DNA of 64,000 nt, from positions 62,001-126,000 of the forward strand of contig NZ_QTQI01000009.1 of assembly GCF_003853705.1 (NCBI RefSeq), read 5' to 3'. Numbering within the stretch: the first letter of the stretch is position 1; each line of letters starts with the position of its first letter. Shown here in pieces: positions 1-64,000 of the stretch. The DNA is from Burkholderia sp. Bp8992 (GTDB taxonomy: Bacteria > Pseudomonadota > Gammaproteobacteria > Burkholderiales > Burkholderiaceae). The notes under the pieces were generated by a model. It worked only from the letters and a program-made list of their open reading frames with translations. It ran no database searches and was not told where the DNA came from. Made by a program: the position numbers and the translations under genes.

Positions 1-2238
1 GCGGATCTCGTGCCGCCGCACGCGTATCTCGCGTTCTACTTCTGGCTGCGCGATGCCTATCGCGTCGACGCGGTCATCCATCTCGGCAAGCACGGCAATC
101 TCGAATGGCTGCCGGGCAAGAGCGTCGCGCTGTCCGACGCATGCTGGCCCGACCTCACGCTCGGGCCGCTGCCGCACCTGTATCCGTTCATCGTCAACGA
201 TCCGGGCGAGGGCAGCCAGGCGAAGCGCCGCGCGCAGGCCGTGATCGTCGATCACCTGATGCCGCCGCTCACGCGCGCGGAAAACTACGGTCCGCTGCAG
301 GACCTCGAGCGACAGGTCGACGAATACTACGAGGCGCTGATGGTCGATGCGCGGCGCGCGAAACTGCTGCGCAAGACGATCCTCGCGACGATCGCCGAGC
401 ATCGTCTGCATGACGAACTGAGCGTGTCGCCGCCGCGCGATGCGGGCGACGAGGATGCGCTGCTGACGCGCGTCGATGCATGGCTGTGCGAACTGAAGGA
501 AGCGCAGATTCGCGACGGGCTGCACGTGTTCGGCCTGTCGCCGGCCGATCGCCAGCGCCGCGACACGCTGCTCGCGCTCGCGCGCTTTCCGGTCGGCGAC
601 GGCAAGGGCGCGCGGGCGGGGCTGATCGGCGCGCTGGCGCGCGATCTCGCGCTCGGCGACGACTTCGATCCGCTCGCGGCCGACTGGGCCGCGCCGTGGG
701 GCGGCCCGCGCCCGGCGATCCTGCAGGCGCTCGATGCATCGCCATGGCGCCATGCGGGCGATACGCGCGAGCGGCTCGAACGGCTCGCGCAGCAATGGCT
801 GGACGGGCTGTGCGCGCCCGACGGCAACACGGGCGCCGACGCGACGCCGCCCGGCGCATGGCCCCACACGCTCGCGGTGATCGGGCGCGTCCGCGCGACG
901 CTGCTGCCGGCGCTCGACGCGTGCGGCGGCGAGGAAATGCGCCAGCTGCTGCGCGGGCTCGACGGCCGCTTCGTGCCGCCGGGGCCGAGCGGCTCGCCGT
1001 CGCGCGGCCGCCCCGACGTGCTGCCGACCGGCCGCAACTTCTACTCGGTCGATACACGTGCCGTGCCGACCCAGGCCGCATGGTCGCTCGGCCTGAAATC
1101 CGCGCAGCAACTGATCGAGCGCCATCTGCAAGATCACGGCGACTATCCGCGCGCGATCGGCCTGTCGGTATGGGGCACGGCGACGATGCGCACGGGCGGC
1201 GACGACATCGCGCAGGCATTCGCGCTGCTCGGCGTGCGGCCGAAATGGGCGCACGGCAGCCATCGCGTGACCGACTTCGAGATCCTGCCGATCGAGATCT
1301 TCGACCGGCCGCGCATCGACGTGACGCTGCGCGTGTCGGGCTTCTTCCGCGACGCGTTCCCGAACCTGATGCACCTGTTCGACGCGGCCGTGCAGGCCGT
1401 CGCCGCGCTCGACGAGCCCGAGGAACTGAACCCGATCCGTGCGCGCATCGAGCGCGAACGTGCGAAATGGGTCGCGCAGGGCGTGGCGCCCGACGAAGCG
1501 CGGCGCCGCGCCGGCTGGCGCGTGTTCGGCGCGCGGCCGGGCAGCTACGGCGCGGGCCTGCAGGACCTGATCGACCAGCGCCGCTGGCAGACCGACGCCG
1601 ATCTGGCCGATGCCTACCGCCAATGGGGCGGCCATGCGTATGCGCAGAACAGCGCGGGCGACGCGGCGGCCGACGTATTCGGCGAGCGGCTCGCGACGAT
1701 CGACGTCGTCGTGCAGAACCAGGACAGCCGCGAGCACGACATCCTCGATTCGAACGACTACTACCAGTTCCAGGGCGGGATGACGGCGGCCGTGCGGCAC
1801 CTGTCCGGGCAGCAGCCGAGCATCTATCACGGCGACCATGCGAACCCGGTCGCGCCGAAGATGCGCACGCTGCGCGAGGAAATCGCACGCGTGATCCGCT
1901 CGCGCGTCGTCAACCCGAAATGGCTCGACGGCGTGAAGCGGCACGGCTACAAGGGCGCGGCCGAGATGGCGGCGACCGTCGACTACCTGTACGGCTATGA
2001 CGCGACCGCGCGCGTGCTGTCCGACCACCAGTACGCGCTCGTCGCCGACGCGTACCTGTTCGACGACGCGACTCGCGCGTTCCTCGAACAGCACAACCCG
2101 AAGGCGCTGCACGGCATCTGCGAACGCTTCGTCGAGGCGATGCAGCGCGGCCTGTGGCAGCAGCCGGGCGACTATCGCGAGCGGATCGAGGCGGTCTGGC
2201 TCGCGAGCGAACAACTCCAGGAAGGGGGACGGCGATGA
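1..2238 (+). CDS. cobN: Cobaltochelatase subunit CobN, C-terminal part (5' end outside window)
   Basis: Large subunit of the aerobic cobaltochelatase, which holds hydrogenobyrinic acid a,c-diamide while Co2+ is inserted with ATP hydrolysis by its AAA+ partners. The frame is open from the first base, giving 745 residues; the family usually exceeds 1,200, so about 500 N-terminal residues lie upstream. Visible family signatures include the segment HLGKHGNLEWLPGK near the left edge, LPTGRNFYSVDTRAVPT, a GLSVWGTATMRTGGDD segment and NDYYQFQGGM with a following HLSG. These are typical of the CobN/BchH/ChlH family. The TGA stop overlaps the next start codon (ATGA), so translation is probably coupled to the ChlI/ChlD gene that supplies the motor subunits. 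CobN is preferred over ChlH because a B12 locus follows and no chlorophyll genes are present. Confidence 0.96.
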   Translation, partial: ADLVPPHAYLAFYFWLRDAYRVDAVIHLGKHGNLEWLPGKSVALSDACWPDLTLGPLPHLYPFIVNDPGEGSQAKRRAQAVIVDHLMPPLTRAENYGPLQDLERQVDEYYEALMVDARRAKLLRKTILATIAEHRLHDELSVSPPRDAGDEDALLTRVDAWLCELKEAQIRDGLHVFGLSPADRQRRDTLLALARFPVGDGKGARAGLIGALARDLALGDDFDPLAADWAAPWGGPRPAILQALDASPWRHAGDTRERLERLAQQWLDGLCAPDGNTGADATPPGAWPHTLAVIGRVRATLLPALDACGGEEMRQLLRGLDGRFVPPGPSGSPSRGRPDVLPTGRNFYSVDTRAVPTQAAWSLGLKSAQQLIERHLQDHGDYPRAIGLSVWGTATMRTGGDDIAQAFALLGVRPKWAHGSHRVTDFEILPIEIFDRPRIDVTLRVSGFFRDAFPNLMHLFDAAVQAVAALDEPEELNPIRARIERERAKWVAQGVAPDEARRRAGWRVFGARPGSYGAGLQDLIDQRRWQTDADLADAYRQWGGHAYAQNSAGDAAADVFGERLATIDVVVQNQDSREHDILDSNDYYQFQGGMTAAVRHLSGQQPSIYHGDHANPVAPKMRTLREEIARVIRSRVVNPKWLDGVKRHGYKGAAEMAATVDYLYGYDATARVLSDHQYALVADAYLFDDATRAFLEQHNPKALHGICERFVEAMQRGLWQQPGDYRERIEAVWLASEQLQEGGRR

Positions 2239-3311
2239 CCGATCCGACGATGCACCGCGCCCGCGCGGTTTTTCCGTTTGCGGCGCTCGTCGCGCAGGAC
2301 GCGCTGCAGCAGGCGCTGCTGCTCGCCGCGATCGACCCGTCGCTCGGCGGCGTGCTCGTGAGCGGGCCGCGCGGCACCGCGAAATCGACCGCCGCGCGCG
2401 GCCTGGCGGAACTGCTGCCTGAAGGGCAATTCGTCACGCTGCCGCTGTCGGCGAGCGACGAGCAGGTGACGGGCACGCTCGATCTCGCGCATGCGCTGGC
2501 CGAAAACGGCGTGCGCTTCCGGCCGGGCCTGCTCGCGCGTGCGCACCTCGGCGTGTTGTACGTCGACGAAGTGAACCTGCTCGCCGACGGCCTCGTCGAT
2601 ACGCTGCTGGACGTCGCCGCGAGTGGCGTGAATATCGTCGAGCGCGATGGCGTGTCGCACGCGCACGACGCGCGCTTCGTGCTCGTCGGCACGATGAATC
2701 CCGAGGAGGGCGAGTTGCGCCCGCAACTGCTCGACCGCTTCGGGCTGATGGTCGAACTGGAGAACTGTTTCGACGCCGCGCAGCGCGAGCGGATCGTGAA
2801 GGCACGGCTCGCGTTCGATCTCGACCCGGACGCATTTCGCGCGCGTCATGCTTCCGCGCAGCGTGAACTCGGCAACCGGATTCATGCCGCGCGTGCGCGG
2901 CTGGCGACGCTGGATTTCGACGATGCGGTTCATGCACGCGTCAGCGCGCTGTGCATCGCCGCGGCCGTCGACGGGCTGCGCGCCGATCTCGTGATACTGC
3001 GCGCCGCGCGCGCACTGGCTGCGCTCGAGCAGGCCGATGCGGTGACGGTGTCGCATGTCGAGCGCGTGGCGGAAGCGGTGCTGCGGCACCGGCGCCATGC
3101 CGGTACGCCGCCGTCGCACGGATCGTCGCAGCACGGTGGCGAGCGCGATGCTCATTCGCCGCCGGATGCACGCCGGCAGTCCGGCAACCGGCACGGCGAG
3201 ACACAAGGCGATGCATCGGCATCCCAGGGCGACTGGGGCTACTTGCCGCCCGAGCCGGCCGGCCTGCGCGACGTCAAGAGCGTGGTGCCGCTGCCGCTAA
3301 AAAAACGCTGA
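2235..3311 (+). CDS. ChlI-like AAA+ chelatase subunit (zero-frame product of the chlI/chlD gene)
   Basis: AAA+ motor of the cobalt chelatase, 358 aa from an ATG overlapping the cobN stop. Walker A is GPRGTAKST (residues 44-52), Walker B is VLYVDE (about 107-112), and the sensor/arginine-finger segment GTMNPEEGELRPQLLDRF lies near 152-169, all typical of the ChlI/BchI/ChlD N-terminal module. The last 60 residues are a low-complexity, His/Ser/Gly-rich linker, as found in ChlD between AAA+ and VWA modules. The zero frame stops just after a run of seven A residues. The VWA half of ChlD continues without interruption in the -1 frame, so this is best read as the short product of one gene that makes both small and medium subunits. 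No separate small-subunit gene is visible here. Confidence 0.9.
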   Translation: MTDPTMHRARAVFPFAALVAQDALQQALLLAAIDPSLGGVLVSGPRGTAKSTAARGLAELLPEGQFVTLPLSASDEQVTGTLDLAHALAENGVRFRPGLLARAHLGVLYVDEVNLLADGLVDTLLDVAASGVNIVERDGVSHAHDARFVLVGTMNPEEGELRPQLLDRFGLMVELENCFDAAQRERIVKARLAFDLDPDAFRARHASAQRELGNRIHAARARLATLDFDDAVHARVSALCIAAAVDGLRADLVILRAARALAALEQADAVTVSHVERVAEAVLRHRRHAGTPPSHGSSQHGGERDAHSPPDARRQSGNRHGETQGDASASQGDWGYLPPEPAGLRDVKSVVPLPLKKR

Positions 3312-3359
3312 GCCATCGAGCCGGCGCCGCCGCGAACGCCGTTCGCGGTCCTCGATGGC
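3299..3359 (+). promoter_or_regulatory. Programmed -1 ribosomal frameshift signal in chlD (A7 slippery site plus stem-loop)
   Basis: The heptamer A-AAA-AAA occupies 3299-3305, in phase with the zero-frame codons CTA AAA AAA CGC TGA, as needed for tandem -1 slippage. Six bases downstream begins a nested hairpin. A perfect 9-bp outer stem pairs GCCATCGAG (3312-3320) with CTCGATGGC (3351-3359). A perfect 8-bp inner stem pairs CCGCGAAC (3330-3337) with GTTCGCGG (3341-3348) around a GCC loop. Slippery run, 6-nt spacer, strong hairpin and a zero-frame stop inside the spacer form a textbook -1 arrangement. Frameshifting in chlD genes of cobalamin producers that lack a separate small-subunit gene is described in the literature. 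Transcriptional slippage on the A run is the main alternative. Confidence 0.85.
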
Positions 3360-3988
3360 AGGCAGGCGCGGCCGCGCGCGTACCGGGTGCGGTACGCGCC
3401 GGCACGGCCGTCGCGTGGCCGGCGACGCTCGCCGCGAAACGTGTCGGCAAGCTGCATCACGATCATCTGCGCTTCCGGAAGCGCGCGGGCACGCCGCATG
3501 CGCTGCATTGCTTCGTGCTCGACTGTTCGGCGTCGATGCTGTCGCACGACCGGCTCGCGCTCGCGAAGGGGCTGATCGTCGCGTATTTCGACCAGGCCGC
3601 GCGCGACCGCGTCGAAACCGCGCTGATCTGCTTCGGCGGTCAGGGCGCCGCCCGGCGATTCGGCCCGGCCGTGCCGCGCTGGTGGAATGCGCGCTGGCTC
3701 GAACCCGTGGACGGCGGCGGCGGCACGCCGCTCGCTGACGGCATCGCGGCGGCCGCGCAACTGCTCGCGCGCGATGCGCGGCGCGCGCCCGGCAAGCAGC
3801 GCTGGCTGTGGGTGCTGTCCGACGGGCGCACCCGCGAGACGCCGGCCAAGCCCGCGGCGGCCGATCACGTCGTATTCGTCGACTTCGACGATGCGGCCGT
3901 GCGGATCGGGCAGGGCGCGCGGCTCGCCGCCGCATGGGGCGCGCAGTGGACAACGGCCGACGCGCTTCGCACGGATCTTGCGGGCTGA
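3305..3988 (+). CDS. chlD: ChlD C-terminal half: von Willebrand factor A domain, reached by -1 frameshift
   Basis: This is the medium-subunit part of the cobaltochelatase. Joined to the preceding AAA+ module by a -1 shift at the A7 run, it gives a protein of about 584 aa, a normal ChlD length. The segment holds a VWA/integrin-I fold with the MIDAS motif DCSAS in CFVLDCSASM, the later TPLADGI and WVLSDGRT strands, and a C-terminal LRTDLAG. The linker contains the conserved GKLHHDHLRFRKRAGTPHA block that precedes VWA in this family. No start codon with a credible ribosome-binding site exists in this frame near the domain boundary, so independent translation is unlikely. VWA MIDAS contacts are thought to link AAA+ rings to CobN. 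A plain inactivating frameshift is the alternative, but the shift falls exactly on a slippery site. Confidence 0.85.
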   Translation, partial: TLSHRAGAAANAVRGPRWQAGAAARVPGAVRAGTAVAWPATLAAKRVGKLHHDHLRFRKRAGTPHALHCFVLDCSASMLSHDRLALAKGLIVAYFDQAARDRVETALICFGGQGAARRFGPAVPRWWNARWLEPVDGGGGTPLADGIAAAAQLLARDARRAPGKQRWLWVLSDGRTRETPAKPAAADHVVFVDFDDAAVRIGQGARLAAAWGAQWTTADALRTDLAG

Positions 3989-4050
3989 TGGCCGGCCGGC
4001 GGTGCGTTATGATCGCCGCTTCTGCTTTCTGCCCACTGGAACAACCCGCC

Positions 4051-4503
4051 ATGCAAGTACTGGTCGATGCCGACGCGTGTCCCGCCGTCATCAAGGACAT
4101 GCTGTTTCGCGCCGCGCGTCGTGCCGAAATCTGCGTGACGCTGGTCGCGAACCAGTTCCTGCGCACGCCGCCGTCGCCGTTCATCAAGGCGATCCAGGTG
4201 CCGGCCGGCTTCGACGTGGCTGACGCACGCATCGTCGAACTGGCGGAAGCCGGCGACCTCGTGATCACGGCCGACATCCCGCTGGCCGCCGCCGTCCTCG
4301 ACAAGGGCGCGCAGGCGCTCGACCCGCGCGGCAACTGGTTCAGCCGCGAGAACATCGAGGAACGCCTGTCGACGCGCGCGATGATGGACCAGTTGCGCAG
4401 CGCGGGCATCGACACGGGCGGGCCGGCGCCGTTCAGCGCGCGCGACGGCAAGGCGTTTGCGTCGCAACTCGACCGGTTCCTGGCGCGGCACGGCAAGCCG
4501 TAA
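4051..4503 (+). CDS. YaiI/YqxD family protein (UPF0178)
   Basis: A 150-aa protein of the YaiI/YqxD (DUF188) family, a PIN/NYN-like fold of unknown cellular role. The N-terminus MQVLVDADACPAVIK is the family hallmark: clustered acidic residues (D6, D8) resemble a nuclease metal site. Further hallmarks are VANQ, a VPAGFDVADARI segment, GDLVITADIPLA and the DPRGNWFSRENIEERLSTR block. The ATG beginning MQVLVDADA matches the usual family N-terminus, so upstream in-frame codons were not used. It follows the chelatase genes by 62 bp on the same strand and could be cotranscribed, but has no known link to cobalamin. Confidence 0.93.
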   Translation: MQVLVDADACPAVIKDMLFRAARRAEICVTLVANQFLRTPPSPFIKAIQVPAGFDVADARIVELAEAGDLVITADIPLAAAVLDKGAQALDPRGNWFSRENIEERLSTRAMMDQLRSAGIDTGGPAPFSARDGKAFASQLDRFLARHGKP

Positions 4504-4597
4504 TCGACGGCGCGTTTGGGCGGCCAGGCCGAACCGGGGTGCGGTTTTCTGCCGACGCTGATATCGTGGCACGAACCCCCAACACAGGAGCGTACGC

Positions 4598-5170
4598 GTG
4601 TCACCGACCCAACTTCTCGTTCCCACCTATACGCAGATGCTGCGCGCGCAATCCGCATGGCTCGACAAGGCCGTCGCGCACCGGCAGGCCACGGGCGCCG
4701 AGCCCGACGCGGTGATGACGCTGAAGCTCGCGCCCGACATGTATCCGCTCGCCGCCCAGGTGCGGTTCTCGTGCTTCCAGGCGATGGAGCCCGTCTACCG
4801 GCTGCGCGGCGAAGCGCTGCCGGCGGCGCTGCTGGCATTGCGCGAGGCAGGATGGAACGCGGATGCGCAGCCCGGCTCGCCGGACGACGCGCAGGCGATC
4901 ATCGCCGGCACGCTGGCCTTTCTCGGCGAACTCGCACCGGATGCGCTCGACGGCGGCACCGCGCGGCCGATCGCGCTCGAACTGCCGAACGGGATCGCGT
5001 TCGACATGACGGGTGAACAGTACGCACGCGACTGGGCACTGCCGCAGTTCTACTTCCACGCGATCGCCGCGTACGCGATCCTGCGCCATCACGGCGTCGA
5101 GCTCGGCAAGGCCGACTACGTGCCGCACATGCTCGCGTACGTGCGGCCCGGTACGATTCCGCAAGGTTGA
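4598..5170 (+). CDS. DUF1993 family protein
   Basis: A 190-aa protein resembling the DUF1993 family, which has a helical, DinB-like fold but no established reaction. GTG is chosen as start because CAGGAG sits seven bases upstream and the N-terminus MSPTQLLVPTYTQMLRAQ looks native. Typical features are an early TYxQML segment, DMYPLAAQVRF, a FDMTGEQYARDWALPQFYFH block and a closing VPHMLAYVRPG. No signal peptide or membrane segment is visible, so it should be cytoplasmic. It stands alone between the YaiI homologue and the broken phosphatase gene. The function is unknown; the family call rests on recalled motif layout. Confidence 0.85.
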   Translation: MSPTQLLVPTYTQMLRAQSAWLDKAVAHRQATGAEPDAVMTLKLAPDMYPLAAQVRFSCFQAMEPVYRLRGEALPAALLALREAGWNADAQPGSPDDAQAIIAGTLAFLGELAPDALDGGTARPIALELPNGIAFDMTGEQYARDWALPQFYFHAIAAYAILRHHGVELGKADYVPHMLAYVRPGTIPQG

Positions 5171-5201
5171 GCGGGCCGTCATCGGGGCACCGCGACGCGA
5201 T

Positions 5202-5526
5202 ATGACACGGGCACTGTTCATCTGCAGCTGCAACCGGCTGCGCAGCCCGACGGCGGAAGCCGTGTTCGCCTCGTGGCCCGGCATCGAAACCGACTCCGCG
5301 GGCCTCGCGCCCGACGCGGATGCGCGGCTTTCCACCGAGCAGCTCGACTGGGCGGACATCGTGTTCGTGATGGAGCGCGCACCAGGCACGGCTGTCGACG
5401 CTGTTCGGTGCGCACCTGAAAGGCAAGAAGATCGTCTGCCTCGACATTCCCGACTGCTACGCGTTCATGCAGCCCGAACTCGTCGCGTTGCTCGAACGCA
5501 AGGCCGGCCCGTTCCTGCGCGAGTGA
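5202..5526 (+). pseudogene. COG4551-type low-molecular-weight protein-tyrosine phosphatase, frameshifted
   Basis: The N-terminal half reads LFICSCNRLRSPTAEAVF, matching the CX5R-S phosphatase-like P-loop of the small COG4551 family, then DWADIVFVMERA. The reading frame is lost there. The expected C-terminal half (LSTLFGAHLKGKK, VCLDIPDCYAFM, ending AGPFLRE) continues in another frame to a TGA at 5524-5526. A net +1/-2 change in the GC dinucleotide run near 5374-5380 explains the break. Restoring one GC unit would give MERAHQARLSTLF, the natural family sequence, and an intact protein of about 108 residues. The rest is well conserved, so this is either a very recent inactivation, a phase-variable slip, or a sequencing error in a GC repeat. 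Confidence 0.75.
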
Positions 5527-5553
5527 CCGGCACCGGCTTGGGCGGCACCGCCG

Positions 5554-5976
5554 TCAACGAAGCGGGTCGTTCACGATCGCCGAAAAACAGTCGAGACGCA
5601 GCAGTTCGATGATCTTGCGCGTCGGCACGCTCGCATGGAGCGTATCGAGCCGGTCGACGGTGAACCACTTGCAGCGTGCGATCTCGTTGCTCGCGCGCGG
5701 CGTCAGGTGCGCGGGCACCTCCGCCACGAACACGTGATGGAGTTTGGTCAGTCCGCCGAACTGCACCGCATAGTCGAGCACGAGCCCCTCCAGCCGCGTT
5801 TCCTCGGCCAACTCCCGCTGCGCGGCTTCGAGCGGCGTCTCGCCGCGCCGGATCGTGCCGCCCGGCAGCGACCAGCGCGATGCCGTGCGGGCGACCAGCA
5901 GCACGCTGCGGCGCTGGCGGCACACGATCGTGGCGCGCTCCTTGGTGACGGCGAGGGTATCCGGCCCGGTGCTCAT
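5554..5976 (-). CDS. NUDIX hydrolase
   Basis: A 140-aa NUDIX-fold pyrophosphohydrolase, probably acting on a nucleoside diphosphate derivative. The Nudix box is at residues 40-62: G-TIRRG-E, seven residues, then RELAEET, so the metal-binding REXXEE glutamates are present; the later glycine of the consensus is replaced by Arg. The preceding SRWSLPGG strand is typical of the family. The start at 5976 (MSTGPDTLAV) is preferred because most relatives start shortly before this strand; a GTG 39 bases further upstream is possible. Neither has a strong ribosome-binding site. It is convergent with the broken phosphatase. The substrate cannot be told from sequence. Confidence 0.9.
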   Translation of the reverse strand: MSTGPDTLAVTKERATIVCRQRRSVLLVARTASRWSLPGGTIRRGETPLEAAQRELAEETRLEGLVLDYAVQFGGLTKLHHVFVAEVPAHLTPRASNEIARCKWFTVDRLDTLHASVPTRKIIELLRLDCFSAIVNDPLR

Positions 5977-6126
5977 GTTCGGCAAAACAGGTGCTGAATC
6001 GTGGAGAAGGTGCACGCCGGCGGCCGGTGGTCCGGCAGCGGGCCGCGGCGGCGTATAGGCCGCCGCACGGATGTTACCGGCCGTTCATGACAGTTCCGTG
6101 CACGGCGCAGCGCGCCGGGTGCCGCA

Positions 6127-6387
6127 TCACGCGTGTGTGTAGATCCCGCTGCGCACCGGCTTCGCGTGGCGCGAATGGCGACGCGTGTGAACGGCGCGCC
6201 GATGATGCGGCGATGGCGCCGTCGCGTGCCGGCGCGCAGGCGCCGGCCGGGCGGTGGGTGCACCGGCCTGCGGTGCGACGCCCGGCATCCCGGTTTGTCC
6301 CTCGCCAAAGTGAAAAGTCTGATTTTGCGCGTGCGCGACGCCGAGCGTCGACGCCAGCACGAAGGCCGCCAGCCACATCCGTTTCAT
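6127..6387 (-). CDS. Small secreted His/Arg/Pro-rich protein
   Basis: An 86-aa protein with a clear Sec signal peptide: MKRMW, hydrophobic core LAAFVLASTLGV, and an AHA cleavage motif. The mature part is low-complexity and rich in Ala, Pro, Arg and His, including HHRRAVHTRRHSRHAK, so it is strongly basic and could bind metal or nucleic acid in the periplasm. AAGGCGGA lies upstream of the ATG. No family was recognised. The signal peptide and ribosome-binding site argue it is real rather than a chance frame, though low-complexity content lowers confidence. It stands alone, with about 150 bp to the NUDIX gene. Confidence 0.65.
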   Translation of the reverse strand: MKRMWLAAFVLASTLGVAHAQNQTFHFGEGQTGMPGVAPQAGAPTARPAPARRHATAPSPHHRRAVHTRRHSRHAKPVRSGIYTHA

Positions 6388-6531
6388 GAAAATTCCGCCT
6401 TGCTTTTGTCAGTTGAACGTCGTTCGCCAGCTTAGCGAAGGGCGGGGCGCCACCGCAACCGGCCCGCGTTCGGTGTCGTCTCCACTTGCGATCGGCGACG
6501 TTATCCGCCCGGCAGTCGGGTGCATCCGGGC

Positions 6532-6569
6532 TTGACAATGTAATTCCTGGGTGTGAATATAAATTCACA
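6532..6569 (+). promoter_or_regulatory. Putative promoter with overlapping 18-bp operator palindrome
   Basis: TTGACA (6532-6537) is separated by 17 bp from GAATAT (6555-6560), a good -35 with a poor -10. Overlapping the -10 is the palindrome TGTGAATATAAATTCACA (6552-6569), with 7-bp perfect arms and a 4-bp centre, in an unusually AT-rich patch. It lies about 100 bp before the CoA-transferase operon, which ends in an IclR-family regulator gene; that protein is the natural candidate binder. Confidence 0.55.
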
Positions 6570-6664
6570 TACAAGAATTATTCATCGAGTCCGGAGGGTT
6601 ACGCGCCAGGAGCGCCGACCGCCGGAACCGACAGTCCGATCAACCGGAACCAGGAGCGGGACGC

Positions 6665-7825
6665 ATGGCGGAACACGAGCAACAGGGCGCGCTGGCGGGA
6701 TTGCGCATCATCGACCTGTCGCGGGTGCTGGGCGGCCCGTACGCGACGCAGATCCTCGCCGACCACGGCGCTGAGGTGATCAAGGTCGAACCGCCGTCCG
6801 GCGACGAGACGCGTACCTGGGGGCCGCCGTTCGACGGCGACACCGCGTCGTATTTCCTCGGCGTGAACCGCAACAAGCTCGGTATCGCGCTCGACCTGAC
6901 GCAACCGGCCGACCGCGAGCGGCTGCTCGGCCTGCTCGAGCACGCGGACGCCATCGTCGAGAACTTCAAGATCGGCACGATGGAGCGCTGGGGGCTCGGT
7001 TTCGATGCGCTGCATGCGCGGTTTCCGCGCCTCGTCCATTGCCGCGTGTCGGGTTTCGGCGCGGACGGCCCGCTCGGCGGGCTGCCCGGCTACGACGCGG
7101 CCGTGCAGGCGCTCGCGGGGTTGATGAGTGTCAATGGCGAAGCGGGCGGCGCACCGCTGCGCGTCGGCGTGCCGATCGTCGATCTCGTCACGGGGCTGAA
7201 CGCGGCGCTCGGCGTGCTGATGGCGCTGCGCGAGCGCGATGCGAGCGGCCGCGGCCAGTTCGTCGAATCGACGCTGTTCGACTGCGCGCTGTCGATCCTG
7301 CATCCGCATACGCCGAACTTCTTCCATTCGGGCAACGCGCCCGTGCGCACCGGCAACGCGCATCCGAACATCACGCCGTACGACAGCTTCCCGACGGCGG
7401 GCGTCGACATCTTCCTGGCGGTCGGCAACAACGGGCAGTTCGCGGCGCTGTGCGACGTGCTCGGCACGCGCGGCTGGCTCGACGATCCGCGTTTCGTCGA
7501 CAACCGCGCGCGCAGCGCGAACCGCGCCGCACTGCGTGCACTGCTCGAAGCGGCACTGGCCGCCCACGACGGTGCAGCGCTCGCCGAGCAGCTGATGCGC
7601 CGCGGCGTGCCGTGCGCGCCGGTACTCGGGCTCGATGCGGCACTCGATCATCCGCATGTCGCGCATCGGGAGATGAAGGTCGAGCTGGGCCGACATCGCG
7701 GCATCGCGTCGCCGATCAAGCTCGGCCGTACGCCGGCGACGTACCGCCGGCCGCCGCCCGCGCTGAACGAACACGCGGCGCAGGTGTTTGCGGACGACGA
7801 CAACCACAACGACCACCGGGACTGA
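6665..7825 (+). CDS. CaiB/BaiF family (class III) CoA transferase
   Basis: A 386-aa family III CoA transferase, moving CoA between an acyl-CoA and a carboxylic acid. It opens with LAGLRIIDLSRVLGGPYATQ, carries the ADHGAEVIKVE and YFLGVNRNK blocks typical of CaiB/BaiF/formyl-CoA transferases, and has the likely nucleophilic aspartate D173 in PIVDLVTG. CAGGAGCGGGACGC precedes the ATG. It heads a same-strand group with a CitMHS carrier, an acyl-CoA dehydrogenase and an IclR regulator. The likely scheme is uptake of a di- or tricarboxylate, CoA activation here, then alpha,beta-oxidation. The exact acid is unknown. Confidence 0.93.
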   Translation: MAEHEQQGALAGLRIIDLSRVLGGPYATQILADHGAEVIKVEPPSGDETRTWGPPFDGDTASYFLGVNRNKLGIALDLTQPADRERLLGLLEHADAIVENFKIGTMERWGLGFDALHARFPRLVHCRVSGFGADGPLGGLPGYDAAVQALAGLMSVNGEAGGAPLRVGVPIVDLVTGLNAALGVLMALRERDASGRGQFVESTLFDCALSILHPHTPNFFHSGNAPVRTGNAHPNITPYDSFPTAGVDIFLAVGNNGQFAALCDVLGTRGWLDDPRFVDNRARSANRAALRALLEAALAAHDGAALAEQLMRRGVPCAPVLGLDAALDHPHVAHREMKVELGRHRGIASPIKLGRTPATYRRPPPALNEHAAQVFADDDNHNDHRD

Positions 7826-7927
7826 CCGGCATCGCGGCCGCCGGCCGCGCGGACCGGCACGCCATCATTCGGACATCCCGCCGGCTCGCGCACGAACGAC
7901 GCATGCCGGCTGAAGAGGAGACGCATC

Positions 7928-9229
<1,302 letters not shown>

Positions 9230-9266
9230 ACGGCCGAGCCGTTCACGTTCCCCGGGAGAGCAGTCC

Positions 9267-10433
9267 ATGCAGTTCGACCTGACCGACGACCAGCGCGCGA
9301 TCGAAAGCGCGATCGAGAAAATCTGCGAGCGCTTCGGCGACGACTACTGGCTCGAACGCGATCGCGCGGGCGGGTTTCCGGCCGATTTCCACGCGGCGCT
9401 CGCCGAAGCCGGCTGGCTCGGCATCGCGATGGACCCGGCTCACGGCGGCGCCGGGCTCGGCATGACCGAGGCCGCGCTGATGATGCGCACGATCAGTGCA
9501 TCGGGCGCCGGCCTGTCCGGCGCGTCGGCCGTGCACATGAACATCTTCGGGCTGAACCCGGTGCAGGTGTTCGGCAACGACGCGCAGAAGGCACGCTTCC
9601 TGCCGCCGCTGATCGCCGGGCGCGACAAGGCGTGCTTCGCGGTGACGGAACCCGACGCAGGCCTCGACACCACGCACCTGAGCACGCAGGCGCGCCGCGA
9701 CGGTGACGACTACGCGCTGAGCGGGCGCAAGATCTGGATCTCGACCGCCCAGGTCGCGAACAAGATGCTGATCATCGCGCGCACGACGCCGCTCGACCAG
9801 GTCTCGAAGCCGACCGACGGGCTGAGCCTGTTCTATACCGACCTCGATCGTTCGCGCGTCGAGGTGCGTGAAATCGAGAAGATGGGCCGCAAGGCGGTCG
9901 ACTCGAACATGCTGTTCATCGACAACCTGCGCGTGTCGCGCGACGACCTGATCGGCAACGAAGGCGACGGCTTCCGCTACCTGCTGCACGGGCTGAATCC
10001 CGAGCGGATCCTGATCGCAGCGGAGGCGATCGGGCTCGGGCAGGCCGCGCTGCGCCGCGCGACGCAGTATGCATGCGAGCGCGTCGTGTTCGGCCGGCCA
10101 ATCGGGCAGAACCAGTCGATCCAGCATCCGCTCGCACAGGCGTGGATGCAGCTCGAGGCCGCGTGGCTGATGGTGATGAAGGCCGCGACGCGCTACGACG
10201 CAGGGCAGTCGTGCGGCGCGGAGGCGAACGCGGCGAAATACCTCGGCGCGGAAGCCGCGTTCCAGGCGTGCCAGACGGCCGTCGCGACGCTCGGCGGCAT
10301 GGGCTACGCGAAGGAATACCATGTCGAGCGCTACCTGCGCGAGTGTATGATTCCGAGGCTCGCGCCCGTGAGCCCGCAACTGATCCTGTGCTACATCGCG
10401 GAGAAGGTGCTCGGGCTGCCGAAGTCGTACTGA
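9267..10433 (+). CDS. Acyl-CoA dehydrogenase
   Basis: A 388-aa FAD-dependent acyl-CoA dehydrogenase that should introduce an alpha,beta double bond into the CoA ester made by the neighbouring transferase. The helical N-terminal domain, the ACFAVTEPDAGLDTTHLST flavin-binding beta segment, LSGRKIWISTA, and the C-terminal helical domain with TLGGMGYAKEYHVERYLRE are all present. The usual YEGT motif near the C-terminus, which carries the base in some subfamilies, is replaced by an APVSPQL stretch, so the catalytic base may be elsewhere, as in isovaleryl-CoA dehydrogenase. GGGAGAGCAG precedes the start. The gap to the transporter gene is 37 bp, consistent with one transcript. Confidence 0.94.
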   Translation: MQFDLTDDQRAIESAIEKICERFGDDYWLERDRAGGFPADFHAALAEAGWLGIAMDPAHGGAGLGMTEAALMMRTISASGAGLSGASAVHMNIFGLNPVQVFGNDAQKARFLPPLIAGRDKACFAVTEPDAGLDTTHLSTQARRDGDDYALSGRKIWISTAQVANKMLIIARTTPLDQVSKPTDGLSLFYTDLDRSRVEVREIEKMGRKAVDSNMLFIDNLRVSRDDLIGNEGDGFRYLLHGLNPERILIAAEAIGLGQAALRRATQYACERVVFGRPIGQNQSIQHPLAQAWMQLEAAWLMVMKAATRYDAGQSCGAEANAAKYLGAEAAFQACQTAVATLGGMGYAKEYHVERYLRECMIPRLAPVSPQLILCYIAEKVLGLPKSY

Positions 10434-10484
10434 CCGGACCGACCCGGCGGCCGGCCCGGCGCGCGGTTTCCCGTTCCGATTCAA

Positions 10485-11237
10485 ATGCTCGCCATGGACG
10501 TCAAACTCGTTGCCCGCACGCTCGACCTGTTCGAGCTGTTCGCCGCCGAACGGCGGCCGCTGCCGCTCACCGAACTCGCGCGCCTGCTCGATGTGCCGCC
10601 GTCGAGCTGCCTCGCGATGGCGCGCACGCTCGTGAGTCGCGGCTATCTGTACGAAGTGCGCAAGCGCGGCGGTTACTATCCGACGCGGCGCCTGCAGACG
10701 ATCGCCGCCGCGATCGACGCGACCGATCCCGTCGTCGACATCGTGCATCCGCACCTCGTCGCGCTGCGCGACGCGAGCCGCGAGACGGCCGTGCTCGGCA
10801 AGATCCACGGCGTGTCGGTCACGTACCTCGACGTCGTCGAGTCGGAGCAGGCGATCCGCTATACGCGCCAGCCGGGCGAGCTGCGTCCGCTGCACGCGAA
10901 CTCGATCGGCAAGGCGATTTTCGCGGAACTCGCCGGCGACGCGCAGCAGGCGCTCGGCGCGCAACTGCCGTTCGAACGCTTCACCGACGCGACGGTGCCC
11001 GACCTGCCGGCGCTCGTCGCGCAAACCGCGCGGTTTCGCGAACTCGGCTGGGCCGAGAACTTCGGCGAGAGCGCGCCCGAGCTGTCGGCGATCGCGGTCG
11101 CGCTGACGCTCGACGGCGACTGGTACGGGCTGTCGGTCGTCGGGCCGACCGAGCGGATCCGCCAGCATCGCGACACGCACGCGGCGCTGCTCGTCGACGC
11201 GAAGGCGCGGCTGCTGGCCGAGCACGCGCGCGGGTAG
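10485..11237 (+). CDS. IclR family transcriptional regulator
   Basis: A 250-aa IclR-type regulator. The N-terminal winged helix runs from VARTLDLFELFAAERRPLPLTELARLLDVPPSS through MARTLVSRGYLYEV; the C-terminal effector domain contains ETAVLGKIHGVSVTYLDVVES, HANSIGKAIFAEL and GWAENFGESAPELSAIAV. It is the last gene of the CoA-transferase operon and probably controls it, perhaps through the palindrome ahead of the first gene. Two start codons are nine bases apart (MLAMDVK or MDVK) and neither has a strong ribosome-binding site. The effector is presumably the acid or its CoA ester. Confidence 0.93.
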   Translation: MLAMDVKLVARTLDLFELFAAERRPLPLTELARLLDVPPSSCLAMARTLVSRGYLYEVRKRGGYYPTRRLQTIAAAIDATDPVVDIVHPHLVALRDASRETAVLGKIHGVSVTYLDVVESEQAIRYTRQPGELRPLHANSIGKAIFAELAGDAQQALGAQLPFERFTDATVPDLPALVAQTARFRELGWAENFGESAPELSAIAVALTLDGDWYGLSVVGPTERIRQHRDTHAALLVDAKARLLAEHARG

Positions 11238-11313
11238 GGCGGGCCGTCCGCCGGCGCGATCCTGCCGCACCGGAAGCGACCCGCCGCGCGTCACACGCGA
11301 GCGCGTCGCGACA

Positions 11314-12669
11314 TCACGATTTCACCCACACGCCGCCCGCGCTCGGGTTGTCGCCCTGCGTCCACCATTTCGCGCAGTACTTCGCGCCCTGGTACATCAC
11401 GCAGGTGCCGCCCTGGTAGGCGGTCGTCGCCGACCACACCGGCGAGCCGCCGCCGACCGGCTTCCATACGGCCGCCTGGCCGGGCACGTCGCCCTGTGTC
11501 CACCATTGCGCCTGGTAGGTCGTGCCCTGGTAGGTGACCGTCGCGCCGGCCGTGTAGACCTGGCCGGCCGCCCACGGTGCGCCCGGCTGCGGCGTGCCGC
11601 CGCCCGAGCCGCCGCCGTAGTTCGGATCCTGCGTGACGCCTGCGCCCCATTTGCCGTCGAGCTGCTTGAAGATCGTCGCGAACGCGTACGGCTGCTGCGC
11701 GACGCCCGAGCAGGTCGGCGACGCATACGTGCCGCCGGACGGGCACGCCTGGTCGCGGCCGACCGACCAGTTGCCGAAGAAGCCGTAGCCGTTGCTGACC
11801 GCAGCGTTCAACACGCTTTGCGCATTCGCGAGCGTGAAGGTTTCGCCCTGCACGTCGTTCACGCCGATCATCGGCGTGACGCCGACCATCTGCCACAGCT
11901 GCGCATTCGTCTTCGGCCGGCCGGCCGACTTGAACGCCGTGTCGAGCTGCGAATACAGCGCCTGCGCGGCGCTGATCGCGGCGGCGCCCATGTCGATGTT
12001 CGCGGGGCCGTAGTCCATCGCCATCACGTTCACCGCATCGAACGCGGCCTGGTTGGAAATCGCCGCATTGACGACGTTCAGGCCGTCCTGCGTGAGCCCG
12101 GTCGGCATCGTCGGCAGCGTCAGCGTGACGTGCAGCGGCTTGCCCTTCGCCGCATAGTCGGACTGCAACTGCGCGACGGCCTGGAAGTTGCGCGCGACCG
12201 CGGCCGTGTCCTGCTGCGACGCGCCCTCGATGTCGAAATCGATATGCGTGAGGCCGTACGTATCGATCACGGTCTGGTACGCAGTTTTCAGCGCGGGGAC
12301 CGTCGAGCATGCCTGCATCAGCGGCGTGCCGTTCGCGCCGCCGAACGACACCGCGACTTCGCCGCCCTTCGCACGGTAGCTCGCGATCGACGTCGACAGC
12401 GCGGTCAACAGGCCGCCGCTCGCGCCGTTGCCGATCGGCTGCACGCCGCCCCACGACGGCACGCAGCCGTTGCCCGCGACCACGAACGCGAGCGTGAATT
12501 GCTGGATGCCTTGCCGGACGCCGATCTGGTCGACGAGCGGTGTCGGATAGAGCGTCACGTCGACGAAGGGCGCATAGACGCCGGCGCCCTGGGACACGCT
12601 CGCCACTGCAAGCAGACAGCCCGCGGCAACGGCACGCGGGATGAAACGCGGCAACACATTGTTGTTCAT
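11314..12669 (-). CDS. Secreted GH18 chitinase with two C-terminal chitin-binding modules
   Basis: A 451-aa exported glycosidase that should hydrolyse chitin. Residues 1-29 form a signal peptide. The GH18 catalytic core covers about 30-345, with the family active-site strand HIDFDIEGA (D144, D146, E148; the glutamate is the acid/base), the SFGGANG strand near 109, and VMAMDYG near 215-221. A Gly/Pro linker (352-364) follows, then two CBM5/12-type modules (about 366-405 and 411-451), each with the aromatic WWTQGD signature. TTGGAGAAC precedes the ATG. It is a single-gene unit convergent with the IclR gene. The modular form suggests an extracellular enzyme for nutrient use or against fungi or insects. 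Confidence 0.94.
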   Translation of the reverse strand: MNNNVLPRFIPRAVAAGCLLAVASVSQGAGVYAPFVDVTLYPTPLVDQIGVRQGIQQFTLAFVVAGNGCVPSWGGVQPIGNGASGGLLTALSTSIASYRAKGGEVAVSFGGANGTPLMQACSTVPALKTAYQTVIDTYGLTHIDFDIEGASQQDTAAVARNFQAVAQLQSDYAAKGKPLHVTLTLPTMPTGLTQDGLNVVNAAISNQAAFDAVNVMAMDYGPANIDMGAAAISAAQALYSQLDTAFKSAGRPKTNAQLWQMVGVTPMIGVNDVQGETFTLANAQSVLNAAVSNGYGFFGNWSVGRDQACPSGGTYASPTCSGVAQQPYAFATIFKQLDGKWGAGVTQDPNYGGGSGGGTPQPGAPWAAGQVYTAGATVTYQGTTYQAQWWTQGDVPGQAAVWKPVGGGSPVWSATTAYQGGTCVMYQGAKYCAKWWTQGDNPSAGGVWVKS

Positions 12670-12909
12670 TGTGTTCTCCAAGTGGAAGAGGGATACGCTG
12701 GCCTGCGTATCGCCGCCGGTCGGGCGACCGGGCATGCCCGGCCGGCGGCGTGCCCATCTTGGAGGATTCGCGTCGAATAGTGAATGCTTAGGTGTTCTTT
12801 TTGTTATTTGATTTCCGATACGTAACGATCTTGCCGATTCGACACAGTTGCGCAACGCGGGAGGCGGGTGAATTTCCCGATCGGCACGCTGCAGCGCGGT
12901 ACGCGCCGC
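12670..12909. other. Intergenic region between chitinase start and LysR stop
   Basis: About 240 bp that should hold the chitinase promoter on the minus strand and the 3' end of the LysR transcript. The stretch from 12785 to 12840 is noticeably AT-rich for this window. No strong hairpin-plus-T-run terminator or palindromic operator was spotted. Confidence 0.4.
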
Positions 12910-13812
12910 TTACGTCGATGCAGGCAGCGCCTGCGAGCGAGCCAACGCAACGAAACGCTCGACGCAGGCCGACGAATACGGCTCGTTCCACGATACGATC
13001 TGCTCGACCGCGCGCGTGCCGGCGAGCGGCACGTAGACGACGCCCGGGCGCTGCAGTGTCGCCGTGAAGCCCGGCACGATCGCGATCCCGCGTTCGGCGG
13101 CGACCAGCGACACGAGCGTCGCGATCTGCGCGGCAGTGGCCCCGATCCGCGGCGCGAATCCGGCCTGCGCGCACAGGTCGTCCAGCGCGGCGGTCAATGC
13201 CGAACCGTAACCGGGCGGAAAGGTCACGAAGGTTTCGCCGGCCAGTTCCGCGACGTCGAGGCTCGCACGGCCCGCGAGCGGATTGCCGGCCGGCACGGCC
13301 GCGACGAGCGGTTCGCGCGACACGACGAGCGATGCGACGGGCGTACCCGGCGCGCCGTCCCACGCCCAGCCGAAGCCGACGTCCATCGCGCCATCGGCGA
13401 TCTGCTGGCGCTGGCTGGCGGTCGCCGCCTCGCGGAACGCGAGTTCGACGTCGGGCATCGTGCGGCTCGCGGCGCGGATCACGTCGGGGAACGTATCGGA
13501 CATCGGAATCGAACTCGCGTAGCCGATTACGATGCGCCCGGCGATGCCCTGCGCGATCTTGCGCGCACTTGCCTCGGCTTCGGCGGCTGCGCTGACGACG
13601 TGGCGCGCATGGTCGAGGAACAGTTCGCCTTCCGGCGTGAGCCGCACCGCGCGCGTCGAACGCTCGAACAGTCGCACGCCGAGCTCGCTTTCCAGCGCGG
13701 CGATATGGCGCGTCAGCGGCGGCTGCGCGACGCGCAGGCGCAAGGCCGCGCGGCCGAAGTGCAGTTCGTCGGCGACGACCACGAAATAGCGGAGGCGGCG
13801 CAGGTCGAGCAT
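12910..13812 (-). CDS. LysR family transcriptional regulator
   Basis: A 300-aa LysR regulator. The N-terminal helix-turn-helix spans LRRLRYFVVVADELHFGRAALRLRVAQPPLTRHIAALESELGVRLFERS, typical of the CatM/BenM-like branch (LRYFVAVAEE...FTRAA...QPPLSRQI). The remainder is the substrate-binding effector domain, with FPPGYGSALTA in the second half. It is divergent from an MFS exporter gene, 94 bp apart, the usual arrangement in which the LysR protein controls its neighbour. The effector is unknown. Confidence 0.94.
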   Translation of the reverse strand: MLDLRRLRYFVVVADELHFGRAALRLRVAQPPLTRHIAALESELGVRLFERSTRAVRLTPEGELFLDHARHVVSAAAEAEASARKIAQGIAGRIVIGYASSIPMSDTFPDVIRAASRTMPDVELAFREAATASQRQQIADGAMDVGFGWAWDGAPGTPVASLVVSREPLVAAVPAGNPLAGRASLDVAELAGETFVTFPPGYGSALTAALDDLCAQAGFAPRIGATAAQIATLVSLVAAERGIAIVPGFTATLQRPGVVYVPLAGTRAVEQIVSWNEPYSSACVERFVALARSQALPAST

Positions 13813-13906
13813 TGTTGTCGTTCCGGTATCAATGACGATGAAAACGGTATTGGCGTGCCCGCGGCGCGCTCGTCAGACTGTCGTCATCGACGATCAGGCA
13901 TTTCCG

Positions 13907-15112
13907 ATGAACGACAGGACCACGCGCATCGCGTTCTTTCTCTGCGGCTTCGCCGCGTTTCTCAATCTCTATTCGACGCAGGGCATCCTGCACGAACTCG
14001 CGGCGGCCTTCGGCGTCAGCGCGGAGCGCGCAGGGCAGGGCGTGAGCGCGACCACGGCGGCCGTCGCCATTATCGCGCCGTTCGTCGGCGTGCTGGCTGG
14101 CCGCATCGAGCGGCGCGTTGCGATCTCGCTGGCGGCGGTGGCCGTCGCGCTGCCGGTCGTGTGGTCCGCGCATGCGGCGGGTTTCGCGTCGTTTCTCGGC
14201 GCGCGCTTTGCGGCCGGGCTGGTGATGCCGTTCATCTTCGCGCTGTCGATCGCGACGATCGGCGAACGCTTCGATCGCGGCACGTCGGCCGAGATCGGCG
14301 CGCTGTTCGTCGCCGGCACGACGCTCGGCGGTTTCGCCGGCCGTTTCGTCACGAACCTGCTGACGTCGATGTGGGGCTGGCGGCATGCGCTCGACGTCGT
14401 CGCGGCGCTGTGTCTCGTCACGGGCGTCGCGATTTACGCGAGCCTGCCGGCATCTGGCGCGGTCGCCCGGCCAGCGCCCGGCAACGATGCGCATGCGGGG
14501 CCGTCGTGGCGCATCGTCACGCGCGGCCCGCTGCTCGCGTCGTTCGCGATCGGTGCCTGCGTGCTCGCATCGCAGGTCGCGACGTTCACGTTCGTCGGCC
14601 TGCGGCTCGCGCGTGCGCCGTTCGGCTTCGGCACGGTCGAGATCGGCGCAATCTATGCGGTGTTTCTGGTCGCCGTGATCGTGACGCCGCTGGCCGGGCG
14701 CGTCGCGCGGCATCGCGGCCCGCGCGCGCCGGGGCTCGCCGCCGCCGCGCTCGCGATCGGCGGCGCATTGCTGACGCTGTCGGACAGCGTGCCGGTGATC
14801 CTGGCCGGCCTCGCGCTCGGCTCGAGCGCCGTGTTCGTCGAACAGGCGTCGGCCAATACGTTCATCTCGCACGCGGCGGCGAACGCGCGCTCGACGGCGA
14901 TCGGCATCTACCTGTCCTGCTACTACTTCGGCGGCAGTCTCGGCTCGATCCTGCCGGTGCCCGGCTGGCATCGCTGGGGATGGGCCGGCTGCGTCGCCTT
15001 CGTGGTCGTCGCGCAGGCCGTCGTCGGCATACTCGTGTGCCGGTTCTGGCGCACCGGCAGCACGGCAGGCGTCGCGCATGCCGGCGCGTGCGACGGCACG
15101 CTCACGCGCTAG
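13907..15112 (+). CDS. MFS transporter (YnfM-like efflux family)
   Basis: A 401-aa, 12-helix major facilitator. The start MNDRTTRIAFFLCGFAAFLNLYSTQ is chosen because it places the first helix right after a short polar N-terminus; longer in-frame extensions lack helix or RBS support. The NLYSTQGILHELAAAFGVS segment and the later ISHAAANARSTAIGIYLSCYYFGGSLGS segment resemble YnfM/YbcL-type putative drug or metabolite exporters. The divergent LysR regulator probably controls it. The downstream stop lies seven bases from the convergent cobJ stop. The substrate is not predictable. Confidence 0.92.
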   Translation: MNDRTTRIAFFLCGFAAFLNLYSTQGILHELAAAFGVSAERAGQGVSATTAAVAIIAPFVGVLAGRIERRVAISLAAVAVALPVVWSAHAAGFASFLGARFAAGLVMPFIFALSIATIGERFDRGTSAEIGALFVAGTTLGGFAGRFVTNLLTSMWGWRHALDVVAALCLVTGVAIYASLPASGAVARPAPGNDAHAGPSWRIVTRGPLLASFAIGACVLASQVATFTFVGLRLARAPFGFGTVEIGAIYAVFLVAVIVTPLAGRVARHRGPRAPGLAAAALAIGGALLTLSDSVPVILAGLALGSSAVFVEQASANTFISHAAANARSTAIGIYLSCYYFGGSLGSILPVPGWHRWGWAGCVAFVVVAQAVVGILVCRFWRTGSTAGVAHAGACDGTLTR

Positions 15113-15118
15113 CCGCGA

Positions 15119-16828
15119 TCAGCGATACCAGCGCGGCGTGTAGACCCATTCGCGCGCGTTGCCGATCGCGAAGCGCCGCGTCGTCGACGACCCGACGATC
15201 ACCATCGTCCGCATGTCGACCTGGTCGCTGCGCAGTGCGCCGAGCGTCGTTGTCGTCAGCGTTGCGCCCGGCCGGCCGATGTCACGACCGAGCACGACCA
15301 CCGTCTCGGCCGCGCGATGCGCGCGCACGACGTCGAGCGCACGGTCGAGCTGCCACGGTCGCGCACGCGAGATCGGGTTGTAGAACGCCATCACGAGATC
15401 GGCTTGCGCCGCATGCCGCAGGCGCGTCTCGATCACGTCCCACGGCTTCAGGTTGTCCGACAGCGAAATCGCGCAGAAATCGTGACCGAGCGGCGCGCCG
15501 GCTTGCGCGGCCGTCGCAAGCGACGCCGAGATACCGGGCTCCACGCGCAGGTCGACTGCGGCCCATTGCGGGTCGCGCGCTTCGTCGAGCGCTTCGAGCA
15601 CGGCTGCGGCCATCGCGAACACGCCGGGGTCGCCGGACGACACGACCGCGACGCGCCGGCCTTCGGCCGCGAGTTCGAACGCATGGCGTGCGCGCTGCAT
15701 TTCCTCGCGATTGTCGGTGCCGTGCACGCGCTGGTCGCTGCGGAACGGGCCGGCCATGTTCACGTAGGTCGTGTAGCCGAGGATGTCGGTCGCTTGCGCG
15801 AGCGCGGCGCGGGCGGCCGGCGTGAGCCATGCGGCACCGCCCGGGCCGAGGCCGAGCACGGTCAGGCGCCCGCGCGCGCGGCCGAGCGTGGCGGGATCGA
15901 CAGGATGCGACGCCACCGCGCACGCAAGGCCGTTCGATGCCGGACGCAGCGTATGCGCGACACGCAACGTGCGGCCGAGCAGCGTGGCCGCATCGGCAGG
16001 CGCGTCGCTGTCAGCATCGACGAAACGCAGCGGCACGTCGAGTGCTCGCGCGGCTTCCTCCAGCGCGGATTCGCCGATCGCCGATGCCGGCGCGACGAGG
16101 GCGGCGAGTGCGAGCCGCGCGAGACCTTGCCCGGCGAGCATGGCGTCGATGCGCACGGCGAGCGCTTCGCCGGCGTGCACGGCATCGGCGGCGACGCCAA
16201 CGACCACGCTGCGCGGATGGATCACGAGTTCGTCGCGTGTGCCGCGCCATGCGTCGGGCGTCACGCGGATCGCATGCGCGGCCGCATCGTCGCGCGGCAG
16301 CGCGACCTCGTCGAGCCACGCCGCTGCGCCGTCGACGCGCGTCGATGCACCGGCAAGCAGGTCGGACACGAAGCGCTTGCCCTGCGCGAGATCGGCCAGC
16401 GCATAGCCTGCGGGCGGATTGAGCACGCAGGCGCCGAAGCGCAATTCACCGCTGGTCGTGATGGCCGGCGCGACGCCGACGCATTCGGCGATTTCGCGCG
16501 CGATCACGTTGACGCCCGTCAGCCCGCCGAGCAGCGGCACGACGGCCGAGCCATCCTCCGCAACCGCGAGCACGGGCGGTTCGACGCCCTTGTCGGCGAG
16601 CGCGGGCGCGAGGCAGCGGATCACGATGCCGGCCGCGCACAGCGCGACGATCGGCAAGCCGCGCGCATAGAGTTCGCGCAGGTGTGCGCCGAGTTCGTCG
16701 AACGGCACGTCGGCATCGACGCGCGACGCGAGGCCGTGCACGCTTGCGCCCGGATAGCGTGCCTGGATGCGGCGCGCGGTGTCCAGCGCGCCCGCGCCGA
16801 GAATCACGATCGCGGGCGGGGTCGTCAT
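15119..16828 (-). CDS. cobJ: CbiG-CobJ fusion: cobalamin biosynthesis protein / precorrin-3B C17-methyltransferase
   Basis: A 569-aa two-domain enzyme of corrin ring contraction. The N-terminal part (about 1-330) is CbiG-like, with [29 protein letters not shown] and a C-terminal CbiG segment around [15 protein letters not shown]. The C-terminal part from [11 protein letters not shown] is a SAM-dependent tetrapyrrole methylase, with [28 protein letters not shown] and [13 protein letters not shown], matching CobJ/CbiH. The start used overlaps the cobI stop as ATGA; an in-frame ATG nine bases upstream with GGGGGA before it is an alternative. Last gene of the riboswitch-led minus-strand operon. 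In the anaerobic pathway CbiG opens the delta-lactone; its fusion to CobJ in a CobG-containing route is notable. Confidence 0.95.
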
Positions 16829-17559
16829 CCTTGCCATTTTTCCCCCGGCACGACGAGCAGCGAGAAATACGGCGATGCCATCGGGTCGACTTCGTCGAGC
16901 GGCACGATGCGCTGGTTCGCCATCGTCGCGCGCTCGACGTACAGCGCGCGTTTCGCGAGCCCGAGTTCGTCGAGCACGCGCCGCACCTTGTCGAAATTGC
17001 GGCCGAGCTTCATCACGACGGCCGCGTCGGCCCGTGCGAGCCGCTCGCGCAGCTCGGGTTCGGGCAGCACGCCGGACAGCACCGACAGGCTCTGGTTGCG
17101 ATAGACGAGCGGCTGGCCGAGCACGGCCGTGCCGCCGAGCATCGCGCACACGCCCGGGATCACCTCGGTGTCGTAGCGCGGCGCGAGGCGGTCGTGCAGG
17201 TACATGTACGAGCCGTAGAAGAACGGGTCGCCTTCGCAGATCACCGCGACGTCGCGGCCTGCATCGAGATGCGCCGCGACGATTTCGGCGGCCGTATCGT
17301 AGAAGTCGGCGATCACCGTCTCGTAGCAGAGCGGCGGCGGCAGCGCCTCGGTCGTCACCGGATAGACGAGCGGCAGTTGTGTCTGCCCGTCGAGCAGGTG
17401 CGCTTCGACGATGCCGTACGCATTGCCTTTCTTGCCCTTCGCGACGAAATACGCGACCACCGGCGCCGCCTGCAGCACGCGCAACGCCTTGATCGTCATC
17501 AGTTCAGGATCGCCGGGGCCGACGCCGACCCCGAACAGCCGTCCGCGCGCGGTCGTCAT
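16825..17559 (-). CDS. cobI: Precorrin-2 C20-methyltransferase
   Basis: A 244-aa SAM-dependent methylase adding the C-20 methyl group of precorrin-3A. The start [27 protein letters not shown] is the classic tetrapyrrole methylase N-terminus. [20 protein letters not shown] and [12 protein letters not shown] form the SAM and precorrin sites, and [16 protein letters not shown] and [12 protein letters not shown] are CobI/CbiL-specific. ATGA overlaps link it to cobH upstream and cbiG-cobJ downstream, so the three are translationally coupled. The family and length (240-250 aa) fit well. Confidence 0.96.
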
Positions 17560-18182
17560 TCGACCTCCGTCGCGAGTGCATTGACCGCGGCGGCGGCCAT
17601 CGCGCTGCCGCCGCGCCGGCCGAGCAGCGCGACGTACGGCACGCCGCGGCTGTCGGCATCGAGCATCGCCTTCGATTCGGCCGCACCGATGAAGCCCACC
17701 GGAAAACCGAGGATCAGCGCGGGGTGCGGCGCGCCGGCATCGATCATGTCGAGCAGGTGGAACAGCGCGGTCGGCGCATTGCCGATCACGACGACGCTGC
17801 CCGCGAGATGGGGGCGCCACAGCTCGAGCGCGGCGGCCGAGCGCGTGTTGCCGAGATGGCGCGCGAGATCGGGCACCTCGGGCTCGCCGAGCGTGCAGAT
17901 CACGCGGTTGGCCGCAGGCAGCCGTGCGCGCGTGATGCCTTCGGCGACCATCCGCGCATCGCACAGGATCGGCGCGCCGGCCGCGAGCGCCGTACGGCCC
18001 GCCGTGCCCGCGCCGGCCGAGAAGCGCAGGTCGTAGACGACATCGACCATCCCGCACGCATGGATCACGCGCACCGCGAGTTTCTCGAGGTCGGGCGGAA
18101 CCTGCGACAGGTCGGCCTCGGCGCGGATCGTCGCGAACGACTGGCGGTAGATTTCCTGCCCGTCGCGAATGTAGTCAAGCAT
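17556..18182 (-). CDS. cobH: Precorrin-8X methylmutase
   Basis: A 208-aa CobH/CbiC enzyme, which moves a methyl group from C-11 to C-12 to give hydrogenobyrinic acid. [25 protein letters not shown] is the family N-terminus; the catalytic histidine sits in [12 protein letters not shown], and the conserved [14 protein letters not shown] and [13 protein letters not shown] blocks follow. It overlaps cobG by eight bases and cobI by four, within the riboswitch-controlled operon. Confidence 0.96.
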
Positions 18183-19578
18183 CGGTGGTGTCCTGGCTGT
18201 GCCGCGCGCCCGTCAAACGGGCCGCGGCCTGGTCAATCGTCAGATGGCGCGCGAGCGGGGCGCCGAGGCCCTCGGCCGCGTCGCGCCGGTAAAGGTCGTA
18301 ATGCGCGGGCGCTACTGCAACGAGCGTGTGCGTCGCGGGATGCGGCAGCGCGCAGTGGCGTTCGCACCCGGTCAGGTGCACGTCGACCGGCTGGCCGATG
18401 CGCGCGGCGAGTGCGAGCGCGTCGCGTTTCGTGTCGGCGCGCGCTTTCGCGCAGCCTGCGCTGCCGGTGCAGGCGACGAGCGTCGCGAGCGGGTCCGTCG
18501 GCCGGCACACGAGGCCGATCGACGCGAGCGCGTCGAGCGTGGCCGCTGCGCGTTCGTTCGGCACGCCATGGAGAAACACGCCTTGCCACGGCGTCATCGA
18601 CAGCGTGCCGTCGCCGCCGGCTTCGGCCAGCGCGGCAAGCTGTTCCAGCTGCGTCGCGTCGAGCCGCCCGAGTATGCATTGCGCGCCGACGTTGCAGCGG
18701 GCCGGATCAAGCGACGGGCGTACGCCGAAACGCAGCTTCGGGTCGGCACTCGTGCGCCGCCAGCCGGCGAGCGCGGGATCGGCCGTGAGCGGGAAGGGCA
18801 GGTCGTGCTGCGCGCGGTCTAACAACGCACGTTCGCCGGCTGTCGCGAGCACGGCGCGCATCCGCGTGACATCGGCCGGCGCGAGATCGAGGAACGCGAG
18901 CAGCAGCGCGCGGACCAGCGCGACGGCCTGATCGGGCGACACATCGACCGACGCGGGCCGGTCGCCCTCCGCGACGGGCGGGCAACCGGCCAGCCCGGCC
19001 GCCATGCGTACCGCGCCGTCCGCGCGGCGCCACGCGGCGAGCCAGATGTCGTGCGGATGATCGAGCGCCGCGACCGATTCGCCGCCATCGAGCAGGATCG
19101 AGAATTTCGGCGACAGCTCGCCGCGGCGCGGCTCGCCGGCCAGCATGTCGAGCAGCGGAATGGCGAACGCGCGGCTGTCGACGAGTGCGGCGGGATCGTG
19201 CCCGGCGAGCGGGCTGAGCAGGAGGTTGCGGACGTCGTCGCTCGCGGCGAGCGCGGCCGTATCGGCGCTCGAGTCTGCCGTCGCATCGACGCGCGGGCCG
19301 AGCCCCGCGTCGAGCAGGGCGCGCGTCAGCGCATCGGCGGCGCCGTCGCGAATGCCGCGCAACTGGAGATTCGCGCGATTGGTCGCGTCGATCGCGCCGG
19401 AGCCGTATTGGCGTGCTGCATCGGCAATCGCGCGCGCCTGGCGCGCATCGAGCCGGCCGCCCGGCAGCTTGATCCGGCACAGCCCGCCGTCGGCGGCCGC
19501 GACCACGCGCACGAGCCCCGGGCAAGCCGACGGGCGCACGACGGGCGACGCAGGAATCGAATCGGGGGCGGAACTCAA
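18175..19578 (-). CDS. cobG: Precorrin-3B synthase CobG (4Fe-4S/siroheme-like monooxygenase)
   Basis: A CobG enzyme of about 467 aa that uses O2 to form the delta-lactone hydroxyl of precorrin-3B, the defining aerobic step. It has the sulfite/nitrite-reductase fold: a ferredoxin-like half-domain with GGLCRIKLPGGRLDARQ and IDATNRANLQLRGI, and a C-terminal cluster-binding segment with CTGSAGCAKA and TGCERHC supplying four cysteines. The start is uncertain: the TTG used (SSAPDSIPAS) lies just after the riboswitch and has no strong ribosome-binding site; a GTG about 30 bases further in is possible. First gene of the operon, 85 bp downstream of the riboswitch. Confidence 0.88.
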   Translation of the reverse strand: MSSAPDSIPASPVVRPSACPGLVRVVAAADGGLCRIKLPGGRLDARQARAIADAARQYGSGAIDATNRANLQLRGIRDGAADALTRALLDAGLGPRVDATADSSADTAALAASDDVRNLLLSPLAGHDPAALVDSRAFAIPLLDMLAGEPRRGELSPKFSILLDGGESVAALDHPHDIWLAAWRRADGAVRMAAGLAGCPPVAEGDRPASVDVSPDQAVALVRALLLAFLDLAPADVTRMRAVLATAGERALLDRAQHDLPFPLTADPALAGWRRTSADPKLRFGVRPSLDPARCNVGAQCILGRLDATQLEQLAALAEAGGDGTLSMTPWQGVFLHGVPNERAAATLDALASIGLVCRPTDPLATLVACTGSAGCAKARADTKRDALALAARIGQPVDVHLTGCERHCALPHPATHTLVAVAPAHYDLYRRDAAEGLGAPLARHLTIDQAAARLTGARHSQDTTDA

Positions 19579-19661
19579 CGGGATACCGGGACAGTGTCGC
19601 GCCGCGGCCAACGCATCGGTACACCCCGCCCGACGCCGACTGGCACGCACGCACTTTCTGG

Positions 19662-19822
19662 CCGGCAGGTCTCCTGGCTGACAGGTCGGCGCCGGCTCCC
19701 GGCCTTCCCGGTGAAACCAGTGGCATGAGGGGGAGATCGGCTCGCTGTCTACAGTTGCGGGGGCAGCCACAGCGGCGCGCGGCGCGCCCTGTGTTCCCTC
19801 TTCGGCCCCGAAGGGCACCGGC
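19662..19822 (-). promoter_or_regulatory. Cobalamin (B12) riboswitch upstream of cobGHIJ
   Basis: On the minus strand this reads GGTGCCCTTCGGGGCC, then GAGGGAACACAGGG, CCCCCGCAACTGTAG, the B12-box region GCCACTGGTTTCACCGGGAA, and finally GTCAGCCAGGAGACCTGCC. These are the conserved core elements of the cobalamin riboswitch, in correct order and spacing over about 160 nt. The 3' end lies about 85 bp before the probable cobG start. Binding of adenosylcobalamin should repress the operon. Confidence 0.93.
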
Positions 19823-20039
19823 GAACGAACGGCCGTAGGATACCCGATTTCGACCGCGATTCGCGACCGGATGGCCGTTTGCGGCGGGCGAAACGGGCAG
19901 CGGCCGTGCGCCGGCGGGCCGGCAGATGAAACGCGGGAGGGAACACGGTACCATGCCGTTCTTTGCAATGCGGACGGCGGCGCCGGCGCTTTCGCGGCCG
20001 GGCGGCGACACGATGGAATCGAACGATGGGGAAGAGTGC

Positions 20040-21320
20040 ATGACGGCGTGGCTGACGGTAGTGGGCATCGGCGACGACGGTTACGCGGGGCTCGGCCGCA
20101 GCGCACGGCGCGCGCTGCTCGACGCGACGCTCGTGGTCGGCGCGAAGCGGCATCTCGACATGCTGCCCGCGCGGCTGCCGGCCGCGCGCGAAGCGTGGCC
20201 GTCGCCGTTCAACCTGGCGGGCGTGCTCGCACGGCGCCCGTCGCCCGTGTGCGTGCTCGCGAGCGGCGACCCGATGCTGTTCGGCGTCGGCGCGACGCTC
20301 GCGCGCCAGCTTTCCCCCGACGAATGGCGCGCGCTGCCCGCACCGTCGTCGCTGTCGCTCGCGGCCGCGCGCCTCGGCTGGGCGCTGCAGGACGTCGGCG
20401 CGGTCTCGCTCGTCGGCCGTCCGCTCGCGACGCTCGCGCGGCATCTGCTGCCGGGCCGGCGCCTGTTCGTGCTGAGCGCCGACGGCCGCACGCCGGCCGC
20501 CGTCGCGGCTGAACTCGCCGCGCGCGGTTTCGGGCCGACGCGCATCAGCGTGTTCGAACATCTGGGCGGCCCGCTCGAGCGGCGTCTCGACGGCCTCGCG
20601 CAGGACTGGACCGTCGCCGAAACGGCCGCGCTCAACCTGATCGCGCTCGACTGCCAGGCCGGCCCCGACGCGCCGCGCCGCGCGCTTACGCCCGGTCTGC
20701 CGGACGACGCCTATCGTCACGACGGCCAGCTCACCAAGCGCGACCTGCGCGCGATGACGCTCGGCCGCCTCGCGCCCGCGCCCGGCGAGCTGCTGTGGGA
20801 CGTCGGCGCGGGCAGCGGCTCGATCGGCATCGAATGGATGCGCGCGCATCCGTCCTGCCAGGCGATCGCGATCGAAGCGCATGCGGAACGGCAGCGCTTC
20901 ATCGAGCACAACCGCGACACGCTCGGCGTGCCGGGCCTGCAGCTCGTCGCGGGTCGTGCGCCCGATGCGCTTGCCGGGCTTGCCACGCCCGACGCGATCT
21001 TCATCGGCGGCGGAGCAACGGCGCCCGGCGTGCTCGACACGTGCTGGGCGTCGCTGAAACCCGGCGGCCGGCTGGTCGCGAACGCGGTCACGCTGCAGGG
21101 CGAGCTGGCGCTCGCCGCGTGGCGCGACGCGCACGGCGGCACGCTCACGCGCGTGTCGCTCGCGCATGCCGAACCGCTCGGCCGCTTCGACACGTGGCGC
21201 CAGCCGCTGCCCGTCACACTGTACGACGTGCGCAAGCCCGACGCGGCCGAGCTGGCCGATGCGATCGACGCGGCCGGGTCACTGAGCCCGGCGAGCCCGG
21301 CAAACGCCACGGACGCGTGA
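20040..21320 (+). CDS. cobL: Precorrin-6Y C5,15-methyltransferase (CbiE-CbiT fusion, CobL)
   Basis: A 426-aa bifunctional enzyme that methylates C-5 and C-15 and decarboxylates the C-12 acetate. The CbiE-like methylase domain (about 1-200) begins [18 protein letters not shown], with [16 protein letters not shown] and [15 protein letters not shown]. The CbiT-like Rossmann domain (about 225-426) has [19 protein letters not shown], the SAM loop [18 protein letters not shown] and [17 protein letters not shown] is preceded by GGGGAAGAG. It heads the plus-strand operon, divergent from the riboswitch-controlled genes, and its stop overlaps the cbiD start. Confidence 0.96.
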
Positions 21321-22408
21321 TGCGCGACGAAACCCCCGAACAGCCCGCGCCGCTACGGTTCGGCTATACGACCGGCAGCTGCGCGACCGCGACGTCGCTC
21401 GCGGCGGCCCGGCTGCTGCTCGCGGGCCACGCGGACGACGCGGTCGAGATCGTGCTGCCGAAAGGGCAGCGCGTGATGATGCGGCTCGCGTTCTGCCGGA
21501 CCACGGCCGACGGCGCCGAAGCCGGCACGATCAAGGACGCCGGCGACGATCCGGACGTCACGCACGGTGCGCTGATCTTCGCGCGCGTCGCGCTCGCGGC
21601 CGCGCCGGGCGTGCGTTTTCACGCGGGGCCCGGCGTCGGCACGGTCACGCGCGCGGGGCTGACGCTGCCGGTCGGCGAACCGGCGATCAATCCGGTGCCG
21701 CGCCAGATGATGACGACGCACCTGGAAGCGCTGGCGGCCGAACAAGGCTACGCAGGCGGCTTCGACGTGACGATCGGCGTCGAAGGCGGCGAGGCGCTCG
21801 CGCTGAAGACGATGAACCCGCGCCTGGGGATCGTCGGCGGGCTGTCGATCCTCGGCACGACCGGCATCGTGCGGCCGTTCTCGTGTTCGGCCTATATCGC
21901 GTCGATCCACCAGGGTATCGATGTCGCCCGCGCAAACGGCATCGCGCATATCGCCGCGTGCACGGGCAACGCGAGTGAAGACGCGATGCGCGCGCACTAC
22001 CACCTGCCAGACATGGCGCTGATCGAGATGGGCGATTTCGCGGGCGCGGTACTCAAGCACCTGCGGCGCGCACCGGTCGCGCGGCTGTCGATGTGCGGCG
22101 GCTTCGGCAAGCTCAGCAAGCTCGCGGCCGGCCACCTCGACCTGCACAGCCGCCATTCGAGCATCGACCTGCCGCTGCTCGCGCAATGGGCGGCCGAAGC
22201 CGGCGCGAGCGATGCGCTGCAGGCCGCGATGCGCGCCGCGAACACGAGCCAGGAAGCGCTGAAGCTTGCACGGGCCGACGGCGTGCCGCTCGGCGATCTC
22301 GTCTGCGCGCAGGCGCTGCGCGTCGCACGCGACATCGTGCCGCCGTCGGTCGCCGTCGAAATGTTCGCGATCGACCGCCAGGGCCGCTTCGTCGGGGAAG
22401 CGCGATGA
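21320..22408 (+). CDS. cbiD: Cobalt-precorrin-5B C1-methyltransferase CbiD
   Basis: A 362-aa CbiD protein, the C-1 methyltransferase of the anaerobic pathway. Diagnostic features are [22 protein letters not shown] at the start, [48 protein letters not shown] and [20 protein letters not shown]. Its start overlaps the cobL stop by one base and its stop overlaps cobK as ATGA. In aerobic organisms CobF does the equivalent step and deacylation; no cobF is visible, so CbiD probably substitutes. This makes the pathway a mix of aerobic and anaerobic enzymes. Confidence 0.96.
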
Positions 22409-23136
22409 GCGCGCGCATCCTGCTGCTCGGCGGCACCGGCGATGCGCTGAAGATTGCACGCGCGCTCGGCCCGCATCACGTGTACAGCCTGGCCGGACTC
22501 GGCAAGGTGCCCGACGACCTGCGCTGCGACGTACGCGTCGGCGGCTTCGGCGGCGCCGCCGGGCTGGTCGCCTATCTGCGCGATGCCGGCATCGGCCTCG
22601 TGATCAACGCAACGCATCCGTATGCCGCGCAAATCAGCGCGAACGCCGCTGCCGCGACCCGCGATGCGGGCGTGCCGCTCTGGGCGCTGCGCCGCGCGCC
22701 CTGGACGCCGCAACCGGGCGACGACTGGCGGATGGTCGACGACTGGGCCGGCATCGAAGCCGCGCTGGCGCCGTTCAGGCGGCCGCTGTTCACGCTCGGC
22801 CGCGCACCGCTCGCGCACCTCGACACGATCCCGCCGCACCAGTTCTGGCTCGTGCGCTGCCTCGACGCGCACCCCGGCAACGCGCAGGCGCAGATCATCG
22901 CCACGCGCGGGCCGTTCACGCTCGACAGCGAGCGTGCGCTGTTCGCGCTGACGGGCATCGACGTCGTCGTCAGCAAGGACAGCGGCGGTGCGGCCACCGA
23001 GGCCAAGCTCGATGTCGCACGCGAACGCAGGCTGCCGGTCGTGATGCTGCGGCGGCCGCCGCTGCCCGATGCCGACCGCGCATTCGACTCGGTCGCGGCA
23101 CTGCTCGACGCACTCGATCCGGCCGCGCGCGCATGA
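22405..23136 (+). CDS. cobK: Precorrin-6A reductase
   Basis: A 243-aa CobK/CbiJ enzyme that reduces precorrin-6A with [26 protein letters not shown] is the nucleotide-binding N-terminus; [25 protein letters not shown] and the C-terminal [29 protein letters not shown] are family signatures. It overlaps the cbiD stop (ATGA). Length and order fit the CobK family fully. Confidence 0.96.
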
Positions 23137-23179
23137 CGCGGCGCGGCGGATCGTCCAACGAATTGACGGAGAATTTTCG

Positions 23180-23908
23180 ATGACGGTGTATTTCATCGGC
23201 GCGGGCCCCGGCGACCCGGAGCTGATCACGGTGAAGGGCCAGCGCCTCGTGCGCACGTGCCCGGTGATCCTGTATGCGGGCTCGCTGGTGCCGCCGGCCG
23301 TGCTCGACGGTCATCGCGCGGAGCAGGTCGTCAATACGGCCGAGCTCGACCTCGACGCGATCGTCGCGCTGCTCGCGGCCGCGCATGCGAAAGGGCAGGA
23401 CGTCGCACGCGTGCATTCGGGCGACCCGTCGCTGTACGGTGCGATCGGCGAGCAGATCCGCCGGCTGAAGGCACTCGGGATTCCCTACGAAATCGTGCCG
23501 GGCGTGACAGCCACGGCTGCGTGCGCGGCGACGCTCGGCGTCGAGCTGACGCTGCCCGGCGTCGCGCAGACGGTGATCCTCACGCGCTTCGCGGGCAAGA
23601 CGACGATGCCGGAAGGCGAAACACTCGGCTCGCTCGCCGCGCACCGCGCGACGCTCGCGATCCATCTCGGCGTGCGCCATCTCGCGCGCATCGTCGACGA
23701 GGTGCTGCCGCATTACGGCGCGGACTGCCCGGTCGCGGTGATCTATCGCGCAAGCTGGCCGGACGAGGAGCGCGTGACGGGTACGCTCGCGGACATCGCC
23801 GGCAAGGTGCAGGGCACGCAGATCGAGCGCACCGCGCTGATCCTGATCGGACGCGTGCTCGACGCCGAAGGGTTCGCGGATTCGACGCTGTACGCGAGCG
23901 CCGGCTGA
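23180..23908 (+). CDS. cobM: Precorrin-4 C11-methyltransferase
   Basis: A 242-aa SAM-dependent methylase placing the C-11 methyl group. MTVYFIGAGPGDPELITVKG, VILYAGSLVPP, ARVHSGDPSLYGAIGEQIRRL, EIVPGVTATAACAATLGVELTLP and ILTRFAGKTTMPEGE are CobM/CbiF signatures. GACGGAGAATTTTCG before the ATG gives a usable ribosome-binding site. It ends the plus-strand cobalamin operon; its stop abuts the stop of the convergent transporter gene. Confidence 0.96.
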   Translation: MTVYFIGAGPGDPELITVKGQRLVRTCPVILYAGSLVPPAVLDGHRAEQVVNTAELDLDAIVALLAAAHAKGQDVARVHSGDPSLYGAIGEQIRRLKALGIPYEIVPGVTATAACAATLGVELTLPGVAQTVILTRFAGKTTMPEGETLGSLAAHRATLAIHLGVRHLARIVDEVLPHYGADCPVAVIYRASWPDEERVTGTLADIAGKVQGTQIERTALILIGRVLDAEGFADSTLYASAG

Positions 23909-24829
23909 TCACGCGCGCGCTGGCCCGGGCGCGGCGTGCCGTTCGCGCAAGTGTGTGTAGAGCGCCGCGCCGATCGTGATCGCGCCGCCGACGAAATAGA
24001 CCGGCGATGCCGATTCGCCGAGGATCAGGATCGAAGCGGCGATACCGACGACGGGAATCAGGTTGAGCACGACCACGCTCCAGTACGACGGGTTGTCGCG
24101 TGCGCCGTGAAAATAGAACAGGAACGCGAGCGTGAACTGCAGCACGCCGATCGCGAGCGCGGGCCACACGGCCGACCATGGCGGCAGGCGGTGCAGCCCA
24201 TGGCTGCCGTCCGCGTCGACGCCCAGCAGTACGAGCGCGAGCACCAACGAACCAACCTGCTGGATCAGCAGCATCGCCGTCGCGGAAGGGATCGTCACGG
24301 CCTGCGTCGACAGCGACACGTACAGCGCGGCCACCATCACGCCGGCGAATACGAACGCGTCGCCGCGCAGCGATGCACGGCCGTCCGCCGATGCATCGCC
24401 GAGCGTGATGACGACCACGCCCATCAACGCGACGACACCGGCGACCAGCAACCGCCGGTCGATCCGGAACCGGAACAGCACGATGTTGAATGCGAGGATA
24501 CCGAGCGGCTCGAGCGCAAAGATCACTGCCGTATGCAGCGCGGACGTCGATTGCATGCCGACGAACCCGAGGTAGTACGCCCCGCACGGTTCGAGCATGC
24601 CGATTAGCGCGACGATGGCAACCTGCGCCGGAGCAAAGCCAAGGCCGGCCAGGCTGACACGTTGTGCCGCGGCGAGACACGCGAGCACCGCGACGCTGGC
24701 GGCGACCTGCAGCACGATCAGCCACGCGGGCGACAGTGCAGGCAGCGCCATCTTGCTGAACGGAATCGCGACGCCCCAGCACAGCGTCGCCATGATCAGG
24801 CATCCGGTCTTGCGCGCGCTGTCGTTCAT
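23909..24829 (-). CDS. EamA/DMT-superfamily transporter
   Basis: A 306-aa drug/metabolite transporter with ten predicted helices in two EamA repeats. The first begins TGCLIMATLCWGVAIPFSKMALPALSPAW; the second includes VFAGVMVAALYVSLSTQAV and ends with ILGESASPVYFVGGAITIGAALYTHLRER, typical of the family. It is divergent from a MarR-type regulator gene; the 117-bp gap holds a palindrome, so the pair is probably a regulated exporter. The substrate is unknown. Confidence 0.92.
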   Translation of the reverse strand: MNDSARKTGCLIMATLCWGVAIPFSKMALPALSPAWLIVLQVAASVAVLACLAAAQRVSLAGLGFAPAQVAIVALIGMLEPCGAYYLGFVGMQSTSALHTAVIFALEPLGILAFNIVLFRFRIDRRLLVAGVVALMGVVVITLGDASADGRASLRGDAFVFAGVMVAALYVSLSTQAVTIPSATAMLLIQQVGSLVLALVLLGVDADGSHGLHRLPPWSAVWPALAIGVLQFTLAFLFYFHGARDNPSYWSVVVLNLIPVVGIAASILILGESASPVYFVGGAITIGAALYTHLRERHAAPGPARA

Positions 24830-24909
24830 GCATGGACTCCACGGGGCAGATCGCATCGGCACGTAGAATGCGGACGTGCGGCTGACATCGTCGAAACGAT
24901 GATTTAAAT

Positions 24910-24932
24910 TATATGCGTGACGCACACATATA
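24910..24932. promoter_or_regulatory. Probable MarR operator between transporter and regulator
   Basis: TATATGCGTG (24910-24919) and CACACATATA (24923-24932) form an inverted repeat with one mismatch and a 3-bp centre, in an AT-rich patch between the divergent EamA transporter and MarR genes. It lies 14 bp before the regulator GTG, where binding would block its transcription. Operator assignment is inferred from position and symmetry. Confidence 0.6.
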
Positions 24933-24946
24933 CTAGGAGCACATCC

Positions 24947-25483
24947 GTGAAAAGGCAACGGCTGAACAATCTGCTGGGCGCGCTCGCGCTTGCGCTGAAC
25001 GACCGGGTAGAGGACGCGATCGCCCGCGAAACCGGGCTGCACGGGTCGAGCGCGGATGCGCTCGTGCTGTTGTCGCAGGCCCATGCGCTGACGATCGACT
25101 CGCTGGCGCGGCAATTGATGCTCGTGCATTCGTCGGCCGTGCGGCTCGCCGAGCGGATGGCGCAGGAGGGGCTCGTCGAGCGCGAGCCCGGCGAGGACAA
25201 GCGGACGGTCGTGCTGACGCTGACCGAGGCCGGGCACGCTGCGGTACAGCAGATCCTGGCCGCACGCGGATCGGCGATCGCGGATGTCACGCGCACGCTG
25301 ACGCCCGAGCAATGCGCGCAACTGATGCCGATCTGCGAGCAACTGGTCGGCACCTTGGCCGACGACATGCACAATGCGATCCGCGTGTGCCGGCAGTGCG
25401 ACGAGGATGCGTGCGACTTGCGGCGCTGTCCGTCGGAGCGGGCTTACCGGCGGTTCGCCGCGGAACGGGACGCGGGCGGCTGA
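24947..25483 (+). CDS. MarR family regulator with C-terminal cysteine cluster
   Basis: A 178-aa winged-helix regulator. GTG (24947) is chosen because TAGGAG lies seven bases upstream; an upstream in-frame GTG falls inside the operator palindrome. The wHTH covers about residues 45-110: TIDSLARQLMLVHSSAVRLAERMAQEGLVERE and EDKRTVVLTLTEAG, with the wing. The C-terminus carries CRQCDEDACDLRRC, a four-cysteine cluster (CX2CX4CX4C) that could bind a metal or act as a redox or electrophile sensor. It is divergent from an EamA transporter that it probably represses. The effector is unknown. Confidence 0.9.
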   Translation: MKRQRLNNLLGALALALNDRVEDAIARETGLHGSSADALVLLSQAHALTIDSLARQLMLVHSSAVRLAERMAQEGLVEREPGEDKRTVVLTLTEAGHAAVQQILAARGSAIADVTRTLTPEQCAQLMPICEQLVGTLADDMHNAIRVCRQCDEDACDLRRCPSERAYRRFAAERDAGG

Positions 25484-25493
25484 CGCGGGAGCC

Positions 25494-26672
25494 CTAGGCG
25501 CGCGCCACCTGCCGCGCCAGCCGCGGCGCAAACCCGGCCGCCAGCGCGAACAGCACGACACACAGGCACGCCATCGCGATCCACGCGGGCGTCAAATCGG
25601 CGAGATGCTGGCGCACGATGCCTGCCGCGAACGGGAACAACCCGGCGATCAGATAACCGATACCCTGCACGAACCCCGTCAGCGATGCGGCATCGGCCGG
25701 CGTCGCCGCATGATCGACGGTAACGATCAGCGACAGCGGAAACAGCGCACCGATCCCCGCGCCGAGCAGCAGTGCAGCCGGCAGCGCGAGCGCGTCGGGC
25801 GCAGCCAGCATCACCAGCAATCCGACGAACAGCGACGCGATCGCCGCATGCAGCGCGGGCCGGCGATCGGGCAGGCGGTCGATCGTCGCCGAGATCGTCA
25901 GCCCCGCGACGACTTCCGCGAGCGTCACGCCGCCGAGCAGGCTGCCGGCCGCCGTCGGCGACCAGCCGAGCCGCATGTAGTACGGCGGCAGCCACGCGAG
26001 CACGAGCGTGTAGGCGCCCGTCGCGATGCCGAAGAACAGCGCGAGCCGCCACGCGCGCGGCGAACGCGACGGCCGCGCCTGCGACGTCGAGGCCGGCCCG
26101 GCCGCGAACCCGTCGCCGCCGCGGCTGGCCAGCGGCCAGGCCAGCGCGGCAACCGCCGCCGGCACCGCCCAGCCCGCGAGCGCGGCGAGCCAGCCCCAGC
26201 GTGCTGCCGCGAACGGCGCGACGACGCTCGCGAGCACCGCGCCACCCATGATCGACGTCGAATAGACGCCCATCGCGCCGCCGATGCGCGTCGCGAAATG
26301 CGCCTTCACGAAGCCGGGCAGCAGCGCCTGCACCATCGCGATCCCGACGCCCGCGCAGCAGGCGCTCGCGAGCAGCAGCCACGCGTGCTGCGCGCCGATG
26401 CGTGACACGCAGGCCAGCCCGATCAGCGCGACACCGAGCCAGACGCCGCCCGCGATGCCGGTCACGCGCTGCAGGCGCCGTGCGCTCAGCGCGCCGAGCC
26501 CCATCAGCAGGATCGGGATCGTCGTCAGCAGGCTGGCCGCACCGTCGCCGATGCCGGTCGTGCGCTGGATCATGTCGAGCAGCGGGCCGACCGCGGCGAG
26601 CGCGGGCCGCAGGTTCAGCCCGACGAGCACGATGGCGGCAAGCCGCCATCCGGGGGAAGTGAAGCGATTCAT
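25494..26672 (-). CDS. CynX/NimT-family MFS transporter
   Basis: A 392-aa, 12-helix major facilitator of the CynX (cyanate permease) / NimT group. LAAIVLVGLNLRPALAAVGPLL at the N-terminus is the group signature, followed by SLLTTIPILLMGLGAL and, centrally, GVYSTSIMGGAVLASVVA. No cyanase gene is nearby, so cyanate transport is not indicated; other members carry nitroimidazole-type compounds or remain uncharacterised. It is divergent from a MarR gene, with two palindromes in the 128-bp gap, so transport is probably derepressed by a MarR ligand. Confidence 0.92.
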   Translation of the reverse strand: MNRFTSPGWRLAAIVLVGLNLRPALAAVGPLLDMIQRTTGIGDGAASLLTTIPILLMGLGALSARRLQRVTGIAGGVWLGVALIGLACVSRIGAQHAWLLLASACCAGVGIAMVQALLPGFVKAHFATRIGGAMGVYSTSIMGGAVLASVVAPFAAARWGWLAALAGWAVPAAVAALAWPLASRGGDGFAAGPASTSQARPSRSPRAWRLALFFGIATGAYTLVLAWLPPYYMRLGWSPTAAGSLLGGVTLAEVVAGLTISATIDRLPDRRPALHAAIASLFVGLLVMLAAPDALALPAALLLGAGIGALFPLSLIVTVDHAATPADAASLTGFVQGIGYLIAGLFPFAAGIVRQHLADLTPAWIAMACLCVVLFALAAGFAPRLARQVARA

Positions 26673-26732
26673 GCAAGGCCCTCGATATCGATGCGCGGTC
26701 GCCGACGGGGCGCCGCACGTTTTCAGGTAAAG

Positions 26733-26778
26733 TATCTCGACATCAAGATAAATGCTGATTTATCTCGACGTCAAGATA
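26733..26778. promoter_or_regulatory. Twin MarR-type operators in the cynX-like/marR gap
   Basis: TATCTCGACATCAAGATA (26733-26750) and TATCTCGACGTCAAGATA (26761-26778) are near-identical 18-bp imperfect palindromes, one base different, with a 28-bp repeat spacing (just under three helical turns). They lie between the divergent transporter and MarR genes. Sites of the TATCTyGA...TCrAGATA type are common for MarR repressors, so these are probably autoregulatory and transporter operators. Confidence 0.75.
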
Positions 26779-26800
26779 ACTGGTGAGCCGAGGAGGGTTA

Positions 26801-27322
26801 ATGGATCGAGCCGCGCACGCGCTCGCGCAATGGCGCGCGGAACGTCCGGATCTCGACGCAACGTCGATGGTGGTGATGGGGCGGCTGCAGGAAGCCGCGC
26901 TCGTGATCGCTCGCGACCGTCTCAATCCGCTGTTTGCGCGCTACGGGATGCAGCCGGGCGAATTCGATGTGCTCGCGACGCTGAGGCGCAGCGGGGCGCC
27001 GTTCGCGCTGACGCCGACCGCGCTGTACGACGCGTTGATGATGTCGTCGGGCGGGATGACCGCGCGCATCGACCGACTGCAGAAGGCCGGCTGGGTCGAG
27101 CGCCGGCCGAACCCGGCCGACGGACGCGGCACGCTCGTCGCGCTGACGGATGCAGGGCGAGCGCTGATCGACGAAGCAGTTGTCGCGCATATCAACAATC
27201 AGCGCGCGTTGCTGGCTGTGTTGTCGGCGGCAGAACAGGTGCAGTTGTCGGAACTGCTGGGGAAGTTGCTGGCGGGGCTGGAAGGTGGGGCGCCGGAAGG
27301 GGAGGAAGGGACGTCGCGTTGA
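26801..27322 (+). CDS. MarR family transcriptional regulator
   Basis: A 173-aa MarR regulator. The ATG at MDRAAHALAQW is chosen for the strong GAGGAGGG seven bases upstream; an upstream GTG would overlap this site. The winged helix contains GEFDVLATLRR, FALTPTALYDALMMSSGGMTARIDRLQKAGWVERRPNPADGRGTLVALTDAGR, close to the HucR/PecS-like branch. Divergent from the CynX-type transporter, it should bind the two palindromes. The PecS-like branch often senses urate or phenolic compounds, but the ligand here is not known. Confidence 0.93.
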   Translation: MDRAAHALAQWRAERPDLDATSMVVMGRLQEAALVIARDRLNPLFARYGMQPGEFDVLATLRRSGAPFALTPTALYDALMMSSGGMTARIDRLQKAGWVERRPNPADGRGTLVALTDAGRALIDEAVVAHINNQRALLAVLSAAEQVQLSELLGKLLAGLEGGAPEGEEGTSR

Positions 27323-27514
27323 AGAATGCGTGATGGAAGCGTGCGCGGCGGGCAGAAAAATTCTTCGTGAATTTTCGTGGACGTCGCTTGCCGACCCTGA
27401 ACGGCCGCTACCACCTGCGGAAAGTTGACATTCGCTGCATAAGTCACACTCGCATTGTTGACAGTTTCGAAACAACGCTGCTGCTCGATGTCGGCAACAA
27501 CATCGCGAACAGCA

Positions 27515-27748
27515 TTAGTCTCCGTATTCTGCAATCAGCGCGTAGGCTAGATCTTCAAACCCTTCGACACTTTCATCGCCGCGAAAGCAGGAAACATCCA
27601 TTCGCCCGTCGTCAAAAACGTCGACCTCAACGCGCATTCCGACAAGCGTCACCGACACCAGTATCGTGTCGCTACGGTGTCGCGAAAGGGAGTAGTACAG
27701 TCTCTTTTCGTCTAATTTTTTGAGTAGTTTGTACAGAGGGTGGTCCAT
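27515..27748 (-). CDS. Small conserved-looking protein, possible orphan immunity protein
   Basis: A 77-aa protein, MDHPLYKLLKKLDEKRLYYSLSRHR at the start, then ILVSVTLVGMRVEVDVFDDGRMDVSCFRG and a C-terminal helix. The helix, then three or four beta strands, then helix pattern and the acidic VDVFDDG strand resemble small immunity proteins found alone or next to polymorphic-toxin genes; this is recalled resemblance, not proof. AGGAG lies 13 bases before the ATG. It overlaps the 3' end of the upstream 66-codon frame, and its own frame reads ELEKIM just before the ATG, so the two might once have been one gene. G+C is visibly lower than in the neighbours. Confidence 0.6.
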   Translation of the reverse strand: MDHPLYKLLKKLDEKRLYYSLSRHRSDTILVSVTLVGMRVEVDVFDDGRMDVSCFRGDESVEGFEDLAYALIAEYGD

Positions 27749-27912
27749 GATTTTCTCGAGCTCCTAAATTTCGCCGTTTCGATGCCACTCTGAAACGCCT
27801 CTTTTCGGCCCGGTCGGTACCACTCCGGCTCGGCATCGGCCAGCGTTCGCCCTGTAAGTACCTCATACGTCTCCCTGAGGGTCGTTACCAAGGCATGCAC
27901 GCCAATTGTCAT
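27712..27912 (-). CDS. Small hypothetical protein, possibly a truncated gene
   Basis: A 66-aa frame with a sensible first 49 residues (VHALVTTLRETYEVLTGRTLADAEPEWYRPGRKEAFQSGIETAKF) and a less natural tail, RSSRKSWTTLCTNYSKN. The tail begins where the downstream gene has its ribosome-binding site, and a one-base insertion there would fuse both into a single protein of about 130 aa. It may be the first gene of a two-gene unit, or the 5' half of a frameshifted gene. No family was recognised. It lies between the glutathione-transferase terminator and the MarR gene, in a lower-GC patch. Confidence 0.4.
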   Translation of the reverse strand: MTIGVHALVTTLRETYEVLTGRTLADAEPEWYRPGRKEAFQSGIETAKFRSSRKSWTTLCTNYSKN

Positions 27913-27983
27913 CCATCAATACGCTGACGTCGACCGACCGTTGATGGCCGAACACCGACATTCCTCCCCGGAAATTTGCGATG

Positions 27984-28016
27984 AACAAAAAAATACCCGC
28001 CGCGCAATGCGGCGGG
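27984..28016 (-). terminator. Rho-independent terminator after the glutathione transferase gene
   Basis: On the minus strand CCCGCCGC (pairing 28009-28016 with 27996-28003) forms a perfect 8-bp GC stem around a 5-nt loop, followed by TATTTTTTTG. It lies 50 bp after the GST stop codon. Confidence 0.9.
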
Positions 28017-28065
28017 CCTGAGCGGACAGCGGGCCGCACACGGCGGCCCCGTACGGCCGCGCGCG

Positions 28066-28770
28066 TCAGCCCCGTGCCGGAATGTTGAGCCCGCGCGCGA
28101 CGGCCGGACGCGCAACAAACGCGTCGAGCACCCGCTTGACGTGCCGGAATTCGCTGAAACCGACCAGGTCGCCCGCTTCGTAGAAGCCGACCAAGTTGCG
28201 CACCCACGGGAAGATCGCGATGTCGGCGATCGTGTAGGTATCGCCCATCACCCACTGGCGGTTCGCGAGACGCGCGTCGAGCACGCCGAGCAGGCGCTTC
28301 GACTCGTCGACGTAGCGGTCGCGCGGACGCTTGTCCTCGAAGTCGCGGCCCGCGAACTTGTGGAAGAACCCGACCTGGCCGAACATCGGCCCGATGCCGC
28401 CCATCTGGAACATCACCCACTGGATCGTCTCGTAGCGGCCCGCAAGATCCTTCGGGATCAGCTGGCCGGTCTTGTCCGCGAGATAGATCAGGATCGCGCC
28501 CGATTCGAACAGCGGCAGCGGCTTGCCGTCGGGGCCGTTCGGGTCGATGATCGCCGGGATCTTGTTGTTCGGGTTCAGCGACAGGAATTCGGGCGACAGC
28601 TGGTCGTTCGTGTCGAAACGCACGAGGTGCGGCTCGTACGGCAGGCCGGTTTCCTCGAGCATGATCGACACCTTGACGCCGTTCGGCGTCGGCAGCGAGT
28701 AGAGCTGGAGACGGTCGGGATGCTGGGCCGGCCACTTGTGCGTGATCGGGAAGGCGGACAGGTCGGGCAT
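28066..28770 (-). CDS. Glutathione S-transferase family protein (YfcG/nu-class like)
   Basis: A 234-aa GST. The thioredoxin-like N-domain contains QLYSLPTPNGVKVSIMLEETGLPYEPHLV and NPNNKIPAIID with the cis-proline and the FESGAILIYLADKTG segment, which matches YfcG/YghU-type disulfide-bond reductases. The helical C-domain has MGDTYTIADIAIFPWV, the N-capping/hydrophobic staple region. MPDLSAFPITHKW is used as start. It is followed by a strong terminator and preceded by the porin gene end, so it is monocistronic. It probably reduces small disulfides or peroxides with glutathione. Confidence 0.93.
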   Translation of the reverse strand: MPDLSAFPITHKWPAQHPDRLQLYSLPTPNGVKVSIMLEETGLPYEPHLVRFDTNDQLSPEFLSLNPNNKIPAIIDPNGPDGKPLPLFESGAILIYLADKTGQLIPKDLAGRYETIQWVMFQMGGIGPMFGQVGFFHKFAGRDFEDKRPRDRYVDESKRLLGVLDARLANRQWVMGDTYTIADIAIFPWVRNLVGFYEAGDLVGFSEFRHVKRVLDAFVARPAVARGLNIPARG

Positions 28771-28933
28771 GAAAGTTCGCTCGTCGAAGTGGAGGATCCG
28801 CGCTCCGTCCGAGCCGCCGCGCTCGCGCGCGATCCACGGCGCGGCGGCGGGCCGGAGCGCGCCGAAAACGCCCACTGTAGCCGATCCCCGGAATCGATGC
28901 AGGCGTCGGGCGCCGCCACCCCGCGCGAACCCT

Positions 28934-30058
28934 TCAGAAGTTGTGCCGCAGCCCGATCATCGCGGCCGTCGTGCCGACGCCGGGCGCGACCGGCTGCCCG
29001 TACACGAGCATCTGGTCCATCGTGCCGCGGTTGTTCACGCGGCCGACCTGCGCATAGACCATCGACCGCTTCGACAGGCTGTAGTCGGCCGTGAGCACGA
29101 CGGCCGTCGAACGGTTCTCCGAGCGGTTGCGGTCCTTCAGGTAGTACACGGCCGACGTCACCTGCAACGCGGGCGTGAACCGATAGCCGACGCCCGCCGA
29201 CAGCATGTCGAGGTTCACCTTGTCCGCATGCGACGGATTCCTGCCGTTGCCGTACGACGCCGACACCGAAAAGTCGCGGATCGTGTATTTCGCGCCGACG
29301 TAGACGAAGCGGTTGTTGTCGACGCCGGTCGGCGCGACGCCCGGCGCCGGGCTCGTGTCGTGGCCGTTGTAGTAGACGGCCGATGCGTTCAGCCCGTAGT
29401 TCGCATACCTGAGCACGACGGATTCGCGCGTGCCGCCCTGGAGCTGCCCGGCCACGCCACCGGGCGCGTATTCGAGCGCGATCGACGCGCCTGCGAACGT
29501 CGGCGACTGGTAGACGAGCGCATTGCTGTCGTACAGCGCGCCGATCGCAGCGTTGGTGCTCGTCCCCGACCAGCCGGCCGCCGTGTTCAGGCCGAGCCAC
29601 GCGATCAGCACGCTGCCGAAGAACTGCGCGTTGCGCACGTCGGTGTCGGCCATCGCGTAGATCATCGGCACGATCTGGCGGCCGGCGGTGAACGTGCCGA
29701 ACGGGCCCGACACGCCGAGCGACGCAACCTGGTTGAAGATCGCGACGGCGCCCGGCGTGTCGCTCAGCTGCATCCTGCCGGTGCCGCTGTCGAACGAACC
29801 CTGCAGCTTGAAGTTGATCTTGTAGCCGCCGCCGATGTCCTCGCTGCCCTTGATGCCCCAGAAGCTCGAATAGATGCCGCCGTCCTTCATGCGGAACACC
29901 TTGCCGGTATTCGGCGCGCTCGGGCTGAACGACGCGGCCGACGTGCTCTGGTACAGCAGGCCCGAGTCGATCACGCCGTAAAGCATGACGGAGGATTGCG
30001 CGTGCGCGAATGCAGAACAGCCGGCAAGCGCCGCGAGCGCGGCCAGTTTCGTCTTCAT
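28934..30058 (-). CDS. Outer-membrane porin (Porin_4 / OmpC-like family)
   Basis: A 374-aa general porin. The signal peptide MKTKLAALAALAGCSAFAHA is followed by QSSVMLYGVIDSGLLYQS, the standard first strand of beta-proteobacterial trimeric porins. Alternating amphipathic strands and Gly/Asn-rich loops fill the middle, with FGTFTAGRQIVPMIYA and SVSASYGNGRN; the C-terminus ends ...AAMIGLRHNF, with the terminal Phe recognised by the BAM complex. GGAGA precedes the ATG. Monocistronic, between the GST and the MalT-type regulator. Confidence 0.95.
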   Translation of the reverse strand: MKTKLAALAALAGCSAFAHAQSSVMLYGVIDSGLLYQSTSAASFSPSAPNTGKVFRMKDGGIYSSFWGIKGSEDIGGGYKINFKLQGSFDSGTGRMQLSDTPGAVAIFNQVASLGVSGPFGTFTAGRQIVPMIYAMADTDVRNAQFFGSVLIAWLGLNTAAGWSGTSTNAAIGALYDSNALVYQSPTFAGASIALEYAPGGVAGQLQGGTRESVVLRYANYGLNASAVYYNGHDTSPAPGVAPTGVDNNRFVYVGAKYTIRDFSVSASYGNGRNPSHADKVNLDMLSAGVGYRFTPALQVTSAVYYLKDRNRSENRSTAVVLTADYSLSKRSMVYAQVGRVNNRGTMDQMLVYGQPVAPGVGTTAAMIGLRHNF

Positions 30059-30288
30059 GAAGTCTCCAGGGTCGTATTGAACCGGACGGGATCGAGCCCG
30101 TCCGGGCGAAGCGGGGAAGCATCGGGGCGGGCCGGCCGGCGCGACAGGCGACGCCGGTGCGGGCCGTGCGCAAAGATTACGCAACGGCGCACGGCCGCTC
30201 CCCCCCATGCGCGGGGGGCAGGGTTACGGAGAATCGGAAGGGGGGGACGGACAGCCGGGCCGCCACGGACAGCCGGCCCGGACGGGTG

Positions 30289-32982
30289 TCAGGGTGCGCT
30301 TTCGAGCAGCCCCAGCACCAGCGCGCGGCGCACGGCATGCTTGCGCGAGCTCGCGTCGAGCTTGCCGAACAGGTTCTTCAAGTGCCATTTCACGGTTTCC
30401 TCGCCGACGGCGAGGGCAACCGCGATCTCCTTGTTCGACAGGTTGCGTGCGAGCAGTTCGAGGATCGCGCGCTCCTTCGGCGTCAGCACGACGCTCGGCA
30501 CCGCGCGCGGGCTCGCCGCACCGCGCGGCGCGGGCGGCACGATGCGCGGCTGCGGCAGCGCGTGCCGTGCGGGGCCGTCGCCGGCAGCCGCTTCGTCGCC
30601 GACGCGACGCGCCCAGTCGGCGACGGCCGGATGCGCGTCGGCAAGCGTGCGCGTCAGCCCGAACATGTCGGCGAGATTCATCGCCTCGTCGAGCAGCGCG
30701 CGGCCGCCGCGTCCCGACTGTTCGAGCGCGAACGCGCTGAGCGCCATGATCTCGATGCGCTCGCGCCCCATGCTCATTTCACGCGCGAGCACGGCTGCTT
30801 CGTCGAGCGCCGCGCTCGCATCGTCCCAGCGTCGCGCGGCCAGCGCCGCACCCGCGTGCGCGGTCGCCTGCAGCAGCACGACGGGGCGCCGCCACAACGG
30901 CCCGTGAGACGGAAATTCCGTCGCGGCGATCGCGTCGATCCGCTCGACGAGCGCATGGCAGGTCGCCTCGCGATAGCGCGCCGCGTGAATGCGCACCTGT
31001 TCGGCCAGGCTCGCGACCGACAGGCGCGGCAGCCGGCGCGCGACACCCATCGCGTCGAGCGCTTCGAGCAGGTCGATCGCGCGATGTTCGACACCGCGCA
31101 GCAACGCGATGCGTGCGGCCGTGAGATAGCCGAGCAGCACGGTGTCGGGCGTGCCCGCATGCTCGAGCACGTCGAGCCGGTTTGCCAGCAGCGCGGCGGC
31201 CTGGTCGACGCGGTCGGCCTCGTACGCGATGGCCGCGCACATCGCCGCGAGCATGCAGGTCAGCGGATGGCGGCGCCCGAGGTCGGCCTCCGCGCGCGCC
31301 AGCGCCGGCGACAGTACGTCGTCCGCGAGCCGGATCTGGCCTTCGCGCAGATAGCTCAGGCCCGTGATCAGCTCGCCCCAGCGCGCGACATAGCCGAACC
31401 CGGCCGCCGTTTCGCCGCGCGGCGCGGCCTGCTGGAAGCGGCGCGCCTGCGCCGGTTCGCCGACGATGATCGCGCGCGCCGACAGCCGGTTCGCGTGCAT
31501 CTGCGCGAGCCACGTCGCCGCCGGCGGCGCGAAGTCGGCCCACGGCTCGAACAGCTCGACGAAACGGTCGATCTCGTCGGCGTAGTACGCAGCCGCGCTG
31601 AGGATCAGCGCGCATTCGTAGCGCATCGCGGCCGGCGTGCGGCTATCCGCGAGGATGCCCGCGATCTGGCGCTGCGCCTCGACATGACGCTCGCCGAGCG
31701 CCAGCGCCCATGCGACCGCGATCCGCAGCGTCGGGCGCTTGTCGAGCTCCGCGTCGGGCAGCAGCGCGAGCCAGTCGAGCACGTCGTTGATGCGGCCCTG
31801 CTTGATCGCATCCTCGAGGCAGCGCTGCGCAAGCGCATACGCCGTCTCGAACTGGCCGGCCGCGTACGCGTGGCGCGCGGCTTCCTCGGTCATCCCGTGT
31901 GCATCGTGCCATGCCGCCGCGCGTGCGTGCAGCGTGCTGCGCTCGGCGTCGGCCCGCGTGGCGAGGCGGTCGCGCAGCGTGTCGCGCACGAGCGGATGCA
32001 GCCGGCACCAGTCCGACTCGTCCGATGCGATGAACAGCGGCGTGTCGCGCGCGAGGCGTGCGAGTCGGTCGGGCGCCTGCGCATCGTCGAGCAGCGCGGC
32101 GCACAGCGACGGATGCAGGCGATCGGCGACGCTCGTGCGCGTCAGGAACGCGGTGTCGTCCGCCGACTGGTTCGCGAGCAGCAGTTCGACGAGCCGGTCG
32201 CGCGTACCGTCCATGCGTGCGGCGAGCGCATCGACGGCCTGGCGCGGATCGGCCGAGCGCGCCATCGCGGCCATCGCGAGCTGCAGCCCGAGCGGCCAGC
32301 CGTCGACGCGTTCGAACAGACGCGCGCACGCGTCGGCGTCCACCCGTTGCGCGAAGCGCGCGCCGACCAGCGCGATCGTCTCGTCGAGCGTGAAGCGCAG
32401 CCAGTCGGCGCCCGCGAGCGTGCATTGCCCGCCGGCCAGCAGATCGCCGGCCGCGTGATCGAGCCCGCGTCGTGCGGCGACGACGACATGCAGGTTCTGC
32501 GGCGCGTTGTGCAGCACGTAGGTCAGCGCGTCCAGGCCGGTGGCCGGCAGCCGCTCGGCATCGTCGACGATCAGCAGCGCGTCGATCGACAATTGCGCGA
32601 CTTCGGCGAGCCACGCGGTCAGGCCGTCCAGCGCGCGCGCCGCACCGCCCGGAACCAGCCGCCCGAAGCCGGGCCGCGCGCAACCGGTGCGCACCGCCTG
32701 CACGAGCCCCTGCAGCAGCCGCTGTGCATCGTCGCGCTCGTCGGCCGACAGCCACACGACCGCGCGGCCGAGCGCGAGGGCCTCGCGGCGCCATTGCGCG
32801 AGCAGCGACGTCTTGCCGTAACCGGCCGGCGCCTGCACCAGCGTAACCGGCCGGCCGTCGAACGCCGGTGCGGCGAGACTCAGCCGCGCGCGGGCGAGCA
32901 ACTGCGCCGGCACGCGCGGCGCGGTCGTCTTCAAGACCAGTTCGGTGGGGGGCGCGTCGGCGCGATCGGGTGGGTGGGCCAT
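30289..32982 (-). CDS. MalT-type (LAL) LuxR-family transcriptional regulator
   Basis: An 897-aa large ATP-binding LuxR regulator. It has an N-terminal STAND-type ATPase with Walker A at 51-58 (APAGYGKT) and Walker B-like ALLIVDDAERLP, a long TPR-like helical middle and a C-terminal LuxR helix-turn-helix (LTPKERAILELLARNLSNKEIAVALAVGEETVKWHLKNLFGKL). MalT and its relatives activate transcription after binding an inducer and ATP. The start MAHPPDRADAP fits the usual short N-terminus. It is divergent from the USP-hemerythrin gene and the catabolic operon, which it may activate. The inducer is unknown. Confidence 0.93.
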   Translation of the reverse strand: MAHPPDRADAPPTELVLKTTAPRVPAQLLARARLSLAAPAFDGRPVTLVQAPAGYGKTSLLAQWRREALALGRAVVWLSADERDDAQRLLQGLVQAVRTGCARPGFGRLVPGGAARALDGLTAWLAEVAQLSIDALLIVDDAERLPATGLDALTYVLHNAPQNLHVVVAARRGLDHAAGDLLAGGQCTLAGADWLRFTLDETIALVGARFAQRVDADACARLFERVDGWPLGLQLAMAAMARSADPRQAVDALAARMDGTRDRLVELLLANQSADDTAFLTRTSVADRLHPSLCAALLDDAQAPDRLARLARDTPLFIASDESDWCRLHPLVRDTLRDRLATRADAERSTLHARAAAWHDAHGMTEEAARHAYAAGQFETAYALAQRCLEDAIKQGRINDVLDWLALLPDAELDKRPTLRIAVAWALALGERHVEAQRQIAGILADSRTPAAMRYECALILSAAAYYADEIDRFVELFEPWADFAPPAATWLAQMHANRLSARAIIVGEPAQARRFQQAAPRGETAAGFGYVARWGELITGLSYLREGQIRLADDVLSPALARAEADLGRRHPLTCMLAAMCAAIAYEADRVDQAAALLANRLDVLEHAGTPDTVLLGYLTAARIALLRGVEHRAIDLLEALDAMGVARRLPRLSVASLAEQVRIHAARYREATCHALVERIDAIAATEFPSHGPLWRRPVVLLQATAHAGAALAARRWDDASAALDEAAVLAREMSMGRERIEIMALSAFALEQSGRGGRALLDEAMNLADMFGLTRTLADAHPAVADWARRVGDEAAAGDGPARHALPQPRIVPPAPRGAASPRAVPSVVLTPKERAILELLARNLSNKEIAVALAVGEETVKWHLKNLFGKLDASSRKHAVRRALVLGLLESAP

Positions 32983-33225
32983 CGGGGCAGCAGTCGGAGT
33001 CCGGCGATGCCGTGCGGGCCAGCGTCCGGGGTGGGCGTGGGGGGAAGGATCGGCCGAACCGCGTTCGCCCGTCAATCCCCCCCGCGACGAGTGGGGCCGC
33101 ACCGGCGCCGCGTCGATAGCATGGGTTCCGATGCATGACGAACGCCGCGAGGAGGGCACCCATGATGATCGTATCGACCGGCACGCGGCGCAGCGCGCCG
33201 AGCGCCGGATAAGCGGAGCGGCGCG

Positions 33226-34158
33226 ATGTACCGCCATCTGCTCGTGATGGTCGACGGCGTGCCCGGCGGCATCGACGCGATCGGCCATGCGCTCGAACTG
33301 GCGCGAGCGGTCGGCGCGCGGGTCACGTTCGTGCTGTCCGGCACTGCGCCGGACTCGTGTTTATCCGGAGCGCGGCTGCCGGAACACGGTGCGAAAGTGG
33401 AAGCCGCCGCCCGGGCGCAGGGCCTGTCTCATGCGATCGCGGGGGCCGGCCATCCGGGGGCCGGCCATCCGACAAGCGATGACGCCTCGCCCGGCGCGCT
33501 GGCCGGCGAGCTCGGCTGCGACCTGATCGGCGTCGCGGCGCTCCCGCCGGATGCCGATGCGGCGAAACGCGCGCTGCGGCAGCACCTGCTCGCGACGAGC
33601 GCCGTGCCGGTACTGGTGTGCTCGTCGCACCGGACGCCCGCCGAAGCGCGCGTGATGGCGCGTTGTCTCGATGTGCATCGCATGGTCGGCGTGCTGCTGC
33701 AGGCGCTGATGGCGTGCGGTACAGACGCGAACGAACCGCTGCGGCTGGCGATCGACGCCAGGCGTGCACTGGCCTCGCTCGCCGCGCTGCAGCACGCGCG
33801 TTTCGGCACGGCCACCGAAGCGCGGCTCTTCGCGGCATTGCGGGTCCGCGCGGAGTGCGTCGCGGCCGAACTGGACGAACTCGACCGCCAGCGGCAGCGC
33901 GACGCGCAAGCGCTCGGCGCGCTCGCCCGGATCGCCGCAGACGGGCTGCCGTCGGCCGCGTTCGACACGGCGCTGGCCCGCTATGCGCACGGCGCGTTCG
34001 AGCAGATGGGGCGGATCGAAGGCGTGATTTTCCCGGCCGCGCGGCGCTACCTGGGCGACGCCGACTGGAACGAACTGGACGAACCGCTGGCGGACCGCGC
34101 TACTGCGACGCCGCCGGGCATGAATGAACCTGACGATGCGCGACGCGCATCGGACTGA
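33226..34158 (+). CDS. Universal-stress-like domain fused to a hemerythrin-like domain
   Basis: A 310-aa protein. Residues 1-130 look like a universal stress domain: MYRHLLVMVDGVPGGIDAIGHALELARAVGARVTFVLSG, then LGCDLIGVAAL and SAVPVLVCSS. The C-terminal part (about 150-295) looks like a four-helix HHE/hemerythrin bundle, with HRMVGVLLQAL, LAALQHARFG, ELDRQRQRD and HGAFEQMGRIEGVIFP. The final motif usually reads H...EE..lFP; here one glutamate is Gly, so the di-iron site may be incomplete. A 15-bp tandem repeat encodes GAGHPGAGHP in the linker. It is first in the plus-strand group after the MalT-type regulator; it could sense oxidants or NO, by inference only. Confidence 0.8.
   Translation: MYRHLLVMVDGVPGGIDAIGHALELARAVGARVTFVLSGTAPDSCLSGARLPEHGAKVEAAARAQGLSHAIAGAGHPGAGHPTSDDASPGALAGELGCDLIGVAALPPDADAAKRALRQHLLATSAVPVLVCSSHRTPAEARVMARCLDVHRMVGVLLQALMACGTDANEPLRLAIDARRALASLAALQHARFGTATEARLFAALRVRAECVAAELDELDRQRQRDAQALGALARIAADGLPSAAFDTALARYAHGAFEQMGRIEGVIFPAARRYLGDADWNELDEPLADRATATPPGMNEPDDARRASD
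33441..33470 (+). repeat. 15-bp in-frame tandem repeat
   Basis: GGGGGCCGGCCATCC is present twice, head to tail and perfect, adding five codons (GAGHP) within the USP-hemerythrin gene. Length changes here would keep the frame. Confidence 0.9.
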
Positions 34159-34176
34159 GACCCTACGGAGAACACG

Positions 34177-35157
34177 ATGGCACATGCAGTGCGATTCCAC
34201 GAAACCGGCGGCCCCGACGTGCTGCGCTGGGAGACAGTCGACGTCGGCGATCCCGGCGCCGGCCAGGTGCGGCTGCGGCACGAGGCCGTCGGCCTGAATT
34301 TCGCCGACACGTACTTCCGCAGCGGCCTGTATCCGGTGCCGCTGCCGGCCGGCATCGGCGTCGAGGCGGCCGGCGTGGTCGAGGCCGTCGGCCCGGGCGT
34401 GACGAACGTCGCCGTCGGCGATCGCGTGACCTACACCGGCTTCCTGAACACGCTCGGCGCGTACAGCACCGAACGGCTGATCCCGGCCGCGCCGCTCGTC
34501 CGGCTGCCGGCCGGCATCTCGTGCGAAACGGCCGCCGCGATGACGATGCGCGGGCTCACGTCGGCCTACCTGCTGCGCCGCATCCATGCGTTCGCGCCGG
34601 GCGACGCGATCCTGCTGCATGCGGCCGCCGGCGGCGTCGGGCTGATCGTGTCGCAATGGGCGAAGCTGCTCGGGCTCACGGTGATCGGCACCGTGTCGAG
34701 CGAGCACAAGGCCGCGATCGCCCGCGCACACGGCTGCGACCATACGATCGACTACAGCCGCGAGGATGTCGCGAAGCGCGTGCGCGAACTGACGGACGGC
34801 GCGGGCGTCGACGTCGTGTTCGACAGCGTCGGCAAGGACACCTTCGAAGGCTCGCTCGATTCGCTGAAGCGGCGCGGGCTGATGGTCTGCGTCGGCACCG
34901 CGTCGGGACCGATCCCGCCGTTCGATCCGCAGCGCCTCGCGATGAAGGGCTCGCTGTACCTGACGCGCCCGGCGCTGGCCGACTACATCGCCGATCCGGC
35001 CGAGAAGAACGACCTGGCCGGCGAACTGTTCGCGCACGTCGCGGCCGGCCGCATCAGGATCGAGATCAACCAGCGCTATGCGCTGCAGGACGCCGCGCAG
35101 GCACACCGTGATCTCGAATCGCGCAAGACGACCGGTTCGTCGGTGTTCATCGTCTGA
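34177..35157 (+). CDS. NADPH:quinone oxidoreductase (zeta-crystallin type)
   Basis: A 326-aa zinc-independent MDR-family reductase that should reduce quinones or enals with NADPH. GroES-like N-domain with HEAVGLNFADTYFRSGLYPVPLPAGIGVEAAGVVEAVG; Rossmann domain with ILLHAAAGGVGLIVSQWAKLLG, the AAxGGVG NADPH loop, and VVFDSVGKDTFEGSLDSL. No zinc-binding Cys cluster. CTACGGAGAAC lies before the ATG. Ten bases separate it from the next gene, so it heads or belongs to the catabolic operon with the dioxygenase, BKACE, MFS and hydrolase. Confidence 0.95.
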   Translation: MAHAVRFHETGGPDVLRWETVDVGDPGAGQVRLRHEAVGLNFADTYFRSGLYPVPLPAGIGVEAAGVVEAVGPGVTNVAVGDRVTYTGFLNTLGAYSTERLIPAAPLVRLPAGISCETAAAMTMRGLTSAYLLRRIHAFAPGDAILLHAAAGGVGLIVSQWAKLLGLTVIGTVSSEHKAAIARAHGCDHTIDYSREDVAKRVRELTDGAGVDVVFDSVGKDTFEGSLDSLKRRGLMVCVGTASGPIPPFDPQRLAMKGSLYLTRPALADYIADPAEKNDLAGELFAHVAAGRIRIEINQRYALQDAAQAHRDLESRKTTGSSVFIV

Positions 35158-35167
35158 GGAGACGCGC

Positions 35168-36016
35168 ATGCGAGTCGAACCCCTGACCTGCGCGATCGGC
35201 GCGGAACTGCTGGATGTGAGCCTCGCCGACGCCGTGCACGACGACGGCCTGTTCGCCGAGATCCGCGCGCAGCTGCTGCGGCATCGCGTGCTGTTCCTGC
35301 GTGACCAGGACATCACGCGCGCCGAGCATGTCGCGTTCGCGCGGCGCTTCGGCGAGCTCGAGGATCATCCGGTCGCCGGCAGCGATCCCGAGCACCCGGG
35401 GCTCGTGCGGATCTACAAGTCGCCCGACCAGCCGAACGACCGCTACGAGAATGCGTGGCACAGCGATGCGAGCTGGCGCGTGGCGCCGCCGTTCGGCTGC
35501 GTGCTGCGCTGCATCGAGGGTCCGCAGGTTGGCGGCGACACGATGTGGGCGAACATGGTGCTCGCGTACGAGAACCTGCCGGATCACGTGAAGCAGCAGA
35601 TCGCCGACTTGCGCGCGCGCCACAGCATCGAGGCGAGCTTCGGCGCGGCGATGCCGATCGACAAGCGGCTCGCACTGAAGGCGCAGTACCCGGACGCCGA
35701 GCATCCGGTCGTGCGCACGCATCCCGAAACCGGCGAGAAGGTGCTGTACGTGAACGCGTTCGCGACGCATTTCACGAACTTCCACACGCCCGGCCGCGTG
35801 CGCGTCGGCCAGGACGCGAATCCTGGCGCCGGCCAGTTGCTGCACTACCTGATCAGCCAGGCATTTATCCCCGAATACCAGGTGCGCTGGCGCTGGAAGA
35901 AGAACAGCGTCGCGATCTGGGACAACCGCAGCACGCAGCATTACGCGGTGATGGACTACCCGCCGTGCGTGCGCAGGATGGAACGCGCGGGCATCGTCGG
36001 CGACGTGCCGTTCTGA
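35168..36016 (+). CDS. TauD/TfdA family Fe(II)/2-oxoglutarate-dependent dioxygenase
   Basis: A 282-aa non-heme iron dioxygenase coupling 2-oxoglutarate decarboxylation to hydroxylation of an organic acid. The iron triad is visible: H98 and D100 in NAWHSDASW and H258 in DNRSTQHYA; R269/R270 probably binds 2-oxoglutarate. The early LLRHRVLFLRDQDIT and FARRFGELEDHP blocks are typical. TGAGGAG precedes the ATG. Sandwiched between quinone oxidoreductase and BKACE, it probably hydroxylates an early substrate, as TauD or TfdA do for taurine or phenoxyacetates; the identity is unknown. Confidence 0.94.
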   Translation: MRVEPLTCAIGAELLDVSLADAVHDDGLFAEIRAQLLRHRVLFLRDQDITRAEHVAFARRFGELEDHPVAGSDPEHPGLVRIYKSPDQPNDRYENAWHSDASWRVAPPFGCVLRCIEGPQVGGDTMWANMVLAYENLPDHVKQQIADLRARHSIEASFGAAMPIDKRLALKAQYPDAEHPVVRTHPETGEKVLYVNAFATHFTNFHTPGRVRVGQDANPGAGQLLHYLISQAFIPEYQVRWRWKKNSVAIWDNRSTQHYAVMDYPPCVRRMERAGIVGDVPF

Positions 36017-36136
36017 GCGCGAGCGCCCCTTAACCGATCCGCAACGCTGCACACGACGCGCCGGGCCCGCCGCCCGGCACGGCGGGATACGCACGCCCGT
36101 ACGCCCGCAACACAACGATTTCCACTGGAGGACGAC

Positions 36137-37192
36137 ATGCAATTTCTCGACGATTCGCTGCACCCGGAAAACCAGGACAAGGTGGTCATCACGGTCGCGC
36201 CGTACGGCCCCGAATGGATGCCGGCCGATTTTCCGGAAGACATTCCGGTGACGATGGACGAGCACGTGCAGAAGGCCGTCGACTGCTACAACGCAGGCGC
36301 GACCGTGCTGCACCTGCATGTGCGCGAGCTCGACGGCAAGGGCAGCAAGCGGCTGTCGAAATTCAACGAGCTGCTCGGCCGGCTGCGCGAAGCGGTACCC
36401 GACATGATCCTGCAGGTCGGCGGCTCGATCTCGTTCGCGCCGGAAGGCGACGGCGCCGAAGCGAAATGGCTGTCCGACGACACGCGCCACATGCTCGCGG
36501 AATTGACGCCGAAGCCCGACCAGGTGACGGTCGCGATCAACACCGTGCAGATGAACATCACCGAGCTGATGAACCGCAACGACATCGCCGGCACGTCGCT
36601 GAACGAAGCCGCGCTGTGGGACGCGTACCGCGAGATGACGGTGCCGGCCGGCCCCGGCTGGGTCGACGAGCACTTGCGCCGCCTGCAGGCGGCCGGCATC
36701 CAGCCGCATTTCCAGCTCACCGGCATGCATGCACTCGAAACGCTCGAGCGGATCATCCGGCGCGGCGTCTATCGCGGCCCGCTGAACGTCACGTGGGTCG
36801 GCATCGGCGGCGGCTTCGACGGCCCGAATCCGTACAACTTCATGGAATTCGTCCGGCGCTGCCCGGACGGCGCGTGCATCACGCTCGAATCGCTGATGAA
36901 GAACGTGCTGCCGATCAACACCGTCGCGATGGCGCTGGGCCTGCATCCGCGCTGCGGGATCGAGGACACGCTCATCGACCAGAAGGGCAACCGGATGACG
37001 TCGGTGCAGCAGGTCGAGCAGTGCGTGCGGATCGCGCGCGAACTCGGCCGCGACATCGCGACCGGCAAGGAAGCGAAGGCGATCTACCGGATCGGCGTGC
37101 AGTACGACGGCGTCGACGAAACGCTCGCGCAGCTCGGGATGGCACCGAACCGCCGGCCGGGCCAGCTGAGCGTGCCGCTGCGCGCGGCCTGA
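36137..37192 (+). CDS. Beta-keto acid cleavage enzyme (BKACE, DUF849)
   Basis: A 351-aa (beta/alpha)8 Zn enzyme of the BKACE family, which cleaves beta-keto acids with acetyl-CoA to give acetoacetate and a CoA ester. VVITVAPYGPE at the start, the zinc-ligand block VLHLHVRELDGKGSKR (H59, H61), LQVGGSISFAP and WVGIGGGFDGPNPYN are family hallmarks. TGGAGGAC precedes the ATG. Substrates in the family include 3-keto-5-aminohexanoate and dehydrocarnitine. The set with a TauD-type dioxygenase and an MFS carrier indicates catabolism of an imported beta-hydroxy or beta-keto compound, but the exact substrate cannot be read from sequence. Confidence 0.93.
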   Translation: MQFLDDSLHPENQDKVVITVAPYGPEWMPADFPEDIPVTMDEHVQKAVDCYNAGATVLHLHVRELDGKGSKRLSKFNELLGRLREAVPDMILQVGGSISFAPEGDGAEAKWLSDDTRHMLAELTPKPDQVTVAINTVQMNITELMNRNDIAGTSLNEAALWDAYREMTVPAGPGWVDEHLRRLQAAGIQPHFQLTGMHALETLERIIRRGVYRGPLNVTWVGIGGGFDGPNPYNFMEFVRRCPDGACITLESLMKNVLPINTVAMALGLHPRCGIEDTLIDQKGNRMTSVQQVEQCVRIARELGRDIATGKEAKAIYRIGVQYDGVDETLAQLGMAPNRRPGQLSVPLRAA

Positions 37193-37347
37193 CGCGCCGC
37201 GCAGCCGGGCGGCCCGCGAGCGCCGCCCGCCGATCGATGTGGTGCGGCACCCATCCTCGCGCGGCGCGCGAGGCAAGCTCCGCCGGACGGAGCGGGGCCG
37301 CGCAAGCCGCGCCGGCGCATGGCCGCCCGGTGCCGGAGGAGACACGC

Positions 37348-38676
37348 ATGTTGATTCATCACGTCGAGCCGTCGCTGCAGGACCTGACGGCCACCGAGCG
37401 GCGCGCGCCTGCGTATGCGTGGCTCGTGTTCGGGCTGACCGTCGGGCTGCTGCTGTCGGACTACATGTCGCGGCAGGTGCTCAATGCGGTGTTTCCGCTG
37501 CTCAAGCACGCGTGGGCGCTGTCGGACACGCAGCTCGGCTCGCTCTCCGGCGTCGTCGCGCTGCTGGTCGGCCTGCTGACGTTTCCGCTGTCGGTGCTCG
37601 CCGACCGCTTCGGGCGCGTGCGCAGCATCGTGCTGATGGCCGCGCTGTGGAGCGTCGCGACGCTCGGCTGCGCGCTGTCGACCAATTACGCGGAAATGCT
37701 CGTCGCGCGCGGCCTCGTCGGGCTCGGCGAAGCCGCGTACGGCAGCGTCGGCGTCGCGCTGATCCTCAGCATCTTTCCGGCCCGGCTGCGTGCGACGCTG
37801 ACGGGCGCGTTCATGGCCGGCGGCGCGTTCGGCTCGGTGTTCGGGATGGCGCTCGGCGGGCTGGTCGGCGCGCATCTCGGCTGGCGCTGGTCGTTCGGCG
37901 TGATGGCCGCGCTCGGCATCGTGCTGCTCGTCGCGTATCGCTGCGTCGTGACCGAGCGGCGGCTCGCCGCATGCCGTATCGAACCGTGCCGGCGCGATGC
38001 CGACGCGCCGCGCGGCCTGCGCGGCAGCGTGCGCGCGCTGATGTCGGGGCTGTTCGCGTCGCGCTCGGTGATCTGTGCGTATCTCGGCAGCGGATTGCAC
38101 CTGTTCGTGCCGGGCGCGCTGTTCGCGTGGCTGCCGAGCTACCTGAACCGCTACTACGCGATGGCGCCCGACCGCGCGGCCGTGCTCGCGGCCGGCTTCG
38201 TGCTGATCGCGGGCGTCGGGATGGTCGGCTGCGGCATCGTCACCGACCGCGTCGGGCGTGCCGACGGCTCGCGCAAATGGCTGACCGCGATCGCCTACTG
38301 CGTGCTCACCGGCGTTTGCCTCGCACTCGCGTTCCGGCTGCCGCCGGGGCCGCTGCAGCTCGCGCTGATCTGCGCGGGCATGCTGGTCGGCGCGGGCGCG
38401 TCCGGCGCATCGGGCGCGATGGTCGCGAACCTGACGCCGGCCGCGATCCACGCGTCGGCGTTCGCGACGCTCACGCTCGCGAACAACCTGCTCGGCATGG
38501 CGCCGGGCCCGCTGCTGACGGGGTGGGTCGCCGATCGCGCCGGCCTCGTCGGCGCACTGCAATGGATTCCCGTCGTGCCGCTCGCGGCCGCCGTGCTGTT
38601 CGCGATCGGACGCGCAAGTTACGCGGCCGATCTCGCACGCGCCGAACGCGAACGGCGCGCATCCCGACTTTCCTGA
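37348..38676 (+). CDS. MFS transporter of the catabolic operon
   Basis: A 442-aa, 12-helix major facilitator resembling the ACS (anion:cation symporter) or spinster-like group. LVFGLTVGLLLSDYMSRQVLNAVFPLLKHAWALSDTQLGSLSG begins the first repeat, with the motif-A segment VLADRFGRVRS; the second half has GCGIVTDRVGRADGSRKW. The ATG at MLIHHVEPSLQ follows CCGGAGGAGAC. Located directly after BKACE, it probably imports the operon's substrate. A Cys-rich loop (ERRLAACRIEPCRRD) between repeats is unusual but minor. Confidence 0.92.
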   Translation: MLIHHVEPSLQDLTATERRAPAYAWLVFGLTVGLLLSDYMSRQVLNAVFPLLKHAWALSDTQLGSLSGVVALLVGLLTFPLSVLADRFGRVRSIVLMAALWSVATLGCALSTNYAEMLVARGLVGLGEAAYGSVGVALILSIFPARLRATLTGAFMAGGAFGSVFGMALGGLVGAHLGWRWSFGVMAALGIVLLVAYRCVVTERRLAACRIEPCRRDADAPRGLRGSVRALMSGLFASRSVICAYLGSGLHLFVPGALFAWLPSYLNRYYAMAPDRAAVLAAGFVLIAGVGMVGCGIVTDRVGRADGSRKWLTAIAYCVLTGVCLALAFRLPPGPLQLALICAGMLVGAGASGASGAMVANLTPAAIHASAFATLTLANNLLGMAPGPLLTGWVADRAGLVGALQWIPVVPLAAAVLFAIGRASYAADLARAERERRASRLS

Positions 38677-38693
38677 ACCCTCCCGGAGGCTGC

Positions 38694-39269
38694 ATGACCC
38701 TGGCGACCACGCCCACCATCCTGATCGTGCCCGGCTTGCGCGACCACGTCGAAGACCACTGGCAGACGCATCTCGAACGGCGCCTGCCGAACGCACGTTC
38801 CGTCGCGCCGCTCGAAGCCGACAAGCTGAGCCGCGCCGCACGCGTCGCGGCACTCGATGCGGCGCTAGCCGCGATCGACGGCCCCGTGATTCTCGTCGCG
38901 CACAGCGCGGGCGTGATGATCACCGTGCACTGGGCGCGGCAGGCTACGCGTGCGATCCACGGCGCGCTGCTGGCAGCACCGGCCGACCTCGACATGCCGA
39001 TGCCCGCCGGCTATCCGCCGCCCGACGCGATCGACGCGCATGGCTGGACGCCCGTGCCGACGCAGCGGCTCCCGTTCCCGAGCATCGTCGCCGCGAGCCG
39101 CAACGATCCGCTCGCGCGCTTCGAGCGTGCCGAGGCGTTCGCGGCAGGGTGGGGCAGCAAGCTCGTCGATCTCGGCGAGGTCGGGCATCTGAACCCGGCC
39201 TCCGGATATGGCGAGTGGCATGACGCCGAACGGCTGATCGGCGAAGTGGCGGCGCTCGGCGCGGCCTGA
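38694..39269 (+). CDS. RBBP9/YdeN-family alpha/beta hydrolase
   Basis: A 191-aa small serine hydrolase of the RBBP9/YdeN type. TILIVPGLRDHVEDHWQTHLER at the start, the nucleophile elbow AHSAGV (S71), the acid in AASRNDPLARF and the histidine in GEVGHLNPASGYGEW give a plausible catalytic triad. Typical length is 180-200 aa. CCCGGAGGCTGC precedes the ATG, 17 bp after the MFS stop, so it closes the operon. The substrate is unknown; an ester or thioester of the pathway is a guess. Confidence 0.93.
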   Translation: MTLATTPTILIVPGLRDHVEDHWQTHLERRLPNARSVAPLEADKLSRAARVAALDAALAAIDGPVILVAHSAGVMITVHWARQATRAIHGALLAAPADLDMPMPAGYPPPDAIDAHGWTPVPTQRLPFPSIVAASRNDPLARFERAEAFAAGWGSKLVDLGEVGHLNPASGYGEWHDAERLIGEVAALGAA

Positions 39270-39577
39270 CTGAATATCGCTCCACCACGCGCCGGCCCGG
39301 CCGAGTTCCGGCGCGCCTCCCGTCGCCATCGGCCGTGATGCGGACGCGAACCGATGCCATCTCGTCACTCATCGAGATATGACGTCCTAACACGCGGTCC
39401 ATTCGGCGCCGCGACGCTCCACCATGCCGGTCAGGACGCCAATCGTCATCAAACGGAAGGTTTTTGTCAGGGAAAGTCCCGCCCCGCGCGCCGTGGTTTT
39501 TTGTTGACCGACATCGTATAACGCCGTCATGATTTCCTGAAAAGAAAGGTCCCATCCACCGACCGAAGTGAGGAGAC
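39270..39577. other. Intergenic region between the hydrolase and ABC importer genes
   Basis: About 308 bp. It should contain the end of the catabolic operon and the promoter of the ABC importer. AT-rich patches occur near 39375 and 39460-39545, with TTTTTTGTTGACC near 39497, but no correctly spaced -35/-10 pair or strong terminator was found. AAAGAAAGG and GAGGAGAC near 39540-39577 are the likely ribosome-binding region. A minus-strand open frame here has no support. Confidence 0.4.
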
Positions 39578-40744
39578 ATGAACACCACCACGATCGCTCG
39601 CCGTGTCCGCCGGATCGCACTCGCACTGGGTTTCACGCTGTCGGCCGCGGCGGCCGTTGCCGCTCCCGTGTCACTGAACATCGTCGACGTCGCGGGCAAC
39701 CTGCAGCTCACGCAGAAGGCCATCGAGGCGTTCCGGGACAAGAACCCGACCCTCGTGTCGAACGTCACGTTCACCAATGCGCCGGCACCGCAGCTGCCGG
39801 GCAAGATCAAGGCGATGCAGGCGGCGGGGCGCTCCGACATCGACCTCGTGCTGACCGGCACCGACGCGCTGGCCGCCGGCATCGAACAGAACCTGTGGCA
39901 GAAGCTGCTGCCCGACAACGCGGCCGCGTTACCCGGCGTGCTCGACAAGTACGCGCCCGGCCCGCGCAAGATGCAGGATCTCGCGCAGGGCTTCGGCCTC
40001 GAGGTCACCTACATGCCGGCCGGCCCGCTGCTCGAATACAACCCGGCGAAGGTCAGCGACCCGCCGAAGACGCCCGATCAGCTGCTCGCCTGGTGCAAGG
40101 CGCACCCGAACAAGCTGATCTATGCGCGTCCGGCGAATTCGGGCCCCGGCCGCACGTTCCTGATGGGGCTGCCGTACGTGCTCGGCGACAAGAATCCGCA
40201 GGACCCGATCAACGGCTGGGACAAGACCTGGGCGTTCCTGAAGGCGCTGAACGATTGCGTGCCGTACTACCCGGGCGGCACGTCGGCGGTGATGAAGGAG
40301 CTCGGCGAAGGCACGCGCGACATGACCGTGACCGTCACGGGCTGGGACCTCAACCCGCGCGCGCTCGGCATCGTCCCGGCCGAGTTCAAAGTCCAGGCGT
40401 TCGACAACATGACGTGGGTCAACGACGCCCACTACATGGTGATCCCGAAGGGCGTGCCGAAGGAAAAGCTCGACGTGCTGTTCAAGCTGATGAACTTCCT
40501 GCTCGAACCGGCGCAACAGGCGATGACCTACGACGACGGCTACTTCTATCCGGGCCCGGCGGTCAAGGGCGTGACGCTCGAGATGGCGCCCGCGCACAGC
40601 CAGGAGGTCGTGCGCAAGTTCGGCCGCCCCGAATACGCGAAGCTGCTCGCCGATCGCCCGCACGTGCAGCCGCTCAACGCGCAGGCAATGGTCGCCGCGT
40701 TCCAGAAGTGGGATCGCGAGATCGGCTCGCAAAAGTCGAAGTGA
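39578..40744 (+). CDS. ABC transporter periplasmic substrate-binding protein
   Basis: A 388-aa family-1-type binding protein. Signal peptide: RRVRRIALALGFTLSAAAAVAA, cleavage after AAA/VAA, then PVSLNIVDVAGNLQLTQKAIEAFRDKNP. The two-lobed fold is suggested by FGLEVTYMPAGPLLEYNPAKV, GGTSAVMKELGEGTRDMTVTVTGWD and YMVIPKGVPKEKLDVLFKLMNFLLEP, similar to the polyamine/iron/thiamine/phosphonate binding group. GTGAGGAGAC precedes the ATG. First gene of a four-gene importer operon. The ligand is unclear: spermidine/putrescine-like or an organophosphonate are possible. Confidence 0.92.
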   Translation: MNTTTIARRVRRIALALGFTLSAAAAVAAPVSLNIVDVAGNLQLTQKAIEAFRDKNPTLVSNVTFTNAPAPQLPGKIKAMQAAGRSDIDLVLTGTDALAAGIEQNLWQKLLPDNAAALPGVLDKYAPGPRKMQDLAQGFGLEVTYMPAGPLLEYNPAKVSDPPKTPDQLLAWCKAHPNKLIYARPANSGPGRTFLMGLPYVLGDKNPQDPINGWDKTWAFLKALNDCVPYYPGGTSAVMKELGEGTRDMTVTVTGWDLNPRALGIVPAEFKVQAFDNMTWVNDAHYMVIPKGVPKEKLDVLFKLMNFLLEPAQQAMTYDDGYFYPGPAVKGVTLEMAPAHSQEVVRKFGRPEYAKLLADRPHVQPLNAQAMVAAFQKWDREIGSQKSK

Positions 40745-40793
40745 CGCCTGAACCGGCGGGCGCCGCGGCGCCCGCGTCGATGGAGTTCGCGCA

Positions 40794-41873
40794 ATGAAGC
40801 ACAGTTTCGAACGGTTGCGGCTCGACGGCGTGTGCCGCAGTTTCACCAATGCGGAAGGCGCGCAGGTTGCCGCGCTGAACGGGCTCGACCTCGAGATCCG
40901 GCGCGGCGAATTCATCGCGCTGCTCGGCCCGTCGGGCTGCGGCAAATCCACCGCGCTGAACTGCATCGCGGGGCTGCAGCCGCTGACGAGCGGCGGCATC
41001 TGGCTCGACGACACGCGCATCGACGTGCTGCCGCCCGAGCGCCGCGGCTTCGGGATGGTGTTCCAGAACTACGCGCTGTTTCCGCACATGTCGGTGCTCG
41101 ACAACGTCGGCTTCGGCCTCAAGATGCGCGGCGTGCCGAAGCAGGAAACGCGGCGGCGCGCGCAGCAGGCGCTCGACCTCGTGCAGCTCGTCGGCCACGA
41201 GGGCAAGCTGCCGGGGCAACTGTCGGGCGGGCAGCAGCAGCGCGTCGCGATTGCGCGCGCGATCGTGATCGAGCCGCCGCTCGTGCTGATGGACGAGCCG
41301 CTGTCGAACCTCGACACGAAGCTGCGCATCGAGATGCGCGCCGAGATCCGCCGCATCCACACGCAGCTCGAACGCGCGACGATCTACGTGACGCACGACC
41401 AGGACGAGGCGCTGTCGATGGCCGACCGCATCGTCGTGATGAAGGAGGGCGTCGTGCAGCAGGTCGCGTCGCCGAAGGACGTCTACACGCGCCCGCACAA
41501 CCTGCACGTCGCACGCTTCATGGGCTACCGCAACGTGCTGCCGTTCACGCTCGAGGGGATGGCCGGCGATGACGTTCGGGTCGCGGCGGGCGGCGTACGG
41601 CTCACGGGCGTGCCGATGGCCGGCTTCGACGCGAAGGACGTCGTGGTCGCGCTGCGCCCCGACGACATCGAGCGCGCGGACGAGGGCGGCGACAACGCAT
41701 TCGACGCGACCGTCGAAACGGTCGAATACGGCGGCCGCGACTCGCTGATCCGGGCCGTCACGCCGTTCGGCGCGATCTGGGCGCGCGTCGCCGGCGAATT
41801 CGCGGAAGGCGAGCGGTTGCGGCTGCGCGTCGCGCCTTCGCGCACGCTCGTCTACGCAGCGGAGCCCGCGTGA
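40794..41873 (+). CDS. ABC transporter ATP-binding protein (PotA-like)
   Basis: A 359-aa ATPase of the MOI/CUT1 family. Walker A GPSGCGKS, Q-loop VFQNYALFPHMSV, signature LSGGQQQR, Walker B LVLMDEPLSNLD and switch ITVTHD equivalent YVTHDQDEA are all present, followed by a TOBE-type domain (about 270-355). Members include PotA, FbpC and PhnT. It overlaps the next gene as GTGA and is 50 bp after the binding-protein gene. It powers the two permeases that follow. Confidence 0.95.
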   Translation: MKHSFERLRLDGVCRSFTNAEGAQVAALNGLDLEIRRGEFIALLGPSGCGKSTALNCIAGLQPLTSGGIWLDDTRIDVLPPERRGFGMVFQNYALFPHMSVLDNVGFGLKMRGVPKQETRRRAQQALDLVQLVGHEGKLPGQLSGGQQQRVAIARAIVIEPPLVLMDEPLSNLDTKLRIEMRAEIRRIHTQLERATIYVTHDQDEALSMADRIVVMKEGVVQQVASPKDVYTRPHNLHVARFMGYRNVLPFTLEGMAGDDVRVAAGGVRLTGVPMAGFDAKDVVVALRPDDIERADEGGDNAFDATVETVEYGGRDSLIRAVTPFGAIWARVAGEFAEGERLRLRVAPSRTLVYAAEPA

Positions 41874-42739
41874 GCACGCTCGCGTCCGGCGCGCCGCGCG
41901 ACGCGAAGGCCTGGCTCGTCACGCCCGCGCTCGCGTTCATCGCCGCGCTGTTCATCTACCCGTTCGCGTACGGCCTCGTGCTGTCGTTCCAGCCGATGAA
42001 CGGCGGCGGCGCGCTCGCGAACTACGTGCAGTTCTTCACCGATACCGCGATGTGGCCGACCGTGCTCGTCACGCTGAAGCTCGCGGTACCGGCGACGCTG
42101 CTCAACGTCGGCATCGCGATACCCGTCGCATTCGCGCTGCGCCGCAACTCGCCGTACCAGAAGTTCGTCACGACGCTGCTCGTGATTCCCGTCACGCTCG
42201 GCACGGTGCTCGTCGCCGACGGGATGCTCACGTATTTCGGGCCGAACGGCTGGTTTCCGCAGGCACTGCAGGGGCTGCACCTGTACACCGACGAAGTGCG
42301 CCTCACGCACAACTACTGGGGCGTGCTGCTGTCGCTGATCGTGTCGGGCTTTCCGTTCGCGTTCCTGCTGATGCTGTCGTACATCAGCGGCATCGACCCG
42401 ACGCTCGCACGCGCGGCCGCGACGCTCGGCGCGAACCCGTGGCAGCAGTTCCGGCAGATCTACCTGCCGCTGCTCGTGCCGGGGCTCACGATGGCCGCGT
42501 GCCTGTCGTTCGTGCAGGCGTTCTCGGTGTTCCCGTCGGCCGTGCTGCTCGGCGCGCCGGCCGGCCCGACGCGCGTGATCTCGATCGCCGCGGCCGAAGC
42601 CGCGTTCGAGAGCTACGACTACGCGCTCGCATCGGCGATCGCGATCGTGATGGGCTTCGTCCAGCTGCTGGTGGTCGCGTCGATGCTCGGCGCACGCCGC
42701 TTCTTCTATACGGGCGCGGTCACGGGAGGCAAGGGCTGA
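41870..42739 (+). CDS. ABC transporter permease 1
   Basis: A 289-aa inner-membrane permease with six predicted helices. LVTPALAFIAALFIYPFAYGLVLSFQPMNGG is the first segment; the EAA loop reads TLARAAATLGANPWQQFRQIYLPLLVPGL, contacting the ATPase. The GTG start overlaps the preceding stop (GTGA), so it is translationally coupled. Belongs with the binding protein, ATPase and second permease. Confidence 0.93.
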   Translation: MSTLASGAPRDAKAWLVTPALAFIAALFIYPFAYGLVLSFQPMNGGGALANYVQFFTDTAMWPTVLVTLKLAVPATLLNVGIAIPVAFALRRNSPYQKFVTTLLVIPVTLGTVLVADGMLTYFGPNGWFPQALQGLHLYTDEVRLTHNYWGVLLSLIVSGFPFAFLLMLSYISGIDPTLARAAATLGANPWQQFRQIYLPLLVPGLTMAACLSFVQAFSVFPSAVLLGAPAGPTRVISIAAAEAAFESYDYALASAIAIVMGFVQLLVVASMLGARRFFYTGAVTGGKG

Positions 42740-43662
42740 TGGCGACCGACAATCATGCCGCGCGCACCTGGCCGCCGAAACACGACGCGCCTGACGTACG
42801 GCCTGTCGATGCAAGGAAACCGCACCGGATGAAAAGCAATCTCGCCGGCCGTGCCTGGAAGGCGCTCGTCTGGGGGCTGATGGCGTTCTTCCTGCTGAAC
42901 GTGATGCTGCTGATCGCGACCGTCGCGGTGAACTCGGTCGCGACGCGCTGGTTCGGCACGCCGCTGCCGCAGGGCTTCACGCTGCACTGGTACGCGAAGG
43001 CGTGGGAGGACTTCCAGCTCGCGAGCGTGCTGTGGGTGACCGTCGAAGTCGTCGGTGCGGTCGTGCTGCTGTCGATCGCGCTCGGCGTGCCGGCCGCCTA
43101 TGCGCTCGCGCGCGTGCAGTTTCGCGGCAAGCGCTTCGCGCTGCTGGTGTTCCTGCTGCCGCTGATGGTGCCGCCCGTCACGTACGGGATCCCGATGGCG
43201 ACCGTGATGTACAAGATCGGGCTCGCGGGCACGCTGCCGGGCGTGATCCTCGCGAACCTCGTGCCGGCGCTGCCGTTCGTGATCCTCGTGATGACGCCGT
43301 TCATCGAGCAGATCGACCCGAACCTCGAATCCGCCGCGCGCATCTTCGGCGCGAACACGTGGCGCTATTTCCGCTACGTGCTGCTGCCGCTGCTGGTGCC
43401 CGGCATGCTTGCGGCCGGGCTGCTCGTGCTGGTGCGCACGATCGGGATGTTCGAGCTGACGTTCTTCACCGCGGGACCGAGCACGCAGACGCTCGTCGTC
43501 GCGCTGTATTACGCGGTGTTCTCGACCGGCGTGCGCGCGCCGCAGTCGATCGACGCAATGGCGATGATCTACATGGCCATCACGCTCGTCTGGGTCGTGA
43601 TCGCGCTGCAGTTCGTGAGCCCGACGCAGCTGGTCAGCCGCGTGAAGCAGGAGCGGCAGTAG
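42739..43662 (+). CDS. ABC transporter permease 2
   Basis: A 307-aa permease with six predicted helices; the ATG overlaps the stop of permease 1 by one base. A later in-frame ATG (MKSNLAGRAW, 42829) gives a more typical short N-terminus and is an alternative. The EAA loop is NLESAARIFGANTWRYFRYVLLPLLVPGML. It completes the importer. Typical of the PotB/PotC or PhnU/PhnV pairs. Confidence 0.92.
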   Translation: MATDNHAARTWPPKHDAPDVRPVDARKPHRMKSNLAGRAWKALVWGLMAFFLLNVMLLIATVAVNSVATRWFGTPLPQGFTLHWYAKAWEDFQLASVLWVTVEVVGAVVLLSIALGVPAAYALARVQFRGKRFALLVFLLPLMVPPVTYGIPMATVMYKIGLAGTLPGVILANLVPALPFVILVMTPFIEQIDPNLESAARIFGANTWRYFRYVLLPLLVPGMLAAGLLVLVRTIGMFELTFFTAGPSTQTLVVALYYAVFSTGVRAPQSIDAMAMIYMAITLVWVVIALQFVSPTQLVSRVKQERQ

Positions 43663-43775
43663 GCCAGCGCGTCACGCGGCCGCGCCGGACGTCCGTGCAA
43701 TTGGTTACAAATGGATACCGCGCCCGGCACGCGGACGTTGCAGACTACGCGCGTTCACCCGATCGACGGATATCC

Positions 43776-44213
43776 ATGAAGTTTCAAACGCTGCTGACAC
43801 TCGCCGGCGCCTCGACGCTGCTGGCCGCCTGCAACCTGCTCCACGACGGTCCCGGATCGAGCGACGTCGACGCTGCCGTGCGCCGCGCGCTCGAAGCGGA
43901 AAACCACGGCGGCCTGAACGCGCTGTTCGGCCAGCCGCTGCCCGTGTCGGCCGATGTCGTGTCGGCCAAGCCCGACGGCGACTGCAAGAAGCTCGGCGAT
44001 CGCACGTACTCGTGCGACGTCGTCGTCACGTGGCGCAACGCCGATTACTCGCCGTCGCGCGCGAACCTGACCTTCGTGAAGGCCGCCGACGGCTCGTGGC
44101 AGACGTCGGGCGTCGATGCGGCGCTCGTGACGGGCACCGCGAAATCGCTGATCGACCATATCGGCAAGGCGTGGCCGGGCAATGCGGCAAGCGGCGCGTC
44201 GGCGCCGCAGTGA
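43776..44213 (+). CDS. Small predicted lipoprotein
   Basis: A 145-aa protein with a lipoprotein signal: MKFQTLLTLAGASTLLAAC, lipobox LAAC with Cys19 as the lipidated residue. The mature part is predicted to contain a DUF4878-like/NTF2-like fold, judging by YSCDVVVTWRNADYSPSRANLTFVKAADGSWQTSGVD, but no family was securely recognised. It follows the importer after 113 bp with no obvious link. Probably anchored in the outer or inner membrane; Asp after Cys is absent (Asn), favouring the outer membrane. Confidence 0.85.
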   Translation: MKFQTLLTLAGASTLLAACNLLHDGPGSSDVDAAVRRALEAENHGGLNALFGQPLPVSADVVSAKPDGDCKKLGDRTYSCDVVVTWRNADYSPSRANLTFVKAADGSWQTSGVDAALVTGTAKSLIDHIGKAWPGNAASGASAPQ

Positions 44214-44381
44214 CGCGCCGGCGGCCAGCCTTCTTTTCCTTCTCCCGGTGGGCGGCCTCGTTCCGGCAGGCCGCGCCTTCCCGCTCCTTTGCCTGAAAAG
44301 GGCACGATCATCTGGCCCGATCTCGCTTGAATGCATCCTCGGTATGCGGGCCGACTTATAGGGAAAACCCTTATTTCGAGA

Positions 44382-44387
44382 TATAAT
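44382..44387 (+). promoter_or_regulatory. Possible -10 element before a small membrane protein gene
   Basis: A perfect TATAAT hexamer lies 25 bp before the ATG of the 70-codon gene. Upstream is the symmetric motif AGGGAAAACCCT (44360-44371), perhaps an activator site. No good -35 is present at 17 bp. Confidence 0.45.
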
Positions 44388-44412
44388 TACGGCCTAAGAG
44401 AAAGGTCGAACC

Positions 44413-44625
44413 ATGCCTGAACGTTTCCAAACCCTTGAAAAATTTGTGTTTTCCCTCGTCGTGATGTCCGCCGTGATGTGCTCGGCATTCCTCGCGTACG
44501 AGCGTCACCCCGAGATCAAGATCGCGCTGCACGAAGGCGAAGCGCTGATGCGCGAGAGCGCCAAGTACTCGGTGATCTGCTCGCCGTCCAAGGTCGATCC
44601 TTGCGTCGAGATGTCCGCTTACTAA
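44413..44625 (+). CDS. Small single-pass membrane or exported protein
   Basis: A 70-aa protein: MPERFQTLEK, then a hydrophobic stretch FVFSLVVMSAVMCSAFLAY (about 11-29), then a polar tail with two Cys. GAGAAAGG lies eight bases before the ATG and TATAAT lies upstream, supporting a real gene. The hydrophobic segment may be an anchor or an uncleaved signal. No family was recognised. Confidence 0.6.
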   Translation: MPERFQTLEKFVFSLVVMSAVMCSAFLAYERHPEIKIALHEGEALMRESAKYSVICSPSKVDPCVEMSAY

Positions 44626-44775
44626 ACGGCTTTGTCGGACTTGTCCGGTGTCTTCGATGATCTGAATGCCTTGAAGTAGCGCTCTTGGGAAGTTCAGCAA
44701 CCGGCCGCAAGATAGGGCGGATGCGCGAACCCGTTACGCGCCGAGTCGCTGGCGTAAGCAGCCCCCGAATTCAGT

Positions 44776-44806
44776 CGGCCCCGCTTCGAGCAATCGAGCG
44801 GGGCCG
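44776..44806. terminator. Probable bidirectional terminator hairpin
   Basis: CGGCCCCGCT...AGCGGGGCCG forms a long GC-rich stem around a small loop, with an extra TCGA/TCGA pairing. It lies between convergent genes (70-aa gene and prfH). The downstream T tracts are short, so efficiency is uncertain. Confidence 0.65.
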
Positions 44807-44872
44807 TTGCGCTTTTGCGCGTGGCGTGACACGGCATGCGGCGGCTCGCCGCCGACAGCCGTGCGGCCATGC

Positions 44873-45487
44873 TCAATCGGCCGGCACGAACGCCGTCCCA
44901 TGAAACACGCGCACGGGGTTCCCGCGCGCCAGCGCAAAGTGCTGCATCCGCCGCTGCCGGCGCGCGTCCGACGCATGACGCTCGGCTTCCTGCTGCAAGC
45001 GCACCTGCAGCAACTGCAGCGCCAGACGCTTGTTCGCATGCTGGCTGCGCTCGCTTTCCACGCGTACCGACAGGCCGGTCGCGACATGCGTCGCGCGGAT
45101 GGCCGAGCTCGTCTTGTTCACGTGCTGGCCGCCCGGCCCGCGTGCGCGCATCGCTTCGAACCGCACGTCGCCGTCCGGCAGCGGCTGCGCCTCCGCACAG
45201 CGCGTGACGCCGATGAACCAGTTCTTGCGCGGATGGCGCAACCGGTACGGGCTCGTGCAAATCCACTGCAGTGTGCCCGTCCACCGGTCGGCGAGTGCCG
45301 GTGCCGCATCGCCGTCGAGATCGAGCAGCACCGAACGCAGCGTGCCGGGCCGTTCGCCCGGCTGCGCATCGAGGACCGTCACGACGACGTGCCGCGCATC
45401 GGCTTCCGCCTGCAGACGCCACAATGCGTGCGCCGCGGCGAGCTGGCATTCGAGCGGACCGTGCGCCGAGGAAATCTGCATCAGCAT
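44873..45487 (-). CDS. prfH: PrfH: peptide chain release factor-like protein for damaged ribosomes
   Basis: A 204-aa class I release-factor homologue with the catalytic GGQ at 119-121 (RARGPGGQHVNKT), which hydrolyses peptidyl-tRNA. It lacks the N-terminal codon-recognition domains of RF1/RF2, as expected for PrfH. The first ATG overlaps the rtcB stop region; a second in-frame ATG six bases later is possible. PrfH encoded next to RtcB is an established pair: PrfH frees ribosomes whose 16S rRNA decoding centre has been cut, and RtcB ligates the break. Located directly downstream of rtcB, coupled in translation. Confidence 0.94.
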   Translation of the reverse strand: MLMQISSAHGPLECQLAAAHALWRLQAEADARHVVVTVLDAQPGERPGTLRSVLLDLDGDAAPALADRWTGTLQWICTSPYRLRHPRKNWFIGVTRCAEAQPLPDGDVRFEAMRARGPGGQHVNKTSSAIRATHVATGLSVRVESERSQHANKRLALQLLQVRLQQEAERHASDARRQRRMQHFALARGNPVRVFHGTAFVPAD

Positions 45488-46629
45488 CGGCAGCCCTCCC
45501 CGGAGGTCTTGTAGGTCAGCACCGGCGCGAGCCGTGCCAGCCTGCGCAACAGGCCGGCCGCCTCGAGCGCGTCGACCACGCTGTCGATCGGCTTGTACGC
45601 CTGCGGCGCTTCCTCGTACAGCAGTTCGCGGTCTTCGCAGACGACGTGGCTGCCGAGCGGCGTGCGCGTGAGCTGCGACGGCGTGAAGCGCCGCTCGAGG
45701 CGGCCCTTGCAATCGCCGCGCGCCCATTTGCGGCCCGCGCCGTGCGCGAGTGATGCGAGGCTCGCCGCATCGTCGGGCCGCACCGGCGCGACGAGGTAGC
45801 TGTAGTCGCCGCGCGAGCCCGGAATGACGACGGGCCCCGCGTCGGCCGGCGTCGCGCCTTTGCGATGCAGCCAGCCCGGCTCGCCGTCGATGTTCGCGCG
45901 GCTCACCAGGTTGTGGTTCACGTCGAGCACGCAGCGGCCGTCGCTGCGCCAGCGCGCCAGCATGCGCCGCGCGATCAGGTCGCGATTCGCGATCGCATAA
46001 CGCAACGCCGCGTCGTGCCGTGCAAGGTACACCGCACACGCGGCATCCGGCTCGTCGAGGCCGTTGTAGCCGTGCTCGCGCATGTGCTGCTCGAGAATCG
46101 ACTGGCCGAAGCCGCGCGACCCGCTGTGCACGAGCAGCAGCAGGCGCTCTCGATCGAGACCGAGCGCCGCGACCGCGTCGGCGTCGTACACCGTCTCGAT
46201 CCGCTGCGCCTCCGCAAAGTGATTGCCGCTGCCGATCGTGCCGAGCGACGCGGCGAACGCGTGACCGGCGAATCCGGCGGCCGCGATCAGCGGCTGCCAA
46301 CTTGCATCGGGCGTGGCGTCGATCGAGCCGAGCCGGCTCGCGAGCTTCGACGCGCTGGCGCGCCGCGCATCGAGCGCGGTTTGCCACAGCGCCATCCCGC
46401 AGCCGATGTCGCCGCCGATCAGCGCCGGATACAGCCGGCCCGCCGAAAAGAACGCCGCGCCGACCGGGTAGCCGCGTCCGGGGTGAAGATCGGGCATGCC
46501 GGCGACGCGCCGCATGCCGGGGAGGGTGGCAGCCAGTTCGAGCTGCCGGATGGCCTCACCTTCGATCCAGGTGGTCGGGCTGGCGCACAGCGTGATGCGT
46601 TCGCCCAGGTATTGCATGGAATTGCCCAT
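45481..46629 (-). CDS. rtcB: RtcB-family RNA ligase (RtcB2-like, PrfH-associated)
   Basis: A 382-aa GTP- and Mn2+-dependent ligase joining 2',3'-cyclic phosphate or 3'-phosphate to 5'-OH ends. Metal-site segments are all visible: GGDIGCGMALW (Cys), GTIGSGNHF (His), HSGSRGFG (His), VLDVNHNLVSR (His); AHGAGRKWAR contains the guanylylated histidine. ALPG..MPDLHPGRGYPVG is the typical N-terminal block. The start MGNSMQYLGERI follows GGAAACC; MQYLGER (four codons later) is an alternative. First of an rtcB-prfH operon diverging from the Rnl/HD-Pnk operon. No RtcR sigma-54 regulator gene is present. Confidence 0.95.
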   Translation of the reverse strand: MGNSMQYLGERITLCASPTTWIEGEAIRQLELAATLPGMRRVAGMPDLHPGRGYPVGAAFFSAGRLYPALIGGDIGCGMALWQTALDARRASASKLASRLGSIDATPDASWQPLIAAAGFAGHAFAASLGTIGSGNHFAEAQRIETVYDADAVAALGLDRERLLLLVHSGSRGFGQSILEQHMREHGYNGLDEPDAACAVYLARHDAALRYAIANRDLIARRMLARWRSDGRCVLDVNHNLVSRANIDGEPGWLHRKGATPADAGPVVIPGSRGDYSYLVAPVRPDDAASLASLAHGAGRKWARGDCKGRLERRFTPSQLTRTPLGSHVVCEDRELLYEEAPQAYKPIDSVVDALEAAGLLRRLARLAPVLTYKTSGEGCRC

Positions 46630-47362
46630 GGAGGTTTCCGTTCGATGAAAAGGAAGAACGGCGGGCCATGGCGCGGGCAGCGCACGCATGCGCGGCCCGA
46701 CATCGGAAGTCGGGAGGGAAGCGGCACGACCGGATCGGGACGACCCGGCTCATCGCCATGACGACGATGCGTCGTGCTGCGTTGCGTGAACGATGAAACG
46801 GACGGACGCGAAAAACCCGAACTACGACCCGCGACGGGAGGAGCGCTGGCGTGACGTCATGATGTTCTTCTCCTTGCGAGTGAGGGGTTGATCGGAATGG
46901 CGGCGACTCTAGCATGTACGCAACGGACGCAGCAAGCGAGTGATCCGGCCTTGCCGATGGAATTTCGATTCGATGTGGCGAAAAACATACATATAGGATT
47001 CCGGATCATTTGCGCGGCGATGGCGTGCGCGGCGCGCCCGAGCAGGCATACGACGCATGCGGACAACCGCAACCGATACACATGACGGCGCTTGACAGCA
47101 CAAAAGCCGTTTCGTAGCATCCGCCTGCTTCATCCCTGAACCCTCATCGAACCGGTGATCCAAGTGCCCGCAAACATTCGTCCCTTCGCCTGATACGCCG
47201 ACGACTGCCGTCCCGGCCGCGTGTCGTCCTGCCCGTTTCCGTCTGCGTCGCCGCGCCGGAACAGTGATCGCAGGGCCGCGCCCGGACCCGCACTGACACC
47301 GCAACGCACCCCCATCCGTTCGTTCACGTCGTCGGCTTTTTCCCTGTTTCCGGAGAAAGACC
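46630..47362. other. Long divergent intergenic region in the RNA-repair island
   Basis: About 733 bp between the divergent rtcB and RNA ligase genes. No open frame has a believable start and family. The stretch 46925-47100 is lower in G+C. The region should hold promoters for both operons. No sigma-54 (GG-N10-GC) promoter with correct spacing was found on the rtcB strand: the nearest candidate near 46940-46955 has 11 bases between GG and GC. Confidence 0.45.
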
Positions 47363-48232
47363 ATGACGCTGGATTTTCGCGCCTACGCGCAATCGCTCGA
47401 CCTCGCCCGCTACCCGCGCACGCCGCATCTTGAAGGCTCGCGCCTGCAGGACGGAGACGAAGGTCACGACCACATTCCGTATCGCACGCTCGCCGGCGCG
47501 CACATCGTCGTCGAGGAAAAGCTCGACGGCGCGAACACCGGCATCAGCTTCAGCCCCGCCGGCGAACTGCTGCTGCAGTCGCGCGGCCACTATCTGGCCG
47601 GCGGCGGCCGCGAGCGGCAGTTCGGTTTCGTGAAGACCTGGGCCGCGGCCCATGCCGGCTGGCTGCTCGACCGCCTCGGCGATCGCTACGTGATGTACGG
47701 CGAGACGATGAGCAAGAAGCACGCGGTGTTCTACGACGCGCTGCCGCACCACTTCTTCGAGTTCGACGTGTTCGACCGCACGACGGGCCGTTTCCTGTCG
47801 ACGCCCGCGCGTCGCGCGCTGCTCGCCGACGGGCCCGTGCTGTCGGTGCCCGTGCTGTACGAAGGCGTCGCGCCGGCGCGGCTGGCCGACCTCAAGGCGC
47901 TGCTCGGCCCGTCGCTCGCGAAGACGCCGGGCTGGCGCCGCGCGTTCGAGGACACCGTGCGGCGGCAGGGGCTCGACCTCGCACGGGCATGGCAGCAATG
48001 CGACAAGTCGGAGCGCTCCGAAGGGCTCTACGTGAAGGTCGAGACGGACGACACGACGACCGGGCGCCTGAAGTGGGTGCGCCACGACTTCGTGCAGGCG
48101 ATTCTCGATTCGGCACGCCATCACTCGGAGCAGCCGTTCATCCCGAACCTGCTCGCACCCGACGTCGACCTGTATGCGCCGCACCCGACCGTGACATGGC
48201 AATCGGTCGCGGCCGCGCATCCGAAAAAATGA
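47363..48232 (+). CDS. RNA ligase (ATP-dependent, Rnl family)
   Basis: A 289-aa nucleotidyltransferase-fold RNA ligase. Motif I is EEKLDGAN, with K53 the adenylated lysine; motif III-like YVMYGETM and FEFDVFD, motif IV SEGLYVKVE and motif V LKWVRHDF follow in order. These seal 3'-OH/5'-phosphate ends after AMP transfer. CCGGAGAAAGACC precedes the ATG. Its stop is overlapped by a possible start of the HD-Pnk gene, so both are likely one operon: HD-Pnk heals the ends and this ligase seals them. Confidence 0.9.
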   Translation: MTLDFRAYAQSLDLARYPRTPHLEGSRLQDGDEGHDHIPYRTLAGAHIVVEEKLDGANTGISFSPAGELLLQSRGHYLAGGGRERQFGFVKTWAAAHAGWLLDRLGDRYVMYGETMSKKHAVFYDALPHHFFEFDVFDRTTGRFLSTPARRALLADGPVLSVPVLYEGVAPARLADLKALLGPSLAKTPGWRRAFEDTVRRQGLDLARAWQQCDKSERSEGLYVKVETDDTTTGRLKWVRHDFVQAILDSARHHSEQPFIPNLLAPDVDLYAPHPTVTWQSVAAAHPKK

Positions 48233-48273
48233 ACACGGAACAGCCGATCGCCGTTTCGGAAGGAGTATTGATC

Positions 48274-49407
48274 ATGAAGTACGAACAGTTACAGGCACTC
48301 GTGCCTGCGCCCGGCCGGCAGCCGGACTATCACGCGTGCCTCGCGGCGTTTCCCGCGCTCGAACAGGCGAAGACGACACCGCAAGAGCCCGCCCATCACG
48401 GCGAAGGCGACGTGTGGACACATACGATGATGGTGATCGATGCGCTGCTGGCGCTGCCCGGTTATCAGGCTGCTTCGCGCGCCGACCAGGAAATCGTGTT
48501 CCTGGCCGCGCTGCTGCACGATATCGCCAAATCGAGCACCACCGTCGTCGATCCCGTCACCGGCGCGATCGGCCATCCCGGCCACTCGCGCAAGGGCGCG
48601 ATCGATGCGCGCATCGCGCTGTGGGATGCCGGGATGCCGTTCGCGGCGCGCGAGGCGGTCTGCCGGATGATCGCCGTGCACCAGGTGCCGTTCTTCGCGA
48701 TGAGCGGGGCGCGCCACGGCACGCCCGAGTTCATCGCGCGCGAGCTGTCGTGGCAGGTCAGCATTCCGCTGCTGTGCCTGCTCGCCGAAGCCGATATCCG
48801 CGGGCGCATCTGCAACGATACGCAGCGCGTGCTCGACAACATCGAGCTGCTGCGCGAACTCGCGCGGGAAGAGGGCTGCTACGGCCAGCCGCGCGCGTTC
48901 GCCGACGCGCACACGGCGCTCAGCTACTTCCGCGGCGCGGACGTGCACCCAGACTATCCGCTGTTCCGCACGCCGGGCTCGCAGGTCGTCGTGATGTCGG
49001 GGCTGCCGGCATCGGGCAAGAACACGTGGGTCGCGCGGCATCATCCGGATCTGCCGGTCGTGTCGTTCGACGATGCGCGCGATGCGTTGGGGCTGCGTCA
49101 CGGCCAGAACGAGGGCGCGGTGGCGCACCATGCGGTCGACGCCGCGAAGGCGCTATTGCGCGAGCGGCGCCCGTTCGTGTGGAACGCGACGAACCTGTCG
49201 CCGCTGATGCGCAAGAAGACGCTCGACCTGCTGTATGCGTACGGCGCCGACGTGACGCTCGTCTATCTCGAACAGCCGCGCGCGGAGTTGCTGCGCCGCA
49301 ACGCAAGGCGCGACACGTCGCTGACGAACCGCGCGCTCGAGGCGATGCTGTTGCGCTGGGATCTGCCGCTGCCCACCGAGGCACATGCGGTGCGGTACGA
49401 GGTCTGA
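48274..49407 (+). CDS. HD-Pnk: HD-domain phosphoesterase fused to a 5'-OH polynucleotide kinase
   Basis: A 377-aa end-healing enzyme. The HD domain (about 35-200) contains WTHTMMVIDAL (H50), ALLHDIAKSS (H82, D83) and HPGHSRKGA; it should remove 2',3'-cyclic or 3' phosphates. The kinase domain (about 235-377) has the P-loop SGLPASGKNTW (G243-N250), SFDDARDALG, and R-rich lid ARDTSLTNRALEAMLLRWDLP, phosphorylating 5'-OH ends. This HD-kinase order matches the HD-Pnk enzymes characterised from Runella. The start at 48274 follows a good AAGGAG; an upstream ATG (48229) overlapping the ligase stop is the alternative. It converts broken ends into substrates for the adjacent ligase. Confidence 0.92.
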   Translation: MKYEQLQALVPAPGRQPDYHACLAAFPALEQAKTTPQEPAHHGEGDVWTHTMMVIDALLALPGYQAASRADQEIVFLAALLHDIAKSSTTVVDPVTGAIGHPGHSRKGAIDARIALWDAGMPFAAREAVCRMIAVHQVPFFAMSGARHGTPEFIARELSWQVSIPLLCLLAEADIRGRICNDTQRVLDNIELLRELAREEGCYGQPRAFADAHTALSYFRGADVHPDYPLFRTPGSQVVVMSGLPASGKNTWVARHHPDLPVVSFDDARDALGLRHGQNEGAVAHHAVDAAKALLRERRPFVWNATNLSPLMRKKTLDLLYAYGADVTLVYLEQPRAELLRRNARRDTSLTNRALEAMLLRWDLPLPTEAHAVRYEV

Positions 49408-49470
49408 TGCGGCAATGTCGTCGCACGTGCCGGTAAGCCGGTTGTCACCGGCGGCGTACCGGCACGCGCA

Positions 49471-49530
49471 TCATGCCAGGCACACGGCCGCGCAGCCGAT
49501 CCGGAACAGGTTCCCGGCAGGGGATTTCAT
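49471..49530 (-). pseudogene. Possible truncated exported-protein gene (19-codon remnant)
   Basis: A frame of 19 codons, MKSPAGNLFRIGCAAVCLA, starts 15 bp after the lipoprotein stop and resembles the first part of a signal peptide cut off by a stop. It is directly next to the end of the RNA-repair operon, so it might be the left-over 5' end of a gene removed when the island arrived. Weak evidence. Confidence 0.3.
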
Positions 49531-49544
49531 CGTGGATTCCAGCT

Positions 49545-50183
49545 TCAATGCGCGACGATGATGAATGCCGTGAGCGCGATCGGGAGCAGCGCCACGCCAA
49601 GCAGGCCCACTGCGCCGTCGGCCGCTATCGTGAGCGGCGACAGCGCGAGCTTCGCGCCCCGGCCGAGCAGCGACGGCCGCTCGATGACCTCGACGTTGTA
49701 AGGATGATTGAACGCCTGCGGAATCGACGACGGCGTGACGTCGTTCGGCTGGTAACGCGTGCCGCTGATCGTGCCGCGCTCGGTCAGCCGGTAGCGCTCG
49801 TCCTTGAAACCGTCGGCGACCGCGCGCGCACGCAGATCGGAGCCGGGCGGGGCATCCTCGCTCGAAAGCTCCAGGATGTAACGCCCGGAGATCTTGTCGC
49901 CGTGCGTCTCGAAATCGTCGAAATCGGTATGAAGCCTGGGGCGATAGGGCGCCGTGAGGTTGACGGCGAGGGCAGGCGGCACATCGAAGATGTAGTGGTA
50001 CTGCTTGCCGATCACGACGAGTTTCTTCCCGTCGGGGCTGATCAGGAACGCCGACAGCGTTTCCCGGTATTCCGGATCCTTCATCATGCGATCGGTGATC
50101 GGCCCGATCTTGACGTCGGAGCAACCGGCGAGCATGCCGGACGCCGCCACGGCGGGCAGCGCGAGAAATGTTCTTCTTTTCAT
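49545..50183 (-). CDS. Predicted lipoprotein with C-terminal membrane segment
   Basis: A 212-aa protein. N-terminal signal MKRRTFLALPAVAASGMLAGC contains a lipobox (LAGC) and the RR pair could even mark Tat export. The middle (about 30-180) is polar and beta-rich, with VVIGKQYHYIFDVPPAL; the C-terminus has a long hydrophobic tail GLLGVALLPIALTAFIIVAH. No family was recognised with confidence, though similar lipoproteins occur in Burkholderia. Single gene, downstream part followed by the 19-codon remnant. Confidence 0.82.
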   Translation of the reverse strand: MKRRTFLALPAVAASGMLAGCSDVKIGPITDRMMKDPEYRETLSAFLISPDGKKLVVIGKQYHYIFDVPPALAVNLTAPYRPRLHTDFDDFETHGDKISGRYILELSSEDAPPGSDLRARAVADGFKDERYRLTERGTISGTRYQPNDVTPSSIPQAFNHPYNVEVIERPSLLGRGAKLALSPLTIAADGAVGLLGVALLPIALTAFIIVAH

Positions 50184-50411
50184 GTGTGCTGTGCTTATGT
50201 TGTTGGTTATTCAGCGGAACCGCTTGAATGTCGGACCCCGCGTTCAATGAACGCGGCACCCTGACGGCCGTTCGTGCGGTTTCTCGTCTGCGCATTGTAG
50301 GGCCAAATCCACGCGCGCGGCATCCCCGCAAGGCGGCTGGCCCACGTGCGGTAGACTGCACGCTCGCTTGCCCGCCACCCACGAGACGACCGCCCGCGCA
50401 CCACACAGACC

Positions 50412-51338
50412 ATGGATCGAATCGATGCGATGAAGGTGTTCGTCGCCACGCTGGACGAGGGCAGCCTCGCGGGCGCGGGTCGACGGCTCGGCCGGTCGCC
50501 GGCGGCAGTCAGCCGCGCGATCGCGTTCCTCGAGGAACACACGGGCACCGCGCTGCTGTATCGCACCACGCGGACGATTCGGCTCAGCGAGGCCGGCGAA
50601 CGCTACGCGGCCGCGTGCCGCCGCATCCTGTCCGACCTGGAAGAAGCCGACATGCTGGTCGCCGACGAACGCTCGGCGCCGCGCGGCATGCTGACGGTCA
50701 CCGCGCCCGTCGCCGCGGGTGAAGACGTGCTGCGCGCGCTGCTCGACGCATTCATCGAACGCCATCCGGCCGTGTCGATCCGCCTGCAACTGCTCGACCG
50801 TCCCGTCAGCCTGATCGACGAAGGGATGGACGTCGCGCTGCGCATCGCGCACCTGTCCGATTCCACGCTCGTCGCGATTCCGGTCGGCTCCGTGCGGCGA
50901 GTCGTCGTTGCGTCGCCCGACTACCTGGCGGCGCATCCGGCGATCGACGCACCGGCCGATCTCGCGCAGCACCGGATCATCTCGATGACGCACTTCGGAC
51001 TCGACTCGTGGAGTTTCCCGCCGTCGGGGCCGTCGGCAGTGCCGCAGGTCGTCCAGTTCGCCCCGCGCTTCATCATCAACACGATCCGCGGCGCGGTCGC
51101 GTCGGCCGTCGCCGGTCACGGCGTCACGCGACTCTTTTCCTATCACGTCGCCGAACAGGTACGCGACGGCGCGCTGCGGATCGTGCTGCGCGACAGCGAA
51201 CATGCGCCGCTGCCGATCCATCTCGTCACGCCTCACGGGCGGCTGGCGGTGCCGAAGGTACGCGCGTTCGTCGATTTTGCCGCGCCGCGCCTGCGCGAGC
51301 ATTTCGCGCGGCTGGCGGCCATCACCGACGACAATTGA
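50412..51338 (+). CDS. LysR family transcriptional regulator
   Basis: A 308-aa LysR regulator of the CrgA/DsdC-like subgroup with the start MDRIDAMKVFVATLDEGSLAGAGRRLGRSPAAVSRAIAFLEEHTGTALLYRTTRTIRLSEAG. The effector domain (about 90-300) includes MLTVTAPVAAGEDVL, RLQLLDRPVSLIDEGMDVALRIAHL and HRIISM. It precedes the MFS pump on the same strand and may control it. The effector is unknown. Confidence 0.94.
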   Translation: MDRIDAMKVFVATLDEGSLAGAGRRLGRSPAAVSRAIAFLEEHTGTALLYRTTRTIRLSEAGERYAAACRRILSDLEEADMLVADERSAPRGMLTVTAPVAAGEDVLRALLDAFIERHPAVSIRLQLLDRPVSLIDEGMDVALRIAHLSDSTLVAIPVGSVRRVVVASPDYLAAHPAIDAPADLAQHRIISMTHFGLDSWSFPPSGPSAVPQVVQFAPRFIINTIRGAVASAVAGHGVTRLFSYHVAEQVRDGALRIVLRDSEHAPLPIHLVTPHGRLAVPKVRAFVDFAAPRLREHFARLAAITDDN

Positions 51339-51455
51339 ACCGACATGCGGAAGAATGACTTTCGCAGGACGGAGATTCTCCCGATATTCGACTCAATCTA
51401 GACTTTCTTCAACCGACGGACACGCAGGGCGTCCGTCCAGCGAAAGGAGGTCGAC

Positions 51456-51548
51456 ATGCATCAAGCACTTCTGGATCAACTGCACGCACGGGCAGTCAAT
51501 GCTTCGTCCGGCACGCTGCGCCCGATTCCCGCGAGGAGCGCGCGATGA
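51456..51548 (+). CDS. 30-codon leader ORF coupled to the MFS pump gene
   Basis: A 30-aa frame (MHQALLDQLHARAVNASSG...) follows an almost perfect Shine-Dalgarno, AAAGGAGGT, six bases before its ATG. Its TGA overlaps the ATG of the MFS gene as ATGA. The MFS gene itself has only a weak GAGG element. The arrangement suggests that the leader is translated well and couples or regulates pump translation, perhaps by drug-induced stalling as for some resistance genes. No family is recognised, and the peptide may have no function of its own. Confidence 0.6.
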   Translation: MHQALLDQLHARAVNASSGTLRPIPARSAR

Positions 51549-52801
51549 GCACGACCGTCCACGCGCCAGCCGCCACGCCCGCCGATCGACCCGCCGCGAG
51601 GTATGCCGAACGCAACGCGCACTACTGGCGGCGCAATCTCGCCGTGTGCGTCTTCGGGTCGTTCACGACGCTCGTCAGCCTGAGCATGCTGCTGCCGTTC
51701 CTGCCGCTGTACGTGCGGCAGCTCGGCGTCGACTCGCAGTCGGCCGTGATCCAGTGGTCGGGCATCGCATTCGGTGCGACGTTTCTCGGCACGGCCGTCA
51801 CGGCGCCGCTGTGGGGCCGCCTCGCGGACCGCTTCGGCCGCAAGCCGATGCTCGTGCGCGCGGCGATCGGGATGGCGATCGTGATGTCGCTGATCGGCGT
51901 CGCGCACAACGTGGTCGAACTGGTCGCGCTGCGGCTGATCGCGGGGCTCGTCGGCGGCTATGCGTCGGCGTCGACCGTGATGGTCGGCACGCAGGCGCCG
52001 CGCGAGCGCGCGGGCTGGGCGCTCGGCATCCTCTCGACCGGCGCGCTCGCGGGCAACCTGGTCGGGCCGCTCGTCGGCGGATTGCTGCCGGGCTGGGTCG
52101 GCATTCGCGGTACGTTCTTCGCCGGAGGCGCGATGATCGCCGTCGCCGCGTTGCTGACGATCTTCGTCGTGAAGGAAGACTTCCACGCGGGCACCGACGC
52201 GAAAACGCGCACCGCCGGCGCGGCCGCAGGCTCCGCGCACCGCACGAATCGCGCGGCAGTCGCCGCGTTGCTGGTGACCGCGATGATGGTGCTGCTCGCG
52301 AACATGTCGATCGAGCCGATCATCACGGTCTATATCGGCGGCCTCGGCGTAGGCGGCGACCACCTCGCACGTGTCGCCGGTGTCGTGATGGCGTGTTCGG
52401 CACTCGGCAGCATGCTGACGGCCGCGCGGCTCGGCGCGCTGGCCGACCGGATCGGCAGCTGGAACGTGATCGTCGGCTGCCTGCTGCTGACCGCGCTCGC
52501 GATGGTGCCGCAGGCGTTCGTCACGCACTGGTGGCAGCTTGCCGCGCTGCGCGGGCTGATGGGCATGACGCTCGCGGGGCTGCTGCCGTCGATCGGCAAG
52601 CTCGTGCGGCAGTCCGTCGACGAGCGTGCGACGGGACAGATGCTCGGCTACCTGCAGTCCGCGCAGTTCAGCGGGCAGGTGATCGGCCCCGTGATCGGCG
52701 GGCAGATCGGCGTCGCATTCGGCCTGCATTCGGTGTTCTTCGTGACGGGCGCGCTGCTGGCCGCTTGCGCCGGGCTCGCACATTGGGCACGCGGCCGCTA
52801 G
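51545..52801 (+). CDS. MFS efflux transporter (MdtG-like)
   Basis: A 418-aa, 12-helix drug:H+ antiporter-like protein. After a polar N-terminus, FGSFTTLVSLSMLLPFLPLYVRQLGV starts helix 1; motif A is LWGRLADRFGRKPML, with LRLIAGLVGGYASASTVMVGTQAPRERAGWALG and motif C-like TGALAGNLVGPLVGG, typical of MdtG/TetA-class exporters. Expression is probably coupled to the preceding leader frame. The LysR gene 200 bp upstream may regulate it. The drug spectrum is unknown. Confidence 0.94.
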   Translation: MSTTVHAPAATPADRPAARYAERNAHYWRRNLAVCVFGSFTTLVSLSMLLPFLPLYVRQLGVDSQSAVIQWSGIAFGATFLGTAVTAPLWGRLADRFGRKPMLVRAAIGMAIVMSLIGVAHNVVELVALRLIAGLVGGYASASTVMVGTQAPRERAGWALGILSTGALAGNLVGPLVGGLLPGWVGIRGTFFAGGAMIAVAALLTIFVVKEDFHAGTDAKTRTAGAAAGSAHRTNRAAVAALLVTAMMVLLANMSIEPIITVYIGGLGVGGDHLARVAGVVMACSALGSMLTAARLGALADRIGSWNVIVGCLLLTALAMVPQAFVTHWWQLAALRGLMGMTLAGLLPSIGKLVRQSVDERATGQMLGYLQSAQFSGQVIGPVIGGQIGVAFGLHSVFFVTGALLAACAGLAHWARGR

Positions 52802-53015
52802 CGGCCGGCCTGCGGATCGACGCCTGGCGTAGGATGGGCACAGCGGCTCGCGCCGCATCCGGAAGCCAGCGGCACCGCATGGCCGCCCATCGTTTTCTCG
52901 CGACCGGCTGCGCGCGAAGTCCGACCTACGCGCGTCGATCCGAACCCGACTCACGCGCTTCGGCCTGCATGCAGCCGAAGCGTTTCGATCACGGATATCG
53001 CAGGAGGCAAGCGAC

Positions 53016-54116
53016 ATGAATCAACCGACCCACAACCGGACACTGTTGCGCACGCTCGGCATCCGCGCACCGATCGTCCAGGCGCCGATGGCCGGCGTCA
53101 GCACGCCGGCGCTGGCCGCCGCCGTATCGAACGCGGGCGGGCTCGGCTCGCTCGGCGTCGGCGCGACCAACGCCGACGGCGCGCGCAAGATGATCCGCGA
53201 CACGCGCGCGCTCACCGGCCGGCCGTTCAACATCAACGTGTTCTGCCACAGCCCGGCCCGCGCCGATGCAGCGGTCGAACGCGCGTGGCTCGACTGGCTT
53301 GCGCCAGTGTTCCGCGAATACGGCGCGACGCCGCCCGCGTCGCTGGCGGAGATCTACACGAGCTTCATCGCGGACGCCGCCATGCAGGCGATGCTCGTCG
53401 AAGAAAAACCGGCCGTCGTCAGCTTCCATTTCGGGCTGCCGTCCGCGGACGTGATCGCCGCGCTGAAGCACGCGGGCATCACGCTGTTCGCCTCCGCGAC
53501 GAATCTCGACGAGGCACGGCAGATCGCCGCCGCGGGCATCGACGCGATCGTCGCGCAGGGCATCGAAGCCGGCGGGCATCGCGGCGTGTTCGATTCGACC
53601 GCGCACGACGATCGCCTCGGCACGTTCGCGCTGACGCGCCTGATCGCGCGCGAATGCGCGCTGCCCGTGATCGCCGCCGGCGGCATCATGGACGGCGAAG
53701 GCATTGCCGCCGCGCTCGCGCTCGGCGCGCAGGCCGCGCAGCTCGGCACCGCGTTCGTCGTGTGCCCGGAAACGTCGATCGACGACGGCTATCGCCGCGC
53801 GATCCTCGGCGACGCTGCGCGCCGCACGACGCTGACCGCCGCGATCTCGGGCAGGATCGCGCGCGGCATCGCGAACCGGCTGACCGCGCTCGGCGACGAC
53901 CCGCACGCGCCGGCCACGCCCGCGTACCCGATCGCCTACGACGCGGGCAAGGCGCTGCACGCGGCCGCGAAAGCGCGGGGCGAATTCGGCTACGGCGCGC
54001 AGTGGGCCGGGCAGGCCGCGCCGCTGGCGCGCGCGCTGCCGGCCGCCGAACTGTTCGCCGCGCTCGAGCGCGAAACGCGCGCGGCGATCGAGCGGCTGCA
54101 GCACGCGCTGGACTGA
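53016..54116 (+). CDS. Nitronate monooxygenase (NMO / 2-nitropropane dioxygenase family)
   Basis: A 366-aa FMN-dependent TIM-barrel flavoprotein that oxidises nitronates such as propionate-3-nitronate. [32 protein letters not shown] is the N-terminal FMN segment; [37 protein letters not shown] (with the catalytic-type His) and [31 protein letters not shown] follow. CAGGAGGCAAGCGAC precedes the ATG. Standalone gene; a detoxification role is typical. Confidence 0.95.
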
Positions 54117-54233
54117 TCGCGCGAGCCGGAGATTTGCAATGATCTGTATCTGACCGGACCGCGGATACAGCGCGATACAACCACCGCGCGCGGGTTCGCT
54201 ATAAAGCAGGCATGACCTCTTCCGGAGTCCATC

Positions 54234-54605
54234 ATGTCTGCCACGTGGTTCAAGGGATCCTGCCATTGCGGGGCCGTCAAGTTCGAAGTCAGGACGGCCA
54301 TTACGCCGGCCGTCCGCTGCAACTGCAGCCTGTGCCGCCGCCGCGGCGCGCTGATGAGCCCGATGTTCGCTGCCGCCAGCCTGAACATCGTCGAAGGCGA
54401 GGGCGCGCTGACGTGCTACCGCTTCAACACACGCACGGCCCGTCACTATTTCTGCAGCCGGTGCGGCGTCTATCCGTTCCATCAGACGCGCAAGGACCCG
54501 GCATGCTGGCGCGTCAATCTCGGCTGTCTCGACGGCATCGATCCGTACGCGCTCGACGCGACGGTCGCCGACGGCGCGAGCCTGTCGGTCGTGGAGGACG
54601 CATGA
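54234..54605 (+). CDS. GFA-family (glutathione-dependent formaldehyde-activating-like) zinc protein
   Basis: A 123-aa Gfa/CENP-V-fold protein. Zinc-ligand cysteines are in SCHCGAVKF, RCNCSLCRRRG and FCSRCGVYP. Members bind a glutathione adduct or act as small Cys-rich oxidoreductase-like proteins; the reaction of most is unproven. CCGGAGTCC lies upstream of the ATG. It overlaps a 42-codon frame at its 3' end as ATGA, suggesting a two-gene unit. Confidence 0.92.
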   Translation: MSATWFKGSCHCGAVKFEVRTAITPAVRCNCSLCRRRGALMSPMFAAASLNIVEGEGALTCYRFNTRTARHYFCSRCGVYPFHQTRKDPACWRVNLGCLDGIDPYALDATVADGASLSVVEDA

Positions 54606-54730
54606 AACGCTGGCTGATGATCCTGCTGTTTGCCGCAGGCGGGCTCGCGACCGAAATCGCGCATCCGGTGCAATGCTCGCTGCTGTCGATCAGCCGCCGG
54701 CAGGCCGGCAAGCGTCGCGGGCAGGGCTGA
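54602..54730 (+). CDS. Small hydrophobic peptide coupled to the GFA gene
   Basis: A 42-aa frame beginning MKRWLMILLFAAGGLATEIAHP, like a signal or anchor, then a basic tail. It starts within the GFA stop (ATGA), as if translationally coupled. There is no family match; the hydrophobic N-terminus and coupling support a real small exported or membrane peptide, but chance is possible. Confidence 0.4.
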   Translation: MKRWLMILLFAAGGLATEIAHPVQCSLLSISRRQAGKRRGQG

Positions 54731-54764
54731 CGTCACACCGGTTCATCGAGGCCGATTATCATGC

Positions 54765-54793
54765 TTCCGATAAGATCGCATGCGATATATAAT
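54765..54793 (+). promoter_or_regulatory. ohrR promoter with OhrR operator
   Basis: TATAAT (54788-54793) is preceded by TTCCGA (54765-54770) at 17 bp. Between them lies the perfect palindrome ATCGCATGCGAT (54775-54786). The same core recurs before the GNAT gene and before ohr, so this is probably the autoregulatory OhrR site. Confidence 0.8.
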
Positions 54794-54832
54794 GTGTTCG
54801 TGTGCGACCGTTCACGTCGCTGGAGGAAGCCC

Positions 54833-55288
54833 ATGAAACCGACCGAAACCCCATCGATCGCCGCGCCGAAGCTGTCCGAGTTCCTGTGCTTTGCGATCTA
54901 TTCGACGAACCTCGCGTTCGGCAAGGCGTACAAGCCGATCCTCGACGAGCTCGGCCTCACGTATACGCAATACATCACGATCATCGCGCTGTGGGAGCAG
55001 GACAACCAGACCGTCGGCCAGCTCGGCGAGAAGCTGTTCCTCGAATCCAATACGCTGACGCCGATCCTGAAGAAGCTCGAGGCGATGGGCTACCTGGAGC
55101 GGCACCGCGATCCGTCCGACGAACGCCAGGTGCTCGTCAGCCTGACGAAAAGCGGCCGCCGCGTGCGCGAGAAGGGCCTCGACATGGATCTGGTCGAAGC
55201 CACCGGGTTGAAGCCGGACGAATTCGCGAAGATGCAGAAGGCGATCGTCACGCTGCGCGGCAACCTGATCCGCTCGACCGAAGCATAA
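54833..55288 (+). CDS. ohrR: OhrR: organic-hydroperoxide-sensing MarR repressor
   Basis: A 151-aa MarR-type peroxide sensor. C19 in KLSEFLCFAIYSTN corresponds to the conserved reactive cysteine of OhrR; nearby tyrosines (Y23, Y34) match those that hydrogen-bond it. The winged helix contains DNQTVGQLGEKLFLESNTLTPILKKLEAMGYLERHRDPSDERQVLVSLTKSG. TGGAGG lies seven bases before the ATG. Oxidation of the cysteine by organic hydroperoxides or HOCl releases the operator. It should repress ohr at the right end of this locus and probably the GNAT gene. Confidence 0.94.
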   Translation: MKPTETPSIAAPKLSEFLCFAIYSTNLAFGKAYKPILDELGLTYTQYITIIALWEQDNQTVGQLGEKLFLESNTLTPILKKLEAMGYLERHRDPSDERQVLVSLTKSGRRVREKGLDMDLVEATGLKPDEFAKMQKAIVTLRGNLIRSTEA

Positions 55289-55336
55289 GCCGATGAACCA
55301 CCTGCGGCCGGCGCGTGCCTCGCGTCGGCCGCGTCG

Positions 55337-56053
55337 TCATGCGTGCGCGTCGCCCAGCACCAGCAGGCGCATCTCGCGACGCACGACGAAACCGAGCGCG
55401 ACGTAGCGCTCGATCGCCACCTGGTTCGTCGTGAGGACGTGCAGGAAGGGCGTTTCCGATCGCGCGCCGATCGACGCAATCAACGACCGGATCAGGCGCG
55501 CCGCAAGGCCTTGCCGCCGAAACGCGGCATCCACGCACACGGCGCTGATCTCCGTATACCCGTCGAGTTGCATCCGCTCGCCGGCCATCGCGGCCAGCCG
55601 GCCCTCGCTGCGCACGCCGATATAGCGGCCGAGCTCGAACGTGCGCGGGCCGAACGGGCCCGGCTGCGCGGCGGTGGTCAGCGCGAGCATGTCCGGCACA
55701 TCGGCTTCGCCGAGCGTGACATGCTCCGTTTCATACGCCGGATCGGGTGTTCCTTGCCAGACCATTTGCAGCAGCGCCGCGCGCCGGATGACCGTCAATT
55801 CCGCAGGCGGTTCGATCTCGTCGGGCGTCACAAGCGCCGTTGGCCCGTGCGCGGCAACCAGTTCGCGCAGCGCGTCGAACGAGGCCGCGCTCGTGTCGGC
55901 GATCGCGGCAAACGGCGCGACGGCCGCTGGAAATCGCCATACGTGCTCATTGCCGAGCGCGAAGCGGCGCTGCTTGCTCGTGAGTGCATTCCAGACAACC
56001 CGGTCGAGCGCGTGCGCATCGCCTGTCGCGTTTCCGGTCGTAGCATCCCGCAT
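55337..56053 (-). CDS. GNAT family N-acetyltransferase
   Basis: A 238-aa GNAT (FR47-like) acetyltransferase. A poorly conserved N-terminal part is followed by the acetyl-CoA fold: LAAMAGERMQLDGYTEISAVCVDAAFRRQGLAARLIRSLIASI (motif A) and TPFLHVLTTNQVAIERYVALGFVVRREM (motif B). GAGGAGCACCCG precedes the ATG. It lies about 100 bp downstream (minus direction) of the large GCGCATGCGAT inverted repeat, so it is probably under OhrR control, a link worth testing. The substrate is unknown. Confidence 0.9.
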   Translation of the reverse strand: MRDATTGNATGDAHALDRVVWNALTSKQRRFALGNEHVWRFPAAVAPFAAIADTSAASFDALRELVAAHGPTALVTPDEIEPPAELTVIRRAALLQMVWQGTPDPAYETEHVTLGEADVPDMLALTTAAQPGPFGPRTFELGRYIGVRSEGRLAAMAGERMQLDGYTEISAVCVDAAFRRQGLAARLIRSLIASIGARSETPFLHVLTTNQVAIERYVALGFVVRREMRLLVLGDAHA

Positions 56054-56150
56054 CGGGTGCTCCTCGATTGATGGTGGGGTGCCGCACAGCATAGACCTGT
56101 TCGGTCGAACAGGTAGTGCCGTCGATCCGGATTCCGTCACCTCAACGATA

Positions 56151-56181
56151 AAAGCGCATGCGATTATATCGCATGCGCTTT
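56151..56181. promoter_or_regulatory. Large OhrR-type inverted repeat before the GNAT gene
   Basis: AAAGCGCATGCGAT (56151-56164) and ATCGCATGCGCTTT (56168-56181) form a perfect 14-bp inverted repeat around TAT. The minus-strand TATAAT it contains would be the -10 of the GNAT gene. The sequence is almost identical to the site before ohr. Confidence 0.82.
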
Positions 56182-56220
56182 ATATGATCGGGATGGACGA
56201 CTGTTTTCGTCGCGCCGTGC

Positions 56221-56550
56221 TCAATGACCGAAATAAATCGAGCGCTCGGCCGTGCGAACCACGTTGCGGCTGCCGGATTGCGTCGCGCTGCCGGCATCGC
56301 TCCCGTAACCGGCTGCCTGCGCGTCGGCCGCGACGGCACCGCTGTCGTGAATCCGGCTCAGCGCCGCCTGGATATTGGCCGGATAGTTCGGATCGTTGGG
56401 ACGGTTCGGCAGGTAGCCGGCCTGCTGCAGCGCGGCCAGTTCCGCGCGCACCTGCGCACGCGTGACGGTGGTTTCGCTGGCGAACGCCGGTGCTGCAACG
56501 GCGGCCGACACGGCGACGAGGAGGGTGGCAATCAGTCGGGTCTTCATCAT
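56221..56550 (-). CDS. DUF4148 family secreted protein (copy 1)
   Basis: A 109-aa DUF4148 protein common in Burkholderiales: signal peptide MMKTRLIATLLVAVSAAVAAPAFA, then TRAQVRAELAALQQAGYLP, a NYPANIQAALSRIH segment and the closing RSIYFGH. Function unknown; probably periplasmic. It is a paralogue of the gene just upstream on the same strand, by tandem duplication. Both lie inside the ohr locus. Confidence 0.94.
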   Translation of the reverse strand: MMKTRLIATLLVAVSAAVAAPAFASETTVTRAQVRAELAALQQAGYLPNRPNDPNYPANIQAALSRIHDSGAVAADAQAAGYGSDAGSATQSGSRNVVRTAERSIYFGH

Positions 56551-56624
56551 GTACCTCGAGACGGAAACGGGGATTCAGGGGATGCGCACCGGACGCCGGC
56601 CATCGGCGCCGTTCGCGGATTCAT

Positions 56625-56957
56625 TCAATGGCCGAAGTAGATCGAGCGCTCGGCGATGCGCGTCGCAGGCCGGCTGCCCGACTGCGTCGTGGCGGCAGCG
56701 TCGCCGCCGTAGCCGGACGACGTGGACGAGTCGGCCGCCACGGTGTCGTTCGCATGAATGCGCGTCAACGCGGCCTGCAGGTCATCCGGGTAGTGCGGAT
56801 CGTTCGCACGGCCTGGACGATAGCCGGCCTGTTCGAGCTGGACGAGCTCGGCACGCACTTGCGCACGGGATACGACGGCCTGGTCGGCAAACGCCGGTGC
56901 GGCAGCGGAAGCGGAAACAGCCACGAGAAGGGCAGCGATCAATTGCGTTTTCATCAT
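56625..56957 (-). CDS. DUF4148 family secreted protein (copy 2)
   Basis: A 110-aa paralogue of the neighbouring DUF4148 gene, with signal peptide ending APAFA and the same VSRAQVRAELVQLEQAGYRPG and ERSIYFGH blocks. The two copies are conserved at both ends and differ mainly in a Ser/Gly-rich middle. GAGGTGAATG lies before the ATG. Located between ohr and the first copy, 74 bp apart, so it is possibly cotranscribed with ohr. Confidence 0.94.
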   Translation of the reverse strand: MMKTQLIAALLVAVSASAAAPAFADQAVVSRAQVRAELVQLEQAGYRPGRANDPHYPDDLQAALTRIHANDTVAADSSTSSGYGGDAAATTQSGSRPATRIAERSIYFGH

Positions 56958-57020
56958 TCACCTCGATAGGAAAGGAATCGGATCTTCGGCAAGGCGGCGT
57001 TCGGCCGCCCGCCACAGCGT

Positions 57021-57443
57021 TCAGGCGATACGGATGTCGACGTCGATGTTGCCGCGCGTCGCTTTCGAATACGGGCAGGTCTGGTGCGCGGCGTCGACGA
57101 TCTGCTGCGCGACCTCACGGTCGAGCCCCGGCACGCTCACGTTCAGCCGGGCCTGCAGGAAGTACGCGTTGCCGCCGGTGCCGAGATCCACTTCGGCGTC
57201 GACCGCGAGCTCGGCCGGCAGCGTCACCTTGGCGGCACGCGCCGCAAGCTGCATCGCGCCGATGAAACAGGCCGACCAGCCGGCTGCAAACAGCTGTTCC
57301 GGGTTGGTGCCGGTGCCGGCACTGCCCGGCGACGACAGCTGGATGTCGAGGCGACCGTCGGAACTGCGCGCCGCACCGTCGCGGCCGCCGGAAGTCGTAT
57401 GCGTCTTGCCCGTGTACAGCACTTTTTCGATCTTGCTCATCAT
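57021..57443 (-). CDS. ohr: Ohr: organic hydroperoxide resistance protein
   Basis: A 140-aa OsmC/Ohr-family thiol peroxidase that reduces organic hydroperoxides with lipoylated proteins as electron donors. The peroxidatic C59 (WSACFIG) and resolving C122 (HQTCPYSKAT), plus R21 (SGGRDG) and E49 (NPEQLF) of the active site, are all present. The first or second Met may be used (MMSKIEK). A pair of OhrR-type palindromes lies upstream, and ohrR itself is at the other end of the locus. Confidence 0.96.
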   Translation of the reverse strand: MMSKIEKVLYTGKTHTTSGGRDGAARSSDGRLDIQLSSPGSAGTGTNPEQLFAAGWSACFIGAMQLAARAAKVTLPAELAVDAEVDLGTGGNAYFLQARLNVSVPGLDREVAQQIVDAAHQTCPYSKATRGNIDVDIRIA

Positions 57444-57484
57444 TTGCTCCGTCAGTTGTCTGGTTTGTTTCAGATGCGATTCGA

Positions 57485-57551
57485 TCGCATGCGACGCAGT
57501 TTGATCGCGTCGAGCCCCGTCGTCAAGCGCATTCGATTAAATCGCATGCGA
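57485..57551 (-). promoter_or_regulatory. Two OhrR-type operators in the ohr promoter
   Basis: TCGCATGCGA (57485-57494) is a perfect palindrome. A second, longer site begins GCGCATTCGATTAAATCGCA at 57527 and ends about 57551; it matches the large repeat before the GNAT gene at all but about three positions. On the minus strand it contains TTTAAT, a plausible -10. Position immediately before ohr fits OhrR repression. Confidence 0.82.
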
Positions 57552-57718
57552 TATTTTGTATTTCAATGTATCTGGAACGTGTCTCGCCTTTCGGGACAAG
57601 GCTTTCGGATGATCAAGCCCCGATATCGAATAGATCGACGACTGGGCCGAAATTCGGGCAGGGCACACGCAAACGCCCACGGAAGTGCGAAATGGCCACC
57701 CGCAGGGCGGCCGCTCCG

Positions 57719-58183
57719 TCACGCTGCGTCGATCTCGGCGATCACGACGAGGATCACGGCCGCATCGGCCGGCAACTGGCGCTGGGAAAACGCGGAACGC
57801 GCGTGTCCGGCCTTCTCGCCGAGCACGGCGGCGAACAGGTCGGATGCCCCGTCGATCACGGCCGGCTGCCCGAAAAAGCCGTCGGCCGAACTGACGTGCC
57901 CCTCGACGCGCACGATCTTGCGCAACCGATCGAACCCACTCAGATGCTTGTGGATCTGCGCGAGCACGTTCAGCGCCGCCAGCCGGGCAGCGTGCTTGCC
58001 TTCGTCGACGCTCAACTGCTCGCCGACGCGGCCGGTACAGACGACCTTGCCGTCGACGAGCGGCAATTGGCCCGACACGAACAGCAGGTTGCCGGCTTCG
58101 CTGACGGCCGTATAGCTGCCGAGCGGCGTCGGCGGTTCGGGTAGCGTGAGGCCGAGTTCGGCCAGCTTCTGTTCGACGGTCAT
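57719..58183 (-). CDS. RidA (YjgF/YER057c/UK114) family protein
   Basis: A 154-aa protein of the RidA superfamily, a subgroup with a longer chain than classical RidA (about 130 aa). MTVEQKLAELGLTLPEPPTPLGSYTAVSEAGNLLFVSGQLPLVDGKV is typical of the YjgH/RutC-like subgroup, followed by AARLAALNVLAQIHKHLSGFDRLRKIVRVEGHV. Members hydrolyse reactive imine/enamine intermediates; the arginine that fixes the carboxylate in RidA is not unambiguously identified here. It is divergent from a LysR gene. Confidence 0.92.
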   Translation of the reverse strand: MTVEQKLAELGLTLPEPPTPLGSYTAVSEAGNLLFVSGQLPLVDGKVVCTGRVGEQLSVDEGKHAARLAALNVLAQIHKHLSGFDRLRKIVRVEGHVSSADGFFGQPAVIDGASDLFAAVLGEKAGHARSAFSQRQLPADAAVILVVIAEIDAA

Positions 58184-58398
58184 GTCGTACTCCTGGGAGA
58201 TCAATGGTTCGGGTGGCCGGAAGTGCCTGTCAGTCACTGTAGTCAGGCGCCCGAAGCCGGTAAATGTCAGCCGCGCAATTGATTCGGGACGCCATGTAAC
58301 GAATCACGTGCGCGGCGCTGGCTGGTTTCCCGCTCGATATTCATGCACACTCGGTGCTCCATCGCACGCCACATGCGGAAGACGGCAGGAACCGCCCC

Positions 58399-59364
58399 AT
58401 GCAACGTAAATTCGACGACCTGCTGCTGGGCAGCATCGAGCTGTTCTGCCTCGCTGCCGAACTCGGCAGCTTCACGCTGGCGGCCACCGCGGCGAGCGTC
58501 ACGCCGGCCGCGGTCAGCCGGTCGGTCGCGCGGCTCGAGGAGCGTCTCGGCGTGCGGCTGTTCGTGCGCACGACGCGGCAGATTCGCCTGACCGATTCCG
58601 GCCGGCGCTATTTCGAGCAATGCCGCGATGCGCTGTCGCAGCTCGTCGACGCGGAACGCGAAGCGACCGGCCAGCAGGCGACGCCCGCCGGCGTGCTGCG
58701 GATCAGCATGCCGACACCGTACGGACACTATCGCGTGCTGCCGCTGTTGCCCGCGTTTCGCGAGCAGTATCCGGACGTGCGCGTCGAAACCCACCTGAGC
58801 AACCGCAACATCGACTTCGCCGAGGAAGGCTTCGATCTCGCGATCCGCGGCCGCGCGCCGGCCGATTCGAACCTGGTCGCGCGCAAGCTGGAAGATGCCG
58901 AACTCGTGATCGTCGCGACGCCCGATTACCTGAAGCGCGCGGGCATGCCGACCGCGATCGACGATCTGCATGCGCACGAGTGCATCCAGTTCGAACTGCC
59001 AAGCAGCGGGCGGCCGATTCCCTGGCTGTTCGACGACGGGTCGGACGAACTCGACGTTGCGACGACCGGCAGCTACGGCACCTCGGGCGACGTCCTGGCC
59101 GGCGTGACGCTCGCACGTAGCGGCGCGGGGCTGTTCCAGACCTACCGCTTCATCGTCGAACAGGATTTGCGCGCCGGCACGCTCGTGGAAGTGCTGCCCG
59201 GCCTTGGCGGCCGGTCGCGGCCGTTCATGCTGCTGTATCCGCATGCGCGCTATCTGTCGTCGCGCGTGCGCGTGTTCGTCGATTTTCTCGTCGAGCAACT
59301 GGCGCGTGCGCCCGCCAAACAGGCGGGCCGCGCACGCGCCAAGCGCGCCACCGTACGGCGCTAG
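58399..59364 (+). CDS. LysR family transcriptional regulator
   Basis: A 321-aa LysR protein. The ATG beginning MQRKFDDLLLGSIELFCLAAELGSFTLAATAASVTPAAVSRSVARLEERLGVRLFVRTTR gives the usual helix-turn-helix spacing. The effector domain has VLRISMPTPYGHYRVLPLLPAFREQYPDVRVETHLSNRNIDFAEEGFDLAIRG, the CrgA-like group. A basic C-terminal extension (RAPAKQAGRARAKRATVRR) is unusual. It lies between RidA (divergent) and SDR (convergent) genes and may regulate either. Confidence 0.94.
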   Translation: MQRKFDDLLLGSIELFCLAAELGSFTLAATAASVTPAAVSRSVARLEERLGVRLFVRTTRQIRLTDSGRRYFEQCRDALSQLVDAEREATGQQATPAGVLRISMPTPYGHYRVLPLLPAFREQYPDVRVETHLSNRNIDFAEEGFDLAIRGRAPADSNLVARKLEDAELVIVATPDYLKRAGMPTAIDDLHAHECIQFELPSSGRPIPWLFDDGSDELDVATTGSYGTSGDVLAGVTLARSGAGLFQTYRFIVEQDLRAGTLVEVLPGLGGRSRPFMLLYPHARYLSSRVRVFVDFLVEQLARAPAKQAGRARAKRATVRR

Positions 59365-59409
59365 GCCAGCCGGCGCGTCATCTCGATGCTGGCGCTCAAT
59401 GCCTGACGC

Positions 59410-60117
59410 TTAATGCCCGGCGCTCTGGCCGCCGTCGACATGCAGGATCTCGCCCGTCACGAACGGCGCCGAATCCAGATACAGGATCGCGTCGACGATG
59501 TCGCTCATCTCACCCATGCGGCCGACCGGGTGCAGCGACGCGAGCGTCGCATGCGTGTCGGGCGCATGCATCGGCGACTTGATGACGCCGGGCGACACCG
59601 CATTCACGCGGATGCCGGCCTTCGCGTACTCGATCGCGAGCGACTTCGTCGCCGCATTCAGCCCGCCTTTCGTCAGCGACGCGAGCACCGACGGCACGTT
59701 GCTGTTCGCGTGATCGACGAGGCTCGTCGTGATGCTCACCACGTGGCCTCCGCCATGTTTCTGCATCGCGTCGATCGCACGCTGCGTGACGTGGAAGAAG
59801 CCGTCCAGGTTGACGCTCGTGATCTGCGCGTAGTCGTCCGCGGTGTATTGCGTGAATGGCTTCGCAATGAACACGCCCGCGTTGTTGACGAGCGTGTCGA
59901 CGCGGCCGAAGTGTTCGATTGCTGCGTCGACCACGCGGCGCGCGACGGCCGGATCGCCGATGTCGCCCGCGACGGTAACGAGATCGGGATCGTTCGACGG
60001 GCCGATCGAGCGGGACGTCGCGACGACGCGATGGCCGCGTGCGCGAAATGCGTTGACCGTTTCCGCACCGATGCCTTGCGATGCGCCGGTGACGATGATG
60101 ACTCTGGATGTGCTCAT
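59410..60117 (-). CDS. SDR-family oxidoreductase lacking the catalytic tyrosine
   Basis: A 235-aa short-chain dehydrogenase/reductase. The NAD(P) site TGASQGIG (10-17) and the NNAG motif (78-81) are intact, and K150 is present in SLTKGG. The position four residues before the lysine is Ala146, not Tyr, so the usual YxxxK pair is missing; S132 fits the catalytic Ser. Related Burkholderia SDRs with ALASLTKGG are known, so it may be a distinct subgroup. The C-terminus DSAPFVTGEILHVDGGQSAGH is standard. The activity is uncertain. Confidence 0.9.
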   Translation of the reverse strand: MSTSRVIIVTGASQGIGAETVNAFRARGHRVVATSRSIGPSNDPDLVTVAGDIGDPAVARRVVDAAIEHFGRVDTLVNNAGVFIAKPFTQYTADDYAQITSVNLDGFFHVTQRAIDAMQKHGGGHVVSITTSLVDHANSNVPSVLASLTKGGLNAATKSLAIEYAKAGIRVNAVSPGVIKSPMHAPDTHATLASLHPVGRMGEMSDIVDAILYLDSAPFVTGEILHVDGGQSAGH

Positions 60118-60917
60118 GATGTGCCTCGACAGGTGAATGGTGTTCGGCTTCAGTGCCGACCGGATCGATGAATCCGATGGGCAGACTGTAGGCGCGCCGG
60201 TCGCGATTTCGAACACCCACCGTGGAGCAACAGTCTTGCGTCGCGGGAACAAATGCGGGGGAGGCTGGTTGCCGCGGTGGCAACGGAAGCGCCGCCGCTT
60301 GCGCCTTGCTGGTCGGAAAATCGGCGTCGTCACTCGACGTCGTCACTCGACGTCGCGCTCAAGTGCCTCATTGCGGTGCGTACGACTGCTGAAGCGTGGC
60401 GCGATCTCGGCGAAGAGACCGATTTTCCGGCGACTCGACGCGCGGATTTGGCTGCCACGAAACGCGTAGTTGGACAAACCCATGTGCCTATCAGGATAAC
60501 TTTTCTTATCATAATAGCGTCATTAAAAATCCAAACTTGCGTCCATGGAAACGCGCTCGACCCGACACGCTCCTATGCCCTGATGTCGAATGTGACCCCG
60601 TCAGGGCAGGGGAATTGCCGTAAAAGCGTGTTTGCAGTGGTCGGTGTGCATTGAAGTCGCTCTTCGGCGATTTCGCGAAGCGGGCGTAACAAGCGGCCAT
60701 TAAAGAGGGCGCGCAAGCGTTGGCGTCGGCCACCGCGTTGATGCCGCACAATCGCATCTGGCGAGGAGGTGTGCGGTTGCATCGCCGATGGCTTCGTCGT
60801 CGATGTGGCCGCACGATGTCGTGCATGCGATGCACGCCAGCCGCCTGACCGGACGCCGCCTATAATCGCTATCAACCTTTCCAGGAAATCGCGGTTACAA
60901 GGTGAGGGGGTGTCCAA
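60118..60917. other. Gene-poor, partly low-GC region
   Basis: About 800 bp without a convincing gene. Open frames on both strands are short and composition-driven. An AT-rich patch lies at about 60490-60540. A 13-bp tandem repeat (GTCGTCACTCGAC, two copies) is at 60326-60351. TATAAT (60861-60866) lies about 50 bp before the beta-barrel gene start without a good -35. It looks like the edge of accessory DNA or a degenerate insertion. Confidence 0.45.
60326..60351. repeat. 13-bp tandem repeat
   Basis: GTCGTCACTCGAC is present twice in direct succession, with a partial third GTCG. It is in a non-coding stretch and has no known role. Confidence 0.7.
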
Positions 60918-61934
60918 ATGGGAGAGTGCCGTTACATCTGTTCGCGCTTCGTCCTCGCAAGCTCGATCGCTGGTCTGACAATACTGACGGTTCCGGTACA
61001 CGCGTACGCCGAGGATGCCCCTTCGAGTAGTTCATCGAGCGGGCTCAAACCATCGGAGAGAACACTCAACGTCTATGCGGTGTACGGCGACGGACGCGCG
61101 ACCGAGGGTGGCGATATGCATTGGCGTGCGTACGAAGTCGGCTTCGGTGACGTCTTGAACGATTATTGGTCGGTCTACCTCGCGTACATGAACGAGGGGC
61201 ATCCGCTGAATCACCACCGTGACGGTTTTGCCGCCCTGGGTTCGTTTCGTTGGCCGGTCGGCAGTCGTGTGGCGCTCGAATTTTCGGCGGGCCCGTATTT
61301 CAGCATGGACACGACCCATGTCGACGACCAGCCACGCAATGACAAGCGCTGGGGCGTGCGCGCGTCGGCAGCGGTGCGGTATTACGTCGTTCCAAAGCGC
61401 TTCTTCCTCAAGGTGCAGTACAACCACGTCCAGATGATTGGCGGCTTCAATTCCGATGCGGTGCTCTTCGGCATCGGCTCGGATTTCGGCGGCGATCCTG
61501 GCCCGGCGTTTTCGGACGGCAAGACGCAGGTCAGCGTTTGGGCCGGTACGTCGCAGACGAACCGTCCTCAAGTGCCGATCGAAAAGGGATACATGGTCGA
61601 AGTCAAGCGGCCGCTCGGCAATGCGTGGGCTTATTCGGCGAGCTTCATCTACGAAGGCAACAATGGCGTTGCCGGCCGACGAGGCGTGGCCGCGCAATTC
61701 TGGTACGTCGCGCCGATCAGGACCAAATGGACGCTTTCGGCAGGTGTCGGCCCGTATCTCTCGCGGGATCGGGACGATGCCTCGGGCAGGACGCGACTCA
61801 ATGCGTTGCTCAGCGCGCAAGTGACCTATCAGGTCACGAACGATTGGGCGGCGAGCTTGCGCTTCAATCGTGTCGCAACCCGCAACGACAAGGACCAGGA
61901 CATGTTCATGGTCGGCGTGGCGCGTAATTTCTAG
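60918..61934 (+). CDS. Outer-membrane beta-barrel protein (unassigned family)
   Basis: A 338-aa exported protein. The N-terminus includes VLASSIAGLTILTVPVHAYAE as signal peptide, then a Ser-rich spacer. The rest consists of alternating amphipathic strands with aromatic girdles (YWSVYLAYMNEG, RVALEFSAGPYFSM, FFLKVQYNHVQMI, WAYSASFIYEGN, WAASLRFNRVATRN) and ends with VGVARNF, the terminal Phe of barrel proteins. The strand count suggests about 12 strands. Codon usage is less GC-rich than in the core genes. It is not identifiable; a lipid-A-modifying enzyme was considered, but no catalytic His-Ser pair was found. Confidence 0.78.
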   Translation: MGECRYICSRFVLASSIAGLTILTVPVHAYAEDAPSSSSSSGLKPSERTLNVYAVYGDGRATEGGDMHWRAYEVGFGDVLNDYWSVYLAYMNEGHPLNHHRDGFAALGSFRWPVGSRVALEFSAGPYFSMDTTHVDDQPRNDKRWGVRASAAVRYYVVPKRFFLKVQYNHVQMIGGFNSDAVLFGIGSDFGGDPGPAFSDGKTQVSVWAGTSQTNRPQVPIEKGYMVEVKRPLGNAWAYSASFIYEGNNGVAGRRGVAAQFWYVAPIRTKWTLSAGVGPYLSRDRDDASGRTRLNALLSAQVTYQVTNDWAASLRFNRVATRNDKDQDMFMVGVARNF

Positions 61935-62257
61935 GCGTTCGTTCTTCTGCGCCGGTGCATTCTGTCGAGAATGCGTTGACGCTTGCATCCGTTCGTTCCA
62001 GCCATCGCAGCCTCCGGCGCCGGACAACCGGCGGCCGGACAGCTTACGCACCCCCGAAGCGGACATTTCTAACTGGCTCAAACCGGACATTACTAAATGG
62101 CCGTTACATACAAACTGTCGATAATTATGATTATGTCAAATTGGTTTGCTAACTTCTCCGATGCTTCGCATTGGCTGCGGCACTGCTTTCGTCTGAGCAA
62201 AGATCGCGGGTTTACGATAGTTTACGCCCGCCTTTCCGCAGCCCTACACAATACATC
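61935..62257. other. Intergenic region with IS relic and AT-rich segment
   Basis: About 323 bp between the barrel protein and the HTH-like gene. It contains the IS21-like repeats and an unusually AT-rich stretch (62105-62160), which probably supplies the promoter of the next gene. No other gene seen. Confidence 0.5.
62059..62108. mobile_element. IS21-family-like end remnant with two terminal repeats
   Basis: GCGGACATTTCTAACTGG (62059-62076) and ACCGGACATTACTAAATGG (62082-62100) are imperfect direct repeats, 23 bp apart, of the CGGACATT type seen as multiple terminal repeats in IS21-family elements. Reading inwards on the minus strand the end would begin TGTAACGGCC at 62108. No istA or istB is nearby, so it is a solo relic. 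Confidence 0.5.
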
Positions 62258-62767
62258 GTGTCTGACCAAACACGCCACGGCACGCTGCGGGAGTTTCTCG
62301 ACCTGATCGACGGTCTATCGACCGGCGAAATTGCCCGTCGATTGCGCTGCTGCACACGCACTGTTCGCAATTATCTCGCCGGGCGCGCCCCGATCCCTTG
62401 GCACCGTATCGAAATGCTACGCTTGCTCGCGCTTCAAGCGCTTGGGGAAATCGGTCGGGGTTCGGCCGTCGATGAGACTCCCGTCGTCGCCACACTCGAT
62501 CCAGATCCGGCCGCGCCGGACGTGACCCCTGACGAAATGCTCGCATGGGTCGGCGTCCACTCGCCGCATCACCTGTCGAGCAAGCGCAGCCTCAAACTTT
62601 ACGTGCGCGGATGGAATGTGGTGGACAAGATTCGACGCGCAAAATCCGAAGGAACGTTTGCAGCCGTACTTGCGCGCTGGCGCACGCTGGCGGTCGAACT
62701 GCCGCGTATGTGGCGCTCTGGTCCAATGTGGACCGGAATCGGTCCTCCGGCATTCGAGCCAAAATGA
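62258..62767 (+). CDS. Hypothetical protein with a helix-turn-helix-like segment
   Basis: A 169-aa protein read from GTG (MSDQTRHGTLREF). Residues 8-45 look like a helix-turn-helix: FLDLIDGLSTGEIARRLRCCTRTVRNYLAGRAPIPW, as in small phage or plasmid regulators. The C-terminal part (about 90-165) is basic and helical, with no recognised family. The start is uncertain; a TTG 87 bases upstream would lengthen it. It lies in accessory-looking DNA between an IS relic and an SOS-controlled gene, so a mobile-element origin is plausible. Function unknown. Confidence 0.55.
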   Translation: MSDQTRHGTLREFLDLIDGLSTGEIARRLRCCTRTVRNYLAGRAPIPWHRIEMLRLLALQALGEIGRGSAVDETPVVATLDPDPAAPDVTPDEMLAWVGVHSPHHLSSKRSLKLYVRGWNVVDKIRRAKSEGTFAAVLARWRTLAVELPRMWRSGPMWTGIGPPAFEPK

Positions 62768-62769
62768 GC

Positions 62770-62801
62770 GGGATCGCAAACTTTCACCGTATCGCGATCC
62801 C
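62770..62801. repeat. Inverted repeat downstream of the HTH-like gene
   Basis: GGGATCGC (62770-62777) and GCGATCCC (62794-62801) are perfect 8-bp complements around a 16-nt loop, starting just after the stop codon. There is no T run, so it could be a factor-dependent terminator or mRNA 3' stabiliser. Confidence 0.5.
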
Positions 62802-62891
62802 TCGCCAGCCTAGCGACAGAAAAACAAGGACGTCTATGACCATTCTGGGGACGCCGCGCGTGCGGCGTGTTCTCTCGCGCTCGTTCCGGGC

Positions 62892-63611
62892 TCAGTTCTC
62901 TGTCTTTTTCTCGCGCGGCGCAGCCTCTGCATGTAGCTCTTGCTCCGACAGCAACGTGAAAAACGATCGTGCCTCTTCAGCAGTCGGACACCGCAGCCAA
63001 TCGTCGTACGCACCTTGTCGAATGATGACCACGGAGCGTTTTTCTTCCGGCGCGCCCGTCCTGGCATCTCGGTTTCGGTGAAACTCGCGCAACAGAGGGT
63101 GTTCGTCAGCATTGACAGTGATCATCGACATTGCATGCATTACCTGCCCACCGCTGGCTTGTATCGTGCGCCAGATCCCTGCAATCGCACATGGTTCACC
63201 TGTCGCGAGCCCGATGCGCCAGCGTTCGTTTGTGCGATCGTCCGGGGTGTATTTGGGTTCATAGAACCACGACGCAGGAATCAAGCAACGACGCCCCGCA
63301 CGCCACGAAGGCCCGTAAAGCGGCGACTCGCCGATTCGTTCCGCACGTGAATTCACCGTGTCCCGAATCAGTGGCACCTTTTTGCCTTCTTCCTTCGCTC
63401 GATCCCGTGCGTCTCGCTGCAATGCCTTCGGCCAGAAACCGAAATTTGCCAACAGCGCCTCTGGTCGCCCTTCGTTCAATCTGACGATCGGGGCCAGATA
63501 GTCGGTGTAGATTTCACGCTCCCAAGGCTTTTCACGCCATAGATCACCGAGCCCGATCTTAAGCTCACTGAGGCCCGGATCTTCGTCGGGCGCGCGGTAG
63601 TTCGTACACAT
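62892..63611 (-). CDS. SRAP-domain protein (SOS-response-associated, YedK/HMCES-like)
   Basis: A 239-aa SRAP protein. After removal of Met1 the catalytic Cys2 (MCTNYRAP) forms a thiazolidine crosslink with abasic sites in single-stranded DNA. The conserved Asn lies in TVNSRAE, the Glu in ASWFYEPK, and a His in LLREFHRNR. The N-terminus is MCTNY rather than the usual MCGR, and the chain is longer than YedK (222 aa), a common variant in Burkholderia. A LexA-box-like palindrome lies 71 bp upstream, shared with a divergent gene. It shields abasic sites from translesion cutting. Confidence 0.92.
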   Translation of the reverse strand: MCTNYRAPDEDPGLSELKIGLGDLWREKPWEREIYTDYLAPIVRLNEGRPEALLANFGFWPKALQRDARDRAKEEGKKVPLIRDTVNSRAERIGESPLYGPSWRAGRRCLIPASWFYEPKYTPDDRTNERWRIGLATGEPCAIAGIWRTIQASGGQVMHAMSMITVNADEHPLLREFHRNRDARTGAPEEKRSVVIIRQGAYDDWLRCPTAEEARSFFTLLSEQELHAEAAPREKKTEN

Positions 63612-63681
63612 AGCGGGGTCCGATTGGAGAGGTTCGCCTCATCTTACGCCGATCGTTGACTTCGGCTCGCGCGCCTTGGAT

Positions 63682-63699
63682 ACTGTATAACTATACAGT
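63682..63699. promoter_or_regulatory. LexA-box-like SOS operator between SRAP gene and a divergent unknown gene
   Basis: ACTGTATAACTATACAGT is an 18-bp palindrome with CTGT-N8-ACAG, matching the beta/gamma-proteobacterial LexA consensus core. It lies 71 bp before the SRAP start and 16 bp before the ATG of the plus-strand gene, so LexA could repress both. Confidence 0.85.
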
Positions 63700-63714
63700 G
63701 TTTTTTGTACGATC

Positions 63715-64000
63715 ATGAAGCGCGACGACGACGCGAACGTGTGGGAATTCTTCAATGAGCGCGCCGCGATCATGACGTTCGATGCCGGGATACCGCGACA
63801 CGACGCTGATTTTCGCGCGATGGTCCGCACGCGCCTTTACTTCGAACCGCGCGGTATCACCATGCCGACGGGCGGCTATTTCTCGTGCTACTGGAACAGC
63901 GAATTCGGATGGAATGACAGCACCGGCACGGCCGTGACGTTTCCATGCGCCGTCGTCCTGCTTTCCATGTGGTACGCGGCACAAATTGAAGCCGACCGGG
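63715..64000 (+). CDS. Unknown protein, 3' end outside window, probably SOS-regulated
   Basis: At least 95 codons (MKRDDDANVWEFFNERAAIMTFDAG..., later GGYFSCYWNSEFGWND) run to the edge. The acidic N-terminus and aromatic middle match no family I recognise. The LexA-type box just upstream, between this gene and SRAP, suggests a DNA-damage role. Because the gene is cut, neither length nor domain content can be stated. A spurious frame is possible, but the promoter position and composition argue for a real gene. Confidence 0.55.
   Translation, partial: MKRDDDANVWEFFNERAAIMTFDAGIPRHDADFRAMVRTRLYFEPRGITMPTGGYFSCYWNSEFGWNDSTGTAVTFPCAVVLLSMWYAAQIEADR

Follow-up and report, generated by a model that had tools for sequence, protein, structure and literature searches.

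A frameshifted chlD gene next to cobN in a Burkholderia near B. arboris very probably yields two products by programmed -1 frameshifting

Two AAA+ subunits of one motor can come from a single gene, as in dnaX, where a slip site of the A-AAA-AAG type followed by a downstream stem gives the long (tau) and the short (gamma) product; the zero frame of dnaX encodes the long product and the shift shortens it. The 38- and 60-kDa subunits of magnesium chelatase are encoded by separate genes. For cobaltochelatase, it was reportedly proposed by Antonov in 2020 that two subunits are made from one chlD gene. The same proposal is found in Kuznetsov et al. (2022; PMC9227772), where the short product is the small subunit of cobaltochelatase and the long product the medium one. 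Burkholderia is named among six genera of the frameshifted chlD (fs-chlD)/magnesium chelatase gene cluster in Antonov et al. (2013; PMC3711429), where E. coli reporter cassettes of three cluster members gave 63, 40 and 10% shift with runs of 11, 9 and 7 As, respectively. An excerpt dealing with fs-chlD genes (PMC5009743) gives their slip site as A-AAA-AAR and describes the downstream region as having a strong potential for structure and a sequence that is not strongly conserved.

The locus described here agrees with the published fs-chlD genes in the gene itself, the -1 shift, the A-AAA-AAR site and the two-subunit proposal, and nothing essential differs. Gene class, genus and mechanism have been in print since 2013, as the original prediction had stated for chlD frameshifting in general, and the locus is mostly ordinary and very clean. 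What is added here is the strictness of the arrangement (the spacing of codon, stop and stem was counted), the covariation of the stem and a set of in-frame counter-cases. Compared with dnaX, the type of slip site, the stem and the two AAA+ products are alike, but the shift in chlD lengthens the product instead of shortening it. Compared with magnesium chelatase, the AAA+ and VWA modules of chlD match the 38- and 60-kDa subunits (1g8p, 2x31) in sequence, whereas a single AAA+ coding stretch serves both chlD products.

The window, by which we mean the whole stretch of 64,000 nucleotides that was analysed, carries a CobN-type aerobic cobaltochelatase in which cobN adjoins the AAA+ gene, the TGA of cobN and the ATG of chlD sharing the tetranucleotide ATGA (2235-2238). 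The 5' part of cobN lies before the start of the window. The coding features and the join between the two chlD frames are as follows:

10..2238, plus strand: cobN, cobaltochelatase large subunit (TIGR02257, 1065 bits against a curated cut-off of 822; PF02514, E 1.5e-291)
2235..3311, plus strand: chlD zero frame, a 358-aa ChlI-like AAA+ protein, the short product (PF01078, PF17863 and AAA_5 over cut-off)
3305..3988, plus strand: chlD -1 frame, 227 codons, linker and VWA domain (PF13519, VWA_2, over cut-off)
3299..3305, plus strand: slippery heptamer A-AAA-AAA, in phase (AAAAAAA in 126 and AAAAAAG in 52 of the 178 relatives with the VWA frame at -1)
3306..3311, plus strand: spacer CGCTGA of 6 nt, CGC being a sense codon and TGA the stop of the zero frame (a single codon before the stop in all 178 such relatives)

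We consider it very probable that this is an fs-chlD of a cobN-chlD cobaltochelatase operon, from a Burkholderia near B. arboris, and that its two products arise by -1 programmed frameshifting. Starting at ATG 2235, the zero frame runs to the TGA at 3309-3311 and encodes 358 aa, as had been predicted. The longest ORF in this frame begins at GTG 2154 (385 aa), and ATG 2235 is the probable start of chlD, since the matches of relatives begin there. Among solved structures, the zero frame comes closest to 1g8p, the 38-kDa subunit of magnesium chelatase (E 4e-78), and to ChlI in 8osf and 6l8d, while TIGR02442 and TIGR02030 score on it under their cut-offs. The -1 reading runs from ACG 3305 to TGA 3986-3988 and is related to the magnesium-chelatase 60-kDa subunit in 2x31 (E 1.7e-7); the long product comprises 357 + 227 = 584 aa, the size originally foreseen. 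Neither half of chlD matches TIGR01650 or TIGR01651, the CobS and CobT models of the Pseudomonas denitrificans type, at E 0.001.

The frames meet at CTA-AAA-AAA-CGC-TGA, where the first A of the A7 run is a third codon position, so that the heptamer in phase and the 6-nt spacer containing the TGA are as first described. One detail needs correcting: the zero frame had been said to end four codons after the slip region, and it ends after one sense codon, CGC. In a window of 68.5% G+C, an A-ending codon followed by two AAA codons runs counter to local habit because lysine is mostly AAG (51 AAG and 13 AAA in the nine ORFs at the window start, where A is the third base of 169 of 3130 codons). Taken alone, the A7 run is weak evidence, with 0.42 such runs expected and two seen on both strands of the window. 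The second of these, at 27987, lies in a stretch that by eye is terminator-like. It is the conservation of the join and the covariation of the stem that argue strongly for frameshifting, a case that rests on comparison among relatives.

Relatives of the zero frame were collected from 41 near genomes, 200 genomes of the family, 369 of the class and one named collection (best 80 of the matches), with tblastn used to place the AAA+ and VWA pieces separately. Among the resulting 207 loci (L001-L207), the VWA frame lies at -1 in 178, in frame in 17 and at +1 in none; nine have no VWA match and three no AAA+ match. All 178 of the -1 loci carry an in-phase AAAAAA(A/G), exactly one sense codon and a stop, although they are not all independent (169 are distinct over 140 nt, and many loci of the named collection repeat genomes sampled elsewhere, e.g. 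L129 and L010). At the join, the zero-frame stop is TGA in 106 of 107 sites and TAG in one. Within the family of the window, heptamer, codon and stop are present in 101 of 101 loci fetched, and the layout that had been named as contrary to the proposal, with the halves in one frame or the A run missing, occurs in none of them. The family search gave a match at E 1e-40 in 98 of 200 genomes and none in the other 102; nine weak family matches (46-51% identity, E 9e-55 to 1e-61) stand outside the 101, as L148, which has the slip site and no VWA match, stands outside the 178. The genera with the -1 layout among the matches listed include Burkholderia, Paraburkholderia, Caballeronia, Trinickia and Pandoraea, and further Cupriavidus, Variovorax, Hydrogenophaga and Pseudomonas. 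The nearest named relative among the matches listed is B. arboris LMG 24066 (96% protein identity; 93.2% DNA identity over 1755 nt).

This distribution bears on two other readings of the join. Homopolymer runs are error-prone, but a sequencing error or a decaying gene is refuted by the identical join in these 178 loci across many genera, and we put its chance at next to nothing. A further possibility is transcriptional slippage, in which RNA polymerase adds or drops As and part of the mRNA joins the halves in frame. The run of seven As within so G+C-rich a window would suit it, as would the distant relative L108, whose longer A run comprises three AAA codons followed by GCC TGA. In bacteria, however, slippage of this kind usually requires a run of about eight or nine As, and tandem tRNA slippage is favoured because 52 of the 178 sites are A-AAA-AAG, with just six. 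The exact spacing to a covarying stem, which is kept although a polymerase has no need of it, also speaks against slippage during transcription, and we regard that explanation as improbable.

Programmed frameshifting was also weighed against a two-gene arrangement, in which the VWA half would be made by re-initiation or from a start of its own. Such an arrangement could draw on GTG 2951, the sole start-like codon upstream in the -1 frame, which opens an ORF of 345 codons, and on the 45 of 178 -1 loci in which an ATG occurs among codons 1-70 of the VWA half (GTG and TTG uncounted). Within the AAA+ half, however, the ORF from GTG 2951 is an out-of-frame, Arg/Ala-rich reading, and 133 of the 178 loci have no ATG in those 70 codons. 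The window has no ATG, GTG or TTG in the -1 frame past the join until codon 71 (GTG 3515), in keeping with the original statement that the VWA half lacks its own start, which makes re-initiation unlikely. In some relatives the -1 frame opens just before the zero-frame stop (by 13 nt in L052, by 19 nt in both L110 and L111, by 37 nt in L008), and there the frames can hardly meet elsewhere because the -1 frame is closed until near the slip site. A separate start would, moreover, leave the A run and the stem unexplained, and we hold this arrangement to be very improbable indeed.

The putative stimulator of the shift is a nested hairpin beginning directly after the zero-frame stop:

3312..3320, plus strand: 5' arm of the outer stem, directly 3' of the stop codon (9 bp, all Watson-Crick)
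3351..3359, plus strand: 3' arm of the outer stem, pairing with 3312-3320
3329..3337, plus strand: 5' arm of the inner stem (first pair G-U; 3330-3337 form 8 bp)
3341..3349, plus strand: 3' arm of the inner stem (3341-3348 form 8 bp, plus one G-U)

The perfect 9-bp and 8-bp stems reported earlier were confirmed, the inner one having an extra G-U pair. The z-score of the fold is modest (-2.1; 5 of 200 shuffles fold equally well or better). Pairing was counted over 105 distinct sites including the window, L024 being left out because of some Ns 3' of its slip site. Of the nine bases that follow the stop, all nine have a partner in 71 sites, eight in 29 and seven in five, so that 8 or 9 pairs are reached in 100 of 105 sites, compared with 6.5% of mononucleotide shuffles, and the best 5' arm begins immediately 3' of the stop in 88 of the 105.

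Covariation was measured in 38 gap-free rows. These were selected to be diverse among the 84 sites (of 107) that share the register of the 30-nt loop, a choice that leans toward structure, whereas the 105-site count is unpicked. Cells of the outer helix are paired in 97.1% of cases and those of the inner helix in 78.3%, and double-sided changes occur at 5 of 9 outer and 4 of 8 inner pairs. There are 72 double-sided cells, a number reached by 0 of 500 shuffles, which average 25.3; slid partners give at most 34. Two of the five measures in this test are weaker, namely the number of pairs with a double-sided change (9 against 6.0 in shuffles; 15 of 500 as high) and the number of further pair types (26 against 23.4; 53 of 500 as high). 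Another loop length at the best partner is found in 24 sites and is a multiple of three in 18 of these, as the -1 frame is coding. At sites of the Pseudomonas type this position is taken by another hairpin, which pairs at 10 of 10 positions in 28 of 40 distinct sites, at nine in 10 and at eight in 2, with one pair altered on both sides.

The covariation of the stem fits the published description of fs-chlD genes, in which structure is kept without conservation of sequence (PMC5009743), and the downstream RNA structure may stimulate the shift. A search of Rfam 15 over 2900-3700 returned one sub-threshold match at chance level, on the opposite strand and elsewhere in the stretch. An upstream stimulator of the dnaX kind was not conserved, with an SD-like 4-mer 4-18 nt upstream in just 34 of 182 pattern matches (a few of the 182 being accidental); in this respect chlD differs from dnaX.

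Under programmed frameshifting, the majority of ribosomes would translate the zero frame to the TGA at 3309 and release the BchI/ChlI-like AAA+ protein of 358 aa. A ribosome whose P and A sites hold AAA AAA would be stalled by the hairpin 6 nt downstream, both tRNAs would slip by -1 at A-AAA-AAA, and translation would run on into the VWA frame. The resulting ChlD-like protein, about 584 aa long, would combine the AAA+ module of the short product with a VWA domain. Short and long products would probably co-assemble into an ATPase motor that powers CobN in the insertion of cobalt. Judging from the family members tested in print, the shift probably takes place at a level of a few to some tens of percent; the published construct with seven As gave just 10% in E. 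coli, which is a point against the reading proposed here. One gene giving two subunits of one motor would be a clean natural case, with slip site, stop and stem in register in every family locus fetched.

A role of the short product as small subunit is plausible, and the reason given for it, the lack of a separate small subunit, was checked in related genomes. None of 25 same-genus genomes has a paralog of the ChlI type, and a search at E 1e-12 gave no further ChlI-like gene in 41 of 43 fs-chlD genomes, which agrees with the proposal of a missing small subunit. The two others are G550, where an additional gene of the separate-ChlI kind and a second CobN homologue are present, and G972, which has a second ChlI-like gene. 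However, all 20 genomes with an in-frame chlD likewise lack a separate ChlI-like gene at the same threshold, and 19 of them have CobN while 16 have no CobS-like protein above 500 bits. Absence of a ChlI gene thus goes with both layouts, so that either the fused ChlD works alone or the short product is made in some other way. The original prediction that one chlD gene encodes both AAA+ subunits by -1 frameshifting is well supported in its frameshifting part, by conservation, covariation and the literature, and is plausible in the other, that one gene supplies both because the small-subunit gene is absent.

These in-frame genomes raise the possibility that the frameshift is real and sets the ratio of VWA-bearing to VWA-less AAA+ protein, or tunes the amount of ChlD, rather than replacing an indispensable small subunit. 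Besides the 20 genomes just described, this is favoured by the linkers of the in-frame genes: no in-phase A-AAA-AAR was found in the 14 scanned (of 17 loci; L117, L119 and L126 lay outside the scan). Yet the in-frame genes may use an unrecognised signal or a small subunit that is too diverged, and two of the 20 genomes, G254 and G256, may be of another type, as the tree groups them with separate ChlI genes (G254 has a 64-codon ChlI-like fragment besides). The strict conservation in the window's family also suggests that the short product matters there. On balance we treat a role in setting the ratio as a tentative alternative.

Signals hidden in the in-frame linkers were considered one by one. 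An in-phase X-XXY-YYZ heptamer is present in 3 of the 14 (L120, L158 and L172); that of the Neptuniibacter locus L158 was rejected as a shift site, being absent from its congener L188. The A7 of the in-frame locus L196 is out of phase. The WG-x-Met of in-frame linkers was set aside as an internal start, since frameshifted genes also have Leu or Met at this position, and it is probably a protein motif. Three genomes, G735, G739 and G918, were called in frame from at most three scored candidates each and were not used for statements of absence. In a tree of 65 AAA+ domains, in which deep forks are weak, the frameshifted label needs three changes; the row L212 is labelled as fused, though its two matches are separate stretches, as in adjacent bchI/bchD.

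A broader view, to which we give rather less than even credence, is that in Gammaproteobacteria the single-chlD cobaltochelatase exists in two ways, one frameshifted with two products and one in frame without ChlI or a visible signal. Should the in-frame form function by itself, the VWA-less subunit would be dispensable in principle, and the frameshift that is strictly conserved in the window's family and in Pseudomonas would act as a ratio device for a mixed ring and not stand in for a lost gene, its RNA element (slip site, one codon, stop, stem) being widespread and outside Rfam 15. The comparison makes the idea that the frameshift replaces a small subunit testable, by asking whether fused ChlD with CobN is active without a VWA-less partner.

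CobS-like proteins are found in some of the same genomes. A CobS-like protein of 526-540 bits (cut-off 558.55) is present in 10 of 43 fs-chlD genomes tested, including B. arboris, and one above 500 bits in 5 of 25 same-genus genomes. In B. arboris LMG 24066, a pair made up of a CobS-like protein (537 bits) and a CobT-like one (279 bits), each below its cut-off, adjoins DmsC-like and iron-sulfur proteins on a contig other than that of cobN, a setting which suggests another job for the CobS-like protein, with a role in B12 synthesis possible.

Fused chlD genes in which the AAA+ and VWA halves lie in one frame occur at the following chlD-type loci fetched from relatives:

L112-L120, L126, L158, L163, L172, L180, L188, L196, L199 and L231: in-frame fused chlD, other gammaproteobacteria

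A genome-wide search for a separate ChlI-type gene, the small-subunit candidate, found none in any of 20 genomes with in-frame chlD, and CobN, the large subunit of cobaltochelatase, was present in 19 of the 20. Hosts of the in-frame fusion include Neptuniibacter, Marinomonas, Psychromonas, Motiliproteus and Granulosicoccus. Both CobN and in-frame chlD are retained in one very small genome of approximately 0.4 Mb (G246), which is possibly that of a symbiont. Two or three CobN homologues per genome were seen in G043, G550, G969 and G972, the last of which carries two ChlI-like genes, both of them beside a CobN copy.

A pair resembling the cobaltochelatase subunits of Pseudomonas denitrificans was detected in B. 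arboris, adjoined by DmsC-like and iron-sulfur proteins:

L238 (B. arboris locus), 6073-9290: CobS/CobT-like pair, scoring under curated cut-offs

CobS-like matches of this kind were obtained in 10 of the 43 frameshifted-chlD genomes tested, B. arboris included.

Scanning the window for A7 runs returned, besides the chlD slip site, a single further run:

27987-27993: A7 run, downstream of a minus-strand glutathione-transferase-like ORF (family judged by eye)

A G+C-rich inverted repeat adjoins this run, and by eye the two together look like an ordinary terminator.
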